Source of the DNA: Pseudomonas sp. A-1
Lineage (GTDB): Bacteria; Pseudomonadota; Gammaproteobacteria; Pseudomonadales; Pseudomonadaceae
Assembly: GCF_004801855.1 (NCBI RefSeq)
Contig: NZ_SSTC01000013.1
Span: 1 to 64,000, forward strand
DNA length: 64,000 nt
Direction of reading: 5' to 3'
Within the stretch, counting starts at the first letter, position 1. The number at the start of each line of letters is the position of its first letter. The notes below the pieces were generated by a model. The model had not been told where the DNA came from and did no database searches. It worked only from the letters and a program-made list of their open reading frames with translations. A program made the translations under genes and the position numbers. Of this stretch, positions 1 to 64,000 are shown piece after piece.

Positions 1-432
1 GGCGGCGTAGCCGGCGCGCTCGATGGCGGCGACCAGCGCGCCGACCGGCACGCCGCGCAGCACGCGCACCTGGGCGCGCTCGCTGGCCAGGTTGACGCGC
101 GCCTCGGTCACCCCGGGCACCCTGCCCAGCACGCGCTCGACCCGCGCCACGCAGGAGGCGCAGGTCATGCCGCGCACGTCCAGCTCGACGGTTTCCTCGG
201 CCACCGCGTAGCCGGCCTGCTGCACGGCGGCGATGGCGGCGGCGACGTCGGGGGCGCCGGCGAAGCTGACCTCGGCGCGCGCGGTGGCCAGGTTGACGCT
301 GGCGTCCGTCACCCCGGGCAGCTTGCGCAGGGCGCGCTCGACGCGGCCGACGCAGGAGGCGCAGGTCATGCCGTCGATGCTCAGGGTGAGCGGCGGCGGA
401 CCGTCCTGGCGGAGGGGGGCGGGCGTGTTCAT
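1..432 (-). CDS. copA: Copper-exporting P1B-type ATPase CopA, N-terminal part (cut by window edge)
   Basis: The gene reads leftwards off the window edge, so only the first 144 codons are present. These encode two consecutive heavy-metal-associated domains, each with a GMTCASC metal-binding motif (around residues 22-28 and 90-96), each followed by the typical VERxL...PGV...VNLA pattern and an AGYA turn. Tandem HMA domains at the N-terminus are typical of Cu(I)-exporting P-type ATPases of the inner membrane, which pass copper from cytoplasmic chaperones into the transport channel. The membrane and ATP-binding domains lie outside the window, so the assignment rests on the HMA pair and on the CueR-type promoter just upstream. 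A different soft-metal ATPase is possible but less likely. Confidence 0.82.
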   Translation of the reverse strand, partial: MNTPAPLRQDGPPPLTLSIDGMTCASCVGRVERALRKLPGVTDASVNLATARAEVSFAGAPDVAAAIAAVQQAGYAVAEETVELDVRGMTCASCVARVERVLGRVPGVTEARVNLASERAQVRVLRGVPVGALVAAIERAGYAA

Positions 433-464
433 GGGAGCTCCTGATCCGGCTGAGGCATGCCGCC

Positions 465-495
465 ACCTTAGAGCTTCCAATGGTGGCAAGGTCAA
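465..495 (-). promoter_or_regulatory. CueR/MerR-type promoter of copA
   Basis: Read on the minus strand, a TTGACC -35 box and a TAAGGT -10 box are separated by exactly 19 bp. The long spacer carries an imperfect dyad (CTTGCCA / TGGAAG). A 19-bp spacer with this dyad is the hallmark of promoters that MerR-family activators such as CueR untwist when metal binds. It lies about 30 bp upstream of the copA start codon. No cueR gene is visible within the window. Confidence 0.75.
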
Positions 496-695
496 GCCCC
501 GGCGCCGGCCGCGCCCATGGATCAATAAAACTGCACTGATGCTGCAGGATTATTCGTTTGTGCCGGCCCTAGGGGGCGGACAGACTGTATCCGCCCTGTG
601 CGCCGGACGAAGCAGGCAGCGCGCATGCCCCGCCAGAGGGAAGCCGCTGCGGTGGACGGTGGCGGGGCGAACAACCTTGTCCCTCCGGAACTGCC

Positions 696-1433
696 ATGAC
701 TCCTGCCAGACAACTCGTTGCGCGGGTTGCCCGCCTTCTCCCGCCCGCCCTGCACACCCACCCCCTCGAATGGACGCGCGCCGCGCTCGGCGCCGGGCTC
801 GGCGTACTGCTGCCCCTGCTGCTGTGCGGCGCCCTGTTCGGCCGCGAGCTGGCCCTGAGCATGCTCGGCCCGCTCGGCGCGTCGGCGGTGCTGCTGTTCG
901 CGGTATCGTCCGGGGCGCTGTCGCAACCCTGGTCGATCCTCGGCAGCTACCTGTGCGCGGCGCTGGTGGCGACCGCGGTCGGCCTGCTGCACCTGCCGGT
1001 CCTGGCCACGGCGTTGCTGGCCCTCGGTGGCACCCTGCTGACGATGTGCGCGCTGCGCTGCCTGCATCCGCCGGGTGCGGCGCTGGCGCTGTGCCTGGTG
1101 CAGGGACATCCGCAGGTGTCCGCGCTGGGCTTCGGCATACTGGCGCCGGTGCTGCTGGCGGCCGTGGGCCTGCTCGTCTGCGCGCTGCTGTTCAACAACC
1201 TGACCGGCGTGCGCTACCCCAAGGCAGCCAGCGCGGAGCCGGTATCGCTCGCCGTGTCGCCGCCCGAGATCCAGGCCGGAATCACTGCCGCCGACCTGCA
1301 ACAGGCCCTGAAGGAGTTCGGTGAGTTCGTCGACGTGACGGCGGAGGATCTCGAGGAGATCGTCCGGCGCAGCGAGCGCCATGCCCGCCAGCGCAGCATG
1401 GCCGAGGTGTTCGCCGAGCGCGAACCGGGCTGA
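696..1433 (+). CDS. HPP-family integral membrane protein
   Basis: The 245-residue protein has a hydrophobic first two thirds with about four to five membrane segments and the motif CLHPPGAA near residue 128, which gives the HPP family its name. Some HPP proteins in cyanobacteria and plants transport nitrite; the role in pseudomonads is not established. After the membrane part a short soluble tail (AGITAADLQQALKEFGEF region) looks like the linker that leads into CBS domains in longer family members (about 380 residues as I recall), but the frame stops here, so no CBS pair is present. It is transcribed away from copA and alone. Membrane topology is inferred by eye. Confidence 0.8.
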   Translation: MTPARQLVARVARLLPPALHTHPLEWTRAALGAGLGVLLPLLLCGALFGRELALSMLGPLGASAVLLFAVSSGALSQPWSILGSYLCAALVATAVGLLHLPVLATALLALGGTLLTMCALRCLHPPGAALALCLVQGHPQVSALGFGILAPVLLAAVGLLVCALLFNNLTGVRYPKAASAEPVSLAVSPPEIQAGITAADLQQALKEFGEFVDVTAEDLEEIVRRSERHARQRSMAEVFAEREPG

Positions 1434-1530
1434 GCGAGCGGAACCGGGTGTTGCCGGGCGGCGGGGAGGGTCGATGATCGCGCGTGGGCGCGGCGTAGCA
1501 CCGCGCGGGGAAGCCGCAACGCTCGGCGGC

Positions 1531-1560
1531 AAAGAAAAAGGCCCTCTTCCGAGGGCCTTT
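1531..1560 (-). terminator. Rho-independent terminator downstream of tRNA-Gly
   Basis: A perfect 10-bp stem (1537-1546 pairs with 1551-1560, loop TTCC) is followed on the minus strand by a run of T residues. It ends the leftward tRNA transcript eight bases after the CCA end. The stem could also stop rightward transcription from the HPP gene, though the T tract is poorer on that strand. Confidence 0.75.
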
Positions 1561-1567
1561 CGAGATC

Positions 1568-1641
1568 TGGAGCGGGCGATGGGAATCGAACCCACGGCTC
1601 TAGCTTGGGAAGCTAGGGTATTACCATTATACGACGCCCGC
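1568..1641 (-). tRNA. tRNA-Gly, anticodon CCC
   Basis: The minus strand reads a 74-nt cloverleaf. The acceptor stem GCGGGCG/CGCCCGC ends in discriminator T and an encoded CCA. The D-arm follows TCGTATAATGGTAATA, the anticodon loop is TTCCCAA (anticodon CCC) on a CTAGC/GCTAG stem, and the T-loop is GGTTCGATTCC. The CCC anticodon reads GGG glycine codons. It stands alone with its own terminator and shows no flanking direct repeat or integrase. Confidence 0.95.
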
Positions 1642-1690
1642 TTTTCAGGCCGTCTTTTTACCAGAAGATGCGAACGAGGTGAAGCTCGTT

Positions 1691-2416
1691 TTATGCCGAA
1701 TCGCTCTGAGCCGCCGGCAAGGGGCCGGAGCAGGCGATTTCCGCGGCATCGAGCGGGCGGTACTGGCCGGGTTGCAGCATCGGGTCGAGGCGGATCGGCC
1801 CGATGCTCTCGCGGTGCAGGCGGGTCACCCGGTTGCGGAAGTGGCCGAACATGCGCTTGACCTGATGGTAGCGGCCCTCGACCAGGGTGAGACGGGCGCT
1901 GTGGCTGTCGAGGATCTCCAGGTGCGCGGGCAGGGTGGTGAGATCCTCGAAGGCGAAGTAGATGCCGCGCGCGAAAGTGTCGACGTACTCGGCGCCGATC
2001 GGCTCGGCGGTCTCCACCCGGTAGACCTTGGGCAGCTTGCTGCCCGGCAGGGTCAGGCGCCGCGACCACTGACCGTCGTTGGTCAGCAGCAGCAGGCCGG
2101 TGGTGTTGCCGTCCAGGCGCCCGGCGATGTGCAGCCCCGCGCGCTCGGCTGCCGGCAGCAGGTCGAGCACGGTGCGGTGCTGCGGATCGCTCGTGGCGCT
2201 GACCACCCCGGCCGGCTTGTGCAGCATCAGGTAGCGGGCGGTCTGGCCGGCCTGCAGCAGTTGCCCGTCCAGCTCGATGCGGTTGAAGCCGTTGATCTCG
2301 CGATGGCCGTCGCACTCGGCCAGGCGGTCGACCTGCACCCGGCCGGCGAGCAGCAACTGGCGGACCTGCTGGCGATTGAGTTCGGGGCGCTTGCTGAGGA
2401 AGCGGTCCAGGCGCAT
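1691..2416 (-). CDS. rsuA: 16S rRNA pseudouridine(516) synthase RsuA
   Basis: The 241-residue protein has an S4-like RNA-binding domain at residues 1-60 and a pseudouridine synthase domain with the catalytic signature GRLDGNTTGLLLL. The nucleophile falls at Asp102, the same number as in E. coli RsuA. The later blocks EGRYHQVKRMF and LHRESIG are also RsuA-like, and the C-terminus LxPGxYRPLxxxEI matches the family. It should convert U516 of 16S rRNA to pseudouridine during small-subunit assembly. RluB/E/F paralogues are the main alternatives, but the spacing of the motifs and overall length favour RsuA. Confidence 0.88.
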   Translation of the reverse strand: MRLDRFLSKRPELNRQQVRQLLLAGRVQVDRLAECDGHREINGFNRIELDGQLLQAGQTARYLMLHKPAGVVSATSDPQHRTVLDLLPAAERAGLHIAGRLDGNTTGLLLLTNDGQWSRRLTLPGSKLPKVYRVETAEPIGAEYVDTFARGIYFAFEDLTTLPAHLEILDSHSARLTLVEGRYHQVKRMFGHFRNRVTRLHRESIGPIRLDPMLQPGQYRPLDAAEIACSGPLPAAQSDSA

Positions 2417-2604
2417 GGGGAAGGCTCTCGATGTGGCGGGGCGGTCGTTGCCAGCCCGTTCGGGCGGGGGGGCGTGGCATGTTAGCGCGCGCGGGGCAGC
2501 GCCGCAGGTGCCGGTGCGCGTTCGCCTGGTGCGCTGAACTTGTGCAGGCGCTTCGGCGTCTCAGCAATGGGCCAATCGGGCCCGTGCCGCGGAGGAATCG
2601 ATCC

Positions 2605-2835
2605 ATGCGTGTTGCCGTGTTGCTGTTGGGAATGCTGCTCGGGCTGTCCGGGTGCGTGGTCTACGATGACGACCATGACCACGGCTACCGCGGCGGGCAT
2701 GGTCACTGGGATGGCGGCGATCGGCATCGCCAGTGGGAGGGACGCGGCCATCGCCACCATCATTGGGATGACCGCGGCCATCGCCGTGAGCGCTGGGAGG
2801 ATCGACGAGACGGCTATCGCTACTACGACGACTGA
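2605..2835 (+). CDS. Small histidine-rich lipoprotein, function unknown
   Basis: This is a 76-residue product with a strong GGAGGA ribosome-binding site eight bases before the ATG. Residues 1-16 form a lipoprotein signal ending in LSGC, so mature lipidated Cys17 is expected in the envelope. The remaining 60 residues are almost only D, H, R, G, W, Y and E, with ten histidines, several as HxH or HHH and repeated WD/WE plus GHR units. Such a tail could bind metal or simply be a charged, disordered linker. No known domain is recognised. It is followed closely by the convergent crotonase gene. Confidence 0.7.
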   Translation: MRVAVLLLGMLLGLSGCVVYDDDHDHGYRGGHGHWDGGDRHRQWEGRGHRHHHWDDRGHRRERWEDRRDGYRYYDD

Positions 2836-2874
2836 TTCCGTCGCCGGCACCCCGTAGCGCTCCGGCGGCGGTAC

Positions 2875-3987
2875 TCAGCTGTCGCCGAGCTGCGCCAGCG
2901 GGTGCTCGCCTTCCCAGGTCGGGGCGAAGTGGGCCTCGACCACGCTCGGCGGGATGGCGGCGACCTGCGGCCAGTGCCAGCGCGGGCGGTTGTCCTTGTC
3001 GATCAGCCGGGCGCGCACCCCCTCGGCGAATTCGGGGTGGCGGCAGCAGTTCAGGCTCATCGCGTATTCCATGCGCAGCGCCTCGGCCAGCGACAGCCGG
3101 CGCGCGCGGCGCAGCTGTTCCCAGACCAGGTGGGCGGTGAGCGGGCAGCCGCTGGCCAGGGTGGCGGCCGCGCGGGCCAGCAGCGGATCGCTGTCGTCCT
3201 GCAGGGCGGTGAGAGCGTGCCAGGCGGCCGGCAGGTCGGCGACGTCGAGCAGGCGGTCGATGCGCTCGCGGCGCGGCAGCAGTTCGGCACCGGGCAGCCG
3301 GGCCAGGGCCTCGCGTTCCAGGGCCTGCAGCAGGCTGTGCAGCTGGCTGGCGCTCTGCTCGTTCCAGTTGAGCTGCGCCAGGCCGTGCAGCAGGGCTTCC
3401 TGCTGCTCGTCGAGCAGGAAGCGGTCGGCCAGGCCGAGGTCGAGGGCATCGCGGGCGTTGAGCTGGCTGGCGCCGAGGCCGAGGAACAGGCCGAGCCGGC
3501 CGGGCAGGCGGCCGAGGAACCAGCTGGCGCCGACATCGGGGTACAGGCCGATGCCGATTTCCGGCATGGCCAGGCGGCTGGAGGGTGTGACGATGCGCAG
3601 GCCGGTGCTCTGCAGCAGGCCCATGCCACCGCCCATCACATAGCCGTGGGCCCAGCCCAGCAGCGGCTTGCGGTAGTGGTGCAGGCGGTGGAACAGGCGG
3701 TACTCGTCGGCGAAGAAGCGCCGCGCCAGCGCCGGCACCGTGCCGGGGTCGGCACGGCAGGCCTCGGCCAGGGCGCGTACGTCGCCGCCGGCGCAGAAGG
3801 CCCGGGCGCCGTTGCCGCGCAGCACCACGCAGGCGATTTCCGGATCGTCCTGCCAGATCGCGAGGCGGTGGGCGAGTGCCTCGATCATCGGCAGCGACAG
3901 GGCGTTGAGGCTCGCCCCGGCGTCGAGGCTGGCGAGACCGAGGCGAAAGCCGTGGCGGCATGGCCGCTCTTCGAAGATCAGGTTCAT
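2875..3987 (-). CDS. Crotonase-fold acyl-CoA hydrolase (3-hydroxyisobutyryl-CoA hydrolase-like)
   Basis: The 370-residue protein has the crotonase fold in residues 1-190: an oxyanion-hole region with FCAGGDV near 64-70 and MGGGMGL near 118-124, then E143 and D151 in the MPEIGIGLYPDVGASWF block. That block, with the extra 170-residue C-terminal extension, is typical of 3-hydroxyisobutyryl-CoA hydrolases of valine breakdown and related hydrolases rather than of simple hydratases. It sits 23 bp downstream of a second crotonase gene and is probably co-transcribed with it. The pair matches PA0744-PA0745 of P. aeruginosa from memory. The true substrate is not shown by sequence. Confidence 0.78.
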   Translation of the reverse strand: MNLIFEERPCRHGFRLGLASLDAGASLNALSLPMIEALAHRLAIWQDDPEIACVVLRGNGARAFCAGGDVRALAEACRADPGTVPALARRFFADEYRLFHRLHHYRKPLLGWAHGYVMGGGMGLLQSTGLRIVTPSSRLAMPEIGIGLYPDVGASWFLGRLPGRLGLFLGLGASQLNARDALDLGLADRFLLDEQQEALLHGLAQLNWNEQSASQLHSLLQALEREALARLPGAELLPRRERIDRLLDVADLPAAWHALTALQDDSDPLLARAAATLASGCPLTAHLVWEQLRRARRLSLAEALRMEYAMSLNCCRHPEFAEGVRARLIDKDNRPRWHWPQVAAIPPSVVEAHFAPTWEGEHPLAQLGDS

Positions 3988-4010
3988 GCGGGCCTCCGGC
4001 GCAGCGCGCC

Positions 4011-4829
4011 TCAGCGGTTGCGCCAGTGCGGGTCGCGTTTCTCCAGGAAGGCGTTGACGCCCTCGCGGGTATCGTCGGCATCGAACAGGTCGACGAAGCG
4101 CTCGCGCTCCTCGGCCAGCCAGCTGCTCGGGCCGCGCTGGCGGGCGCCCTGGATCAGTGGCTTGATCGCACGCACCGCCACCGGGCTCTGCCGGGCGACG
4201 CGGGCGGCGAGCAGCAGGGCGTGGCCGCGCGCCTCGCCGCTGTCGACCACCTGCTCGACCAGGCCGATGCGCAGCGCGGTCTCGGCATCGACCCGCTCGC
4301 CGCAGAGGATCATGCGCTTGGCCCAGCCCTCGCCGACCAGCCAGGCCAGGTGCTGGGTGCCGCCGGCGCAGGGCAGCAGGCCGACGCCGGCCTCGGGCAG
4401 GGCCAGTTGCGCTTGGCGTTCGGCGATGCGGATGTCGCAGGCCAGCGCGCACTCCAGGCCGCCGCCCATGGCGTAGCCGTTGATGGCGGCGATGCTCACC
4501 CCGCGGAAGTCGCGCAGCGCCTCGAAAGCTTCGCCGAACAGCCGCGCCATGCTGCGCGCACGGGCCTTGTCGCCGTCGGCGAACAGCTTGAGGTCGGCGC
4601 CGGCGCTGAAGAACTTGGCGCCCTGGCCGGTGATCACCAGGGCGTAGATATCGTCGTCGTGGTTGAGGTGCTCGACCAGCTGGCGCAGGCCGATCAGCGA
4701 GTCGCGGTCCCAGGTGTTGGCCGGCGGATTGTTGATGGTGACCAGCGCGGTGTGGCCGTGCTTCTCGACGGTCAGCTTGTGGGTGAGGTCGAAGGGGGCG
4801 GACTTGTAGGGTTCGACGGCGTTGCTCAT
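4011..4829 (-). CDS. dspI: Enoyl-CoA hydratase, DspI-like
   Basis: The 272-residue crotonase-fold protein carries both catalytic glutamates expected of an enoyl-CoA hydratase: E126 in GGGLECAL and E146 in LALPEAGVG. The ATG chosen follows a GAGGA ribosome-binding site; an upstream in-frame ATG has no such site. Sequence and position relative to the next gene and ung match PA0745 (DspI), which published work links to making cis-2-decenoic acid, the biofilm-dispersal signal. Unlike P. aeruginosa, no acyl-CoA dehydrogenase or aldehyde dehydrogenase gene lies upstream; two binding-protein genes do. The signal-forming role is therefore an inference from orthology. Confidence 0.7.
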   Translation of the reverse strand: MSNAVEPYKSAPFDLTHKLTVEKHGHTALVTINNPPANTWDRDSLIGLRQLVEHLNHDDDIYALVITGQGAKFFSAGADLKLFADGDKARARSMARLFGEAFEALRDFRGVSIAAINGYAMGGGLECALACDIRIAERQAQLALPEAGVGLLPCAGGTQHLAWLVGEGWAKRMILCGERVDAETALRIGLVEQVVDSGEARGHALLLAARVARQSPVAVRAIKPLIQGARQRGPSSWLAEERERFVDLFDADDTREGVNAFLEKRDPHWRNR

Positions 4830-5028
4830 GACGGTCCTCGGGCTTCGGGCGGGTGGCCGCGCTCTGCCGGAGTCTCCAGCCGCGCCCACCCGGCAGGCGG
4901 ATGCTCAGTCTGGTACGTCAGTGGAGGCCCGCGTCGGTCGTCTGACCGGACCCGCGGGCCGCCGGGATGAACTTCTTTTAGCCGTCCCGACCGGGGCTTG
5001 TCCAGCCCCGCCGGGAGGTGGGAGGGGT

Positions 5029-6276
5029 TTACTGCAGCTGGGGCGGCTGGCCGGCGGTCAGGCGTTCCTGCTTCCACTCGTCGAGGGTCGGTGCGGCCAG
5101 GGTGCCGTCGAGGCGGCCGACGATCTCGAAGTAGTCCTGCCTGGAACGGTCCTTCATGATCTCGTCGCGCGACTTCACCTTCACCGCGTAGACGGTCTGC
5201 ACGTTCTGGTGATCGAAGGTGCGCCACTCCTGCGGGCCCTTGAGCAGCTGGTACTTGTGGCCTTCCAGGGCCTTGATCAGGCTCTCGCTGTCCAGGCTGC
5301 GCGCTCGCTCGGCGGCGTCGGCCCACTGGTGGACGATGCTGTAGGCCGAGGCGGCCGAGCTCGACGGCATCAGTTCGTAACGCTCGGAGAAGTTCTTCAC
5401 GAAGGTCATGCCGGCTTCGGACTTCTCCAGCTCCGGCACGCGCCAGGTCCACGGCTCGGTGCCGATCACGCCTTCCATCAGGCCGGGGCCGGCCTGCTCG
5501 ACGATGCTCTGGGTCAGGTTGGGGGCGACGATCTGCATGCGCTTGGTCAGGCCGAGGTCCTCGGCGATGCGCATGGCGCGCACCAGGTCCTCGCCGAACA
5601 GCACCAGGGCGAGCACCTCGGCGTCGCTGCCGGCGGCCTGGGTCAGCGCATCGCGGTAGTCGGCCAGGCGCGCGCCGGGGAAGGGCACCTTGAGGCCCGG
5701 ATGCTTGCTGGCGTCGGTGCTGTGGGTGGTCTGGCGCAGCGAGCTTTCGCTGGTGTGGCCCCAGGTGTAGTCGGCGGTGACGTAGAAGTAGCGCTTGTTC
5801 GGCAGCTCCTTGGCCAGGTACTCGCCGAGCACGCGCGCGCTCATCCACGCGTTGTTGCACTCGCGGAACATGTAGCGGTGGCCGTTCTTGCCGGTGGTGT
5901 CGTTGGAGTAGGTGAGGGTGCCGAAGTACAGCACGCCGCGCTCCTTGGCGCGCTTGCTGGCGGCGATGGCCACGGCGCTGGAGGCGCCGCCAAACAGCAT
6001 CACCGCGCCGTCACCGACCAGGCGGTCGACGTTGTTCACCGCCTTCTCCGGACGCGAGGCGGTATCGCGGCTGATCAGACGCAGGGGGCGGCCGAGCACG
6101 CCGCCCTCGGCGTTGATCTCGTCGATGGCCAGCAGGGCGCCACGCATCTGTGCCAGCCCTTCTTCCTTGTAGCTGCCGGTGCGGGGGTAGTTCAGGCCGA
6201 GGGTGATCGGATCGACAGCACTGGCAGTAGTGCAAAGTCCGGCCCACAGGGCCAGAGCCGTGAGAGTGCGCTTCAT
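5029..6276 (-). CDS. Periplasmic substrate-binding protein, branched-chain amino acid/urea type (copy 1)
   Basis: The 415-residue protein has a cleavable signal peptide (about residues 1-20, cut after ASA) and then the type I periplasmic binding fold (Peripla_BP_6 family). Landmarks are LGLNYPRTG, a GALLAIDEINAEGGVLGRPL block near residue 47, and VMLFGGASSAVA near 92. Such proteins deliver amino acids, urea or amides to ABC importers, or act as sensors. No permease or ATPase gene is nearby. It is followed by a close paralogue in the same orientation 200 bp away, so the pair arose by tandem duplication. The ligand cannot be read from the sequence. Confidence 0.82.
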   Translation of the reverse strand: MKRTLTALALWAGLCTTASAVDPITLGLNYPRTGSYKEEGLAQMRGALLAIDEINAEGGVLGRPLRLISRDTASRPEKAVNNVDRLVGDGAVMLFGGASSAVAIAASKRAKERGVLYFGTLTYSNDTTGKNGHRYMFRECNNAWMSARVLGEYLAKELPNKRYFYVTADYTWGHTSESSLRQTTHSTDASKHPGLKVPFPGARLADYRDALTQAAGSDAEVLALVLFGEDLVRAMRIAEDLGLTKRMQIVAPNLTQSIVEQAGPGLMEGVIGTEPWTWRVPELEKSEAGMTFVKNFSERYELMPSSSAASAYSIVHQWADAAERARSLDSESLIKALEGHKYQLLKGPQEWRTFDHQNVQTVYAVKVKSRDEIMKDRSRQDYFEIVGRLDGTLAAPTLDEWKQERLTAGQPPQLQ

Positions 6277-6476
6277 GGGGCCTCCTGGTCATTGTTATGT
6301 TTGCCCGAGCTTGTTTTACGCGCCGGCGTGTTTGACGGGCATTAGCTCTTGGTCTAGCGGCGTCATCATTTTGTGATCCAGTTCGCAAGCGCGGGGAAAT
6401 GCCGGCTGATGCGCGCCCCGTGCCGGCGGCGACCCTGGCGCCGCTCCCGCGGGCAGCGTCGGCACCGGGCGGCGGA

Positions 6477-7715
6477 TCACTCGAGGGTCAGGCTGTCGCG
6501 CTCCTGCTCCCAGTCCTCCTGTGGCACGGCGGCCTGTTCGCCGCCCATGCGGTGGATGATCTCGAAGTAGTCCTGCTTCAGCGCATCCTGCATGATCTCC
6601 TCGCGCGGGCGCACCCGCACGGCATAGACGCCCTGCACGTTCTGGTGGTCGAAGGCGCGCCACTCCTGTTCGCCCTTGAGCAGCTGGTAGCGGTGCCCCT
6701 CCAGTGCGGCGATCACCGCCTCGCTGTCGCTGCTGCCGGCGCGCGCCACGGCGTCGGCCCACTCGCGGACGATGGCGTAGGTGGAGGCCGCGGTGCTGCC
6801 CGGGTACTCCTGGTGCTGGGCGATGAAGTCGCTGACGAAGGCCGCGCCGGCCGGGCTGTTCTCCAGGCGGGGAATGCGCCAGGTCCAGGTCTCGGTGCCG
6901 ATCACCCCGGCCATGATCGACGGTCCGATCTGCTCGACCAGCGGCTTGGTCAGGTGCGGGACGATGATCTGCAGGCGGCGGTTGAGGCCCTGCTGGTCGA
7001 CCAGGCTCATGATCTGCACCAGGTCGTTGCCGAGCAGGTTGAGCACCAGCACGTCCGCCTCGCTCTTCGCCGCCGCCTCGAGGGCGGCGCGCATGTCGAC
7101 CAGGCGCGCGCCGCTGGCGGCCAGGCTGCGCCGTCCGTGGCGGGCCTTGTCCTGGGTGGCGGTGCTGTCGCGCAGGGCGCGCTCCATGCTGTTGCCCCAG
7201 GCATCGTCGCGAGTGATGTGGAAGTAGCGGCGGCGCGGCTGGTGGATCGCCAGGTACTCGCCGAGCACCCGGGCGCTCATGTGCGCGCTGCCGGACTCGC
7301 GGAACAGGTAGCGGTGGCCGTGCTGGCCGGTGACCTCGTTGGCATAGGCGAGGGTGGCGAAGTACAGCAGGCCGTGCTCGCGAGCGCGCCGGCTGGCGGC
7401 GACCACCTCTTCGCTGGTGGCGCCGCCGAAGACCATGGCCACACCCTTGGCCTGCAGGCGGTCGACGGTGTTCACCGCGGTTTCCGCGCGCGAGGCGCTG
7501 TTGCCGGTTTCCAGCTGCAGCGGCCGACCGAGCACGCCGCCTTCGGCATTGACCTGGGCGACGGCGAGCAGGGCGCCGCGCATCTGCTCGAGGCCCTCGG
7601 CCTTGTCGTTGCCGGTGCGCGGATAGCTGAGGCCGATCTTCAGCGGATCGCCGGCCGGCGCGGCGTGGACGGCGAAGCCTGCGAGCAGCAGGCCGAGACA
7701 GACGAGTCGACGCAT
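6477..7715 (-). CDS. Periplasmic substrate-binding protein, branched-chain amino acid/urea type (copy 2)
   Basis: This 412-residue paralogue of the neighbouring binding protein starts with a signal peptide (about 1-19, cleavage near HAA). It shares the same blocks in the same order: GLSYPRTG, MRGALLAVAQVNAEGGVLG, a VFGGATSEEV loop, GTETWTWR, and a C-terminal LEGHRYQLLKGEQEWR stretch that is almost identical between copies. Conserved C-terminal halves with diverged middle loops suggest the two bind different ligands. It is likely the upstream gene of the pair. As with copy 1, no transporter partner is encoded within the window, so use by a distant ABC system or a sensor is possible. Confidence 0.82.
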   Translation of the reverse strand: MRRLVCLGLLLAGFAVHAAPAGDPLKIGLSYPRTGNDKAEGLEQMRGALLAVAQVNAEGGVLGRPLQLETGNSASRAETAVNTVDRLQAKGVAMVFGGATSEEVVAASRRAREHGLLYFATLAYANEVTGQHGHRYLFRESGSAHMSARVLGEYLAIHQPRRRYFHITRDDAWGNSMERALRDSTATQDKARHGRRSLAASGARLVDMRAALEAAAKSEADVLVLNLLGNDLVQIMSLVDQQGLNRRLQIIVPHLTKPLVEQIGPSIMAGVIGTETWTWRIPRLENSPAGAAFVSDFIAQHQEYPGSTAASTYAIVREWADAVARAGSSDSEAVIAALEGHRYQLLKGEQEWRAFDHQNVQGVYAVRVRPREEIMQDALKQDYFEIIHRMGGEQAAVPQEDWEQERDSLTLE

Positions 7716-7901
7716 GGACACCTTTCCTTGTGGCTGGGGGAAGCGGGCTTTGTACGCCCGTAGGGAGCAGGCGCCCATGCACCTTTGCGCGGGAAGGAGC
7801 GCGACTTCGGTCGTCATCCCCGCCCGCCACCAAGGTCGCGCCTTGACTTGCCGGGGAGCGCTCTCTACGGTGCCGCTTTGTTTCGCACACAGGGGGCTGG
7901 C

Positions 7902-8597
7902 ATGAGCGCCGCGCAGGATCGCATCAAACTCGAACCGGGCTGGAAGGCGGCCCTCGGCGAGGAGTTCGACAAGCCCTACATGCAGGCGCTGGGCGAGTTC
8001 CTGCGCCGCGAGAAGGCCGCCGGCAAGCAGATATTTCCGCCCGGCGGGCTGATCTTCAACGCGCTGAACTCCACCCCGCTGGAGCGCGTCAAGGTGGTGA
8101 TCATCGGCCAGGATCCCTACCACGGCCCGGGCCAGGCCCATGGCCTGTGCTTCTCGGTGCAGCCGGGGGTACCGGTGCCGCCGTCGCTGCTGAACATCTT
8201 CAAGGAACTCAAGCGCGACCTGAACATCGATCCGCCCAACCACGGCTGCCTGCAGCACTGGGCGGGGCAGGGCGTGCTGCTGCTCAACACCTCGCTGACC
8301 GTCGAGCAGGGCAAGGCCGGCTCGCACGCCGCGGCAGGCTGGCAGCCGTTCACCGACCGGGTGATCGAGGTGGTCAGCCAGCAGCGGCCGCACCTGGTGT
8401 TCCTGCTGTGGGGCGCCCACGCGCAGAGCAAGGAGCGCCTGATCGATCCGACCAAGCACCTGATCCTGCGCTCGCCGCATCCCTCGCCGCTGTCGGCGCA
8501 CCGCGGCTTCATCGGCAACGGCCATTTCGGCCGCACCAACAAGTTCCTCGAGCAGCACGGCCTGGCGCCGATCGACTGGCGCCTGCCGGCGCTCTGA
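7902..8597 (+). CDS. ung: Uracil-DNA glycosylase
   Basis: The 231-residue protein removes uracil from DNA as the first step of base-excision repair. The water-activating Asp71 lies in [13 protein letters not shown], Asn129 in LLLNTSLT, and the catalytic His193 in [11 protein letters not shown], all at the spacing of family 1 UDGs. The start ATG at the [14 protein letters not shown]-terminus gives the usual family length; the open frame extends further upstream but without family similarity. It stands alone, divergent from the binding-protein genes and convergent with the next lipoprotein gene, the same place ung (PA0750) has in P. aeruginosa. Confidence 0.97.
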
Positions 8598-8599
8598 GT

Positions 8600-9451
8600 T
8601 CAGCTTCGGCAGGGCAGCCCGGCGAGGTCGTCGCGCAGGCGGTCCAGCCGTTGCGTGAGGTGTGCGCGCTGGTCCGTGGTGGCGCTGGCCCACAGTTCGC
8701 TGAGCAGATCGGCCAGCGCCTGTCGGGCACGCTCCGCCGCTTGGCGGTAATCCTCGCCGCCGTAGCGCTCGGGGTCGCCCAGCAGCGGCAGGAGGCGTGC
8801 GGCGCGGTCGCCTGACGGCCGGCGCAGCTCGGTCAGCAACTGCGCCTGCCAGCGCTGGCGAAACTCCAGCCAGGGGCGCACGCCGGCTTCCTGGCGCGCG
8901 GCCCAGAAGCGCAGATAGGCGCGCTGCTGCGGATGCAGCGGGCCCAGCCAGCTCTCCAGGCGCTGCTCCATGCGCTCCACGCGGCGCTGCAGGCGCTCCT
9001 GCGGCGTGCCGCCGAGAAAGCGCTCGTGCAGTTCGGCCCGTTCGGCGGCGAGGTTTTCGTCCAGCTCGTCGACCTGCGCGGCGTCGAGCCGGGCGAGCAG
9101 ATGGGCGGCGTCCGGAGCGACGCGCTCGAGGGTCGGCTGCAGCAGGCTGCGCGCCTCCAGCAGCGGCGCCTTGAGCCGGTCGGCGCCGGGGCTGCCGGCG
9201 AGCAGCGGGCGCTGGCGCTCGAGCCAGTCCAGGTAGCGCGGCAATTCGTGGCGGCAGTGCCAGGCCAGGTGTTCGTCGAGGCGCGCGTCGAGCCAGGCGC
9301 TCTGCGTGGCGTCGAGGCTCAGGTAGTCGTCCAGCTTCCAGGGAATCAGCCGGTCGAGGTTGCGGTAGACCAGCTCGAGGCGGCTGCAGGCCGCCAGCAC
9401 CAGCAGGGCGAGCAGCAGGGCGAAGAGACGGGCGAGGCGGGTCATGGGCAT
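8600..9451 (-). CDS. DUF6279-type lipoprotein, function unknown
   Basis: The protein is 283 residues from the first ATG or 281 from a second ATG two codons later; neither has a clear ribosome-binding site. Residues 1-20 form a lipoprotein signal ending in LAAC. The mature part is alpha-helical and rich in R, E, L and A, with coiled-coil-like stretches around QRRVERMEQRLESWLG. It begins with the pattern RLELVYRNLDRLIPWKLDDYL, which I recall from a conserved family of gammaproteobacterial lipoproteins (PA0749-like). No enzymatic motif is visible. It ends two bases after ung, converging with it. Confidence 0.72.
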   Translation of the reverse strand: MPMTRLARLFALLLALLVLAACSRLELVYRNLDRLIPWKLDDYLSLDATQSAWLDARLDEHLAWHCRHELPRYLDWLERQRPLLAGSPGADRLKAPLLEARSLLQPTLERVAPDAAHLLARLDAAQVDELDENLAAERAELHERFLGGTPQERLQRRVERMEQRLESWLGPLHPQQRAYLRFWAARQEAGVRPWLEFRQRWQAQLLTELRRPSGDRAARLLPLLGDPERYGGEDYRQAAERARQALADLLSELWASATTDQRAHLTQRLDRLRDDLAGLPCRS

Positions 9452-9496
9452 TCCGCTACGGGGCGAACTGGCTTGAGGATAGGCCAGCGCGGCGCC

Positions 9497-10540
9497 TCAG
9501 GAACGGCGCCCGTCTGCGTCCAGGCGCCGCCAGCGCAGGTACAGCGGCTCGGCCAGCAGCATCACCAGCAAGAGGCGCAGCAGCTGCTGGGCGCTGACCA
9601 GCGCCACCGACAGCTGCAGGGTCTGCGCGGTCAGGCCCAGTTCGGTGATGCCGCCCGGCATGCTGCCGAGCATCAGCGCCCGGCCGTCGCCGCCGGCGAG
9701 CAGGCCGAGGCCGGCGCCGAGCAGTGCGGCGGCGAGCATGGCCAGCAGGCTGAACAGCAGCACGCGGGCGAGGAAGCCCGGCGCGCGGCGAAAGAAGGCG
9801 CGGTCGAAATGCATGCCCAGGGCGCAGCCGAGCAGCCACTGGCCGAAGCGCGCCAGGCCGTCGGGCACGGCGAGCTGCAGGTCGAGGCCGGCGCTGGCGC
9901 CGGCGCACAGCAGCAGCGGGCCGAGCATCCACGGATTGGGCTGGCCGAGGCGGCGCCACAGCCGCGCGGCGAGCAGGCCGCCGGCCAGCAGCACGCCCAG
10001 CAGCGGCCAGTCGGTGGGCACAGAAGTCGGCACGGGCGGGGGTGGCAGTCCCCAGGCGAAGGCGGCCGGCACCAGCAGCAGGACCAGCAGCAGACGCAGG
10101 CTATGCGCCGCGGCCACCTGGGCCGGTTCGGCCCGGTGGCGGCGCGCCAGGTTGACCATCTCGCTGGCGCCGCCCGGCAGGCTGGCGAAGAAGGCGGTGG
10201 CCGGATCGACGCCGCCGCGGCGCAGCAGCACGATGCCGATCAGGGTCAGCAGCAGGGTGCCGACGGCGCCGGCGAGCAGCAGTGGCAGGTGCTGGAGGAG
10301 GGCGAGGGCGGCCTCGCGGGAGACGTGCAGGCCGACGGCGCTGGCCACCAGCCATTGCCCGGCCTGGCGGCCGGCGGTGAGGGGGGCGGCGGGGAGGCCG
10401 GCGCAGCGCGTCAGCGCCACGCCGAGCAGGGAGCCGATCATCCACGGCAGCGGCCAGCCGGCCAGGCTGGCGAGGTAGCCCCCCGCCAGCCCGGCCAGGA
10501 TGCCGATCAGGATGCCGCGGGCATCAGGCGGCAGTTGCAT
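9497..10540 (-). CDS. AbrB-family integral membrane protein
   Basis: The 347-residue, very hydrophobic protein has about ten membrane segments arranged as two similar halves. Each half has a small loop with a PGG motif: SLPGGASEMVNLA near residue 118 and SMPGGITELGL near 294. This repeated architecture defines the AbrB family, often annotated as putative ammonia monooxygenase and not to be confused with the AbrB transcription factor. It is probably a transporter or regulator of an unknown solute. Its start overlaps the end of tctA by 17 bp, so it is translated as the last gene of the tct operon, which suggests a link to tricarboxylate or related organic-acid transport. Confidence 0.8.
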   Translation of the reverse strand: MQLPPDARGILIGILAGLAGGYLASLAGWPLPWMIGSLLGVALTRCAGLPAAPLTAGRQAGQWLVASAVGLHVSREAALALLQHLPLLLAGAVGTLLLTLIGIVLLRRGGVDPATAFFASLPGGASEMVNLARRHRAEPAQVAAAHSLRLLLVLLLVPAAFAWGLPPPPVPTSVPTDWPLLGVLLAGGLLAARLWRRLGQPNPWMLGPLLLCAGASAGLDLQLAVPDGLARFGQWLLGCALGMHFDRAFFRRAPGFLARVLLFSLLAMLAAALLGAGLGLLAGGDGRALMLGSMPGGITELGLTAQTLQLSVALVSAQQLLRLLLVMLLAEPLYLRWRRLDADGRRS

Positions 10541-12041
10541 CGGTGACCGGCGCCTTGCGGCGCGCGCGCCACCAGCGGATGCCGGGCAGCGCCAGCATCA
10601 CGGCCACCAGCGCCCACAGCACCAGGGTGATCGGGCTGGACCAGAGGATGCCCAGCTCGCCGCTGGAGATCGACAGGGTGCGGCGCAGGTTGTCCTCCAT
10701 CAGCTCGCCGAGGACGAAGCCGAGGATCAGCGCCGACAGCGGGAAATCCATCTTGCGCAGGATGTAGCCGAACACGCCGAGGGCGATCATCAGCACCAGG
10801 TCGAAGGTGGTGCTGTGCACCGCCCACACGCCGACCAGGCTGACGATGATGATCGCCGGCACCAGGATCCAGTTCGGCACGCTGAGCATGCGCGAGAACA
10901 GGCCGACCAGCGGGATGTTCATCACCAGCAGGATGACGTTGCCGATGAACAGCGAGGCGATCAGGCCCCACACCACGTCGGGCTGCTGCTCGAACAGCAG
11001 CGGACCGGGGGTGATGTTGTACAGGGTCAGCGCGCCGATCATCACCGCGGTGGTGCCCGAGCCCGGCACGCCGAGGGTCAGCATGGGGATCATCGAGCCG
11101 CAGGCCGAGGCGTTGTTGGCTGCCTCCGGCGCGGCCAGGCCGCGCAGGTCGCCCTGGCCGAAACGACCGGACGGTCCGGCGATGCGCTTCTCGTTCATGT
11201 AGGCCATGGCGCTGGCGATGGTCGCGCCGGCGCCGGGCAGGGTGCCGATGACGAAGCCGCTCAGGGCGCTGCGCACGGAGGTCCAGCCGACCAGGCAGAA
11301 CTCCCTGAAGTTGAACAGCATGCGCCCGCCGGCCTTGACCGCCTGCTGGCCGCTGTGGGTCTGCTCGAGCATCAGCAGGATTTCGCTGACGCTGAACAGG
11401 CCGATCACCACGATGACGAACTGGATGCCGTCGGACAGGCTGACGCTGTCGAAGGTGAAGCGGTACACGCCGGTGGTGGCGTCGACGCCGACGGTGGCCA
11501 GGGCCAGGCCCATCAGCGCCGCCATCAGGGTCTTCACCGGCTTGTCGCCGACCATGCCGCCCAGGCAGGTGATGGCGAACACCATCAGCACGAAGTACTC
11601 GGCCGGGCCGAAGGCCACCGCCCATTTCGCCAGCAGCGGGGCGAACAGCACCACGCCGAGGGTGGCGATGGTGCTGCCGATGAACGAGCTCATCGCCGAC
11701 AGCGACAGGGCGATGCCGGCCTTACCCTGCTTGGCCAGCGGGTAGCCGTCCATGGTGGTCATGATCGCCGCGGCGTCGCCCGGCACGTTGAGCAGGATGG
11801 CGGAGATGCGCCCGCCGTACTCGCAGCCCAGGTACACGGCGGCCAGCAGGATCAGCGCGGTCTCCGGCGGCAGGCCGAGGGCGAAGGCCAGTGGCAGCAG
11901 CAGCGCCACGCCGTTGATCGGGCCGAGGCCCGGCAGCATGCCGACGATGGTGCCGACGAAGGCGCCGAACAGCGCCATCAGCAGGTTCATCGGGCGCAGG
12001 GCGACGTCGAAGCCCTGCATCAGGAAGTTGAAGGTTTCCAT
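10524..12041 (-). CDS. tctA: Tripartite tricarboxylate transporter, large permease subunit TctA
   Basis: The 505-residue polytopic membrane protein has the family landmarks PGLGPINGVALLLPL near residue 39, AGCE-like YLGCEYGGRISAILLN near 70, and a second PGSGTTAVMIG loop near 325. TctA forms the main channel of tripartite tricarboxylate transporters, secondary carriers for citrate-like acids that work with a periplasmic receptor. TctB lies four bases upstream and the receptor gene tctC before that, giving the standard C-B-A order. The next gene overlaps its stop. Confidence 0.93.
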   Translation of the reverse strand: METFNFLMQGFDVALRPMNLLMALFGAFVGTIVGMLPGLGPINGVALLLPLAFALGLPPETALILLAAVYLGCEYGGRISAILLNVPGDAAAIMTTMDGYPLAKQGKAGIALSLSAMSSFIGSTIATLGVVLFAPLLAKWAVAFGPAEYFVLMVFAITCLGGMVGDKPVKTLMAALMGLALATVGVDATTGVYRFTFDSVSLSDGIQFVIVVIGLFSVSEILLMLEQTHSGQQAVKAGGRMLFNFREFCLVGWTSVRSALSGFVIGTLPGAGATIASAMAYMNEKRIAGPSGRFGQGDLRGLAAPEAANNASACGSMIPMLTLGVPGSGTTAVMIGALTLYNITPGPLLFEQQPDVVWGLIASLFIGNVILLVMNIPLVGLFSRMLSVPNWILVPAIIIVSLVGVWAVHSTTFDLVLMIALGVFGYILRKMDFPLSALILGFVLGELMEDNLRRTLSISSGELGILWSSPITLVLWALVAVMLALPGIRWWRARRKAPVTDATAA

Positions 12042-12045
12042 GGCG

Positions 12046-12486
12046 TCACTCCACGAGGAATTCGAACACGCCCAGCGGCAGGGGCACGTCCAGCAGCAGG
12101 TCGAACAGCACGTAGAGCAGCACGCCCATCAGCACGCCGGACAGCGCGCAGGGCAGCGGGCGGCCGCCGAACAGCAGGCCGAGGCCAGCCCCGGCCAGGG
12201 CGGTGGCGGGGACGAAGCCGAGCGGCTCGAACAGCAGGGCGTAGGCCAGCAGGCCGGCGACGCACAGCAGGGCGCGCAGGCTCTGCGGGCGGCTCAGCAG
12301 GTGTGCGTGCAGGGCCGGGCGGATCACCAGCCACAGCGCGCCGGCGCCGAGCAGGGCGAGCAGCAGCAGCGGGTAGGCGCGTGGCCCCACCGGGTCGTAG
12401 GAGAAGGGGGCCTGGAACCCCCAGGCGATCACGGCAAGGCAGGCGCACAGGAGCAACCAGACCGAGCCGAACAGGCGGTCATACAT
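12046..12486 (-). CDS. tctB: Tripartite tricarboxylate transporter, small permease subunit TctB
   Basis: The 146-residue protein has four predicted membrane helices, as expected for the small subunit that pairs with TctA in the inner membrane. It starts MYDRLFGSVWLL and carries the SYDPVGPRAYPLLL segment typical of the family in its first loop. The sequence is poorly conserved across the family, so identification rests on size, topology and position between tctC and tctA. Its ribosome-binding site is weak, and it follows two strong GC hairpins after tctC, which fits lower synthesis of membrane subunits than of the receptor. Confidence 0.88.
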   Translation of the reverse strand: MYDRLFGSVWLLLCACLAVIAWGFQAPFSYDPVGPRAYPLLLLALLGAGALWLVIRPALHAHLLSRPQSLRALLCVAGLLAYALLFEPLGFVPATALAGAGLGLLFGGRPLPCALSGVLMGVLLYVLFDLLLDVPLPLGVFEFLVE

Positions 12487-12516
12487 GGCGAAGTACCTGG
12501 GTGGGGGGAAGAAGTC

Positions 12517-12568
12517 TCTCCCGCGCGGGAGAAGAGCCGGCCGGCGGGACGGGGGATTCCCGCCGGCC
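12517..12568 (-). promoter_or_regulatory. Twin GC-rich hairpins between tctC and tctB
   Basis: Two perfect inverted repeats lie in the 89-bp gap: a 16-bp palindrome at 12517-12532 (TCTCCCGC/GCGGGAGA) and a 10-bp stem, 12539-12548 with 12559-12568. Neither is followed by a T tract, so they look like mRNA-stabilising or partial-attenuation structures that would raise TctC over TctA/B. This is inferred from structure and position only. Confidence 0.55.
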
Positions 12569-12575
12569 TGACGCC

Positions 12576-13553
12576 TTACTGGACCAGTCCGAACTCGCCG
12601 GCCAGCTGCTTGTACTGCTCGACCTGCTGGAACACGAAGGTGCGCAGCTCGTCGCCGGTCATGGCCAGCGGGAACAGGTCGCGCTGCTCGCGCAGCCGGG
12701 CGAAGTCCTCGCCGGCCAGCATCTTGTCGAACTGACCCTGCCACCAGGCGAATTGCTCGTCGCTGACCTCCGGGCCCATGTAGAAGCCGCGGATCACCGG
12801 CCAGGTGATGGCGAAGCCCTGCTCCTTGGCGGTGGGGATGCCGGCCAGCTTGCCGGGCAGGCGTTCGTCGGACAGCACGGCGAGCACGCGGATCTTGCCG
12901 GCGGCCAGTTGCGGGGTGATCTCGCCCAGACCGCTGGAGGTGACCTGCACGTGGCCGCCGAGCATGGCGGTGAGGGTCTCGCCGCCGCCCTCGAAGGCCA
13001 CGTAGCGCAGTTTCTGCGGGTCGACGCCGGCGGCGCGGGCGATCAGCGCGGTCTGCATCCAGTCCTGGCCGCCGATGGTGGCACCGGCGCCGAACACCAC
13101 GCTGGCCGGGTCCTTCTTCACCGCCTCGACCAGTTCGCCGAGGGTCTGCCACGGGGCGTCAGCGCGCACCGAGATGGCGCCGTAGTCGGTGCCGATGGCG
13201 GCCAGCCACTTGACCGCGTTCTCGTCGTAGCGGCCGAACTTGCCCTGCGCCAGGTTGAGCAGGGAGCCCGAGGAAAAGGCGGTGATGGTGCCGGCGTCCT
13301 TGGGCCGCTGGGCGACCACCGCGTTGTAGGCCACCGCGCCGACGCCACCGGGCATGTAGGTGACGCGCATCGGCGCCTTGAGCAGGCCGCCGTCCTTGAG
13401 GCCGCTCTGCGCCAGCTTGCAGGTCAGGTCGAAGCCGCCGCCGGGCTTGGCCGGGGCGATGCACTCCGGGCGCTTGGGCTCGGCGGCGAGCATCTGGCCG
13501 GCGAAGGCGAGACCGGCGGCGGCGAGGGCGATGCGGGTGATAGCAGTGTTCAT
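12576..13553 (-). CDS. tctC: Tripartite tricarboxylate transporter receptor TctC
   Basis: The 325-residue periplasmic protein has a signal peptide (about 1-23, cleavage after MLAA) followed by the Bug/TctC receptor fold. The N-terminal ligand loop ECIAPAKPGGGFD, the MPGGVGAVAYN loop near 67-77 and GGQDWMQTALIA near 160 match the family. It would bind a tricarboxylate such as citrate, isocitrate or cis-aconitate and hand it to TctAB. It is first in the tctCBA operon and directly downstream of the OpdH-type porin gene, so outer-membrane entry and periplasmic capture are encoded together. Confidence 0.92.
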   Translation of the reverse strand: MNTAITRIALAAAGLAFAGQMLAAEPKRPECIAPAKPGGGFDLTCKLAQSGLKDGGLLKAPMRVTYMPGGVGAVAYNAVVAQRPKDAGTITAFSSGSLLNLAQGKFGRYDENAVKWLAAIGTDYGAISVRADAPWQTLGELVEAVKKDPASVVFGAGATIGGQDWMQTALIARAAGVDPQKLRYVAFEGGGETLTAMLGGHVQVTSSGLGEITPQLAAGKIRVLAVLSDERLPGKLAGIPTAKEQGFAITWPVIRGFYMGPEVSDEQFAWWQGQFDKMLAGEDFARLREQRDLFPLAMTGDELRTFVFQQVEQYKQLAGEFGLVQ

Positions 13554-13592
13554 GACGTGTTTCTCCGGTCGATTCTTATTGTGCGGCAGGGG

Positions 13593-14858
13593 TTACCAGA
13601 TCGGCAGGCTGTAGCCGACGATCACTCGGTTCTCGTCCGCGTCGCGGGCGAAGTCGGAACGGAAGCTGGCGTTGCGCAGGCGCACGTAGAGGTCCTTGAG
13701 CGGGCCGCTCTGCACCACGTACTTGAGCTCGAGGTCGCGCTCCCATTCGCTGCCCTTGGCGCTGCTGCCGGCGATCTCGGCGTCATCGCCGCTGACGTAG
13801 CGGGCGAGCAAGCTCAGGCCGGGCACGCCGAGGCCGGCGAAGTCGTAGTCGTAGCGCGCCTGCCAGGAGCGCTCGTCGGCGTTGGCGAAGTCGTTGATCT
13901 GCACGAAGTTGACCAGGAACGGGTCGCTGCCGTCGATGTAGGCGTAGCCGGTGTCGCCGCTCATCTGCTGGTAGCCGAGGCCGAACTTGTGGGCCCCCAG
14001 GCCATAGGTGAGCATGCCGTTCAGGGCGCGGTTGTCGATTTCGCCGGCGCGGGCGGCGCCGCTGTCGTCGCTGAGCATCAGACGCAGGTCGGCGCTGAGG
14101 CTGCCGGCGCCGAGCGGCTGCTTGGCGAGCAGGCCGAAGTAGTGCTGGCGGTAGACGTCGTCGAGGTCAGCGAAGAAGTAGCGGCCGCTCAGGCTCTTGC
14201 CGAACTGGTAGTCGAGGCCGGCGAGATCGAGGTGCTCGCTGCTGACGCCGCCGGGGAAGCGCCGGTTCTTGCTGTTGAGGATCAGGTCCTCGGAGTTGGT
14301 CGAGGCGCGGTCGATCACCTGGTTCAGGCGCCCGCCGGTGAAGGTCAGGCCGGCGATCTCCTTGGAGGTGAGCAGGCCGCCTTCGAACACCTGCGGCAGC
14401 AGGCGGCTGTCGCTGGCCTTGACCACCGGCAGCTCGGGGATGTGCGAGCCGTAGCGCAGCTCGGTTTCGGACACCTTGACCTTGGCGGTCAGGCCCAGGC
14501 GGCCGAACTGGTCCGGGGTGCCGCCGTCGTCCTGTACCGGCAGCAGGTCGGTGCCGGTGCGCCCACCACCGGAGTCGAGCTTGACGCCGAGCAAGCCGAG
14601 GGCGTCGAGGCCGACGCCGACGCTGCCTTCGGTGTAGCCGGACTGGATGTCGAGCAGGAAGCCCTGGCCCCATTCCTCGCGCTTGTTCTGCCCGGAGCCT
14701 TCGCGGAAGTCGCGGTTGAGATAGATGTTGGTGGTGGTCAGGCTGGCGCTGCTGCCTTCCACGAACTCGGCGTGGGCCAGCGGGGCGAGGGTGCAGGCGG
14801 TGATGGCCAGGGCCAGGCGGCGGACAGGCGGCAGGGCCTGCCAGGCGGCAGTCGGCAT
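13593..14858 (-). CDS. opdH: OprD-family outer-membrane porin, OpdH-like
   Basis: The 421-residue protein starts at the ATG preceded seven bases upstream by GGAGA; another in-frame ATG 18 bases earlier lacks a site. A signal peptide ends near AHAEF (about residue 30). The rest alternates polar and aromatic residues as in beta-barrels, carries OprD-family blocks (NRDFREG, GYTEGSVGVGLDALGLLGVKLD region, YRQHYFGL), and ends in SLPIW with the C-terminal aromatic needed for barrel insertion. In P. aeruginosa the orthologue at this locus, OpdH, takes up tricarboxylates such as cis-aconitate. Its place just upstream of tctCBA supports the same role. Confidence 0.88.
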   Translation of the reverse strand: MPTAAWQALPPVRRLALAITACTLAPLAHAEFVEGSSASLTTTNIYLNRDFREGSGQNKREEWGQGFLLDIQSGYTEGSVGVGLDALGLLGVKLDSGGGRTGTDLLPVQDDGGTPDQFGRLGLTAKVKVSETELRYGSHIPELPVVKASDSRLLPQVFEGGLLTSKEIAGLTFTGGRLNQVIDRASTNSEDLILNSKNRRFPGGVSSEHLDLAGLDYQFGKSLSGRYFFADLDDVYRQHYFGLLAKQPLGAGSLSADLRLMLSDDSGAARAGEIDNRALNGMLTYGLGAHKFGLGYQQMSGDTGYAYIDGSDPFLVNFVQINDFANADERSWQARYDYDFAGLGVPGLSLLARYVSGDDAEIAGSSAKGSEWERDLELKYVVQSGPLKDLYVRLRNASFRSDFARDADENRVIVGYSLPIW

Positions 14859-15049
14859 CGCGGTATCTCCAGTCATTGTTGTTGTCGTCGGCAGTCAGGC
14901 TGCCGTGGGGGCTGGGATGGCCCAGGTGCGATGCTAGGGGGCGAAGCTTTCGCCTGGCTTTCAGCCTGAAAGAAAGTTCCCGGCGCATTGGCTGCGCGGC
15001 GGCTGCCGTTACACTCGGCGCATAACGACAAGACTTCGGAGACTTCCCC

Positions 15050-15721
15050 GTGCGAATCCTGCTGGTCGAAGACCATCCCCCGCTGGCCGCCAGCGTGGCC
15101 CAGGCGCTGCGTGGCGCCGGCTGGACCGTGGACCTGCTCACCGACGGCGTGGCCGCCGACCTGGCTTTGGCCAGCGAGGACTACGCCCTGGCCATCCTCG
15201 ATGTCGGCCTGCCGCGCCTGGACGGCTTCCAGGTGCTGGCGCGCCTGCGTGAGCGCGGCAAGACCCTGCCGGTGCTGATGCTCACCGCGCGCGGCGAGGT
15301 GGCCGACCGCGTGCACGGCCTCAACCTCGGCGCCGACGACTACCTGGCCAAGCCCTTCGAGCTGTCCGAGCTGGAGGCGCGGGTCAAGGCGCTGCTGCGC
15401 CGCAGCGTGCAGGGCGGCGAGCAGCAGCAGCGCTGCGGCGCACTGGTCTACGACCTCGGCAGCCGGCGCTTCAGCCTCGGCGACGAGCCGCTGGCGCTGA
15501 CCTCGCGCGAGCAGGCGGTGCTGCAGGCGCTGATCGCCCGCCCCGGGCGGGTGATGAGCAAGGAACAGCTGGCCGACCAGGTGTTCGGCCTCGACGAGGA
15601 AGCCAGTCCGGACGCCATCGAGATCTACATCCACCGCCTGCGCAAGAAGCTGGAAGGACGCGGCGTGCGCATCGTCACCTTCCGCGGCCTCGGCTACCTG
15701 CTGGAGGCCTGCGATGGCTGA
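15050..15721 (+). CDS. tctD: Response regulator TctD
   Basis: The 223-residue OmpR-type regulator begins at a GTG. The receiver domain (1-115) has the acidic pocket at EDH (7-9), phosphoryl-acceptor Asp51 in LAILDVGLP, and Lys in the LAKPFEL switch region. The C-terminal winged helix (about 125-220) includes IEIYIHRLRKKLEG. It should activate opdH-tctCBA, divergently placed 191 bp away, in response to tricarboxylates. Its 3' end overlaps the kinase gene by eight bases, so both are translated together. Confidence 0.93.
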   Translation: MRILLVEDHPPLAASVAQALRGAGWTVDLLTDGVAADLALASEDYALAILDVGLPRLDGFQVLARLRERGKTLPVLMLTARGEVADRVHGLNLGADDYLAKPFELSELEARVKALLRRSVQGGEQQQRCGALVYDLGSRRFSLGDEPLALTSREQAVLQALIARPGRVMSKEQLADQVFGLDEEASPDAIEIYIHRLRKKLEGRGVRIVTFRGLGYLLEACDG

Positions 15722-17108
15722 GCAGCCGGCCAGCAGCCTGCGCGGCCGGCTGCTGCGCCGCCTGGCCCTGCTGCTGGCGCTGATCCTGGCGTTCGGCGGG
15801 CTGAGCGGCTACTGGAGCGCGCGGCGTGCGGCGGACACTGCCTACGACCGCACCCTGCTGGCCTCGGCGAGGGCGGTGGCCGACGGCCTGTACAGCAGCG
15901 ACGGCAAGCTGCGCGCCAACGTGCCCTACGTGGCGCTGGACACCTTCGCCTACGACAGCGCCGGGCGCATCTACTACCAGGTGCTCGACCCGCACGGCGG
16001 CCTGGTCTCCGGCTACGAGGCGCTGCCGGCGGCGGGACCGGAGGTGAAGCGCACCGACGACTACCCGGCGCTGGCGCGCTTCTACGACGGCGTCTACCGC
16101 GCGCAGGAGGTGCGCGTGGTCAGCCTGCTGCAGCCGGTCAGCGAGGCGGAGCTGGAAGGCATGGCCGAGATCCGCGTGGCCGAGACCCGCGGCGCCCGCG
16201 AGCGCATGGCCCGCGAGCTGCTGGTCGGCACCCTGTGGCGCATGGGCCTGCTGGCGCTCACCGCGCTGGGGCTGGTGTGGCTGGCGGTGAGCCTGGCGCT
16301 GCGCCCGCTGGAGCAGCTGCGCCAGGCGGTGGCGGCGCGGGACAGCGACGACCTGCAGCCGCTGCCGGAGGCCGGCCTGCCGCGCGAGCTGCGCCCGCTG
16401 GTGGACGCCCTCAACCAGTTCAACGCGCGTCTGCGCGGGCTGTTCGAGCGCCAGGCGCAGTTCATCGCCGAGGCCGCCCACGAGCTGCGCACCCCACTGG
16501 CCGCCCTCAAGGCGCGCCTGGAGCTGGGCCGGCGCAGCGAGGATGCCGCGCAGTGGCGCCAGGCGCTCGACGAGGCTGCCGGCAGCACCGAGCGGCTGAC
16601 CCAGCTGGCCAACCAGCTGCTGTCGCTGGCGCGCATCGAGAGCGGTGCGCGGGCCATCGCCGAGGGCGGCGCGCAGCGCCTGGAGCTGGGCGCGCTGGCC
16701 CGCGAGCTGGGCCTGGCGCTGGCGTCGCTGGCCCATGGCCGCGGCGTGGCGCTGGCGCTGGAGGCGGAGGAGGCGGTGTGGATCGACGGCGAGCCGACCC
16801 TGCTCAGCGAGCTGCTGTGCAACCTGCTGGACAACGCCCTGGCGCACACGCCTGCGGGCGGCAACGTGATCCTGCGCGTGCTGGCACCGGCGATCCTCGA
16901 GGTGGAGGACGACGGTCCGGGCATTCCGCCGGAGGAGCGCGAGAAGGTGTTCGAGCGCTTCTACCGGCGCAGCGCCGGCGGCACGGGGGCGGGGCTGGGC
17001 CTGGCGATCGTCGGCGAGATCTGCCGCGCCCACCGCGCACGCATCAGCCTGGAGGACGGTGCGGCGGGCGGGCTGCGCGTGCGGGTGGAGTTCGCGGCGG
17101 TGGAGTAG
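15714..17108 (+). CDS. tctE: Sensor histidine kinase TctE
   Basis: The 464-residue membrane kinase has a first membrane helix at about 15-33, a periplasmic sensor of about 140 residues, and a second helix at about 175-195. Then come a HAMP-like linker, an H-box with His256 in AEAAHELRTPLAALK, an N-box LLCNLLDNALAH near 365, and G-boxes DDGPGIP and GTGAGLGLAI. The sensor region has the TctE N-terminal domain pattern (ARAVADGLY...FAYDSAGRIYYQV). It should phosphorylate TctD when tricarboxylate is present. All catalytic motifs are intact. Confidence 0.93.
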   Translation: MAEQPASSLRGRLLRRLALLLALILAFGGLSGYWSARRAADTAYDRTLLASARAVADGLYSSDGKLRANVPYVALDTFAYDSAGRIYYQVLDPHGGLVSGYEALPAAGPEVKRTDDYPALARFYDGVYRAQEVRVVSLLQPVSEAELEGMAEIRVAETRGARERMARELLVGTLWRMGLLALTALGLVWLAVSLALRPLEQLRQAVAARDSDDLQPLPEAGLPRELRPLVDALNQFNARLRGLFERQAQFIAEAAHELRTPLAALKARLELGRRSEDAAQWRQALDEAAGSTERLTQLANQLLSLARIESGARAIAEGGAQRLELGALARELGLALASLAHGRGVALALEAEEAVWIDGEPTLLSELLCNLLDNALAHTPAGGNVILRVLAPAILEVEDDGPGIPPEEREKVFERFYRRSAGGTGAGLGLAIVGEICRAHRARISLEDGAAGGLRVRVEFAAVE

Positions 17109-17114
17109 GGCGGC

Positions 17115-18050
17115 TCAGCGCTGGATGTCGCGGTCGGCGTCGATCGTGTAGGGCAGCTCGAGCAGCTGCAGCGCCGGGCCTTCGAGGCTGCCCAGGTGCA
17201 GGCGGCCGTCCTCGACGGCGTTGTCCTGCAGCACGGCGAGTAACTCGATGCCGCCGTCGCTGCGTGCGGCCAGCGCCACCTCGCCCACCGAGCTGGCGTG
17301 CACCGGCGAGAACAGCTCGCTGCCGGGCGCCGGCAGTTCGCCGCCGTCCAGCCGCAGGCGGTACAGGCGGCGCTTGAGGCGGCCGAGGTACTGCATGCGC
17401 GCGACGATTTCCTGGCCGGTGTAGCAGCCCTTCTTGAAGCTGACGCCGCCGAGGCTCTGCAGGTTGAGCATCTGCGGGATGAACAGCTCGCGGGTCGCGC
17501 CGAACACCTGGGCGACGCCGGCGCGCACCTGGCTCAGCAGCCAGTCGTTGAGGCTGCCCTCGGGCAGGTGGGCGGCGAGGCGCTGGTGCAGGCCGTCGGC
17601 CGCGCTGACGGGCACCCACAGCTCGGCGCGTTCGCCCGGCAGGCGCACGGCGAGCAGCTCGCCGTGGCGGGCGACGCTGCCGTCGGCGCTCGGCAGGTCG
17701 ACGCCGAGGGCGAGCAGGGCGCCGTCGCCCCGGCTGAGGCCGAAACGCACCCAGGCCGCGCTCTCGTCGGCCAGCTGGGCCTTGAAGAACACCGCGTACT
17801 TCTTCAGGTCGGCCAGCTGCGGCTCGATCAGCTCGCGGGCCATGGCCAGGGCGAAGCCGTCGGCCAGCGGCACGATGCGGAAGCTCGACAGCATGCGGCC
17901 CTTGGGCGTGCAGCGCGCGCCCAGGCTGCTGGTCTCGGCGTTCAGGTAGTTGAGGTTGCAGGTCAGCTGACCCTGGAGGAACTTGGCGGCATCCACGCCG
18001 TGGACGGCGAGAACCCCCTCGTGGTCGAGCGAGCAGAAGAATGCGGACAT
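17115..18050 (-). CDS. ygfZ: YgfZ-type tRNA-modifying/Fe-S cluster assembly protein
   Basis: The 311-residue protein is a folate-binding, GcvT-like family member. The family signature KGCYTGQE, with its essential cysteine, is present near residue 225, and the N-terminal block [16 protein letters not shown] matches YgfZ. YgfZ helps maintain certain Fe-S enzymes, such as the radical-SAM protein MiaB. The start was placed at [14 protein letters not shown] by family length; an ATG 39 bases upstream is equally poorly supported by ribosome-binding sites. It is divergent from sdhE, the usual Pseudomonas arrangement, which puts two assembly factors side by side. Confidence 0.9.
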
Positions 18051-18141
18051 CGTGTCGGTTGCCGGTGCGAAGGTCGGGGCGGCCATCATAGAGCGCCCCG
18101 CCGACTCTTGTCAGCGGGCTGGCGGCATCGGAGGCCCTCGC

Positions 18142-18147
18142 TATAAT
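18142..18147 (+). promoter_or_regulatory. Candidate -10 box for sdhE-ygfX
   Basis: A perfect TATAAT lies 24 bp upstream of the sdhE ATG in the short divergent region with ygfZ. No good -35 box is found 16-18 bp upstream, so the transcript start is uncertain. Confidence 0.45.
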
Positions 18148-18171
18148 GCCGCGATTGCCGAGGAGGCCGAG

Positions 18172-18429
18172 ATGACCGAAGAAAACATCGAACTGAAACG
18201 ACTGCAGTGGGAATGCCGCCGCGGCATGCTGGAGCTGGACGTGCTGTTCAAGCCGTTCCTCGACGAGGCCTACGCCCAGCTGGAGGCGGTCGACCAGGAG
18301 CGTTTCCGCAACCTGCTCAAGTGCGAGGACCCGGACCTGTTCAGCTGGTTCATGGGCTACAGCCAGCCCGAGGACGCCGACCACGCGCGCATGGTGCGCA
18401 TGATCCTGGACCGTGTCCAGCCGAAGTGA
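18172..18429 (+). CDS. sdhE: Succinate dehydrogenase flavinylation factor SdhE
   Basis: The 85-residue protein carries the conserved RRGMLELD motif near residue 16; the RGxxE core contacts SdhA and promotes covalent attachment of FAD. The remaining pattern, FKPFLDEAY...[19 protein letters not shown], is diagnostic. It acts in the cytoplasm on succinate dehydrogenase and related flavoproteins. It has a GAGGAGG-like ribosome-binding site (AGGAGGCC), and its end overlaps the next gene by 17 bases. Confidence 0.95.
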
Positions 18430-18883
18430 GCCCTTCGAGTGCCACTGGCGCCCGTCGCGGCGCCTGCTGGCGCTCTATCTGCTGAGCCTGGGGCTGGCCG
18501 TGCTGGCCCTGGCGCTCGCCGCCATCCCGGGCTGGGCGCAGGCCGCCGGCCTGCTGTTCTGCCTGGTCCACGCCGCCTGGATCCTGCCGCGCGCCATCCT
18601 GCTCAGCCACCCGAGTGCCTTCACCGCCCTGCGCCATGACGGGCGTGGCTGGCAACTGCGCAATGCCGCCGAGGGCTGGGTGGCGGTGCAGCTGCGCCCG
18701 GGCAGCCTGGCGCTGCCGCAGGCGGTGGTGCTGCAGTTCCGCCGGCCGGGACAGTGGTTCGCCCGCGGTCTGTGCATTCCGGCCGACAGCCTGTGCCGCG
18801 ACCGGCATCGCCGTCTGCGCGTGCGCCTGAAGTTCGCCCGCCGGCGCTGGGCGCCGGTGGGCGAGGCTCAGTCGGGCAGGTAG
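18413..18883 (+). CDS. ygfX: YgfX-family inner-membrane protein
   Basis: The 156-residue product starts at a GTG inside the end of sdhE. Residues 20-65 form a hydrophobic hairpin of two membrane helices; the rest is basic and soluble. This layout, following sdhE in an overlapping pair, matches YgfX (PA0760-like). In E. coli the ygfYX pair was reported as a CptAB toxin-antitoxin system, but SdhE is better explained as a flavinylation factor, so a toxin role here is doubtful. Its 3' end overlaps the 3' end of the convergent nadB by 16 bases. Confidence 0.8.
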
Positions 18884-20487
18884 CCCGGCGGCACCAGGAT
18901 GGTGTCGCCGGCCTTGGGCAACTGGCCGGGGTAGTCGAGGGTGTAGTGCAGGCCGCGGCTCTCGCGGCGCAGCATGGCCGACTGGATCATCAGCTCGGCG
19001 ACCAGCGCCAGGTTGCGCAGCTCGATCAGGTCGCGGCTGACCCGGTAGTTGCTGTAGAACTCGTGGATCTCGCTCTGCAGCAGGCGCACGCGGTGCTGGG
19101 CGCGCTGCAGGCGCTTGTTGGTGCGCACGATGCCGACGTAGTCCCACATGAAGCGCCGCAGTTCGTCCCAGTTGTGCGCGATGATCACGTCCTCGTCGGA
19201 GTCGGTGACCTGGCTGGCGTCCCAGCTCGGCAGCGCATGCGGCATGCCGACCCGTTCCAGCTGGCTGACGATGTCGGCGGCGGCCGCGCGGGCGTAGACG
19301 AAGCACTCCAGCAGCGAGTTGCTGGCCAGGCGGTTGGCGCCGTGCAGGCCGGTGAAGCTGGTTTCGCCGATGGCGTACAGGCCGGGCACGTCGGTGTGGC
19401 CGCGGCTGTCGACCACCACGCCGCCGCAGGTGTAGTGCGCCGCCGGCACCACCGGGATCGGCTGGCGGGTGATGTCGATGCCGTAGCCCAGGCAGCGCTC
19501 GTAGACGGTGGGGAAGTGCGTCTTGATGAACTCGGCCGGCTTGTGGCTGATGTCCAGGTACACGCAGTCGATGCCGAGGCGCTTCATCTCGTGGTCGATG
19601 GCGCGCGCGACTATGTCGCGCGGCGCCAGTTCGCCGCGGGCGTCGAAGCGGTCCATGAAGCGCTCGCCGCCCGGCAGGCGCAGCAGGCCGCCCTCGCCGC
19701 GCAGCGCCTCGGTGATCAGGAAGTTCTTCGCCTGCGGGTGGTACAGGCAGGTGGGGTGGAACTGGTTGAACTCCAGGTTGCCGACCCGGCAGCCGGCGCG
19801 CCAGGCCATGGCGATGCCGTCGCCGCAGGTGCCGTCCGGGTTGCTGGTGTACAGGTAGACCTTGGCCGCGCCGCCGGTGGCCAGCACCACGAAGCGTGCG
19901 CGGTAGGTGTCGACCTCGCCGCTGTTGCGGTTGAGCACGTAGGCGCCGAGGCAGCGGCGGCCCTTGCCGCCGAGCTTGCGTTCGGTGATCAGGTCGACCG
20001 CCACGCGCTGCTCGAGCAGTTCGATGTTCGGGCACTGGCGGGCGCGGGCCAGCAGGGTGTTGAAGATCGCCGTGCCGGTGGCGTCGGCGGCATGGATGAT
20101 GCGCCGGTGGCTGTGGCCGCCCTCGCGGGTCAGGTGGAAGGCGAAGCCGCGCTCGCCGTCGTGGTGCTCCTCGTCGCGGGTGAAGGGCACGCCCTGGTCG
20201 ATCAGCCACTGGATCGCCTCGCGGCTGTGCTCGACGGTGAAGCGCACCGCGTCCTCGCGGCACAGGCCGGCGCCGGCGGTCAGGGTGTCCTGCACGTGCG
20301 ACTCGATGTCGTCGCTGTCGTCCAGTACCGCCGCCACGCCGCCCTGGGCCCAGTAGGTGGAGCCGCCGGCGAGGTCGCCCTTGCTCAGTACGGCGATGCG
20401 CAGGTGGTCCGGCAGGTTGAGGGCGAGGGACAGGCCGGCGCCGCCGCTGCCGATGACCAGTACGTCGTGCTGAAAGTGTTGGCTCAT
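18868..20487 (-). CDS. nadB: L-aspartate oxidase
   Basis: The 539-residue flavoprotein oxidises L-aspartate to iminoaspartate, the first step of de novo NAD synthesis, working with NadA. The N-terminal FAD-binding dinucleotide fold is [13 protein letters not shown] (residues 11-23). Other family landmarks are [12 protein letters not shown] near 43, the HPTCLY active-site loop and [22 protein letters not shown] near 355. Length matches P. aeruginosa NadB. It is divergent from algU, and its upstream region doubles as the algU promoter region. Confidence 0.96.
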
Positions 20488-20551
20488 GTGCGCCGTTCCG
20501 CTGGTAGATCGCTCCCTAGTATATAGAAGCCCCCGGCGGCACAATATAAGT

Positions 20552-20578
20552 GAACTTGAGCAATTATCTGCGTTCTTA
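20552..20578 (+). promoter_or_regulatory. Distal AlgU-type (sigma-E-like) promoter of the algU operon
   Basis: GAACTT at 20552-20557 and TCTTA at 20574-20578 are separated by 16 bp, fitting the AlgU consensus GAACTT-N16/17-TCnnA. It lies 240 bp upstream of algU, which allows autoregulation. Confidence 0.6.
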
Positions 20579-20731
20579 CCGAGGTTGCCCTGCCCGCGCG
20601 CGCCACTGGCTGTCGCTGCCTGGGCCTGCGTTCCTCGCGTGGCAGAGTCAGCCGTGCGCGGCGCCATCGGCGCCGCGTCCGTTTTTTTCGTCCCCGGGCC
20701 GAGCGGTCGCGGGAAAGGTGTCCGCGAAGGC

Positions 20732-20758
20732 GAACTTTTGTGCAGGGCCCGGGTCTAT
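20732..20758 (+). promoter_or_regulatory. Proximal AlgU-type promoter of the algU operon
   Basis: GAACTT at 20732-20737, a 16-bp spacer and TCTAT at 20754-20758 form a second near-consensus AlgU promoter about 60 bp upstream of algU. With the distal copy this gives tandem autoregulated promoters, as known for algU in P. aeruginosa. The rest of the 330-bp nadB-algU gap shows nothing else recognisable. Confidence 0.65.
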
Positions 20759-20817
20759 TCAACCAGACCGGATGTACTGGGCCGCACAGCTCTCCGCGGA
20801 CGTTTGAAGGAGCTTGA

Positions 20818-21399
20818 ATGCAAACCCAGGAACCGGATCAGCAACTGGTCGAGCGGGTCCAGCGTGGTGACAAGCGCGCGTTCGATCTGCTGGTGCTCAA
20901 GTACCAGCACAAGATTCTCGGGCTGATCGTGCGCTTCGTGCACGATCCCCAGGAAGCCCAGGACGTGGCGCAGGAGGCCTTCATCAAGGCGTATCGCGCG
21001 CTGGGCAACTTCCGCGGCGACAGCGCCTTCTACACCTGGCTGTACCGCATCGCCGTGAACACGGCGAAGAATCACCTGGTGGCGCGCGGGCGGCGCCCGC
21101 CGGACACTGACGTCAGCGCCGAGGATGCCGAGTTCTTCGAAGGCGATCACGCCCTCAAGGATCTCGAGACGCCGGAGCGCGCCCTGCTGCGCGATGAGAT
21201 CGAGGCCACTGTGCACCGGACCATCCAGCAGCTGCCCGAGGACCTGCGCACGGCGCTGACCCTGCGCGAGTTCGAGGGGCTGAGCTACGAGGACATTGCC
21301 ACCGCCATGCAATGTCCGGTGGGTACGGTGCGCTCGCGGATCTTCCGCGCGCGTGAAGCGATCGACAAGGCCCTGCAGCCGCTGCTGCACGAGGGCTGA
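20818..21399 (+). CDS. algU: ECF sigma factor AlgU (sigma-22, RpoE-like)
   Basis: The 193-residue extracytoplasmic-function sigma factor has region 2 with DVAQEAFIKAYRALGNFRG (residues 43-61) for -10 recognition and region 4 with YEDIATAMQCPVGTVRSRIFRARE near 150-173 for the GAACTT -35 box. It drives the envelope-stress regulon and alginate genes in pseudomonads. It has a strong AGGAGCTTG ribosome-binding site and heads an operon with its anti-sigma factor mucA, mucC and mucD. All sigma motifs are intact. Confidence 0.98.
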   Translation: MQTQEPDQQLVERVQRGDKRAFDLLVLKYQHKILGLIVRFVHDPQEAQDVAQEAFIKAYRALGNFRGDSAFYTWLYRIAVNTAKNHLVARGRRPPDTDVSAEDAEFFEGDHALKDLETPERALLRDEIEATVHRTIQQLPEDLRTALTLREFEGLSYEDIATAMQCPVGTVRSRIFRAREAIDKALQPLLHEG

Positions 21400-21428
21400 A
21401 AGCCGGCGAAAGCCAAGAGGGTAATACC

Positions 21429-21983
21429 ATGAGTCGTGAAGTCCTGGATGAGTCGGTGTCCGCCGTCATGGATGGCGAGGCTGATGAGCTGGAACTGCGG
21501 CGCGTGCTCGCGGCAGCCGGCGAGGATGCGGCCCTGCGCGAGCGCTGGGCGCGCTACCAGCTGGCCCGTGACGTGATGCACAGGCAGGCCGTGCTGCCGA
21601 AGCTGGATCTGGCAGCCGCGGTGTCGGCGGCCATCGACGCCGAGGACGCCGCGGCACCGGTCGCCAGGCCGGCGCGCTCCTGGCGCCATCTGGGCCGCTT
21701 CGCCGTGGCTGCCTCGGTGACCCTGGCGGTGCTGGCCGGCGTGCGCTTCTACAACAACCAGGACGAAACCGGCATGGCGCCGCAGATGGCCGAGCAGAGC
21801 GTGCCGGTACAATCGTCCCAGCAGAAGCTGGCGCCGATCGCCGCAGCGCCGACGGACGCGCAGTTGGTGAGCTACCCGGCCGGCGCGGTGCAGGCCGAGC
21901 CCGCCAAGCCGGCCCAGCCGGACGACCTGATTCGCAGCGTGCCGCCGCAGCCGGCTGCCGAGGCTGCGGGCGCCGGGCGCTGA
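21429..21983 (+). CDS. mucA: Anti-sigma factor MucA with an unusual periplasmic tail
   Basis: This 184-residue inner-membrane protein holds AlgU inactive. Residues 1-78 form the sigma-binding domain (SAVMDGEADELELRRVL, RYQLARDVMHR, LPKLDLAAAVSAA), clearly conserved. One membrane helix lies at about 91-106. The periplasmic part (107-184) is rich in A, P, Q and E and looks disordered. I do not see the conserved tail with a WxxxRLPxY-like pattern that I recall from P. aeruginosa MucA (194 residues), a region involved in MucB binding and regulated cleavage. This agrees with the absence of mucB: the next gene, eight bases on, is mucC. Cleavage by the AlgW/MucP cascade may therefore be gated differently. 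Confidence 0.95.
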   Translation: MSREVLDESVSAVMDGEADELELRRVLAAAGEDAALRERWARYQLARDVMHRQAVLPKLDLAAAVSAAIDAEDAAAPVARPARSWRHLGRFAVAASVTLAVLAGVRFYNNQDETGMAPQMAEQSVPVQSSQQKLAPIAAAPTDAQLVSYPAGAVQAEPAKPAQPDDLIRSVPPQPAAEAAGAGR

Positions 21984-21990
21984 GGTCGGC

Positions 21991-22458
21991 ATGCTCGAGG
22001 AGCCGGGGCGGGTCGTCGCGGTCGAGGACGGAGCGGTGTGGGTGGAGACCCTGCGCCGCAGCACCTGCAGCGCGTGCTCGGCGAACGCCGGCTGCGGGCA
22101 GGGCCTGATGGAAAAACTGGGGGTCGGCCAGAAGCGCGGCTACGTGCGCGCACTGACCGATCTGCGGTTGGCGGTGGGTGACGGGGTGGTGATCGGCATT
22201 CGCGAGGATCTGCTGGTACAGAGCTCCCTGCGGGTCTACCTGCTGCCGTTGCTGGGGCTGTTTGCCGGTGCAATGCTGGCACAGTGGTTGGCGCTGGCCG
22301 AGTCTTTTGTCATTCTCGCCGCTCTGGGCGGATTCCTCGCGGTCTGGTGGCTGGTGCGCAGGCACAGCCGGCAGGACGTGGACGATCCGGCCCGACAGCC
22401 GGTCGTGCTGCGTGCCGAGCTGGCGGTCTGTGCGGTGCCGCCGGCGGAGAACGGCTGA
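21991..22458 (+). CDS. mucC: RseC/MucC-family membrane protein
   Basis: The 155-residue protein starts with a short cytoplasmic domain containing the four-cysteine RseC motif (CSACSANAGCGQG around residues 28-40), then two membrane helices at about 80-98 and 102-120. RseC/MucC proteins sit in the inner membrane and modulate sigma-E activity and reduction of Fe-S or thiamine-related functions; the Pseudomonas role is weakly defined. It starts only eight bases after the mucA stop, where P. aeruginosa has a roughly 950-bp mucB gene. Confidence 0.93.
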   Translation: MLEEPGRVVAVEDGAVWVETLRRSTCSACSANAGCGQGLMEKLGVGQKRGYVRALTDLRLAVGDGVVIGIREDLLVQSSLRVYLLPLLGLFAGAMLAQWLALAESFVILAALGGFLAVWWLVRRHSRQDVDDPARQPVVLRAELAVCAVPPAENG

Positions 22459-22503
22459 TCCCGGTTGGTCTTGAAGGTTGATCTCAAAGGGAGTCCAAGA
22501 TTC

Positions 22504-23928
22504 ATGCGTACCCTGAAACGCGCCATGCTGTCGCTGGCTGCGCTGCTGGCGATGGCCCAGGCACTGGTGGCCCATGCGCAGTTGCCGGAATTCACCGAGC
22601 TGGTCGAGCAGGCCTCGCCGGCCGTGGTCAACATCAGCACCCGGCAGAGCATGCCGGCCCAGGCCGCCGGCCTGCCGCCGCAGATGATGCCGGACCTGGA
22701 AGGCCTGCCGCCGATGTTCCGTGAATTCTTCGAGCGCAGCATCCCGCAGGTGCCGCCGGGACAGGCGCCGCGCAAGCGTCAGGCGCAGTCGCTGGGGTCG
22801 GGCTTCATCATTTCCAGTGACGGCTACGTGCTGACCAACAACCACGTGGTGGCCGACGCCGACGAGATCATCGTGCGCCTGTCCGACCGCAGCGAGCTGG
22901 AAGCCAAGCTGGTCGGCGCCGATCCACGCACCGACGTGGCCCTGCTCAAGGTCGAGGGCAAGAGCCTGCCGACCGTCAAGCTCGGCAAGTCGGACGAACT
23001 CAAGGTCGGCGAGTGGGTGGTGGCCATCGGCTCGCCGTTCGGCTTCGACCACTCGGTGACCGCCGGCATCGTCAGCGCCAAGGGGCGCAGCCTGCCCGAC
23101 GAGAACTACGTGCCGTTCATCCAGACCGACGTGGCGATCAATCCAGGCAACTCCGGTGGTCCGCTGTTCAACCTGGACGGCGAGGTGGTCGGCATCAACT
23201 CGCAGATCTTCACCCGCTCCGGCGGCTTCATGGGCCTGTCGTTCGCCATCCCGATCGACGTGGCGATGAACGTGGCCGAGCAGCTCAAGGCCGAGGGCAA
23301 GGTCAGTCGCGGCTGGCTGGGCGTGGTGATCCAGGAAGTGAACAAAGACCTGGCCGAGTCCTTCGGTCTGGACAAGCCGGCCGGTGCGCTGGTGGCCCAG
23401 GTGCTGGAAGGCAGCCCGGGAGCCAAGGGCGGCCTGCAGGTGGGCGACGTGATCCTGGCGCTGAACGGCCAGCCGATCGTGGTGTCCGCCGACCTGCCGC
23501 ACCTGGTCGGCACCCTCAAGCCGGGCACCGAGGTGGAGCTGGACGTGGTCCGCGAAGGCGAGCGCAAGCGCCTGAAGCTGGCCGTCGGCGCGCTGCCGGA
23601 AGAGGGCGAGGCGATCGCCTCCACGGGCAAGGACGATGCGGCGCGCAGCAGCAACCGCCTGGGGGTGACCGTGGTCGACCTCAGCGCCGAGCAGAAGAAG
23701 GCCCTGGAAGTGGAGGGCGGTGCGCTGATCCGCGAGGTGCAGAACGGCCCGGCGGCGCTGATCGGGCTGCGACCGGGCGACGTGATCACCCATCTGAACA
23801 ACGAGTCGATCGACTCGGCGAAGACCTTCGCCAAGGTCGCCGAGGCGCTGCCGAAGAATCGCAGCGTGTCGATGCGCGTGCTGCGCCAGGGACGCGCCAG
23901 CTTCATCACCTTCAAGCTGTCCGAGTGA
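22504..23928 (+). CDS. mucD: Periplasmic HtrA-type serine protease MucD
   Basis: The 474-residue DegP/HtrA family protease has a signal peptide (about 1-25, cleavage after AHA). Its trypsin-like domain carries catalytic residues His114 (TNNHVV), Asp144 (RTDVALL) and Ser217 (GNSGG), followed by two PDZ domains (about 265-355 and 385-465). It degrades misfolded envelope proteins and dampens AlgU activation. The ATG with an AAGGGAGT ribosome-binding site gives the same length as P. aeruginosa MucD. It is last in the algU operon and followed by a terminator-like hairpin. Confidence 0.97.
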   Translation: MRTLKRAMLSLAALLAMAQALVAHAQLPEFTELVEQASPAVVNISTRQSMPAQAAGLPPQMMPDLEGLPPMFREFFERSIPQVPPGQAPRKRQAQSLGSGFIISSDGYVLTNNHVVADADEIIVRLSDRSELEAKLVGADPRTDVALLKVEGKSLPTVKLGKSDELKVGEWVVAIGSPFGFDHSVTAGIVSAKGRSLPDENYVPFIQTDVAINPGNSGGPLFNLDGEVVGINSQIFTRSGGFMGLSFAIPIDVAMNVAEQLKAEGKVSRGWLGVVIQEVNKDLAESFGLDKPAGALVAQVLEGSPGAKGGLQVGDVILALNGQPIVVSADLPHLVGTLKPGTEVELDVVREGERKRLKLAVGALPEEGEAIASTGKDDAARSSNRLGVTVVDLSAEQKKALEVEGGALIREVQNGPAALIGLRPGDVITHLNNESIDSAKTFAKVAEALPKNRSVSMRVLRQGRASFITFKLSE

Positions 23929-23946
23929 TCGACACTGCAGTGGCTG

Positions 23947-23968
23947 CGGGGGCGCTTCGGCGCCCCCG
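23947..23968 (+). terminator. Terminator-like hairpin after mucD
   Basis: A 9-bp GC stem (CGGGGGCGC / GCGCCCCCG) closes a stable TTCG loop 19 bp after the mucD stop. The trailing T tract is weak (GTTGCG). It probably ends or attenuates the algU operon before lepA. Confidence 0.55.
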
Positions 23969-24084
23969 TTGCGTATGTGCTGCCGGGTGTCAAGCCGTGG
24001 GTGACGCCCGCCGAGGCGATACGCTAGAATTCACGGCTATTTTCGGCGGGCACAGCCCGCGCTCTCCTTTTGAGTGTTGAGCCC

Positions 24085-25884
24085 GTGAGTGATCTGAGCC
24101 ATATCCGCAACTTCTCCATCATTGCCCACATCGACCACGGCAAGTCGACCCTCGCCGACCGCTTCATCCAGATCTGCGGCGGCCTGTCCGATCGCGAGAT
24201 GGAAGCCCAGGTGCTCGACTCCATGGATCTCGAGCGCGAGCGCGGCATCACCATCAAGGCGCACAGCGTGACCCTGCACTACCCGGCGCAGGACGGCAAG
24301 ACCTACCAGCTGAACTTCATCGACACCCCCGGCCACGTCGACTTCACCTACGAGGTTAGCCGCTCGCTGGCCGCCTGCGAGGGCGCGCTGCTGGTGGTGG
24401 ACGCCGGCCAGGGCGTCGAGGCGCAGTCGGTGGCCAACTGCTACACCGCCATCGAGCAGGGTCTCGAGGTGATGCCGGTACTGAACAAGATGGACCTGCC
24501 GCAGGCCGAGCCGGAGCGGGTCAAGGAAGAGATCGAGCACATCATCGGCATCGACGCCACCGACGCCGTGGCCTGCAGCGCCAAGAGCGGCATGGGCGTG
24601 GTCGACGTGCTCGAGCGCCTGGTCGAGGTCATTCCGCCGCCCGAGGGCGAGATCGATGCGCCGCTGCAGGCGCTGATCATCGACTCCTGGTTCGACAACT
24701 ACCTGGGCGTGGTGTCGCTGGTGCGCGTGCGCCACGGCCGGGTCAAGAAGGGCGACAAGATCCTGGTCAAGTCGACCGGCAAGGTCCACCAGGTCGACAG
24801 CGTCGGCGTGTACACCCCCAAGCACACCGCCACCGCCGACCTCAAGGCCGGCGAAGTGGGCTTCATCGTCGCCGGCATCAAGGACATCCAGGGCGCGCCG
24901 GTAGGCGACACCCTGACCCTGTCCAACACCCCGGACGTCGACGTCCTGCCGGGCTTCAAGCGGGTCAAGCCGCAGGTCTACGCCGGCCTGTTCCCGGTCA
25001 GCTCGGACGACTTCGAGGACTTCCGCGACGCCCTGGAGAAGCTGACCCTCAACGACGCCGCGCTGCAGTACGAGCCGGAAAGCTCTGACGCGCTGGGCTT
25101 CGGCTTCCGCATCGGCTTCCTCGGCATGCTGCACATGGAGATCATCCAGGAGCGCCTCGAGCGTGAGTACGACCTGGACCTGATCACCACCGCGCCGACC
25201 GTGGTGTTCGAGGTGGTGCTGAAGAACGGCGACATCGTCTACGTCGACAACCCGTCCAAGCTGCCGGACCTGGCGTCGATCGCCGAGATGCGCGAGCCGA
25301 TCTGCCGCGCCAACATCCTGGTGCCGCAGGATCACCTGGGCAGCGTGATCACCCTGTGCATCGAGAAGCGCGGCGTGCAGCGCGACATGCACTTCCTCGG
25401 CAGCCAGGTGCAGGTCAGCTACGATCTGCCGATGAACGAGGTGGTGCTCGACTTCTTCGACCGCCTGAAGTCGGCCAGCCGCGGCTATGCCTCGCTGGAC
25501 TACGGCTTCGACCGCTTCCAGGCAGCCAACCTGGTGCGCCTGGACGTGCTGATCAACGGCGAGCGGGTCGATGCCCTGGCGCTGATCGTCCACCGCGACA
25601 ACGCGGCCTACAAGGGCCGCCAGCTGGTGGAGAAGATGAAGGAACTGATCCCGCGGCAGATGTTCGACGTGGCGATCCAGGCGGCCATCGGCGGTCAGGT
25701 GGTGGCCCGCTCGACGGTCAAAGCGCTCAGGAAGAACGTGCTGGCCAAGTGCTATGGCGGTGACGTAAGCCGCAAGAAGAAGCTGCTGGAGAAGCAGAAG
25801 GCCGGCAAGAAAAGGATGAAGCAGGTGGGCAGTGTGGAAATTCCGCAGGAAGCCTTCCTTGCCGTGCTCAAGGTGGACAGCTGA
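24085..25884 (+). CDS. lepA: Elongation factor 4 (LepA)
   Basis: The 599-residue ribosome-associated GTPase begins [22 protein letters not shown] at a GTG; an in-frame TTG 15 bases upstream is less likely given family starts. G1 is [10 protein letters not shown]3 DTPGH, G4 NKMDL, with the LepA-specific C-terminal domain ending in [22 protein letters not shown]. LepA back-translocates or remodels stalled ribosomes and helps 30S biogenesis. It is upstream of lepB with a four-base gap, the usual arrangement linking it to the secretion peptidase. Confidence 0.97.
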
Positions 25885-25888
25885 GGAC

Positions 25889-26743
25889 ATGACTCTGAAC
25901 TTTCCGTTGCTGCTGGTGCTGGCCGTCGCCGTGTGCGGCGTGCTGGCGTTGCTCGACCTGCTGTTCCTCGCCCCGCGTCGCCGTGCCGCCATCGCCGCCT
26001 ACCAGGGCAGCGTGAGCCAGACCGACCCGCAGGTGCTGCAGAAGCTGGCCCGCGAGCCGGTGCTGGTGGAATACGGCAAGTCGTTCTTCCCGGTGCTGGC
26101 GCTGGTGCTGGTGCTGCGCTCGTTCCTGGTCGAGCCGTTCCAGATCCCTTCCGGCTCGATGAAGCCGACCCTCGAGGTCGGCGACTTCATCCTGGTCAAC
26201 AAGTTCTCCTACGGCATCCGCCTGCCGGTGGTGGACACCAAGGTGATCGAGATCGGCGAGCCGCAGCGCGGCGATGTGATGGTGTTCCGCTTCCCCAGCG
26301 ATCCCAACGTGAACTACATCAAGCGCGTGGTCGGCCTGCCCGGCGATCATGTGCGCTACAGCAGCGACAAGCGTCTGTTCGTCAACGGTCAGCCGGTGGC
26401 CGAGCAGCTGATCGGCGACGAGCCGGGCAGCCTCGGCAGCGCCCGCCTGTTCAGCGAGAAGCTGGGTACGGCGGAGCACCTGATCCGCAAGGAAATGCGC
26501 CGCTACCGTATCGAACCGGACCGCGAGTGGGTGGTGCCCGCGGGGCACTACTTCATGATGGGCGACAACCGCGACAACTCCAACGACAGCCGTTACTGGG
26601 ATGATCCGGCCATCGCGCCCGAGCTGCACGGCATGGTTCCCGACCGCAACATCGTCGGCAAGGCGTTCGCCGTGTGGATGAGCTGGCCAGCTCCCAAGGT
26701 CGGCCATCTGCCGACCTTCGAGCGTGTCGGGCTGATCCACTGA
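25889..26743 (+). CDS. lepB: Signal peptidase I
   Basis: The 284-residue inner-membrane protease removes signal peptides from exported proteins. Two N-terminal membrane helices (about 5-27 and 65-80) precede the catalytic region with Ser90 in PSGSMKPTL and the general base Lys145 in YIKRVVGLPGD. Box E (GDNRDNSNDSRYW) is near residue 222. Motif spacing and length match E. coli and P. aeruginosa LepB. It follows lepA directly and precedes a small membrane protein and rnc. Confidence 0.97.
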   Translation: MTLNFPLLLVLAVAVCGVLALLDLLFLAPRRRAAIAAYQGSVSQTDPQVLQKLAREPVLVEYGKSFFPVLALVLVLRSFLVEPFQIPSGSMKPTLEVGDFILVNKFSYGIRLPVVDTKVIEIGEPQRGDVMVFRFPSDPNVNYIKRVVGLPGDHVRYSSDKRLFVNGQPVAEQLIGDEPGSLGSARLFSEKLGTAEHLIRKEMRRYRIEPDREWVVPAGHYFMMGDNRDNSNDSRYWDDPAIAPELHGMVPDRNIVGKAFAVWMSWPAPKVGHLPTFERVGLIH

Positions 26744-26776
26744 TGCACTGAACAGTTCACGGATACGAGGTTGATC

Positions 26777-27154
26777 ATGGGATTTGCGCGTTCGCAGAAA
26801 GGTCTGTCGATGGTGAGCTGGCTGGTGGTCTTCTGCGTGGCGGCGTTCTTCGCCAGCGTGGCGTTCAAGGTCCTGCCGCACTACTTCGACTTCCTTTCCC
26901 TGCAGAAGATCGTCACCGGGGTGGAGAGCGAAACGGCTCTGGATATCCGCTCGCCCGGTGACTTCTATGCACACGTGAGCCGCGGCACCCAGGTCAACAA
27001 CATCCGCGATCTCGACCTGCGCGAGGTGATGGACGTGCGCATGGAGAACAACGAGTTCTATGTCCATCTCAAATACGAGAAGCGCGAACCGCTGATCGAG
27101 AACCTTGACCTGGTCGTCCACTTCGACCGCGAATACCGTGTCCGTGCCCAGTGA
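26777..27154 (+). CDS. DUF4845 small membrane protein
   Basis: The 125-residue protein has a short basic N-terminus ([10 protein letters not shown]), one membrane helix at about 13-30 and a soluble domain expected in the periplasm. It matches the DUF4845 family, which regularly lies between lepB and rnc in pseudomonads (PA0769). Its N-terminus resembles a pilin-like type III segment ([12 protein letters not shown]), but no cleavage motif is convincing. The stop overlaps the rnc GTG start as GTGA, so the two are translationally coupled. No function is known. Confidence 0.8.
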
Positions 27155-27840
27155 GTAACCCTCTGCAACGACTCGAGCGCCAGCTCGGCTATCAATTCCA
27201 GGACCAGAACCTGATGGTCGTGGCCCTGACCCACCGCAGTTTCGCCGGCCGCAACAACGAGCGGCTGGAATTCCTCGGCGATGCCATCCTCAACTTCGTG
27301 GTCGGCGAGGCGCTGTTCAAGCGTTTCCCGCAGGCTCGCGAGGGCCAGCTGTCGCGCCTGCGCGCGCGGCTGGTCAAGGGCGAGACCCTGGCCCGGCTGG
27401 CCCGGGCCTTCGACCTGGGCGAGTACCTGCGCCTGGGCTCCGGCGAGCTGAAGAGCGGCGGTTTCCGTCGCGAGTCGATCCTCGCCGACGCCACCGAGGC
27501 GCTGATCGGCGCCATCTACCTGGACACCGGCATGGATTCGGCGCGCGACCGCGTGCTGGCCTGGCTGGAGCCCTACTTCGACGAGCTGACCCTGGTCGAC
27601 ACCAACAAGGATCCGAAAACCCGCCTGCAGGAATTCCTGCAATCGCGTGGCTGCGAACTGCCGCGCTACGATGTGGTGGATATCCAGGGCGAACCGCATT
27701 GTCGTACCTTCTTCGTCGAATGCGAAATTGCCCTGCTCAATGAAAAGACCCGTGGCCAGGGTGCCAGCCGCCGCATCGCCGAACAGGTGGCGGCCGCGGC
27801 AGCACTGGTGGCCCTGGGCGTGGAGAATGGCAATGACTGA
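27151..27840 (+). CDS. rnc: Ribonuclease III
   Basis: The 229-residue endonuclease cleaves double-stranded RNA, processing rRNA precursors and regulating mRNAs. The catalytic signature [11 protein letters not shown] lies near residues 34-44, with the second acidic cluster in [14 protein letters not shown] near 113. A double-stranded-RNA-binding domain covers about 155-225 ([11 protein letters not shown]...[14 protein letters not shown]). It starts at a GTG within the previous stop and overlaps era by eight bases. Confidence 0.97.
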
Positions 27841-28735
27841 ATCCCAGGCCAGCCGCTGCGGCTACGTGGCCATCGTCGGCCGGCCGAACGTCGGCAAGTC
27901 GACCCTGCTCAATCACATCCTTGGCCAGAAGCTGGCGATCACCTCGCGCAAGCCGCAGACCACCCGCCACACCCTGCTCGGCATCAAGACCGAGGGGGCG
28001 GTGCAGGCGATCTACGTCGACACCCCCGGCATGCACAAGGACAACGACAAGGCGCTCAACCGCTACATGAACCGCAGCGCCAGCGCGGCGCTCAAGGACG
28101 TGGACGTGGTGATCTTCGTCGTCGACCGTACGCGCTGGACCGACGAGGACCAGATGGTGCTCGACCGGGTCAAGTTCGTCGAAGGCCCGCTGCTGCTGGT
28201 GGTCAACAAGATCGACCGCCTCGAGGACAAGGCCGAGTTGCTGCCGCACCTCAAGTGGCTGGAAGAGCAGCTGCCCAACGCGGAGATCGTGCCGATCTCC
28301 GCGCAGCACGGGCAGAACCTCGACACCCTTGAGCAACTGGTGGCCAAGCACCTGCCCGAAGGTGAGCACTTCTTCGAGGAAGATCAGCTGACCGATCGCA
28401 GCTCGCGCTTCCTCGCCGCCGAACTGGTACGCGAGAAGGTCATGCGCCAGCTCGGCGCCGAGGTGCCCTACCAGGTCACCGTGGAGATCGAGCAGTTCCA
28501 GCAGCAGGGCCGCGTGCTGCACATCCACGCGCTGATCCTGGTCGAGCGCGACGGGCAGAAGAAGATCATCATCGGCGACAAGGGCGAGCGCATCAAGCGC
28601 ATCGGCCAGGACGCCCGCCGCGACATGGAAGAGCTGTTCGGCAGCAAGGTCATGCTCAACCTGTGGGTCAAGGTGAAGAGCGGCTGGTCCGACGACGAGC
28701 GCGCCCTGCGTTCTCTCGGTTACGGCGATCTCTGA
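27833..28735 (+). CDS. era: GTPase Era
   Basis: The 300-residue GTPase is needed for 30S ribosomal subunit maturation and binds the 3' end of 16S rRNA. The N-terminal G domain shows G1 GRPNVGKST, switch II DTPGMH and G4 NKID. The C-terminal KH domain (about 205-285) includes the [14 protein letters not shown]-binding loop. Its start overlaps rnc, so RNase III and Era are produced together. The gap to recO is 94 bp and holds a dispersed repeat. Confidence 0.97.
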
Positions 28736-28754
28736 CCGACGATTGCCACCGTTC

Positions 28755-28825
28755 CGGTAGGGTGCGCCCTGCGCACCCGTGCCGTTGTCCTCGCTTTCGC
28801 CGGTGCGCATGGCGCACCCTACGGT
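28755..28825. repeat. Dispersed palindromic repeat (GTAGGGTGCGC type) between era and recO
   Basis: Two inverted copies of a 21-22 bp unit resembling GTAGGGTGCGCCATGCGCACC flank a short AT-poorer centre. The right arm ends five bases before the recO start codon. The same unit occurs as an inverted pair beside metR (49081-49140), so this is a dispersed REP-like element rather than a gene-specific signal. Confidence 0.75.
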
Positions 28826-28829
28826 CGAC

Positions 28830-29528
28830 ATGATCGCCGCCTCTCGTCCCGCCTTCGTCCTGCACTCCCGCCCCTACAAGGAAACCAGTGCCCTGGTGGA
28901 CTTCCTCACCGCCGAGGGCCGCCTGCGCGCGGTGCTGCGCGGTGCGCGCGGCAAGAGCGGCAGCCTGGCGCGGCCGTTCCTGGCGCTGGAGCTGGAGCTG
29001 CGCGGGCTGGGCGAGCTGAAGACGGTGGCGCGCCTGGAGGCGGGCGGCATTCCCCATCTGCTGAGCGGCGACGCGCTGTTCAGTGGCCTCTACCTCAACG
29101 AACTGCTGGTGCGCCTGCTGCCGGCGGAAGATCCGCATCCCGCGCTGTTCGAGCACTATGCCGCGACCCTGGCCGCGCTGGCTGCCGGGCGGCCGCTGGA
29201 GCCGTTGCTGCGCGCCTTCGAATGGCGTCTGCTGGACGATCTGGGCTATGGTTTCGCCCTCGACCGCGACTGCCGGGGGCAGCCGGTCGAGGCCGCGGCG
29301 CTGTACCAGTGGCTGCCGGAGGTCGGTTTCCAGGTCATCGCGCAGTGGCAGCCCGGCCTGTTCCACGGCCGCGAGCTGCTGGCGCTGGCGGCGGCCGACT
29401 GGCAGACGCCGGGCGCCCTGGCCGCGGCCAAGCGGCTGATGCGCCAGGCGCTGGCGCCGCATCTGGGCGGTCGGCCGCTGGCCAGCCGCGAGCTGTTCAT
29501 CAATCGCAAGGAGTCCCGTCGTGACTGA
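28830..29528 (+). CDS. recO: DNA recombination and repair protein RecO
   Basis: The 232-residue protein helps load RecA through the RecFOR pathway. The N-terminal OB-fold starts with the family pattern [20 protein letters not shown], and the helical C-terminal part follows. The ATG chosen gives the length usual in pseudomonads; an upstream ATG lies inside a dispersed repeat. No Shine-Dalgarno sequence precedes either start because the repeat ends five bases before this ATG, so translation may be weak. The 3' end overlaps the pdxJ GTG by eight bases. Confidence 0.92.
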
Positions 29529-30267
29529 AGCCAACCGCATCCTGCTGGGTGTCAACATCGATCACATCGCCACCCTGCGCCAGGCGCGCGGCACCCGCTA
29601 TCCGGACCCGGTGAAGGCCGCGCTGGACGCCGAGGAAGCCGGCGCCGACGGCATCACCGTGCACCTGCGCGAGGACCGCCGGCACATCCAGGACCGCGAC
29701 GTGCGCGTGCTGGCCGAGGTGCTGCAGACGCGGATGAACTTCGAGATGGGCGTCACCGAGGAGATGCTCGCCTTCGCCGAGCAGATCCGCCCGGCGCACG
29801 CCTGCTTCGTGCCGGAAACCCGCCAGGAGCTGACCACCGAGGGCGGTCTCGACGTGCTCGGCCAGGAGGCGCGCATCAGGGCGGCGGTGGAGCGCCTGGC
29901 GGCGGTCAGCTGCGAGGTGTCGCTGTTCATCGACGCCGACCCGCGGCAGATCGAGGCGGCCGCACGCATCGGCGCGCCGGCCATCGAGCTGCACACCGGC
30001 CGCTACGCCGATGCCCACACGCAGGCGGAGATGGCCGCCGAGCTGGCGCGCATCCGCGACGGCGTCGAGTGCGGCCTGAGTCACGGCCTGATCGTCAATG
30101 CCGGCCACGGGCTGCACTACCACAACGCCGAGGCGGTCGCCGCCATCCGTGGCATCAACGAGCTGAACATCGGCCACGCCATCGTCGCCCATGCGCTGTT
30201 CGTCGGCTTCAAGCAGGCGGTGGCGGAGATGAAGGCGCTGATCGTCGCGGCGGCTGAGCGTCGCTGA
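29521..30267 (+). CDS. pdxJ: Pyridoxine 5'-phosphate synthase
   Basis: The 248-residue TIM-barrel enzyme makes pyridoxine 5'-phosphate from 1-deoxyxylulose 5-phosphate and the PdxA product, the last ring-closing step of vitamin B6 synthesis. It begins at a GTG with the family N-terminus [23 protein letters not shown]. Other conserved blocks are [16 protein letters not shown] near 44 and [14 protein letters not shown] near 190. It is the last gene of the lepA-to-pdxJ run and ends just before a dispersed repeat. Confidence 0.97.
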
Positions 30268-30273
30268 GACCTG

Positions 30274-30386
30274 GGTTGATCGTGCCCACGCTCCGGCGTG
30301 GGCACGCATCCGGGGACGCTCTGCGTCTCATGGGCGCGGAGCGCCCAGGCCCGGGTTCCCATGCGGGAGCGTGGGAACCATCAACC
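30274..30386. repeat. Dispersed palindromic repeat (GTTCCCACGCTCC type) between pdxJ and cmoB
   Basis: The element has terminal inverted repeats GGTTGAT/ATCAACC and internal arms GTGCCCACGCTCC and GGAGCGTGGGAAC. A related unit occurs after metE (51571). It fills the gap between convergent genes and may act as a bidirectional terminator. Confidence 0.7.
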
Positions 30387-30390
30387 TCTT

Positions 30391-31368
30391 CTACGGCTTG
30401 CGCGCCAGCAGCACGGCGCGCGTCGGCGCCGGCAGGCCTTCCACGGTGCGGCTGCGGTCCTGCGCATCGAGGAACTCGGGCAGCGACTGGAACTTCATCC
30501 ACTCGGTGGAGCGCTGTTCCTCGACGCTGGTGACGCTGACGTCGACGCAGCGCACTTCACTGAAGCCGGCGCGGCGCAGCCACAGCTCCAGCGCCGGCAC
30601 CGAGGGCAGGAACCAGACGTTGCGCATCTGCGCGTAGCGGTCCTCGGGGACCAGCACGGTGTTCACGTCGCCGTCCACCACCAGGGTCTCCAGCACCAGC
30701 TCGCCGCCGCGCACCAGGCAGTCCTTGAGCGCCAGCAGGTGGTCGATGGGCGAGCGGCGGTGGTAGAGCACGCCCATGGAGAACACCGTGTCGAAGCCTT
30801 CCAGCTTTTCCGGCAGCTCCTCCAGGGCCAGCGGCAGATGCCAGGCGGGCAGCTCGGGCAGGTAGTTCTTCATCGCCAGGAACTGGCAGAAGAACAGCCA
30901 GTTGGGGTCGACGCCCACCACGCAGTCGGCGCCGGCGCCGAGCATGCGCCACTGGTAGTAGCCGTTGCCGCAGCCGACATCCAGCACGCGCTTGCCGGCC
31001 AGGTCCAGGTGCGGGGCCACGCGCGTCCACTTCCAGTCCGAATGCCACTCGGTGTCGACGTGCACGCCGAACAGCTCGAATGGCCCCTTGCGCCAGGGGA
31101 TCAGGCCCCTGAGCGCCTGTTCCAGCATGGCGCGTTGCCCGGCGCTGCAGGTGCCGTCGAGGAAGAACGCCTCGGCCAGTTCGCGGCGCTCGACCGCCAG
31201 CGGCGGCAGGGCATCCACCGCCGCCTGCCAGCGCGGCAGGTCGCCATGGCCGGCGGCCAGCTTGGCGGCCAGCAGGTCGGGCAGGGTGGCGGCCCAGGCG
31301 GCCAGCGGCGTGCCGCGCAGGCGGTCGAGCAGGGCGGGAAGGTCGGCGCGGGTGGCGAGGTCGGTCAT
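30391..31368 (-). CDS. cmoB: tRNA U34 carboxymethyltransferase CmoB
   Basis: The 325-residue enzyme uses carboxy-S-adenosylmethionine to convert 5-hydroxyuridine 34 of tRNAs to cmo5U, widening wobble decoding. The nucleotide-binding motif [15 protein letters not shown] is near residue 127, preceded by the family block [36 protein letters not shown] and [11 protein letters not shown] follow as in E. coli CmoB. The ATG overlaps the cmoA stop (ATGA), so the cofactor-making and cofactor-using enzymes are translationally coupled. Confidence 0.96.
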
Positions 31369-32108
31369 GGCAGGGCGATCAGCGAGGCGAAGTTGAGACA
31401 TTGGAACCAGGGAATGACTGTCGAGAAGCCGGCAGCGGCGAGGCGCTCGCGGTGCTCGGCGAGGCTGTCCGGCTTCATCACGTTCTCGATGGCGCTGCGT
31501 TTCTGGGCGATCTCCAGCTCGCTGTAGCCATTGGCGCGCTTGAAGGCGATGTGCAGATCGCCGAGCAGGGCGTGTTCCTCGGCATCCTCGAAGCGCAGCT
31601 TCTCCGAGAGGAGCAGCGCGCCGCCGGGCAGCAGCGCCTGGCGGATGCGGGTGAGCAGGTCGAGGCGCTGCTCGCGCGGGATGAACTGCAGAGTGAAGTT
31701 CAGCGCCACCACCGAGGCGCTCTGGAACTCGAGCCGGCAGATGTCGGCCTCGAGCACCTCGACCGGCAGCAGTTCCTGGAACATCGAGTCCTGGGCGTGC
31801 AGGTACTCGCGGCAGCGCTCGACCATGGCGCTGGAGTTGTCCACCGCGACCACCCGGCAACCCTCGGCCTGCACGTGGCGGCGCAGCGCCTGGCTGACTG
31901 CGCCGAGCGAGCAGCCCAGATCGTAGAGGGCGCTGTGCGGCTGGGCGAACTGCCCGGCGATCACCCCGAGGTTCTCGACGATGGTCGGATAACCCGGCAC
32001 CGAGCGCTTGATCATGTCGGGGAACACGCGCACCACCGCCTCGTTGAACACGAAGTCGGCGACCTGTTCCTGGGGGGTGGCGTAGATGCGGTCTGGGGTC
32101 TGCTTCAC
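31365..32108 (-). CDS. cmoA: Carboxy-S-adenosyl-L-methionine synthase CmoA
   Basis: The 247-residue enzyme makes carboxy-SAM from SAM and prephenate for CmoB. The N-terminus [20 protein letters not shown] and the binding motif [12 protein letters not shown] near residue 62 match the CmoA family, as does [16 protein letters not shown] near 205. It is first in the cmoAB operon, divergent from nothing recognisable; the 64 bp before it lead to a lipoprotein gene in the same direction. Confidence 0.96.
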
Positions 32109-32172
32109 GGCAGGCTTCCGGCATGGGAAAGCCGGCCATTCTAGCGGAGCGGCCGGGTCGCTCGCAGCCCCG

Positions 32173-32742
32173 TCACCTCAGCTGGTCGGAAAAGTACTCG
32201 CCGGCGCCCTGCAGCGGTCCCAGCGGGTTGCGCTCGACCTGCAGGCGGCGGATCTGCGGCTCGCCGTTGCTGACCTTGTGCACCAGGGTGTCGTCCACCA
32301 GCACGAACACCGCGCGGAACGCCCAGCCCCGCACCTCGCGGTTCTTGCGGAAGTTGAGCACGTCGGCCCAGAAGCTGCCGGTGCGCTGGGTGTCGGTCTG
32401 GTTGAACTCGAAGGCGTAGCCGCTGCAGCGCTCCTTGGCCTGCAGGCAGGTCACCAGGCTGTCCGGCAGGTAGTCGATGGGCACGTTCGGCTGCACGAAC
32501 ATCATGCGCACATCGAGGAACGACAGGGTGCGACCGTTGCCGTTGATCACCGGGTCGAAGCCGAGGGAGAACAGTTCGGGACGCCTGGTGACTCCGGGCT
32601 GCGCCTGCTGGTAGCGCCCCTCGGCATCCAGATAGTCGCGAAACGGTGAGACGATCTCGGCGCGCTCGCTGGGAAGCAGGCCGCTGCAACCGGAAAGCAG
32701 CACCAGCAGGGCCAGTGCACGCGGTCGCCCGTACAGGTTCAT
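32173..32742 (-). CDS. Lipoprotein of unknown function
   Basis: The 189-residue product starts at an ATG with a G-rich ribosome-binding region (GTGGGGGT). Residues 1-18 form a lipoprotein signal with LLSGC, so mature Cys19 is expected. The mature part is soluble and looks globular, with blocks [21 protein letters not shown] and [19 protein letters not shown] recall a similar protein at this place in P. aeruginosa (PA0777) but no function. It may form a small operon with the chagasin-like gene upstream. Confidence 0.7.
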
Positions 32743-32828
32743 ATTGCACCCCCACATGATGAAGCCTGTCCCTATTCCTATAGGCGATCTGGCAGGGGGG
32801 CGCTGCCTGGCGGGACGAGCGGCGAAGG

Positions 32829-33236
32829 TCAGCGGATGCTGATCCGGCAGGCGAAGGTCCGCTCCGCGGCCACGCCTTCTTCCCAGGGCCGCCGGTAGTC
32901 CAGGGTCAACTGGCCCTCGCCGCGGCTGACGGCGCGGAAGCGCCAGGTCGACACCCCGGCGCTGCCCACCAGGCCGGCGTCCTCGGGGGTGGTGTAGACC
33001 TCCGGGCCGAGCAGGCGGAGCGCCGGCGCGCCGCTGTCGCGCAGCACCCAGCGAAAGCCGGTGGTGGGGTTGCTCGGCAGGCGCAGGTCGAACGTCTGGC
33101 CGGCGCGCAGTTCGAGCGGATCGCAGTGGCGCTGCTGGTCGTCCAGTTCCAGGGTGCCCGGCGCCTGGTGCGCGCAGGCGGCGAGCAGGGTGGTCGCCGC
33201 CAGCGGCAGCAGGTGCAGGGAGAAGCGGGGCGGCAT
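32829..33236 (-). CDS. icp: Chagasin-family (I42) cysteine protease inhibitor, lipoprotein
   Basis: The 135-residue protein has a lipoprotein signal (residues 1-20, LLAAC) and then the immunoglobulin-like I42 inhibitor fold. The three inhibitory loops are visible: SNPTTGFRW near 55-63, GSAGVSTWRF near 91-100, and RRPWEE near 114-119. These loops plug the active site of papain-like cysteine proteases. The position beside the Lon-type protease gene matches PA0778 (icp) of P. aeruginosa. Whether it guards the cell's own enzymes or host proteases is unknown. Confidence 0.85.
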   Translation of the reverse strand: MPPRFSLHLLPLAATTLLAACAHQAPGTLELDDQQRHCDPLELRAGQTFDLRLPSNPTTGFRWVLRDSGAPALRLLGPEVYTTPEDAGLVGSAGVSTWRFRAVSRGEGQLTLDYRRPWEEGVAAERTFACRISIR

Positions 33237-33343
33237 GGGCAGGTTCCCGTGGCAGTGTGCTTGGGCATAGCCTAGCCGATGGATATGCACTTCCGCTTGC
33301 GGGCATCGCGGCGCGGTGGCGTGCAACCGCGCCGCGGCACGGC

Positions 33344-35746
<2,403 letters not shown>

Positions 35747-35916
35747 GAAGGGGTTCCTGCACAGTCGGGATTTGTGCCTACATGGGGCCGCGGGAGGGCA
35801 TTTCAACCGTGCCGGCGGGCGGCGCGGGGCGTCGGGGAGGGGTGGAGGGCGCCGGGTCGGGCCGGAAGTGCGACCGCCGGCGCAAGGCCGGCGGTCGTCA
35901 GCAGGGCAGGGAGGGA

Positions 35917-38900
35917 TCAGCCGATGGTCATCAGGCTGGCGTTGCCGCCGGCGGCGGCGGTGTTGACGCTCAGGGCGTGCTCGATCAGCAGGCGCTCCAG
36001 CGGGATGTCGGTATCGCCCCGGCCCAGGCCGTTGACGCCGACGATCGCGCCGGGGCGCTTGGCGGCCAGCTGGCAGACCTCGCGCAGCTGGTCGGAGTCG
36101 CCGTGGTGGATGATGGCGTCGAAGCCCAGCTCGCAGGAGGCCCAGTCGCCGACCAGCTGGATGCGCTGCTGGACCGCCAGGGGCAGCTGGGCGAGCAGCT
36201 TGCGGCTGGCGGCGTTGTCCGCCCACAGCACGCGACAGCCCACCGCGAGCACGGCGGCCAGCTGGGCGAGCAGGTCGCGCTCGTCGTCGGCCAGGCACAG
36301 CACCCGCTCGCGCGGCAGCAGGCTGTAGGTGTTGCGCTCGCCGGTCGGGCCGCTCAGCACCTGGGTCAGGCCGCTCTGCGCCAGGCTGGCGTAGCGCTCG
36401 GCCAGCGCGGCGAGTTCGGGCTGCTGCTTGTGCGCCCACTCCAGCAGGGCCGGGAAGGCCGGGCCGCGGGCGTCCGCGCGCTGCCCCTCGCCGTCCTGCA
36501 GCTGGCGGCTGACCGCGTCCTGCGGACGGGTGGCGAGCAGGCGGTACAGGTACAGCGGGCCGCCGGCCTTCGGGCCGGTGCCGGACAGGCCCTCGCCGCC
36601 GAACGGCTGCACGCCGACCACTGCGCCGACCATGTTGCGGTTGACGTAGAGGTTGCCGACGCGGGCCGAGTCGACCACCTGGGCGATGGTCTCGTCGATG
36701 CGGGTGTGCACGCCCAGGGTCAGGCCGTAGCCGCTGGCGTTGATCGAATCGAGCAGGGTGGCCAGCTCGGCACGCGGGTAGCGCACCACGTGCAGCACCG
36801 GGCCGAAGATCTCGCGCTTGAGCTCGTCGAAGCTCTCCAGCTCGATCAGGGTCGGCATCACGAAGGTACCGCGCCGGATGTCCGCGCCGTTGGCGCGCGA
36901 CAGCTGGTGCACCTTGCGGCCCTTGTCGCGCATGGCCTGGATGTGCCGCTCGATGTTGGCCTTGGCCTCCTCGTCGATCACCGGGCCGATGTCGGTGTCG
37001 AGGCGCTCCGGGTTGCCCAGGCTGTACTCGGCCATGGCGCCCTTGAGCATCGCCAGCACGCGGTCGGCGACGTCCTCCTGCACGCACAGCACGCGCAGGG
37101 CGGAGCAGCGCTGGCCGGCGCTGTCGAAGGCGGAGGCGATCACGTCGACCACCACCTGCTCGGTGAGCGCCGAGGAGTCGACGATCATGGCGTTCTGCCC
37201 GCCGGTCTCGGCGATCAGCGGGATAGTGCGGCCCTGGGCGTCGAGGCGGCCGGCGAGGTTGCGCTGGATGATCCCGGCGACCTCGGTGGAGCCGGTGAAC
37301 ATCACCCCGCGGATGCGCTCGTCGGCGATCAGTGCGGCGCCCACGGTCTCGCCGCGGCCCGGCAGCAGCTGCACGGCGCCGGCCGGCACGCCGGCCTCGA
37401 GGAGGATGCGCACCGCCTGGGCCGCGATCAGCGGGGTCTGCTCGGCCGGCTTGGCCAGCACGGTATTGCCGGCGGCCAGCGCCGCGGCCACCTGGCCGCT
37501 GAAGATCGCCAGCGGGAAGTTCCACGGGCTGATGCACACCACCGGGCCCAGCGGGCGGTGGCTGTCGTTGGAGAAGTGGTTGCGCGCCTGCGCGGCGTAG
37601 TAGCGCAGGAAGTCGACCGCCTCGCGCACCTCGGCGATGGCGTTGGCGAAGGTCTTGCCGGACTCGCGGACCAAGAGGCCCATCAGCTGCTGGATCTCGG
37701 CCTCCATCTGGTCGGCGGCGCGCTCCAGCACGGCGGCGCGTTCGGCCGGCAGGGTGGACTGCCAGATCTGCCCGCTGGACACCGCGCACAGCACGGCGCT
37801 GTGCACGTCCGCCACGCTGGCCTCGAACACCTGGCCGACCACGTCGCGGTGGTCGGCGGGGTTCCTCACCGGCTGCGCCTCGCCGGGCGCCGCGGCGTCG
37901 CAGCCGAGCAGCGGCTGGGCGCGGTACTCGTTGTTGACGCTGGCCAGCAGCGCCGAGGACAGCGAGCCGAGGCGGTGCTCGTTGGCCAGGTCGATGCCGC
38001 TGGAGTTGACCCGCGCCTCGCCGTACAGGGTGCGCGGCAGCGGGATGCGCGGATGCGGCAGGCCGAGGGTGCCTTCCTGGGCGGCCATCTGCTCGACCTG
38101 CACCACCGGATCCTCGACCAGGTCCTTCAGCGAGATGCTGTGGTCGGCGATGCGGTTGACGAACGAGGTGTTGGCGCCGTTCTCCAGCAGGCGGCGTACC
38201 AGGTAGGCCAGCAGCGTCTCGTGGCTGCCCACCGGCGCGTAGATGCGGCACGGGCGGTTCAGCTTGCCGTCGGCGACCTTGCCGACCACCTGCTCGTAGA
38301 GCGGCTCGCCCATGCCGTGCAGGCACTGGAACTCGTACTGGCCGGGGTAGTAGTTCTGCCCGGCGAGGTTGTAGATGGCCGCCAGCGAGTGGGCGTTGTG
38401 GGTGGCGAACTGCGGGTAGATCGCCTCCGGCACAGCCAGCAGCTTGCGCGCGCAGGCGATGTAGGACAGGTCGGTGTACGGCTTGCGGGTGTACACCGGG
38501 AAGCCCTCCAGGCCCTCGACCTGGGCGCGCTTGATCTCGCTGTCCCAGTAGGCGCCCTTGACCAGGCGGATCATCAGGCGGTGGCGGCTGCGCTTGGCCA
38601 GGTCGATGACGTAGTCGATCACGTAGGGGCAGCGCTTCTGGTAGGCCTGGATGACGAAGCCGATGCCGTTCCAGCCGGCCAGCGACGGCTCGAAGCACAG
38701 GCGCTCGAGCAGGTCCAGCGACAGCTCCAGGCGGTCGGCCTCCTCGGCGTCGATGTTGATGCCGATGTCGTACTGCCTGGCCAGTTGGGTCAGACCGAGC
38801 AGGGTCGGGTACAGCTCCTCCATCACCCGCTCGTACTGGGCGCGGCTGTAGCGCGGGTGCAGCGCGGACAGCTTGATGGAGATGCCCGGGCCCTCGTAGA

Positions 38901-39852
38901 TGCCGCGGCCGTGGGAGGCCTTGCCGATGGCGTGGATGGCCTGCTCGTAGGACGCCAGGTAGCGCTTGGCGTCCTCCTCGGTCAGCGCCGCCTCGCCGAG
39001 CATGTCGTAGGAGTAGCGGAAGCCCTTGGCCTCCAGGCTGGCGGCGTTGGCCAGCGCCTCGGCGATGGTCTCGCCGGTGACGAACTGCTCGCCCATCAGG
39101 CGCATGGCCATGTCCACGCCCTTGCGGATCACCGGCTCGCCGCTCTTGCCGATGATGCGGTTCAGGGCGGCGGTCATGCCGCTCTCGGTATGGGTGGACA
39201 CCAGCTTGCCGGTGATCAGCAGGCCCCAGCTCGCCGCGTTGACGAACATCGACGGGCTCTGGCCCAGGTGCTGGCTCCAGTTGCCGTTGCTGATCTTGTC
39301 GCGGATCAGCGCGTCGCGGGTGGCCTTGTCGGGGATGCGCAGCAGCGCCTCGGCCAGGCACATCAGCGCCACGCCCTCCTGCGAGGACAGCGAGAACTCC
39401 TGCAGAAGGCCCTGCACCAGGCCCTGACGACCGCCGGCGCTCTTCTGGTTGCGCAGCTTCTCGGCGAGGTTCAGCGCCAGCTTCTGGCTGGCCTCGGACA
39501 GCTCGCGGGGCATGCGCGCCTGCTCGAGGAGCATCGGCACCGCCTCGGTTTCCGGGCGGCGGTAGGCGGCGGTGATCGAGGCGCGCAGCACCGACTGCGG
39601 CAGGATGCTCTCGGCGAAGTCGAGGAACACCTGCAGGCCCTGTTCGGTCAGCGCCTCCAGCGGCTCCTCGCCGGCGGCCACCGCCAGGCCGTTGTGCTCG
39701 GCCGGGGTCATGCCGCTCTCGATCTGCTCGAGGTAGCTGAAGATCGCCTGCTTGATCAGCCAGTGCGGGGTACGGTCGATGCGCTGGGCGGCCTGCTTGA
39801 GGCGTTCGCGGGTGGCTTCGTCGAGTTTGACGCCGAGAGTGGTGGTGGCCAT
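35917..39852 (-). CDS. putA: Trifunctional proline utilisation protein PutA
   Basis: The 1311-residue protein oxidises proline to glutamate and represses its own genes. Residues 1-47 form a ribbon-helix-helix DNA-binding domain (TTTLGVKLDEATRERL). The proline dehydrogenase barrel covers about 250-560 (RLVKGAYWDSEIKRA, YLVRRLLENGANTSF). The aldehyde dehydrogenase domain covers about 640-1110, with the catalytic cysteine in SAGQRCSALRV and glutamate in ETGGQNAMI. A C-terminal lid follows. Length matches E. coli PutA (1320). The ATG is preceded by AGGACAAGCC. The operators it should bind lie in the putA-putP gap. No araC-family proline regulator (PruR) gene is adjacent. Confidence 0.95.
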   Translation of the reverse strand: MATTTLGVKLDEATRERLKQAAQRIDRTPHWLIKQAIFSYLEQIESGMTPAEHNGLAVAAGEEPLEALTEQGLQVFLDFAESILPQSVLRASITAAYRRPETEAVPMLLEQARMPRELSEASQKLALNLAEKLRNQKSAGGRQGLVQGLLQEFSLSSQEGVALMCLAEALLRIPDKATRDALIRDKISNGNWSQHLGQSPSMFVNAASWGLLITGKLVSTHTESGMTAALNRIIGKSGEPVIRKGVDMAMRLMGEQFVTGETIAEALANAASLEAKGFRYSYDMLGEAALTEEDAKRYLASYEQAIHAIGKASHGRGIYEGPGISIKLSALHPRYSRAQYERVMEELYPTLLGLTQLARQYDIGINIDAEEADRLELSLDLLERLCFEPSLAGWNGIGFVIQAYQKRCPYVIDYVIDLAKRSRHRLMIRLVKGAYWDSEIKRAQVEGLEGFPVYTRKPYTDLSYIACARKLLAVPEAIYPQFATHNAHSLAAIYNLAGQNYYPGQYEFQCLHGMGEPLYEQVVGKVADGKLNRPCRIYAPVGSHETLLAYLVRRLLENGANTSFVNRIADHSISLKDLVEDPVVQVEQMAAQEGTLGLPHPRIPLPRTLYGEARVNSSGIDLANEHRLGSLSSALLASVNNEYRAQPLLGCDAAAPGEAQPVRNPADHRDVVGQVFEASVADVHSAVLCAVSSGQIWQSTLPAERAAVLERAADQMEAEIQQLMGLLVRESGKTFANAIAEVREAVDFLRYYAAQARNHFSNDSHRPLGPVVCISPWNFPLAIFSGQVAAALAAGNTVLAKPAEQTPLIAAQAVRILLEAGVPAGAVQLLPGRGETVGAALIADERIRGVMFTGSTEVAGIIQRNLAGRLDAQGRTIPLIAETGGQNAMIVDSSALTEQVVVDVIASAFDSAGQRCSALRVLCVQEDVADRVLAMLKGAMAEYSLGNPERLDTDIGPVIDEEAKANIERHIQAMRDKGRKVHQLSRANGADIRRGTFVMPTLIELESFDELKREIFGPVLHVVRYPRAELATLLDSINASGYGLTLGVHTRIDETIAQVVDSARVGNLYVNRNMVGAVVGVQPFGGEGLSGTGPKAGGPLYLYRLLATRPQDAVSRQLQDGEGQRADARGPAFPALLEWAHKQQPELAALAERYASLAQSGLTQVLSGPTGERNTYSLLPRERVLCLADDERDLLAQLAAVLAVGCRVLWADNAASRKLLAQLPLAVQQRIQLVGDWASCELGFDAIIHHGDSDQLREVCQLAAKRPGAIVGVNGLGRGDTDIPLERLLIEHALSVNTAAAGGNASLMTIG

Positions 39853-39896
39853 GGCTTGTCCTATATTTGGGTGAAGCGCTGCAAAGCACATGGAAG

Positions 39897-39936
39897 ATTA
39901 AACACGAAAAAATGCAAGGTGCAACCCGGTGCAACC
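39897..39936 (-). promoter_or_regulatory. putA promoter overlapped by two PutA operators
   Basis: On the minus strand a TTGCAC -35 (39924-39919) and TTTAAT -10 (39902-39897) are 16 bp apart. Two GGTTGCACC sites sit at 39918-39926 and 39928-39936, one covering the -35. They contain GTTGCA, the core reported for E. coli PutA operators, so PutA should block its own transcription when proline is scarce. Confidence 0.68.
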
Positions 39937-40097
39937 TGCAGGCCTTTCAAGGCGACGAGCGTAGTGGTCGGTGGGGTGTGGAGTGTTACTTTTCTGCACT
40001 GCGGTGGGGTGGGTCGGGATGAAAATGCTACAAAAAGGAGCAATTGAGGCTTTTCTTCCTCGAATCGGCAAAAAAGTAAAACCTTCTGCCGGAAATT

Positions 40098-40150
40098 GGT
40101 TGCACCTTTCACTGGGCTTTGCCTAGATTATCGCCATCGAGGGTGCAACC
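40098..40150 (+). promoter_or_regulatory. putP promoter overlapped by two PutA operators
   Basis: GGTTGCACC at 40098-40106 covers a TTGCAC -35 (40100-40105), with TAGATT (40124-40129) as -10 after an 18-bp spacer. A second site, GGTGCAACC, at 40142-40150 lies just past the expected start. With the two sites on the putA side this makes a four-site, near-symmetrical control region. The middle of the 361-bp gap (39940-40090) shows nothing else recognisable. Confidence 0.65.
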
Positions 40151-40213
40151 CGGTTATCCGGGGTGGCAGTCGAACGAGTTCCAGACCAATAACAACCGCA
40201 TGGGATCCCCCTC

Positions 40214-41707
40214 ATGAGCATGACCAACCCGACCCTGATCACCTTCGTGATCTACATCGCGGCGATGGTGCTGATCGGTTTCATCGCCTATCGCTCCACC
40301 AACAACCTTTCCGACTACATCCTCGGCGGGCGCAGCCTTGGCAGCTTCGTCACCGCGCTGTCCGCCGGCGCCTCCGACATGAGCGGCTGGCTGCTGATGG
40401 GCCTGCCCGGCGCGGTCTACCTGTCCGGCCTGTCGGAGAGCTGGATCGCCATCGGCCTGATCATCGGCGCCTACCTCAACTGGCTGTTCGTCGCCGGCCG
40501 CCTGCGCGTGCAGACCGAGCACAACGGCAACGCCCTGACCCTGCCGGACTACTTCACCAACCGCTTCGAGGACAACAGCCGCGTGCTGCGCATCTTCTCC
40601 GCGGTGGTGATCCTGGTGTTCTTCACCATCTACTGCGCCTCCGGCGTGGTCGCCGGTGCGCGCCTGTTCGAGAGCACCTTCGGCATCTCCTACGAGACCG
40701 CGCTGTGGGCCGGCGCCGCCGCCACCATCGCCTACACCTTCGTCGGCGGCTTCCTCGCGGTGAGCTGGACCGACACCGTGCAGGCCAGCCTGATGATCTT
40801 CGCGCTGATCCTCACCCCGATCATCGTGATGGTCGCCACCGGCGGCATCGATCCGACCTTCGCCGCCATCGAGCTGAAGGACGCCACCAGCTTCGACATG
40901 CTCAAGGGCGCCAGCTTCATCGGCGTGATCTCGCTGATGGCCTGGGGCCTGGGCTACTTCGGCCAGCCGCACATCCTCGCGCGCTTCATGGCTGCCGACT
41001 CGGTCAAGTCGATCCCCAACGCCCGTCGCATCTCCATGGCCTGGATGATCTTCTGTCTGGCCGGCGCGGTGGCCGTGGGCTTCTTCGGCATCGCCTACTT
41101 CTCCGCTCATCCGGAGCTGGGCGTGGCGGTCAACGAGAACCCCGAGCGCGTGTTCATCGAACTGGCGAAGATCCTGTTCAACCCGTGGGTCGCCGGCGTG
41201 CTGCTCTCCGCCATCCTCGCCGCGGTGATGTCGACCCTCAGCTGCCAGCTGCTGGTCTGCTCCAGTGCCCTGACCGAGGACTTCTACAAGGCCTTCTTCC
41301 GCAAGGGCGCCAGCCAGACCGAGCTGGTCTGGGTCGGCCGCGCCATGGTGCTGCTGGTCGCGGTGATCGCCATCGCCATCGCCTCCAACCCGGAGAGCAA
41401 GGTGCTCGGCCTGGTGTCCTACGCCTGGGCCGGCTTCGGCGCCGCCTTCGGTCCGGTGGTGATCTTCTCCCTGCTGTGGAAGGGCATGACCCGCAACGGC
41501 GCGCTGGCCGGCATGCTGCTCGGCGCGGTGACCGTGGTGCTGTGGAAGAACTTCTTCGGCTGGACCGGCCTGTACGAGATCATCCCGGGCTTCATCCTCT
41601 GCACCCTGGGCATCCTGATCTTCAGCCGCATCGGCAGCGCGCCGTCGGCCGCCATGCTCAAGCGCTTCGACGAGGCCGAGAAGGAATACCGCGACGCCCA
41701 CATCTGA
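40214..41707 (+). CDS. putP: Sodium/proline symporter PutP
   Basis: The 497-residue solute:sodium symporter has about 13 membrane helices. The family landmarks are SDYILGGRSLGSFVTALSAGASDMSGW (about 36-62), with the Ser and Asp residues that line the sodium and proline sites, and FGQPHILARFMA near 254. It imports proline to feed PutA. It is divergent from putA, under shared PutA operators, and followed by a strong terminator. The ribosome-binding site is weak (GGGATCCCCCTC). Confidence 0.96.
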   Translation: MSMTNPTLITFVIYIAAMVLIGFIAYRSTNNLSDYILGGRSLGSFVTALSAGASDMSGWLLMGLPGAVYLSGLSESWIAIGLIIGAYLNWLFVAGRLRVQTEHNGNALTLPDYFTNRFEDNSRVLRIFSAVVILVFFTIYCASGVVAGARLFESTFGISYETALWAGAAATIAYTFVGGFLAVSWTDTVQASLMIFALILTPIIVMVATGGIDPTFAAIELKDATSFDMLKGASFIGVISLMAWGLGYFGQPHILARFMAADSVKSIPNARRISMAWMIFCLAGAVAVGFFGIAYFSAHPELGVAVNENPERVFIELAKILFNPWVAGVLLSAILAAVMSTLSCQLLVCSSALTEDFYKAFFRKGASQTELVWVGRAMVLLVAVIAIAIASNPESKVLGLVSYAWAGFGAAFGPVVIFSLLWKGMTRNGALAGMLLGAVTVVLWKNFFGWTGLYEIIPGFILCTLGILIFSRIGSAPSAAMLKRFDEAEKEYRDAHI

Positions 41708-41782
41708 TTAGCTAGCGGACCCGGTCGCTCCCCTCAGTGCGGCCGGAACCGTCAACCAGGCACGGACCCTGTCCGTGTTTTC

Positions 41783-41814
41783 AGCCCGCGTTATGGCAGA
41801 CGCGGGCTTTTTTT
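41783..41814 (+). terminator. Rho-independent terminator of putP
   Basis: An 8-bp stem AGCCCGCG / CGCGGGCT (41783-41790 with 41801-41808) is followed by seven T residues. It lies about 75 bp after the putP stop. Confidence 0.9.
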
Positions 41815-41873
41815 ATTCGCCGCCAGGCCCCTGCGCTATGCTGCGCGGCTCCTCTCCTCTGCACGGGCCGACC

Positions 41874-42098
41874 ATGACCGACACCCCGAATAATCCGCTG
41901 CACGGCGTCACCCTCGAAGCCCTGCTCACCGAACTGGTGGCGCACTACGGCTGGGACGGTCTCGCCCAGCGCATCGACATCCGCTGCTTCAAGGCCAATC
42001 CCAGCATCAAGTCGAGCCTGACCTTCCTGCGCCGCACGCCCTGGGCGCGAGAGAAGGTCGAGACGCTCTACGTGCGCCTGCGCCGGCAGAAGGGCTGA
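41874..42098 (+). CDS. VF530-family small DNA-binding protein
   Basis: The 74-residue protein matches the VF530/DUF2132 family: [25 protein letters not shown], then [22 protein letters not shown]. Family members fold as small helical SAP-like or DNA-binding domains of unknown role. The ATG was chosen to give family length and N-terminus. It lies between the putP terminator and the convergent ggt gene, whose stop touches its own, so it is monocistronic. Confidence 0.85.
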
Positions 42099-43910
42099 TC
42101 ACTCGCCCAGCACCACGCCCTCGCGGCGTGGATCGGCGCCGCCGAACCAGCCGCGGGCATTGCGCTGGATGGCCTGCAGGCCGCTGGGCAGCTCGCCTTC
42201 GCTGACCTGGTGGCCCCTGGCGCGCAGGGCGTCGAGGGTGGCCGGGGGGAAACGCCCGGCCTCCAGCACGGTCGGGCCGTTGAAGTTGGTGAAGTTGGGC
42301 AGGTCGATGGCGCGCTGGGCGTCCAGCCGCCACTGGTAGAGGCCGAGCAGGGTCTTGGCATTGAAGTGGATGATCCCCGCGCCACCAGGTGCGCCCAGGC
42401 TGGCCAGCAGTCGGCCGCCTTTCGCGTCGAACACCAGGGTCGGGCTCATGCTCGAGCGCGGGCGCTTGCCCGGCTCGACCCGGTTGGCCACCGGCCGGCC
42501 TTCGCCGTCGCGCGGGGCCAGGGCGAAGTCGGTGAGCTGGTTGTTGAGCAGGAAGCCGCCGGGCAGGCCGCTGCCGCCGTCGCTGAGCAGGCGGGCGCCG
42601 AAGGCCTGTTCGATGCTGCTGGTCATCGCCAGCGCGTTGCCGCGGGCGTCGACGATGCTGATGTGGCTGGTGCCGTACTCCTCCTGATCCGCCTGCGGCG
42701 CCCAGGCCAGCGGCGCGCCGCCGGGCACGCCGTGGCTGGCGCTGGCCATGCTGCGCTCGCCGATCAGGCTGGCGCGCTGCTTGAGGTAGGCGGGGGCCAG
42801 CAGGCTGCGCCAGTCGCCGGCCGGCGGCTGCACGAAGGCGGGGTCGGCGAGGTACTGGGCGCGGTCGGCGAAGGCCAGCTTGGCCGCCTCGCTGTAGCGG
42901 TGCAGGAATTCGGCCGAGGGGCGGCCGTCTTCCAGCGGCGGAACAGGCTTCGGCAACTGTTCGAGCAGGCCGAGGATCTGCATCTGGGTGATCAGCCCGG
43001 AGGAGGGCGGCGGAAAGCCGCACACCCGGTACTGCGCCAGCCACAGCTGGCACAGCGCCTCGCGGCGCAGCGGCCGGTAGGCCTGCAGGTCGGCCAGTTG
43101 CAGGCGGCCGGGGTTGCCGGGATGCTGGCGCACCCGCCGGACGATGTCGCGGGCGACCGCCCCCTGGTAGAAGGCCGCGCTGCCGTCGCGGGCGATGTCG
43201 CGCAGCACCGCGGCCAGTGCCGGATTGCGCAGGACGTGACCGACCGGCAGCGGCGAGCCGTCGGCCCGGTAGTAGAAGGCAGCCGCGGCCGGATCGCGGC
43301 GCAGGTGCGCGTCGGCGGCGAGCAACTGGTGCAGGCGCGGGCTGACCGCGAAGCCCTGCTCGGCCAGCTCGATGGCCGGCGCGAACAGGGTTGCCCAGGG
43401 CAGGCGGCCATGGGCGCGGTGCGCCGTCTCGAGCATCCTCAGTACGCCGGGCACGCCCACCGCGCGGCCGCCGACCACCGCCTCCATGAAGGCCATCGGC
43501 CGGCCCTCGGCGGTGAGGAACAGCGCCTCGTCGGCGGCCTGCGGCGCGGTCTCGCGGCCGTCCCAGGCGTCCAGCCGCTGGCCGTCCCAGTGCAGCAGGA
43601 AGGCGCCGCCGCCCAGGCCACTGGACTGCGGCTCGACCAGGCCGAGCACCATCTGCACGGCGATCGCGGCGTCCAGCGCACTGCCGCCGGCGGCGAGGAT
43701 CTGCCGGCCGGCCTCGGCAGCCAGCGGGTTGGCGGCGGCCACCGCCTGGCGCTGCAGCTGCCAGCCCGGCTTGGCCTGCCAGCCGCTGGCCGCCTCCGGC
43801 TGGGACGGGCGGGGCAAGGGTTCGGGGCTCGGCTGGTGGGTGCAGGCTGCGACGAGCAGGCCGAGGCTCAGGCCGAGCGCGCGGCGCAGCCCGGGACGGC
43901 TGGGGATCAC
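42099..43910 (-). CDS. ggt: Gamma-glutamyltransferase (lipoprotein form)
   Basis: The 603-residue proenzyme cleaves or transfers the gamma-glutamyl group of glutathione in the periplasm or envelope. It starts at a GTG with a GGAAG site. Residues 1-22 form a lipoprotein signal ending VAAC. The self-cleavage nucleophile is Thr414 in EYGTSHISIVD. Upstream are the substrate Arg in WDGRETAP (residue 119) and the SSGLGGGAF block, and the oxyanion GG lies in the APGGAGI loop near 536. It is 10 bp downstream of the penicillin-binding protein gene in the same direction and may be co-transcribed with it. Confidence 0.92.
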   Translation of the reverse strand: MIPSRPGLRRALGLSLGLLVAACTHQPSPEPLPRPSQPEAASGWQAKPGWQLQRQAVAAANPLAAEAGRQILAAGGSALDAAIAVQMVLGLVEPQSSGLGGGAFLLHWDGQRLDAWDGRETAPQAADEALFLTAEGRPMAFMEAVVGGRAVGVPGVLRMLETAHRAHGRLPWATLFAPAIELAEQGFAVSPRLHQLLAADAHLRRDPAAAAFYYRADGSPLPVGHVLRNPALAAVLRDIARDGSAAFYQGAVARDIVRRVRQHPGNPGRLQLADLQAYRPLRREALCQLWLAQYRVCGFPPPSSGLITQMQILGLLEQLPKPVPPLEDGRPSAEFLHRYSEAAKLAFADRAQYLADPAFVQPPAGDWRSLLAPAYLKQRASLIGERSMASASHGVPGGAPLAWAPQADQEEYGTSHISIVDARGNALAMTSSIEQAFGARLLSDGGSGLPGGFLLNNQLTDFALAPRDGEGRPVANRVEPGKRPRSSMSPTLVFDAKGGRLLASLGAPGGAGIIHFNAKTLLGLYQWRLDAQRAIDLPNFTNFNGPTVLEAGRFPPATLDALRARGHQVSEGELPSGLQAIQRNARGWFGGADPRREGVVLGE

Positions 43911-43920
43911 GGAGGCTTCC

Positions 43921-46900
43921 TTATCGGTGGTTCTGCAGGGCGTGCAGGCGCGGTTCGACGCTGGCCTCTCGCTCCGGTGCGTGGCAGGCGGTGGCCTCGG
44001 CCAGCAGGTAGGGCTGCAGCAGCGGCAGCATGCCCTTGAGGGCCTGCACCGGCAGCGCCGAGGTGAAGCGGAAGCGCGCGGACTTCTCGCCGGCGACATA
44101 GGCGGTGAGGGTACCGAAGTGGCGCGGGCCGAGGAAGAACACGAAGGTGGCGGTGCGGTTGCGTGCCGTCGAACTGGTCACCCAGCCGCTGCGCGTCACC
44201 GTCTCGATGCGGTTGTCGCCGGTGCCGGTCTTGCCGCCGACCACCATCGGCTGGCCATCCTGCTGTTGCAGCACGCCCTTGAGCCGGCGAGCGGTGCCGT
44301 TCTCCACCACGTCGGCGAGTGCGCTGCGCAGGGCGGCGGCCACTTCCGGACGCATCACCCGTTCGCCGCTGGTCTGCTGGCGCTCCAGGCGGGTCTCGTA
44401 GGGCGTGGCGATGGCGAAGTCGAGGTTGTCGATGCGCACGGTCGGCAGGCGCATGCCGTCGTTCTGGATGATGCCCATCAGTTCGGCCAGCGCCGCCGGG
44501 CGGTCGCCCGAGCTGCCCAGCGCGCTGGCCAGCGACGGCACCATGTGGTCGAACGGGAAGCCGAGCCTGGCCCAGCGCTGGTGCAGGTCGGTGAATGCCT
44601 CGACCTCGATCATGGTGCGCATGCGGCTGTCGCGGGCGCTGCGGTGGCGGCTCTTGAACAGCCAGCCATAGACCTCCTGGCGCTCGTCGCGGCTGGCGGC
44701 GACCACCTCGTCGAACTTGGCCTGCGGGTTCTGCATGCGATAGCTGATCAGCCACAGCTCCAGCGGGTGCACCCGGGCGATGTAGCCCTGGTCCGGCAGG
44801 TTGAAGGCGTCCGGACCGTAGCGGTAGTACTGTTCCTCGAGCTTCTTCGGCGGCGGCATCTGCTTGCCGAGGTGGGTCTTCATCACCTGGCGGAACTCCT
44901 CCAGGCTGGCATCGGGATAGAGGTAGCGGTGGATCGCGGCCAGGCGCGACGGGTACAGGCTGAGGCCCTCGATCAGGGTGTCGAACATCTCCTGGGGCGC
45001 CTTGTCGCGATACTTGCGCCAGAAGCGCAGCAGGAACACCGTGCCCTCCTTGTCGGCGAAGCGGGTCAGGTATTCCTGGCGCGGCGGGTACTGGTCGTCG
45101 GTGAGCATCTGCACGCTGTTGGGCATCTGGTAAGTGCTGTAGCGCACCACGTCGCGCAGGATGCGCACGAACGGCAGGTTGAGCGACTCGCGCAGCGATT
45201 CGCGCACCGTGGCCATGCGGCCATTGTCCTCGCGGCGGAAGTTGCTGAACACGTGGGCGCCGCCGCCGGTGAAGAAGGTCTCGCCGGGGCTGGCCGAGTA
45301 CTTGCGATCCAGCGCGGCGTCGAGCATCTGCGTCAGGCTGGCCTGCGGATTGGCCCGCAGCCAGTCCAGTGCCCAGCGGCTGAGGTTGTCGCGCTCGTTG
45401 GCTTCCTGGTACAGCCGGCGCAGCTCGGCTGGCGTCTTGCCGGAGTGCTTCTGGTGCAGTTCGGAGACCATCTCCAGGTAGGTGGCGAGCACCCGCAGCT
45501 TGGCGGTGGAGCCCAGCTCCAGCTTGCTGCCCTCGTTGATGTCGAACGGCTGGCCGGTGGTGTCGGTCTGCACGCGCACGCGGTTGCCGTTGGCGCCGCG
45601 CTCGAACAGGGTGAAGCTGTAGCGCACGTCGGCGGTCAGTTCGGGGCTGAGCAGGCGCTCGCCGAACAGTCCGACCTGCTCGGCGACGGCCGGGTCGGCG
45701 AGTTTCTCGAGGTAGTCGCTGACCGCCTGCTGCAGCGGCTGATTCAGCGTGGCGTCGACCGACAGGTCGAGGCGGTCGAGGTCGTACAGCGGCAGACCGA
45801 GGCTGCGCACCAGGCGGGTGCGGATGGCGTTGATGCCCTTGTCGGAGGCCACCGGCGGCAGCGCCGGGTCGGTGGCCGGATTGCGGAAGCTCAGCTGCTG
45901 GCCCAGCGCGGCATCGCGCAGCGCCGGGGTGATCACCCCGGCGCCGGCCAGCACGCGCAGATGGCTGTCGGTCAGCTCGGCCAGTTCGGCGCGGCCGTCG
46001 GTGAGGTACCAGGACGGCCGGCGCTGGGCGATCATCAGGGCCAGCACCTGGCGCAGGGCCAGGCCCTGTTCGGCGAGGGTGACGTCCTCGCCGCCGGCCA
46101 GCGCGCGGTTGGCCTGGGCGAAGTCGGCGCCGAACCATACCCACAGCCCGTCGCCCAGCCCGTGCACCTCGCCGTAGCCGGCGGCGGCCGACAGCGGCAC
46201 GCTGTTGATGTAGTCGTGGACGATCTGCCGGCGCAGCGGCAGGGTCGAGCTGCCGTCGCGGTAGGCGCGGATGCTCGCCGAGAGCATCTGGCGCAGTTTC
46301 TCCGGTGCATTGGGCGTGCGCCCCTCCGGCGAGTGGCGGAATTTCTCGATCTGCGTGGCCAGGGTGCTGCCGCCGGCGCTGTCGGTGTCGGCGTGCAGCC
46401 GGCTGGCCAGCTGGGTCCAGGCCGCCATGGCGAAGCGCGGCCAGTCCACCGCCGGGTTCTGCTGTGGCTGGTCGGTATCGAGCAGGTGGCGGTTCTCGAT
46501 GAACAGCAGGCTGGCCACCGCCAGCGGCGGGATGTCGCGGAAGCGGTCATAGTGGCGCTGCGGGTGGCGGAAGCCGAACATCGGCTGGCCGCGGCAGTCG
46601 GTGATGTCCAGCCCGGCGTGGGTCTTCTCGCGGTAGGGCGGGTACAGGCCGCGGTCGGTGTAGTCCAGCAGCGCCGGCGAGAAGCGTGCCTGGCGCTCCA
46701 CCACGAAGCCCTGGGCGCTCAGGCGGCGGATGAACTCGGGCAGGCCGACGTAGCCCAGGCGCTGGTCGAAGGGGCCTTGCGAGGGAAAGCGGATGGCGTC
46801 GCTGGGGCCGGGCTCGACCTGATACTTGAGTCGCGCCGACCAGTCGCCGAGCAGGCGCGCCTGCCATTCGGATGTGCGCGCCTCGCGCGCCGCCAGCCAG

Positions 46901-47058
46901 CCGATACCCACAGCCGCGGCCAGCAGCAGCACGGAAAAGCCTGCGCGTACGCGCCAGATGCGGCGTCTGCTCGCCGCCGGGGCCCGGTAACGCTGAGGCG
47001 ACGCCACCGCGTCTGCAACTTCAGCAACTGCGGATGAGGACTGCTCGGGGGCACCCAT
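43921..47058 (-). CDS. Large class A-like penicillin-binding protein (transglycosylase plus transpeptidase)
   Basis: The 1045-residue protein has a cytoplasmic N-terminus of about 38 residues and one membrane helix (about 38-56). A GT51-type transglycosylase region follows, with a Glu near 188 in LLFIENRHLLDTD and the AGGSTLATQIEKF block. The transpeptidase domain has its serine near 516 in LGSTAKLRV (SxxK) and KTGT near 943. It would polymerise and cross-link peptidoglycan. It is far longer than E. coli PBP1b (about 840), with an extra ~200 residues between SxxK and KTGT (LLRFWRKYRDKAPQEMF...MKTHLGKQMPPPKK). The first GT motif IENRHLL departs from the usual EDxxFxxH. It is probably an accessory enzyme. 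Confidence 0.82.
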   Translation of the reverse strand: MGAPEQSSSAVAEVADAVASPQRYRAPAASRRRIWRVRAGFSVLLLAAAVGIGWLAAREARTSEWQARLLGDWSARLKYQVEPGPSDAIRFPSQGPFDQRLGYVGLPEFIRRLSAQGFVVERQARFSPALLDYTDRGLYPPYREKTHAGLDITDCRGQPMFGFRHPQRHYDRFRDIPPLAVASLLFIENRHLLDTDQPQQNPAVDWPRFAMAAWTQLASRLHADTDSAGGSTLATQIEKFRHSPEGRTPNAPEKLRQMLSASIRAYRDGSSTLPLRRQIVHDYINSVPLSAAAGYGEVHGLGDGLWVWFGADFAQANRALAGGEDVTLAEQGLALRQVLALMIAQRRPSWYLTDGRAELAELTDSHLRVLAGAGVITPALRDAALGQQLSFRNPATDPALPPVASDKGINAIRTRLVRSLGLPLYDLDRLDLSVDATLNQPLQQAVSDYLEKLADPAVAEQVGLFGERLLSPELTADVRYSFTLFERGANGNRVRVQTDTTGQPFDINEGSKLELGSTAKLRVLATYLEMVSELHQKHSGKTPAELRRLYQEANERDNLSRWALDWLRANPQASLTQMLDAALDRKYSASPGETFFTGGGAHVFSNFRREDNGRMATVRESLRESLNLPFVRILRDVVRYSTYQMPNSVQMLTDDQYPPRQEYLTRFADKEGTVFLLRFWRKYRDKAPQEMFDTLIEGLSLYPSRLAAIHRYLYPDASLEEFRQVMKTHLGKQMPPPKKLEEQYYRYGPDAFNLPDQGYIARVHPLELWLISYRMQNPQAKFDEVVAASRDERQEVYGWLFKSRHRSARDSRMRTMIEVEAFTDLHQRWARLGFPFDHMVPSLASALGSSGDRPAALAELMGIIQNDGMRLPTVRIDNLDFAIATPYETRLERQQTSGERVMRPEVAAALRSALADVVENGTARRLKGVLQQQDGQPMVVGGKTGTGDNRIETVTRSGWVTSSTARNRTATFVFFLGPRHFGTLTAYVAGEKSARFRFTSALPVQALKGMLPLLQPYLLAEATACHAPEREASVEPRLHALQNHR

Positions 47059-47223
47059 GGCGGTACTGTCCGTGAAGAGGTTATATCGCGTACGAGCAAA
47101 AGCTTAGTCGCATTCGCCACCATGCGCCTGCGAGGTGCGGCACAGCACGCTATGATGCCGGCCTTCGGGCATCCCGGGCTGCCTCGCCGGGCCGGGAGCC
47201 TATCGACCGAGAGGAGGGCAGGG

Positions 47224-48132
47224 ATGGCAGGCAGGTGGGACTGGCTGGGGGTGATTCGCGGGCGCTTCCTAGTCCTGGCGCTGACCTGCGTGGCCCTCGG
47301 CATTGCCGTGGCGCTGCAGTCGCGCATGCTGGATGGCGCCTTCGTGGTCGACGCCCTGCTGGTGCTGCTCGGCGCCCTGGCCGCCCATGCCGCGGTCAAC
47401 GCGCTCAACGAGTACGGCGACTACCGCAGCGGCCTCGACCTGCGCACTGAGCGCACCCCGTTCAGCGGTGGCAGCGGCACCCTGGTTGCCGCTCCGCAGC
47501 ATCTGGGCCGGGCGCTGGGCCTCGGCCTCGGCGGCGTGGCGCTGAGCGCCGCCATCGGCCTGTACTTCCTGCTGCGCCAGCCGGCGCTGCTCTGGCAGCT
47601 GGCGCCGCTCGGCGCGGTGGGCCTGGCGCTGGTGCTCGCCTACACCCCCTGGCTGACCCGCCGGCCCTGGCTGTGCCTGCTGGCGCCGGGCCTGGGCTTC
47701 GGCCCGCTGATGGTGCTCGGCACCCAGAGCGTCCTCGCCGGACAGCTCGGCGCGAGCGCCGCGCTGCTCGCGCTGGTGCCGTTCTGCCTGTGCAACAACC
47801 TGCTGCTGCTCAACCAGTTCCCCGACATCGACGCCGACCGCAGCGTCGGCCGCCTGACCCTGCCGATGCTGCTCGGCCGCCAGCGCGCGGTGACGGTGCT
47901 CGGCGCGCAGTGGCTGCTGGCCTTCGCCGGCCTGCTGGGTTGCGTGCTGGCCGGCTGGGTGCCGGCCGGCGCCGCCCTCGGTCTGCTCGGCGCCCTGCCG
48001 GCGCTGCGCGCCTGGCGCCTGTTGCGCCGCGATGGCGAGTCCCCGGACAGCCTGCTGCCGGCGATGGGGCAGAACGTGGCGGTCAGCGTGGCGACGCCGC
48101 TGCTGATGGCGGTGGGGATGCTGGCCTTCTGA
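47224..48132 (+). CDS. UbiA-superfamily prenyltransferase, MenA-like
   Basis: The 302-residue membrane protein has about eight helices and both aspartate-rich motifs of UbiA-type aromatic prenyltransferases: NALNEYGDYRSGLD near residue 59 and NQFPDIDADRSVGR near 198. The sequence is closer to 1,4-dihydroxy-2-naphthoate prenyltransferases (MenA) than to UbiA. Pseudomonads normally make only ubiquinone, and no other menaquinone gene is in the window, so the acceptor is unknown. It has an excellent AGGAGGG ribosome-binding site and is divergent from the penicillin-binding protein gene. Confidence 0.8.
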   Translation: MAGRWDWLGVIRGRFLVLALTCVALGIAVALQSRMLDGAFVVDALLVLLGALAAHAAVNALNEYGDYRSGLDLRTERTPFSGGSGTLVAAPQHLGRALGLGLGGVALSAAIGLYFLLRQPALLWQLAPLGAVGLALVLAYTPWLTRRPWLCLLAPGLGFGPLMVLGTQSVLAGQLGASAALLALVPFCLCNNLLLLNQFPDIDADRSVGRLTLPMLLGRQRAVTVLGAQWLLAFAGLLGCVLAGWVPAGAALGLLGALPALRAWRLLRRDGESPDSLLPAMGQNVAVSVATPLLMAVGMLAF

Positions 48133-48138
48133 TCCGCC

Positions 48139-49059
48139 TCAGCCCCGCGCCGCACTCACCCCCTCGAGGGTGGCGAACGAGGTGTCCTTGGCGGTGAGGA
48201 GGAAGTCGCGCATGAACGGCGCATCCAGCATGTCGGCGCGGATGCCGGCGTAGAGGGTGGCGTACAGGCCCTTTTCGCCGAGCTTCTTCGCCGTCACGTA
48301 GCCGCGCGAGCTGTACTCGTGCAGCGCCCAGTTGGGCAGGCAGCACACGCCGCGGCCGCTGGCCACCAGCTGCAGCATCATCACCGTCAGCTCGGCGGTG
48401 CGCAGTCCGGCCGGCTCGACGTCGGCGGGGTCGAGGAAGCGGGTGAAGATGTCCAGGCGGTCGCGCTCCACCGGGTAGTGGATCAGCGTCTCGCCGGCCA
48501 GGTCCTCCGCGGTGACATACGGCTTGCCCGCCAGCGGGTGCTGGTTGGCCACCGCCAGCTGCGCCTCGTAGGTGAACAGCGGCACGTAGGTGATGCCGGC
48601 CAGCTCCACCGGGTCGGAGGTCACCACCAGGTCGAGGTCGCCGCGCGCCAGCGCCGGCAGCGGGGCGAAGGAGAAGCCCGAAGCGAGGTCGAGCTCCACC
48701 TCCGGCCAGGCGTCGCGGAACTGGTCGATGGTCGGCATCAGCCACTGGAAGCAGCTGTGGCACTCGATGGCCATGTGCAGCCTTCCGGCGGTGCCGCCGG
48801 CGAGACGCGCCAGGTCGCGCTCGGCGCTGCGCAGCTGCGGCAGCACCGCGTCGGCCAGTTGCAGCAGGCGCAGGCCGGCGCTGGTGAAGCGCACCGGCTT
48901 GGTCTTGCGCACGAACAGCGGCAGGCCAAGGCGCTCCTCCAGCTCCTTGAACTGGTGGGAGAGGGCGGACTGGGTCAGGTGCAGGCGCTCGGCGGCCTCC
49001 ACCAGGCTGTCGGATTCGCGCAGGGCGTGCAGGGTCTTCAGGTGGCGCAGTTCGATCAT
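48139..49059 (-). CDS. metR: LysR-type regulator MetR
   Basis: The 306-residue LysR-family protein has an N-terminal helix-turn-helix (SLVEAAERLHLTQSALSHQFKELEERLG, about 18-45) and a C-terminal effector domain. MetR senses homocysteine and activates metE. The assignment is supported by the residue pattern MIELRHLKTLHAL and by the divergent metE gene. The 197-bp gap between them carries a dispersed repeat and a candidate MetR site. Confidence 0.93.
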   Translation of the reverse strand: MIELRHLKTLHALRESDSLVEAAERLHLTQSALSHQFKELEERLGLPLFVRKTKPVRFTSAGLRLLQLADAVLPQLRSAERDLARLAGGTAGRLHMAIECHSCFQWLMPTIDQFRDAWPEVELDLASGFSFAPLPALARGDLDLVVTSDPVELAGITYVPLFTYEAQLAVANQHPLAGKPYVTAEDLAGETLIHYPVERDRLDIFTRFLDPADVEPAGLRTAELTVMMLQLVASGRGVCCLPNWALHEYSSRGYVTAKKLGEKGLYATLYAGIRADMLDAPFMRDFLLTAKDTSFATLEGVSAARG

Positions 49060-49080
49060 GGCGGCCTCGGCGGGGTGGGA

Positions 49081-49140
49081 GGTGCGCACGGCGCACCCTA
49101 CAGAGTGGCGGCGTTGGGCGTAGGGTGCGCCATGCGCACC
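49081..49140. repeat. Dispersed palindromic repeat (GTAGGGTGCGC type) beside metR
   Basis: Arms at 49081-49101 and 49120-49140 are inverted copies with one mismatch of the unit also found before recO. The element starts only 22 bp upstream of the metR start codon, so it lies in the metR leader. Confidence 0.75.
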
Positions 49141-49191
49141 AGTCTGACCTGTTGGTGTCGTGAGTAAAATTGTAGATCATCACGAATATAT

Positions 49192-49204
49192 TGAGTTTGT
49201 CTCA
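49192..49204 (+). promoter_or_regulatory. Candidate MetR operator upstream of metE
   Basis: TGAG-TTTGT-CTCA is a perfect 4+5+4 dyad, the same geometry as the MetR consensus TGAA-N5-TTCA but with G/C in the fourth position. It lies 53 bp upstream of the metE ATG in the AT-rich part of the metR-metE gap. Confidence 0.4.
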
Positions 49205-49256
49205 TGTGGTGGCGACTGTCGACAATGACCGCCATCACCAACACGGAGACAGACAA

Positions 49257-51560
49257 ATGGCATTGGCGCACACCCTCGGCTTCCCGCGTATCGGCCGCGA
49301 CCGCGAGCTGAAGAAGGCCCTCGAGGCCTACTGGAAGGGCGAGCTGGACGAGGCCGGGCTGCGCGCGGTGGGCCGCCAGCTGCGCGCCGCGCACTGGCAG
49401 CTGCAGCAGGAGGCCGGCATCGAGCTGCTGCCGGTCGGCGACTTCGCCTGGTACGACCAGGTGCTCAACCACTCCTTGATGTTCGGCGTGGTGCCCGAGC
49501 GCTTCCGTGGCGCCGACGGCCGCGTCACCCTCGACACCCTGTTCGCCATGGCCCGCGGCGCCAGCGGCGGCTGCTGCGGCGGTGGCGGTGCGCAGGCGCT
49601 GGAGATGACCAAGTGGTTCGACACCAACTACCACTACCTGGTCCCCGAGTTCAGCCGCGACCAGCAGTTCCGCCTGAGCTGGGAGCAGCTGTTCGAGGAG
49701 GTCGCCGAGGCCCGTGAACTGGGCCATGCGGTCAAGCCGGTGCTGATCGGCCCGCTGACCTACCTGTGGCTGGGCAAGGTGCGCGGCGACGAGTTCGACA
49801 AGCTGGAACTGCTCGAGCGCCTGCTGCCGGTGTACGGCGAGGTGCTCGGCCGCCTGGCCGGCCTCGGTGTGGAGTGGGTGCAGATCGACGAGCCGATCCT
49901 CGGCCTCGACCTGCCGCAGGACTGGAAGAGCGCCTTCGAGCGCGCCTACAACCTGCTGCAGGCGCCGACTCCGCAGAAGCTGCTGACCACCTACTTCGCC
50001 GGCCTGGAGGACAACCTCGGCCTGGCCGCCAACCTGCCGGTGGCCGGCCTGCACCTCGACCTGGTGCGCGCGCCCGAGCAGTTCCCGGCGATCCTCGACC
50101 GCCTGCCGGCCTACAAGGTGCTGTCGCTCGGCGTGGTCAACGGCCGCAACGTCTGGCGCTGCGACCTGGAGCAAGCTCTTGAGGTGCTGCGCGAGGCGCA
50201 GGCGCGGGTGGGCGAGCGCCTGTGGGTGGCGCCGTCCTGCTCGCTGCTGCACAGCCCGGTGGATCTGAACCGCGAGGACCGCCTGGACGCCGAGCTGAAA
50301 GGCTGGCTGGCCTTCGCCGTACAGAAGTGCGAGGAGGTGGCGCTGCTGGCCCGCGCCCTCAATCATCCCGAGGATGCCCTGGTGCAGGCCGCGCTGGGCG
50401 ACAGCCGCGCGGTGCAGCAGGCGCGTGCCCAGTCGCCACGCATCCACAATCCGGCGGTGCAGGCCCGTCTGGCGCAGGTGGTGCCGGCCGACAGCCGCCG
50501 CGCCAGCCCGTTCGCCGAACGCATCGTGCGGCAGCGTGCGCGCCTCGATCTGCCGGCGTTCCCGACCACCACCATCGGCTCCTTCCCGCAGACCGCGGCG
50601 ATCCGTCTGGCACGGCAGTCGTACAAGCTGGGCAAGCTCGGCGAGGCCGACTACACCGAGGCCATGCAGGCCGAGATCCGCCATGCGGTGAGCGTGCAGG
50701 AGAAGCTGGGGCTGGACGTGCTGGTGCACGGCGAGGCCGAGCGCAACGACATGGTCGAGTACTTCGCCGAGCAGCTCGACGGCTACGCCTTCACCCGCTT
50801 CGGCTGGGTGCAGAGCTACGGCTCGCGCTGCGTCAAGCCGGCGATCATCTATGGCGACCTGAGCCGGCCGCGGCCGATGACCGTGGAGTGGATCCGCTAC
50901 GCGCAGAGCCTGACCGCCAAGCCGATGAAGGGCATGCTGACCGGCCCGGTGACCATGCTGATGTGGTCGTTCCCGCGCGAGGACGTCAGCCGCGAGGTGC
51001 AGGCGCGCCAGCTGGCGCTGGCGATCCGCGACGAGGTGCAGGATCTGGAGGCGGCCGGCATCCGGATCATCCAGATCGACGAGGCAGCGTTCCGCGAGGG
51101 CCTGCCGCTGCGCCGCGGCGCCTGGCAGCACTACCTGGACTGGGCGGTGGAGGCCTTCCGCCTGTGCGCCAGCGGGGTGGATGACGCCACGCAGATCCAC
51201 ACCCACATGTGCTACAGCGAGTTCAACGACGTGATCGAGGCCATCGCGGCGATGGACGCCGACGTCATCACCATCGAGACCTCGCGCTCGCAGATGGAGC
51301 TGCTGGAGGCCTTCGAGGCGTTCGAGTATCCCAACGAGATCGGCCCGGGCGTCTACGACATCCACTCGCCGCGAGTGCCGACGGTGGCGGAGATGGTCGC
51401 GCTGCTGGAGAAGGCGGCGGAGCGCATCCCCGCCGAGCGGCTGTGGGTCAACCCCGACTGCGGCCTGAAGACCCGCGGCTGGGGGGAAACCTTTGCAGCG
51501 CTGGAGCACATGGTCAGTGCGGCGCGCCAGCTGCGCGGCAAGGCGCAGGCGGCGGCGTAG
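49257..51560 (+). CDS. metE: Cobalamin-independent methionine synthase
   Basis: The 767-residue enzyme transfers a methyl group from methyltetrahydrofolate to homocysteine without B12. The N-terminal half starts [23 protein letters not shown] and contains [17 protein letters not shown]. The C-terminal catalytic half carries the zinc ligands in [10 protein letters not shown] and [11 protein letters not shown] and the substrate region [10 protein letters not shown]. The Cys-Cys glycine loop (GGCCGGGG, about residue 104) is also seen in other Pseudomonas MetE and is not an insertion. The start follows a GGAGAC site. No cobalamin riboswitch is visible in the leader. Confidence 0.97.
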
Positions 51561-51570
51561 AGCACAGCTC

Positions 51571-51737
51571 GATCGTTCCCAGGCTCCGGCGTGGGAACGA
51601 CATGCCGGGCGCTCCTGCGCCCCGGTCGATCACGACAGTCCCACGCGCCGGCTGAAGGTGGACAACGCTGCGCGGTTGTCCAGCCTGCGCCTGGCCCCGA
51701 TTCGTAGGGTAGAAGACTCGCGCAGCGATCTTCTACC
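51571..51737. repeat. Cluster of three dispersed palindromes between metE and mhpR
   Basis: Three palindromic units follow one another: GTTCCCAGGCTCC...GTGGGAAC starting at 51571, similar to the element after pdxJ; TGGACAAC/GTTGTCCA at 51659-51682; and GGTAGAAGA/TCTTCTACC at 51708-51737. They occupy the gap between the convergent metE and mhpR genes and may serve as a bidirectional terminator. No T tract is present. Confidence 0.65.
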
Positions 51738-51754
51738 AGTCTCCAGCGCTGGGC

Positions 51755-52570
51755 TCAGGACAGCACCGGCCCGGCCTGCTCGCGTTCGCGGATGCCCTGT
51801 TCGATGGTGGCGGCGACCCGCTGCAGCGCCGGCAGGTAGCGCTGGGCGGCCTGCTCGATGGTCATCGCCTTGAGCACGTAGACCAGGTTGAGGCAGCCGT
51901 AGACCCGCTGTTCGCCGCAGATCGGCACGGCGATGGAGGCGATGCGCTCCTCGGTGTTCCAGCTGCCGTAGTTCTCGCCGTAGCCGCGGTGGCGGGTGCG
52001 GCGCAGCAGGTTGTCCAGCGCCACCGGGTTGCGCGCCAGGCGGCTCTCCTCGTCGTCGCGCCTGGCCAGCAGTTCGACGATGCGCTCGCGCTCGGCCTCC
52101 GGGCAGAACGCCAGGTAGGCCAGGCCGGTGGCGGTGATCAGCATCGGCAGGCGGCGGCCGACCATCGAGCGGTGGAACGACAGGCGGCTGAAACGGTGGG
52201 TGGTCTCGCGCACCACCATGGCGTCGACGTCCAGGGTGCACAGGTCGGTCGGCCAGTGCACCTCCTGCAGCAGCTCGGCCAAGAGCGGCGCGCCCAGCTC
52301 GGAAATCCACTGCTCGTCGCGGAAGCCCTCGCTCAGTTCGCGCACCTTGAGGTTGAGGCGGAAGCTGTCGTCCGACTCGCTGCGCCGCACGTAGCCTTCG
52401 TCCTGCAGGGTCTCCAGCAGGCGGCGCACGGTGGTGCGGTGCAGGCCGGTCAGCTCGGCCAGCCTGGCCGGGCTGGCGCCGCCGTCCACCCGGTTGAGGG
52501 CATTGAGGATCTGCAGGCCGCGGGTCAGGCCGCGGACGGTCTTGTATTCGGTTTCGCGCGTGCTGCTCAT
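51755..52570 (-). CDS. mhpR: IclR-family regulator of the aromatic operons (MhpR-like)
   Basis: The 271-residue protein has an N-terminal winged helix-turn-helix (GLQILNALNRVDGGASPARLAELTGLHRTTVRRLLETL, split across about 18-55) and an IclR effector domain with the GRRLPMLITATGLAYLAF loop near 130. It reads away from the dioxygenase operon. E. coli MhpR is an IclR-type activator that binds a GTGCAC...GTGCAC palindrome, and two such palindromes precede the two operons here. The inducer is likely a phenylpropanoid-type acid, but this is not shown. No good ribosome-binding site precedes the ATG. Confidence 0.85.
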   Translation of the reverse strand: MSSTRETEYKTVRGLTRGLQILNALNRVDGGASPARLAELTGLHRTTVRRLLETLQDEGYVRRSESDDSFRLNLKVRELSEGFRDEQWISELGAPLLAELLQEVHWPTDLCTLDVDAMVVRETTHRFSRLSFHRSMVGRRLPMLITATGLAYLAFCPEAERERIVELLARRDDEESRLARNPVALDNLLRRTRHRGYGENYGSWNTEERIASIAVPICGEQRVYGCLNLVYVLKAMTIEQAAQRYLPALQRVAATIEQGIREREQAGPVLS

Positions 52571-52745
52571 CTTGCGGTTACCAGGAGGCCGGTCCGGTTT
52601 GCCGATATTCAACCACGCCGGCCGCGTGCCGGCCCAGCGTCCGGGCGCGCCGCGCCGGCGGATTTCCCCAGCCGGAAAAGGGGCTTTGCGCCGCCGGCAG
52701 GTGCCGCGCCCGGGGCTGCAGGCCGCGAAGATCCCCGCCTTTCGA

Positions 52746-52831
52746 TGAAAAATCCTTTCAAAACAATCACGTGCACATAGTGCACGCAAGGACAGATAGT
52801 TTTTTTCCTTCCCGGGGCACGCCCCTAGAAT
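52746..52831 (+). promoter_or_regulatory. MhpR-type operator and promoter of the mhpB operon
   Basis: The palindrome CGTGCAC-ATA-GTGCACG spans 52770-52786, closely like the E. coli MhpR operator. A TAGAAT -10 lies at 52826-52831 with no good -35, as expected for an activator-dependent promoter; the operator centre is about 60 bp upstream of the predicted start. The upstream 41-bp block (52746-52786) recurs before mhpD with four mismatches. A leader of about 160 nt then runs to mhpB. The rest of the 428-bp gap (52571-52745) shows nothing recognisable. Confidence 0.75.
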
Positions 52832-52998
52832 GGCCACCGTAGGTTCTGAACAAAAAACAACCAGGTGAGCTGCCTGCCAGCCGGCGAGTGGCAGCGGCGC
52901 TGCCCGGCGGGCAACCGCGGCCAGCCACGGCAACCCACCTGACTCGTTGCGCTTTGGTCTGCGGAGACGCCCTGGTCTCCCGCGATCACGGAGGTTTC

Positions 52999-53937
52999 AT
53001 GACTGTAAAACTCAAATGCCTGTCGCACACCCCCCTGCGCGGTCTCAACGACCCGGGTGCAGAGGTGGTCGCCGAAGTCGATGCCGCACTGGCCAAGGCG
53101 CGCGCCGAGGTCGAGGCCTTCGATCCCGAGCTGATCGTGATCTTCGCCCCCGATCACTACAACGGCCTGTTCTACGATCTGATGCCTCCGTTCGTGATCG
53201 CCACCGCCGCCGAGTCGGTGGGCGACTACCTGACCCAGCCCGGCCCGCTGTCGGTGGACCGCGAGCTGGCCCTCGAGCTGACCCGCCACGTGCTCGACAG
53301 CGACGTCGACATCGCCCTGTCGCACCGCCTGCAGGTGGACCACGGCTGCACCCAGACCCTCGAAGAGCTGACCGGCAGCATCGACCGCTACCCGGTGATC
53401 CCGATCATCGTCAACTCGGTGGCGCCGCCGTTCGCCCCCTACCGCCGCATCCGCAAGCTCGGCGAGGCGGTCGGCCGCTTCATCGCCAGGCTGGACAAGC
53501 GCGTGCTGATCCTCGGCACCGGCGGCCTGTCCCACGAGCCGCCGGTCCCGCTGCTGGCCGACGCTCCCGAGGCCATCGCCGAATTCCTCATCGCCGGGCG
53601 CAACCCGACTCCGGAGGCGCGCGCCGCCCGTCAGGAGCGCACCATCGCCGCCGGCAAGATCTACGGCACCGAACTGTCGGCGCAGACCCCGCTGAACGCC
53701 GAGTGGGACCTGGGCTTCGTCGACCTGCTGCTCAGCGGCCGCCTCGAGGCGATCGACGAGTTCAAGATCGAGGAGATCTCCAAGGCCGCCGGCCGCTCGG
53801 CCCACGAGGTGCGCACCTGGGTCGCCGCCTTCTGCGCCCTGGCCGCCACCGGTGCCTACACCGCCCGCCTGGACTACTACCGGGCGATCAACGAATGGAT
53901 TGCCGGTTATGGCGTGGTGAGCGCCGAGCAGGCCTGA
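52999..53937 (+). CDS. mhpB: Extradiol (LigB-type) ring-cleavage dioxygenase, MhpB-like
   Basis: The 312-residue Fe(II) enzyme belongs to the class III extradiol dioxygenases. Catalytic His115 (LQVDHGCTQ) and His179 (GTGGLSHEP) fall at the same numbers as in E. coli 2,3-dihydroxyphenylpropionate 1,2-dioxygenase, and FAPDHYNGLFYDLMPPF near 49-65 matches its metal site. It should open a 3-substituted catechol with a carboxylated side chain next to the hydroxyls. It has a GGAGG ribosome-binding site and is first of four genes, with its hydroxylase, reductase and hydrolase downstream. Confidence 0.92.
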   Translation: MTVKLKCLSHTPLRGLNDPGAEVVAEVDAALAKARAEVEAFDPELIVIFAPDHYNGLFYDLMPPFVIATAAESVGDYLTQPGPLSVDRELALELTRHVLDSDVDIALSHRLQVDHGCTQTLEELTGSIDRYPVIPIIVNSVAPPFAPYRRIRKLGEAVGRFIARLDKRVLILGTGGLSHEPPVPLLADAPEAIAEFLIAGRNPTPEARAARQERTIAAGKIYGTELSAQTPLNAEWDLGFVDLLLSGRLEAIDEFKIEEISKAAGRSAHEVRTWVAAFCALAATGAYTARLDYYRAINEWIAGYGVVSAEQA

Positions 53938-54014
53938 CCCCGCCGGGTCAACGCCATCCACAACAAGAGTGCGTCAGCCGCTGCGTGTGTCGCGGCGCGA
54001 AAGAGGTCAGAGAC

Positions 54015-55211
54015 ATGAGCCACATCGAAACCCAGATCCCCAGCGAAGCCGAAATCGTCGCCCGCGCCGAAGCGCTGATCCCGCGCCTGCGCGAGCGTGC
54101 CGAGGCCTGCGAGAAGGCGCGCATGGTGCCCAAGGAAACCATTGCCGATTTCCAGGAAGCCGGCTTCTTCAAGATCCTGCAGCCCAAGCGCTGGGGCGGC
54201 TACGAGATGAGCCCCAACGTGCTGAACAGGGTGCTGATGGAACTGGCCCGCGGCTGCCCGTCCAGCGCCTGGAACGTGATGGTGCTCGGCGTGCATCCCT
54301 TCGAGGTGGGCCTGCTCGACCCGCGCTGCGGCGACGAGCTGTGGGGTGACGACAACACCCGCCTGGTGTCCTCCTCCTACGCGCCGTTCGGCACCGTCAA
54401 GCGCGCCGAGGGTGGCTACGTGCTCAACGGCGAGTGGCTGACCTCCAGCGGCTGCGACCACGCCGCCGGCGGTGCCTTCCTCGGCGGCCGGGTGGCCAAC
54501 GACCAGGGCGAAATGGAGTTCCGCTCGTTCTGGGTGCAGCGCAGCGACTTCGAGATCGTCGACGACTGGCACGTGGTCGGCCTGGCCGGCACCGGCAGCA
54601 AGAAGCTGATCATCAAGGAAGTCTTCGTTCCCGAGTACCGCAGCCACGTGATCGCGGCCTACGACCAGGAGTCGCACGGTCACGTCGACAACCTGTTCAA
54701 GATGCCGTTCTTCTTCGTGTTCTACGCCGCGGTGTCCTCGGTGATCATCGGCATGGCGCGCGGCATGGTCGACCTGTACATCGAACACATGATGCCGCGG
54801 CAGAACCTCAACCAGGCGGTCGGCGCCGCGGTCAACGACCCGTTCATCAAGAACCGCCTGGGCGAGGCCTACGCCAAGATCGTCGCCTGCCAGGCGCGCG
54901 TGCTGCAGAACACCGACGAGGCCTGGCAGTATGCCTCGCGCGGCGAGCTGGTGCCGCTGGACGTGCGCGTGCGCCACTTCGCCACCAATCAGTTCACCGG
55001 TGGCGAGTGCTTCGATGCGGCCCACATGATCTTCAAGAAGACCGCCACCCGTGGCGTGTGGCTGAGCAGCCCGATGCAGCGCCAGATGCGCGACATCCTG
55101 GTCGGCGCCAACCACATCACCCAGAACCAGGACAACATCGGCGACCTGCTCGGCGGCCAGCTGCTCGGCAACCCGATGCCGGCGGCCAACCCGTTCGGCG
55201 TCAAGGTCTGA
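54015..55211 (+). CDS. Two-component flavin-dependent phenol monooxygenase, oxygenase component (HsaA-like)
   Basis: The 398-residue protein has the acyl-CoA dehydrogenase fold used by group D flavin monooxygenases. Visible blocks are the N-terminal helical domain (ETIADFQEAGFFKILQPKRWGG, residues 41-62), the GEWLTSSGCDHA flavin-binding beta domain near 144, DDWHVVGLAGTGSKK near 188, and a C-terminal DILVGANHITQN. Length and pattern resemble HsaA, which hydroxylates a steroid phenol to a catechol, and the 4-hydroxyphenylacetate oxygenase C2. It uses reduced flavin from the reductase encoded next. Here it replaces the FAD/NADH hydroxylase MhpA expected in an mhp operon, so it should supply the catechol for MhpB. 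The substrate is not proven. Confidence 0.85.
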   Translation: MSHIETQIPSEAEIVARAEALIPRLRERAEACEKARMVPKETIADFQEAGFFKILQPKRWGGYEMSPNVLNRVLMELARGCPSSAWNVMVLGVHPFEVGLLDPRCGDELWGDDNTRLVSSSYAPFGTVKRAEGGYVLNGEWLTSSGCDHAAGGAFLGGRVANDQGEMEFRSFWVQRSDFEIVDDWHVVGLAGTGSKKLIIKEVFVPEYRSHVIAAYDQESHGHVDNLFKMPFFFVFYAAVSSVIIGMARGMVDLYIEHMMPRQNLNQAVGAAVNDPFIKNRLGEAYAKIVACQARVLQNTDEAWQYASRGELVPLDVRVRHFATNQFTGGECFDAAHMIFKKTATRGVWLSSPMQRQMRDILVGANHITQNQDNIGDLLGGQLLGNPMPAANPFGVKV

Positions 55212-55274
55212 TTTGTCAAAGAAGGGCGGGGCAGCGACCCCGCCCACTTCTGCCTGCTGCGTGAGAAACCGATC

Positions 55275-55832
55275 ATGAGCCAACAGATCAACCAACTGCT
55301 CGACTGGGTGCCCAACGCCGAGCTGGCCGGCCTGCCGGTGGTCAGCCCCGACGACCATCGCGTCGGCATGCGCAACCTGGCCGCCGCGGTGACCATCATC
55401 ACCGCCCGCGACGGCGACACCCAGCTGGGCCTGACCGCCACCGCGGTGTGTTCGGTGACCGCCGAACCGCCGCGCCTGGTGGTGTTCGTCAACAAGAAGG
55501 TCGCCGCCAGCGAGGCCATCCTCAACAGCGGCGCGCTGTGCGTGAACGTGCTGTCCGCCGAGCAGGAGCACGAGGCCAGGGTGTTCGCCGGCATGGTCGA
55601 GGGCGTCCACGGCGAGGCGCGCTTCGAGCACGGCCAGTGGCGCGACCTGGCCAGCGGCGTGCCGGTGCTCGACGGCGCCCTGGCCAACTTCGATTGCCGG
55701 GTGGTCAAGGTGTTCGACGAGAGCACCCACCACGCCTTCCTCTGCGAGGTCCTGGCCACCCGAGGCCAGCAGGGCGGCGAGCCGCTCCTGTACCTGAACG
55801 GCGCCTTCCGCCGTCTCGCCCCCCAAGCCTGA
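55275..55832 (+). CDS. Flavin reductase component (HpaC/HsaB family)
   Basis: The 185-residue protein has the split-barrel flavin reductase fold: [16 protein letters not shown] near 35, [23 protein letters not shown] near 55-77 for flavin binding, and [11 protein letters not shown] near 94. It uses NAD(P)H to reduce free FMN or FAD and passes it to the monooxygenase encoded just upstream. The N-terminal extension of about 25 residues ([15 protein letters not shown]) is longer than in HpaC. It lies between the oxygenase and mhpC genes in the same operon. Confidence 0.88.
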
Positions 55833-55849
55833 ATTCGAGGAGTCAGTTG

Positions 55850-56713
55850 ATGACCAGCACCACCCTGAGCGAAGCCTCCACCAGCAAGTTCGTGCGTATC
55901 CAGGACGGCGAGCTCGACCTCAACATCCACTACAACGACTGCGGCGCAGGTGCCGAAACCGTGGTCATGCTGCACGGCTCCGGTCCCGGCGCCAGCGGCT
56001 GGGCCAACTTCAACCGCAACATCGAGCCGCTGGTGAGCGCCGGCTACCGGGTGATCCTCATGGACTGCCCGGGCTGGAGCAAGAGCGACTCGATCGTCTG
56101 CACCGGTTCGCGCTCCGACCTCAACGCCCGCGTGCTCAAGGGCCTGGTCGATGCGCTGGATCTGGACCGCGTGCACATCCTCGGCAACTCGATGGGCGGT
56201 CACAGCGCCGTGGCCTTCGCCCTGGCCAACCCGCAGCGCGTCGGCAAGCTGGTGCTGATGGGTGGTGGTACCGGCGGCATGAGCCCGTTCGTGCCGATGC
56301 CGACCGAAGGCATCAAGCTGCTGCAGGGCCTGTACCGCGAGCCGACCATCGACAACCTGAAGAAGATGATGAACATCTTCGTCTACGACCCCAGCGACCT
56401 CACCGAGGAGCTGTTCCAGGCGCGCCTGGACAACATGCTGGCGCGTCGCGACCACCTGGAAAACTTCGTCAAGAGCCTCGACGCCAACCCGAAGCAGTTC
56501 CCCGACTTCAGTCCGCGCCTGGCCGAGATCAAGGCGCCGACCCTGGTCATCTGGGGTCGCAATGACCGCTTCGTGCCGATGGACACCGGCCTGCGCCTGA
56601 TCGCCGGCATCCCCAACTCGCAGCTGCACGTGTTCAACGGCTGCGGCCACTGGGCGCAGTGGGAGCACGCCGACAAGTTCAACCGCATGGTGCTGGACTT
56701 CCTGACCCACTGA
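55850..56713 (+). CDS. mhpC: Meta-cleavage product hydrolase, MhpC-like
   Basis: The 287-residue alpha/beta hydrolase splits the C-C bond of the ring-opened product into 2-hydroxypenta-2,4-dienoate and a carboxylic acid. The nucleophile is Ser114 in [10 protein letters not shown], the acid Asp is in WGRNDRFVP near 242, and the His is in [10 protein letters not shown] near 267. The oxyanion block [10 protein letters not shown] near 42-51 is typical of this subfamily. It has a GAGGAG ribosome-binding site and ends the first operon, with a terminator hairpin downstream. Confidence 0.93.
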
Positions 56714-56788
56714 TCCGCTTCTCGCCGGCGCCTCGCCGCCGGCCACGGTTATCGGTCTACCCGGCCTCTGGCTGAAGCCGGGTTTCCT

Positions 56789-56842
56789 GCCTGTACCACC
56801 CGTCCGCCGGCACACCGGAGCGCGGGCCGGTACAGGCTTTTT
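56789..56842 (+). terminator. Terminator of the mhpB-mhpC operon
   Basis: GCCTGTACC (56789-56797) pairs with GGTACAGGC (56829-56837) around a GC-rich loop, followed by five T residues and ATT. A smaller hairpin (ACCCGGC/GCCGGGT, 56759-56783) precedes it. Its T tract is only five bases upstream of the promoter block of the second operon. Confidence 0.75.
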
Positions 56843-56846
56843 ATTG

Positions 56847-56933
56847 TGAAAAATCCTTTTAAAACAACGATGTGCACATAGTGCACGTTCGGGCGGTTTT
56901 TCATTGTCGGGGTTTTTCGGCCGTTCCTATACT
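56847..56933 (+). promoter_or_regulatory. MhpR-type operator and promoter of the mhpD operon
   Basis: The palindrome GTGCAC-ATA-GTGCAC is at 56872-56886, within a 41-bp block (56847-56887) that repeats the one before mhpB. A TATACT -10 is at 56928-56933 with a partial TTGTCG -35. Operator-to--10 distance is within one base of the first copy. A leader of about 143 nt with a CTGTCGG/CCGACAG hairpin (56998-57014) leads to mhpD. Confidence 0.75.
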
Positions 56934-57082
56934 CGGCGCGACAACAAAGGCCCCACGGCTGCTGCGGACAACCTGAGCAGGTCTGACCGCGGCTTTCCTG
57001 TCGGCCACCGACAGCTTCCGGCCTCGATTCGCCATGCGAGTCGCCGGCGGCCCCCCGAATTGCGCGCACCCGAGGTTAAGTC

Positions 57083-57877
57083 ATGAGCGTGACCCAACAG
57101 ACCCTGGAACAACTGGCCGCCGCCCTGCGCGGCGCCGAGGCGAGCGGGGAGGCCGTCGAGCCGCTGTGCGCTCTGATCGGCGAGGACAACGGCGCGGCGG
57201 CCTACGCCATCCAGCGCCTCAACGTCGCCCACGGCGTCGCCGCCGGGCGCCGCGTGGTCGGCCGCAAGATCGGCCTGACCAATCCCAAGGTGCAGGCCCA
57301 GCTCGGCGTCGACCAGCCGGACTTCGGCACCCTGTTCGCCGACATGGGCTACGGCGACAACGAGGTGGTGCCGTTCGGCCGCGTGCTGCAGCCGAAGATC
57401 GAGGCCGAGATCGCCCTGATCCTCGCCAAGGATCTGCCGCGCGCCGACACCACCTTCGCCGAGCTGCTCGACGCCACCGGCTGGGTGCTGCCGGCGCTGG
57501 AGATCGTCGGTTCCCGCGTGCAGGGCTGGAACATCCGCTTCGTCGACACCGTGGCCGACAACGCCTCCAGCGGCTGCTACGTGCTCGGCGGCCCGGCGCG
57601 GCGCATCGCTGATGTCGACCTGCGCCAGGCAGCCATGTCCATGACCCGCAACGGTGAGATCGTTTCCAGCGGCAGCGGCGCCGAATGCCTCGGCCATCCG
57701 CTGAACGCCGCGGTATGGCTGGCGCGCACCATGGCCCGCCTGGGTGAGCCGCTCAAGGCCGGCGACCTGATCCTCACCGGCGCCCTCGGCCCGATGGTCG
57801 GCGTGGCCGCCGGCGACCGCTTCGAGGCGGTGATCGACGGCATCGGCCAGGTCGGCGTCAGCTTCAGCGCCGAGTGA
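57083..57877 (+). CDS. mhpD: 2-keto-4-pentenoate (2-hydroxypentadienoate) hydratase
   Basis: The 264-residue enzyme adds water to 2-hydroxypenta-2,4-dienoate, giving 4-hydroxy-2-oxovalerate. It shows the hydratase/decarboxylase family blocks [28 protein letters not shown] (about 58-85), [16 protein letters not shown] near 112 with the metal-binding glutamates, and [17 protein letters not shown] near 232. It is first in the second operon. The upstream leader has no strong ribosome-binding site beyond CGAGGTTAAG. Confidence 0.94.
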
Positions 57878-57915
57878 TTTCCTCGCCCGATCCGGGTGCA
57901 GCAGTGAGACCAGAC

Positions 57916-58851
57916 ATGAAAAAACTCAAAGTCGCCATCGTCGGCTCCGGCAACATCGGCACCGACCTGATGATCAAGATCCTCCGCAACGCCAAGCACC
58001 TGGAAATGGGCGCCATGGTCGGCATCGACCCGGCCTCCGACGGCCTGGCGCGCGCCGCGCGGATGGGCGTGGCCACCACCCACGAGGGTGTCGAGGGCCT
58101 GACCCGCATGGACGTGTTCAAGGACATCGACTTCGTCTTCGACGCCACCTCGGCCGGCGCTCACGTCAAGAACGACGCCTTCCTGCGCTCGCTCAAGCCG
58201 AGCATCCGCCTGATCGACCTGACCCCGGCGGCCATCGGCCCGTACTGCGTGCCGGTAGTCAACCTGGAAGAAAACCTCGCCGCGACCAACGTCAATATGG
58301 TCACCTGCGGCGGCCAAGCCACCATCCCGATGGTCGCCGCGGTCTCGCGCGTGGCCAAGGTGCACTACGCCGAGATCGTCGCTTCCATTGCTTCGAAATC
58401 CGCAGGCCCCGGCACCCGCGCCAACATCGACGAGTTCACCGAAACCACTTCGAAAGCCATCGAAGTGATCGGCGGCGCCGCCAAGGGCAAGGCGATCATC
58501 GTCATGAACCCGGCCGAGCCGCCGCTGATCATGCGCGACACCGTGTTCGTGCTGTCCGAAGCGGTCGACCAGGCCAAGGTCGAGGCCTCGGTCGAGGAAA
58601 TGGCCCAGGCCGTGCAGGCCTACGTGCCGGGCTACCGCCTCAAGCAGAAGGTGCAGTTCGACGTCATCCCCGCGGACAAGCCGCTGACCATCCCGGGCCA
58701 CGGCACCTTCTCCGGTCTGAAGACTTCCGTGTTCCTCGAAGTTGAAGGCGCCGCCCACTACCTGCCGGCCTACGCCGGCAACCTCGACATCATGACCTCC
58801 GCCGCGCTGGCTACCGCCGAGCGCATGGCTCTTTCCATGATCAACGGCTGA
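57916..58851 (+). CDS. mhpF: Acylating acetaldehyde dehydrogenase
   Basis: The 311-residue enzyme converts acetaldehyde, NAD and CoA to acetyl-CoA. The Rossmann motif [16 protein letters not shown] lies at residues 5-20, the catalytic cysteine is in [10 protein letters not shown] near 125-134, and [21 protein letters not shown] follows. Length matches MhpF/DmpF. It forms a channelling complex with the aldolase encoded 11 bp downstream, which passes acetaldehyde directly. The start was set at MKKLKVAIV; an upstream in-frame start lacks family similarity. Confidence 0.96.
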
Positions 58852-58862
58852 GGAGACGCGCC

Positions 58863-59894
58863 ATGACCTTCGACCCGAGCAAGAAGCTGTACATCTCCGA
58901 CGTCACCCTGCGCGACGGCAGCCACGCGGTGCGCCACCAGTACTCGATCCAGAACGTGCAGGACATCGCCCGCGCCCTGGACGAGGCGAAAGTCGATTCC
59001 ATCGAGGTGACCCACGGCGACGGCCTGCAGGGCTCCAGCTTCAACTACGGCTTCGGCGCCCACACCGACCTGGAGTGGATCGAGGCCGCCGCCGAGGTGA
59101 TCCAGCACGCCAGGATCACCGTGCTGCTGCTGCCCGGCATCGGCACGGTCCACGACCTCAAGGCCGCTTTTGAGGCCGGCGCCCGCAGCGTGCGCGTGGC
59201 CACCCACTGCACCGAGGCCGATGTGTCGAAGCAGCACATCGAATACGCCCGCAGCCTGGGCATGGACACCGTCGGCTTCCTGATGATGAGCCACATGATC
59301 CCCGCCGAGCAGCTCGCCGCCCAGGGCAAGCTGATGGAGAGCTACGGTGCGCAGTGCATCTACATGGCCGACTCCGGCGGCGCGATGAACATGAACGACA
59401 TCCGCGAGCGCATGCGCGCCTTCAAGGCCGTGCTGAACCCCGAGACCCAGACCGGCATGCACGCCCACCACAACCTGTCGCTCGGCGTGGCCAACTCCAT
59501 CGCCGCGGTGGAGGAGGGCTGCGACCGCATCGACGCCAGCCTCGCCGGCATGGGCGCCGGCGCCGGCAACGCGCCGCTGGAGGTGTTCATCGCCGCCGCC
59601 GAGCGCCTGGGCTGGAACCACGGCACCGACCTGTACCGCCTGATGGACGCCGCCGACGACCTGGTGCGTCCGCTGCAGGACCGTCCGGTGCGCGTCGACC
59701 GCGAGACCCTCGGTCTCGGCTACGCCGGCGTCTACTCGAGCTTCCTGCGCCACGCCGAGGTCGCCGCGGCCAAGTACGGCCTGAAGACCCTCGACATCCT
59801 CGTCGAACTGGGCCGCCGGCGCATGGTCGGCGGCCAGGAAGACATGATCGTCGACGTGGCCCTCGACCTGCTGGCGGCGGGCAAGGGCCACTGA
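58863..59894 (+). CDS. mhpE: 4-hydroxy-2-oxovalerate aldolase
   Basis: The 343-residue TIM-barrel enzyme cleaves 4-hydroxy-2-oxovalerate to pyruvate and acetaldehyde. The N-terminus [17 protein letters not shown] holds the divalent-metal Asp and catalytic Arg. [15 protein letters not shown] near 199 has the metal histidines, and the C-terminal communication domain follows. It has a GAGGAGACG ribosome-binding site and sits directly after mhpF, matching the DmpFG-type complex. A hairpin follows before the transporter gene. Confidence 0.96.
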
Positions 59895-59911
59895 GCCGCT
59901 CCCTGACCAAT

Positions 59912-59937
59912 GGCCAGTTTCCTCCGGGCAACTGGCC
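59912..59937 (+). promoter_or_regulatory. Intra-operon hairpin between mhpE and mhpT
   Basis: GGCCAGTT (59912-59919) pairs with AACTGGCC (59930-59937) around a 10-base loop. Only a short GTTTCG follows, so it is more likely an attenuating or mRNA-protecting structure that lowers transporter expression than a full terminator. Confidence 0.5.
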
Positions 59938-59978
59938 GTTTCGTGTACTCCAATAAGAAAACAAACAGGTAGACCGAT

Positions 59979-61226
59979 ATGAAAACCTGCACTGCGCAAG
60001 CCATTCCCCACACCGCTGCCGAGACGTCACACGACAGCCGCCGCACCTGGCTGACCATCGCCCTGTGCTTCACCGTGGCCGTGCTGGAAGGCATCGACTT
60101 CCAGGCCCCGGGCATCGCCGCCAAGGGCATGGCCGCTGCCTTCGGCCTGGACAAGCTGCAGATGGGCTGGGTGTTCAGCGCCGGCATCCTCGGCCTGCTG
60201 CCCGGTGCACTGGTCGGCGGCTGGCTGGCCGACCGCATCGGCCGCAAGGGCGTGCTGATCGCCTCGGTGGCGCTGTTCGGCATCTTCTCCATCGCCACGG
60301 CGCATGCCTGGGAGCTGTACAGCCTGATGCTGGCGCGCCTGCTCACCGGTGTCGGCCTGGGCGCCGCGCTGCCCAACCTGATCGCCCTGTGCTCGGAGGG
60401 TGCAGGTCCGCGCCTGCGCGGCACCGCGGTGAGCCTGATGTACTGCGGCGTGCCGATCGGTGCGGCGCTGGCGGCGATGATCGGCATCGTCGGCTACTTC
60501 GACGACTGGACCGTGCCGTTCTACGTCGGCGGCGTGCTGCCGCTGCTGGTGCTGCCGCTGCTGCTGCTGTGGCTGCCGGAGTCGGCCGCCTTCAAGGCTC
60601 GCCAGGCTGCAGTGTCCAGTGAGCCGCGGGTGCCGGTGATGGACGGGCTGTTCCGCAACGGCGCGATGCTGCCGACCGCGCTGCTGTGGGTCGCCTACTT
60701 CTTCACCCTGATGGTGGTGTACATGCTGATCAGCTGGCTGCCGAGCCTGCTGGTCGGCCAGGGCTTCAGCGGCGTGCAGGCCAGCTGGGTGGTGTTCACC
60801 CTGCAGATCGGCGCCGCCGTCGGCACCCTGATGCTCGGCGTGCTGATGAACACCCTGCGTCCGCTGGCGATCGCCGCGCTGATCTATGGTGGCCTGCTCG
60901 CCGCGCTGGCGGCCCTCGGCATCGTCGAGAGCTTCGTCGGCATGCTGTTCGCCGGTTTCGCCGCGGGCGTGTTCGCCACCGGCGGCCAGGGCGTGCTGTA
61001 TGCGCTGGCGCCGCTGTTCTACCGCACCGAGGTGCGCGCCACCGGCGTCGGCACCGCGGTGGCGGTCGGTCGCCTGGGCGCCATGAGCGGCCCGCTGGTG
61101 GCCGGCAAGATGCTCGCCCTGGGCACCGGCACCGTCGGCGTGATGGCCGCCTCGGCGCCGGGCCTGGTGGTCGCCGGCATCGCGGTGTTCTACCTGTTCG
61201 TGCGCTCGCGTCGCCAGGCGGCCTGA
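59979..61226 (+). CDS. mhpT: MFS aromatic acid:proton symporter, MhpT-like
   Basis: The 415-residue major-facilitator protein has 12 predicted membrane helices. The AAHS-family motif GxLADRxGRK between helices 2 and 3 reads GGWLADRIGRKGVL near 74, the first helix carries EGIDFQAPGIAAKGMA with the acidic residue typical of aromatic-acid carriers, and a PESAAFKARQ loop lies near 198. It should import the phenolic acid degraded by the two operons. It is last in the second operon, as mhpT is in E. coli. Confidence 0.87.
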   Translation: MKTCTAQAIPHTAAETSHDSRRTWLTIALCFTVAVLEGIDFQAPGIAAKGMAAAFGLDKLQMGWVFSAGILGLLPGALVGGWLADRIGRKGVLIASVALFGIFSIATAHAWELYSLMLARLLTGVGLGAALPNLIALCSEGAGPRLRGTAVSLMYCGVPIGAALAAMIGIVGYFDDWTVPFYVGGVLPLLVLPLLLLWLPESAAFKARQAAVSSEPRVPVMDGLFRNGAMLPTALLWVAYFFTLMVVYMLISWLPSLLVGQGFSGVQASWVVFTLQIGAAVGTLMLGVLMNTLRPLAIAALIYGGLLAALAALGIVESFVGMLFAGFAAGVFATGGQGVLYALAPLFYRTEVRATGVGTAVAVGRLGAMSGPLVAGKMLALGTGTVGVMAASAPGLVVAGIAVFYLFVRSRRQAA

Positions 61227-61254
61227 CGCCTCCGGCGGCAGCTGCCGCGCAACC

Positions 61255-61285
61255 GAACCCCCGTCCGCAGCGCGGTCGGGGGTTC
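61255..61285. terminator. Hairpin between convergent mhpT and glpD
   Basis: GAACCCCCG (61255-61263) pairs perfectly with CGGGGGTTC (61277-61285) in the 73-bp gap. T tracts are poor on both strands, so it may be a weak bidirectional terminator. Confidence 0.5.
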
Positions 61286-61299
61286 CTGCTGTCTGGCGT

Positions 61300-62913
61300 T
61301 CAGCGCGCCGGGCGCTGCGGCGCGCCGGCATCCCTGTTGGGCAGGCGGGCGACGGGATTGCCGAGCAGGCGCCCGTGGATGATCGTCGGCCCGGCGCCGC
61401 TGGCCTGGGCGCCCTGCAGGTAGCGCTGCAGCTTCTGCTGCTGCATCGGGCCGAGCAGCAGGCCGAGCTTGGTCCGCCGCCAGAGGATGTCCTCCAGGCT
61501 GAGCGCCCATTCCTCCTCGCGCAGGTAGTCCACCTCGCGGGCGTACAGGCCGGCGCCGAAGTTCTCGCCCAGATCCATCAGGCAGTGCACGTCCTCCAGC
61601 AGGCGCCAGGCGCGGGTGCCGTAGCTGGCGGCCCAGCGCCGCGCCAGGTCGCCGGCCAGCCAGCCGTGGGCGTCGCACAGCGCCTCGGCCAGCTGGCTCA
61701 CCGAATCCAGCTCCTCGGCGCCGGGCAGCTTGCTGCGCTCGGTCCAGGCCGGGCCCATGTGCGGGAGGTACGCCGCCAGCTGGGCCAGGGCGGCCTCGGC
61801 CAGCTTGCGGTAGGTGGTCAGCTTGCCGCCGAATACCGACAGCAGCGGGGCGGCGCCGTGCTCGTCGGCCAGCACCAGGCGGTAGTCGCGGGTGACCGCC
61901 GCCGGGTTGTCCCGGGCGTCGTCGTACAGCGGGCGCACGCCGGCGAAGTGGCTGACGATGTCGCGGCGTTCCAGCTGCCGGCGGAAGTGCGCATTGACCA
62001 CGCCGAGCAGGTAGTCGGTCTCCTCGTCGGTGATCTGCACCGCCGCCGGGTCGCCGTGGTACTCGCGGTCGGTGGTGCCGATCAGGCTGAAGCGCTGCAG
62101 GTACGGCAGGACGAAGACGATGCGGCCGTCGCTGTTCTGCAGGATGTAGGCCTGCTCGCCGTCGTGCAGGCGCGGCACCACGATGTGGCTGCCCTGGATC
62201 AGGCGCAGGTGCTGCTCGCTGCGCTGGTGCAGGCAGTCGCCGAGCACCTGTTCGACCCACGGCCCGGCGGCGTTGACCAGGGCGCGGGCGCGCAGCGACA
62301 GGCGGCTGCCGTCCTCGCGCTCCAGTTGCAGGTGCCAGAGGTCCTTGCTGCGCCGCGCGCCGATGCAGCGGGTGCGGGTGTGGATGTGCGCGCCGTGCTC
62401 GCGGGCGCTGATGGCGTTGGCCACCACCAGGCGCGCGTCGTCGACCCAGCAGTCGGAGTATTCGAAGCCTTCCTCGATCTCCGCCTTGAGCGGGCAGCCG
62501 GGGCCGAAGTGCAGGTGGCGCGAGCCGGACAGGCTGTGGCGCACGCCGAGGTGGTCGTAGAGGAACAGCCCGGCGCGGATCATCCACGCCGGGCGCAGGT
62601 GCGGGCGGTGCGGCAGGATGAAGCGCAGCGGCCGCACCAGGTGCGGCGCCATGCCCAGCAGCACCTCGCGCTCGCCGAGCGCCTCGCGCACCAGGCGGAA
62701 CTCGTGGTGCTCCAGGTAGCGCAGGCCGCCGTGGATCAGCTTGCTGCTGGCCGAGGAGGTGTGCGCCGCCAGGTCGTGCTGTTCGCAGAGGAACACCGAC
62801 AGGCCGCGGCCGGCGGCGTCGGCGGCGATGCCGCAACCGTTGATGCCGCCGCCGATCACCGCCAGGTCGTAGACCTCGGCCAGGGGGGCGGTGCCTTGCT
62901 GGGATGCTGTCAT
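61300..62913 (-). CDS. glpD: Aerobic glycerol-3-phosphate dehydrogenase
   Basis: The 537-residue membrane-associated flavoprotein oxidises glycerol 3-phosphate to dihydroxyacetone phosphate and feeds electrons to ubiquinone. The FAD motif LAVIGGGINGCGIAADAAGRG is near residue 18, followed by TSSASSKLIHGGLRYLE near 53 and FGGKLTTYRKLAE near 356. The start given has family-like length; an in-frame ATG 36 bases upstream has a much better AGGAAAGGG site and would add 12 residues, so it is a real alternative. It is not next to glpK and glpR in one direction as in P. aeruginosa; ybaK and glpK lie on the other strand. Confidence 0.95.
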   Translation of the reverse strand: MTASQQGTAPLAEVYDLAVIGGGINGCGIAADAAGRGLSVFLCEQHDLAAHTSSASSKLIHGGLRYLEHHEFRLVREALGEREVLLGMAPHLVRPLRFILPHRPHLRPAWMIRAGLFLYDHLGVRHSLSGSRHLHFGPGCPLKAEIEEGFEYSDCWVDDARLVVANAISAREHGAHIHTRTRCIGARRSKDLWHLQLEREDGSRLSLRARALVNAAGPWVEQVLGDCLHQRSEQHLRLIQGSHIVVPRLHDGEQAYILQNSDGRIVFVLPYLQRFSLIGTTDREYHGDPAAVQITDEETDYLLGVVNAHFRRQLERRDIVSHFAGVRPLYDDARDNPAAVTRDYRLVLADEHGAAPLLSVFGGKLTTYRKLAEAALAQLAAYLPHMGPAWTERSKLPGAEELDSVSQLAEALCDAHGWLAGDLARRWAASYGTRAWRLLEDVHCLMDLGENFGAGLYAREVDYLREEEWALSLEDILWRRTKLGLLLGPMQQQKLQRYLQGAQASGAGPTIIHGRLLGNPVARLPNRDAGAPQRPAR

Positions 62914-63082
62914 GATGGTTGCGCCTTTTCTTGTGTGTCCCTGATCCATCGCCCTTTCCTGGGCCTGGATGCCCGACTGTTGGCTTTTGCGTTATCGTGG
63001 GTTCGGCACGCAAGCTGCTGGTTTCCGGCAACTTTTCCTGTGCACTCCCGATTTCATTCTCGACCCTTTTCGTGAAGCCAGC

Positions 63083-63553
63083 ATGACCCCGGCCATAGAT
63101 CTGTTGAAGAAAGTTCGCGCCGCGCACACGGTGCACAGTTACACCCACGACCCCAAGGCGCCGTCCTACGGCCTGGAGGCGGCGGAGAAGCTCGGCCTGG
63201 AGCCTGCGCGGGTGTTCAAGACCCTGCTCGCCGCCAGCGAGAAGGGCGAGCTGCTGGTGGCGGTGGTGCCGGTGGCCGGCACTCTCGATCTCAAGGCGCT
63301 GGCGCAGGCGGCCGGGGTGAAGAAGGCCGACATGGCCGACCCGGCGGCGGCGCAGCGCGCCACCGGCTACCTGCTCGGCGGCATCAGCCCGCTGGGGCAG
63401 AAGAAGCGCCTGCGCACCTTCATCGATGCATCGGCGCAGGGCTTTGCGACCATCTTCGTCAGCGCCGGCCGCCGCGGCCTGGAGGTGGAGCTGGCCGCCG
63501 CGGTGCTCGCCGAGCACACACGGGCGAGCTTCGCCGCCATCGGCCGCGGCTGA
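63083..63553 (+). CDS. ybaK: Cys-tRNA(Pro)/Cys-tRNA(Cys) deacylase YbaK
   Basis: The 156-residue protein belongs to the YbaK/EbsC branch of the INS editing superfamily, which hydrolyses Cys wrongly loaded on tRNA(Pro). Visible blocks are YGLEAAEKLGLEPARVFKTLL near 31-51, with the catalytic lysine (FKTL) near 46, LLVAVVPVAGTLDLKALA near 62, and GYLLGGISPLGQKKRL near 98. It is monocistronic between glpD and glpK. Confidence 0.94.
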   Translation: MTPAIDLLKKVRAAHTVHSYTHDPKAPSYGLEAAEKLGLEPARVFKTLLAASEKGELLVAVVPVAGTLDLKALAQAAGVKKADMADPAAAQRATGYLLGGISPLGQKKRLRTFIDASAQGFATIFVSAGRRGLEVELAAAVLAEHTRASFAAIGRG

Positions 63554-63632
63554 ACCGCCGGTTGTCTGCGATGCTGTAGGGGCGTGTCACCCCCGCCGGT
63601 GATCCGCGCCCGCCCCGCACGGAGGTAGCCCC

Positions 63633-64000
<368 letters not shown>

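Follow-up and report, generated by a model that had tools for sequence, protein, structure and literature searches.

The genes for the sigma factor AlgU and the anti-sigma factor MucA of Pseudomonas sp. A-1 are followed directly by mucC and mucD, and mucB, whose product shields MucA from cutting under envelope stress, is missing from the operon. MucB/RseB is presented as a second lock that makes the release of sigma-E depend on two signals. The most likely reading of the data below, in which as a whole we place reasonable confidence, is that the ancestor of the genus lost mucB along with the MucA helix gripped by MucB, and that AlgU would now be released through proteolysis by AlgW and MucP, with activation of AlgW as the sole control. 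The genus is Geopseudomonas, in which P. sagittaria, P. linyingensis and P. oryzagri have been placed (PMC10797017). A literature search returned no paper describing natural absence of mucB in the Pseudomonadaceae.

Operon layout and the search for MucB

The window analysed here is a stretch of 64,000 nucleotides at the start of contig NZ_SSTC01000013.1, and the operon lies within it with the following features.

20732..20758, forward strand: AlgU-type (sigma-E-like) promoter GAACTT-N16-TCTAT, 86 bp upstream of algU, read in the sequence
20818..21399, forward strand: algU, ECF sigma factor of 193 aa (Pfam Sigma70_r2/r4_2)
21429..21983, forward strand: mucA, anti-sigma factor of 184 aa (RseA_N at residues 7–76, PF03872, E 3e-15)
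21693..21752, forward strand: transmembrane segment of MucA (GRFAVAASVTLAVLAGVRFY), a hydrophobic stretch conserved in the family alignment
21861..21872, forward strand: QLVS, the equivalent in MucA of the AlgW cleavage site, from the alignment
21873..21980, forward strand: MucA tail lacking both MucB-docking helices, alpha-I and alpha-II (motif absent), predicted to be disordered (AlphaFold)
21921..21944, forward strand: genus-conserved motif DDLIRSVP in the MucA tail, from pattern comparison
21984..21990, forward strand: mucA-mucC junction of 7 bp (GGTCGGC), the position of mucB in relatives
21991..22458, forward strand: mucC (RseC/MucC family), 155 aa (PF04246, E 6e-32)
22504..23928, forward strand: mucD, periplasmic HtrA-type protease of 474 aa (Trypsin_2 and two PDZ domains)

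The domain matches identify the four gene products without ambiguity. AlgU, which shares 93% identity with its counterpart in a MucB-bearing relative, and MucA constitute an ECF sigma factor with an adjacent membrane anti-sigma factor of the RseA_N type that has one transmembrane segment. The promoter element is found near -86 in most of 41 loci of the family, with and without mucB. The first-pass annotation of this DNA had pointed to the missing mucB, and the gene order algU-mucA-mucC-mucD bears this out: mucC starts seven bases past the mucA stop, with no mucB between them. Comparison with close relatives reveals the same arrangement in all eight genomes of the genus, the distance between mucA and mucC being 6–24 bp as against 941–976 bp in those MucB-bearing relatives that have mucC. 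The genome recorded as Stutzerimonas stutzeri K1 (G038, locus L105) groups with Geopseudomonas both in the searches of genomes and in the tree of AlgU and MucD, and its species label appears to be wrong.

A search of the whole genome for an RseB/MucB homologue found none outside the operon either. The PF03888 profile gave a single weak match, to a LolA-like protein encoded on contig C224, away from the operon, which matches PF17131 (LolA_like) with an E-value of 7e-51 versus 8e-8 for PF03888. No match in the genome was obtained with the PF17188 profile, which covers the C-terminal domain of MucB, the part that grips MucA, or with a direct tblastn search using a MucB; the window genome does not encode the combination of PF03888 and PF17188 that defines the MucB/RseB-gated subtype. 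The two domain profiles and the direct search likewise found no MucB in any of the eight Geopseudomonas genomes, including the complete genome of a conspecific strain (G050). Over the wider set, the direct search detected no MucB in 20 of 20 mucB-less genomes and matched all 17 of the MucB-bearing ones; its query was a composite that included AlgG, and the sole match in one mucB-less genome, G001, was AlgG.

The window genome is a draft of 246 contigs, which might suggest that a faulty join at 21980–21995 conceals a real mucB, but the probability of such an artefact is negligible. The same junction is present in the single contig of the conspecific strain, where MucA, MucC and MucD are 100% identical, and a mis-join is excluded on that account; the same kind of junction occurs in the single-contig congeners G061 and G069, and none of the loci contains N bases. 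Taken together, the junction in the conspecific strain and the negative searches for MucB across the genus also rule out a relocated mucB.

The MucA tail and paired losses across the family

The sigma-binding domain of MucA is intact, as had been proposed: besides the RseA_N match, residues 1–79 match AlgU-bound MucA of PDB 6IN7. The periplasmic tail had been described as divergent and of low complexity, which is correct insofar as the MucB-docking helix is absent, but the tail is not featureless. It is rich in alanine and proline, with AlphaFold pLDDT values below 50 from residue 115 onward except for two short breaks. MucB no longer binds P. aeruginosa MucA when W158, R162 or H170 of helix alpha-I is mutated, and helix alpha-II can be deleted with binding kept (PMC7400510). 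The equivalents of these three alpha-I residues, the numbering of which was checked on PDB 6IN9, are missing from the MucA studied here, and its alignment contains no conserved MucB-binding tail. What the tail does keep is the equivalent of the AlgW site and the pattern [DE]-[LI]-[LI]-R-x-[VL]-P, which is found in nearly all Geopseudomonas MucA tails. In the genus, pN/pS is mostly 0.5–0.8 for the tail versus 0.2–0.4 for the cytoplasmic domain, and the tail values, being below 1, indicate that some selection still acts on it. The idea that the tail arose by fusion with the end of MucB was rejected, its similarity to MucB C-termini being the same as that of shuffled controls.

A short motif conserved in the genus within an otherwise fast-evolving tail could be taken as the docking site of another protein that has assumed the role of MucB, and the LolA-like protein on contig C224, given its weak match to the MucB N-domain, could itself be that substitute. 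We regard a replacement of either kind as improbable. The MucB profile picks up a LolA-like match in only four of the eight members of the genus, similar weak matches occur in MucB-bearing genomes, and PF17188 is absent from 17 of 17 mucB-less genomes tested and present in five of five controls.

Among 148 genomes of the family, others without mucB are 10 of the 13 genomes of genus g6, one of the two g2 genomes (G001) and Azomonas agilis (G026); one more genome without a mucB match (G051) is 70% complete and has no mucA match either. In g6, G001 and G026 mucC is likewise missing, as it is in many MucB-bearing genera. In most of the more distant Gammaproteobacteria mucB follows mucA, and the order often continues with mucC and mucD, so that the loss of mucB is a derived state. 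A tree built from AlgU, MucD and the cytoplasmic domain of MucA implies at least four independent losses, each forced by well-supported branches (Geopseudomonas, g6, Azomonas agilis and one g2 species), and the alpha-I motif has been lost in all four lineages. The joint disappearance of a lock and the site where it docks, first suggested for the single operon of the window, is thus a pattern that recurs in the family.

In the MucA proteins of the family, a relaxed motif, [YF]-[LIVM]-x-x-H, is present in 71 of 71 that are accompanied by MucB and in none of 20 that are not, and the strict W..R..H motif in 66 of 71 and none of 20; since the relaxed motif was picked after the alignment had been seen, its perfect split is to be read beside the strict one. 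Fisher's p of 8e-16 for motif versus MucB ignores the non-independence of the genomes, and a paired sign test on the four loss events gives p = 0.125, four events being too few to give a value below 0.05. Nor is the strict motif perfectly tied to MucB, because three g6 species without W158 and R162 have kept MucB; these perhaps represent an intermediate state. The two g2 genomes have identical AlgU and 90% identical MucD, and a block within the docking region is missing from the MucA of G001. No remnant of mucB was found in the 575-bp gap between mucA and mucD of G001 (locus L083) or in g6. Two g6 loci (L072 and L080) have a strong hairpin followed by a run of T just 3' of mucA, and this suggests that algU and mucA may form a two-gene operon there, with mucD transcribed separately.

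Alginate genes and the probable route of AlgU release

The first-pass annotation had also drawn an analogy with the mucoidy that loss of mucB causes in P. aeruginosa, and this does not carry over. AlgG was not found in Geopseudomonas, g6 or Azomonas agilis, nor a full AlgE in Geopseudomonas, and the P. aeruginosa mucoid phenotype is therefore not expected in the genus. Matches to PF13372 in g6 are doubtful as AlgE, because AlgG is absent there and one genome, G098, has two such porins.

The absence of AlgG from all Geopseudomonas, all g6 and Azomonas agilis raises the alternative that, once alginate genes had been lost, control of AlgU became less important, so that mucB and its docking site drifted off and gating was not meaningfully changed. 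The weaker constraint on the Geopseudomonas tail is in keeping with this passive decay, which we consider possible, if somewhat unlikely. It sits poorly with G001, which has lost mucB but kept the genes for AlgG and AlgE, with the alginate-less genera g5, g8, g13, g15, g16, g18 and g19, which keep mucB and the docking helix, and with the mucB-less tails of g6, which are still constrained (pN/pS about 0.2). The first two of these observations contradict a simple explanation by alginate loss.

The preferred reading, release of AlgU through AlgW and MucP, draws on parts that have been retained. Both the site-1 (AlgW/DegS) and the site-2 (MucP/RseP) protease are encoded in the window genome: AlgW on contig C177 (E 5e-101, under the TIGR02038 cut-off, as in all Pseudomonadaceae searched) and MucP on contig C78 (E 1e-124, above the cut-off). 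An AlgW-type protease is present in every mucB-less genome examined, with the His, Asp and Ser catalytic motifs intact in all 15 of the mucB-less AlgW sequences aligned, and MucP in all mucB-less genomes tested. In a MucB-bearing genome of g12 (G012) the DegS profile gave only a MucD-like match, and this genome may lack AlgW, which would be the opposite loss. The AlgW site of P. aeruginosa MucA is VLAG at residues 134–137 (PMC8545111); its equivalent is VLAG in G001, VLAS in other Geopseudomonas and g6, and QLVS in this species, with no clear counterpart in Azomonas agilis. The change to QLVS may alter how efficiently AlgW cuts MucA here and counts against the preferred reading. In place of the alanine-serine of the congeners, QLVS has valine-serine, as at the V148/S149 site of E. 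coli RseA.

We infer from these sequences that AlgU release may be gated differently in this lineage, as had been proposed at the outset, which fits the kept AlgW and MucP and the putative cleavage site. MucA would still hold AlgU; tails of misfolded outer-membrane proteins would engage the PDZ domain of AlgW, which would cut MucA in the periplasm, and MucP and cytoplasmic proteases would complete its degradation. The second safeguard, the shielding of MucA by MucB that is relieved by lipid, would be gone, so that the switch would have a single lock and AlgW would be its sole gate. AlgW itself would then have to receive any lipid input. Since lipid A activates the P. aeruginosa enzyme directly in vitro (PMC8545111), the sensing of lipid need not be lost. 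It seems rather unlikely that AlgW alone integrates misfolded-protein and lipid signals while the new tail, with its DDLIRSVP-like motif, has acquired another regulator or tuned the contact with AlgW, in a system that has been repeatedly rewired. A single exact DNA pattern for a MucE-like activator had no match, and as it also failed in aeruginosa-group genomes, the result says nothing on MucE.

Comparison with known systems and the wider order

The operon resembles algU-mucABCD of P. aeruginosa and Azotobacter in gene order, AlgU-type promoter, sigma-binding domain of MucA, AlgW-MucP route, mucC and mucD, and differs from it in the deletion of mucB and of MucA helices alpha-I and alpha-II, in the change of the AlgW site from VLAG to VLAS or LVS in Geopseudomonas, and in that full AlgE and AlgG were not found in the genus. 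With rpoE-rseA-mucD of Xanthomonas campestris and Stenotrophomonas maltophilia, which serves envelope stress without rseB (PMC4229105, PMC10433810), it shares the plan of a sigma-E/anti-sigma/MucD operon; the natural Stenotrophomonas operon responds to envelope stress (PMC4229105). Those operons lack mucC too, whereas Geopseudomonas keeps it, and here mucB was lost inside a family in which it is the rule, the MucA docking helix being lost alongside. The two-protease release of the sigma factor proposed here is that of rpoE-rseABC of E. coli (DegS, RseP), but E. coli retains RseB and thus has two independent inputs.

Sampling across the order revealed more families with no rseB beside rseA, which suggests that MucB-less or MucB-rearranged operons also exist in several of its other families; with these and the Xanthomonas and Stenotrophomonas operons, the MucB-less arrangement is not new as a kind. 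In family f38, RseA is fused to the C-domain of RseB, with mucC and mucD downstream and, in three of four cases, a docking-like helix (e.g. KKYIDQH) between the two parts. The fusion resembles a hard-wired RseA-RseB lock that lacks the lipid sensor. Four RseB-less loci (L161, L162 and L163 of family f45, and L119:3890-4585) encode an RseA with a conserved tail of its own, made up of an RLxDYI-like helix and, after it, an SPLxRxV-like stretch. A helix-like RseA tail thus persists in some RseB-less lineages, perhaps for another partner.

The repeated natural loss of both lock and keyhole, with the other known parts kept, points to a stress switch that would run on one lock rather than two. Related species pairs with and without MucB would make the value of the second signal directly measurable, and G001, mucB-less with its alginate genes kept, is nature's equivalent of the mucB mutant made in the laboratory.
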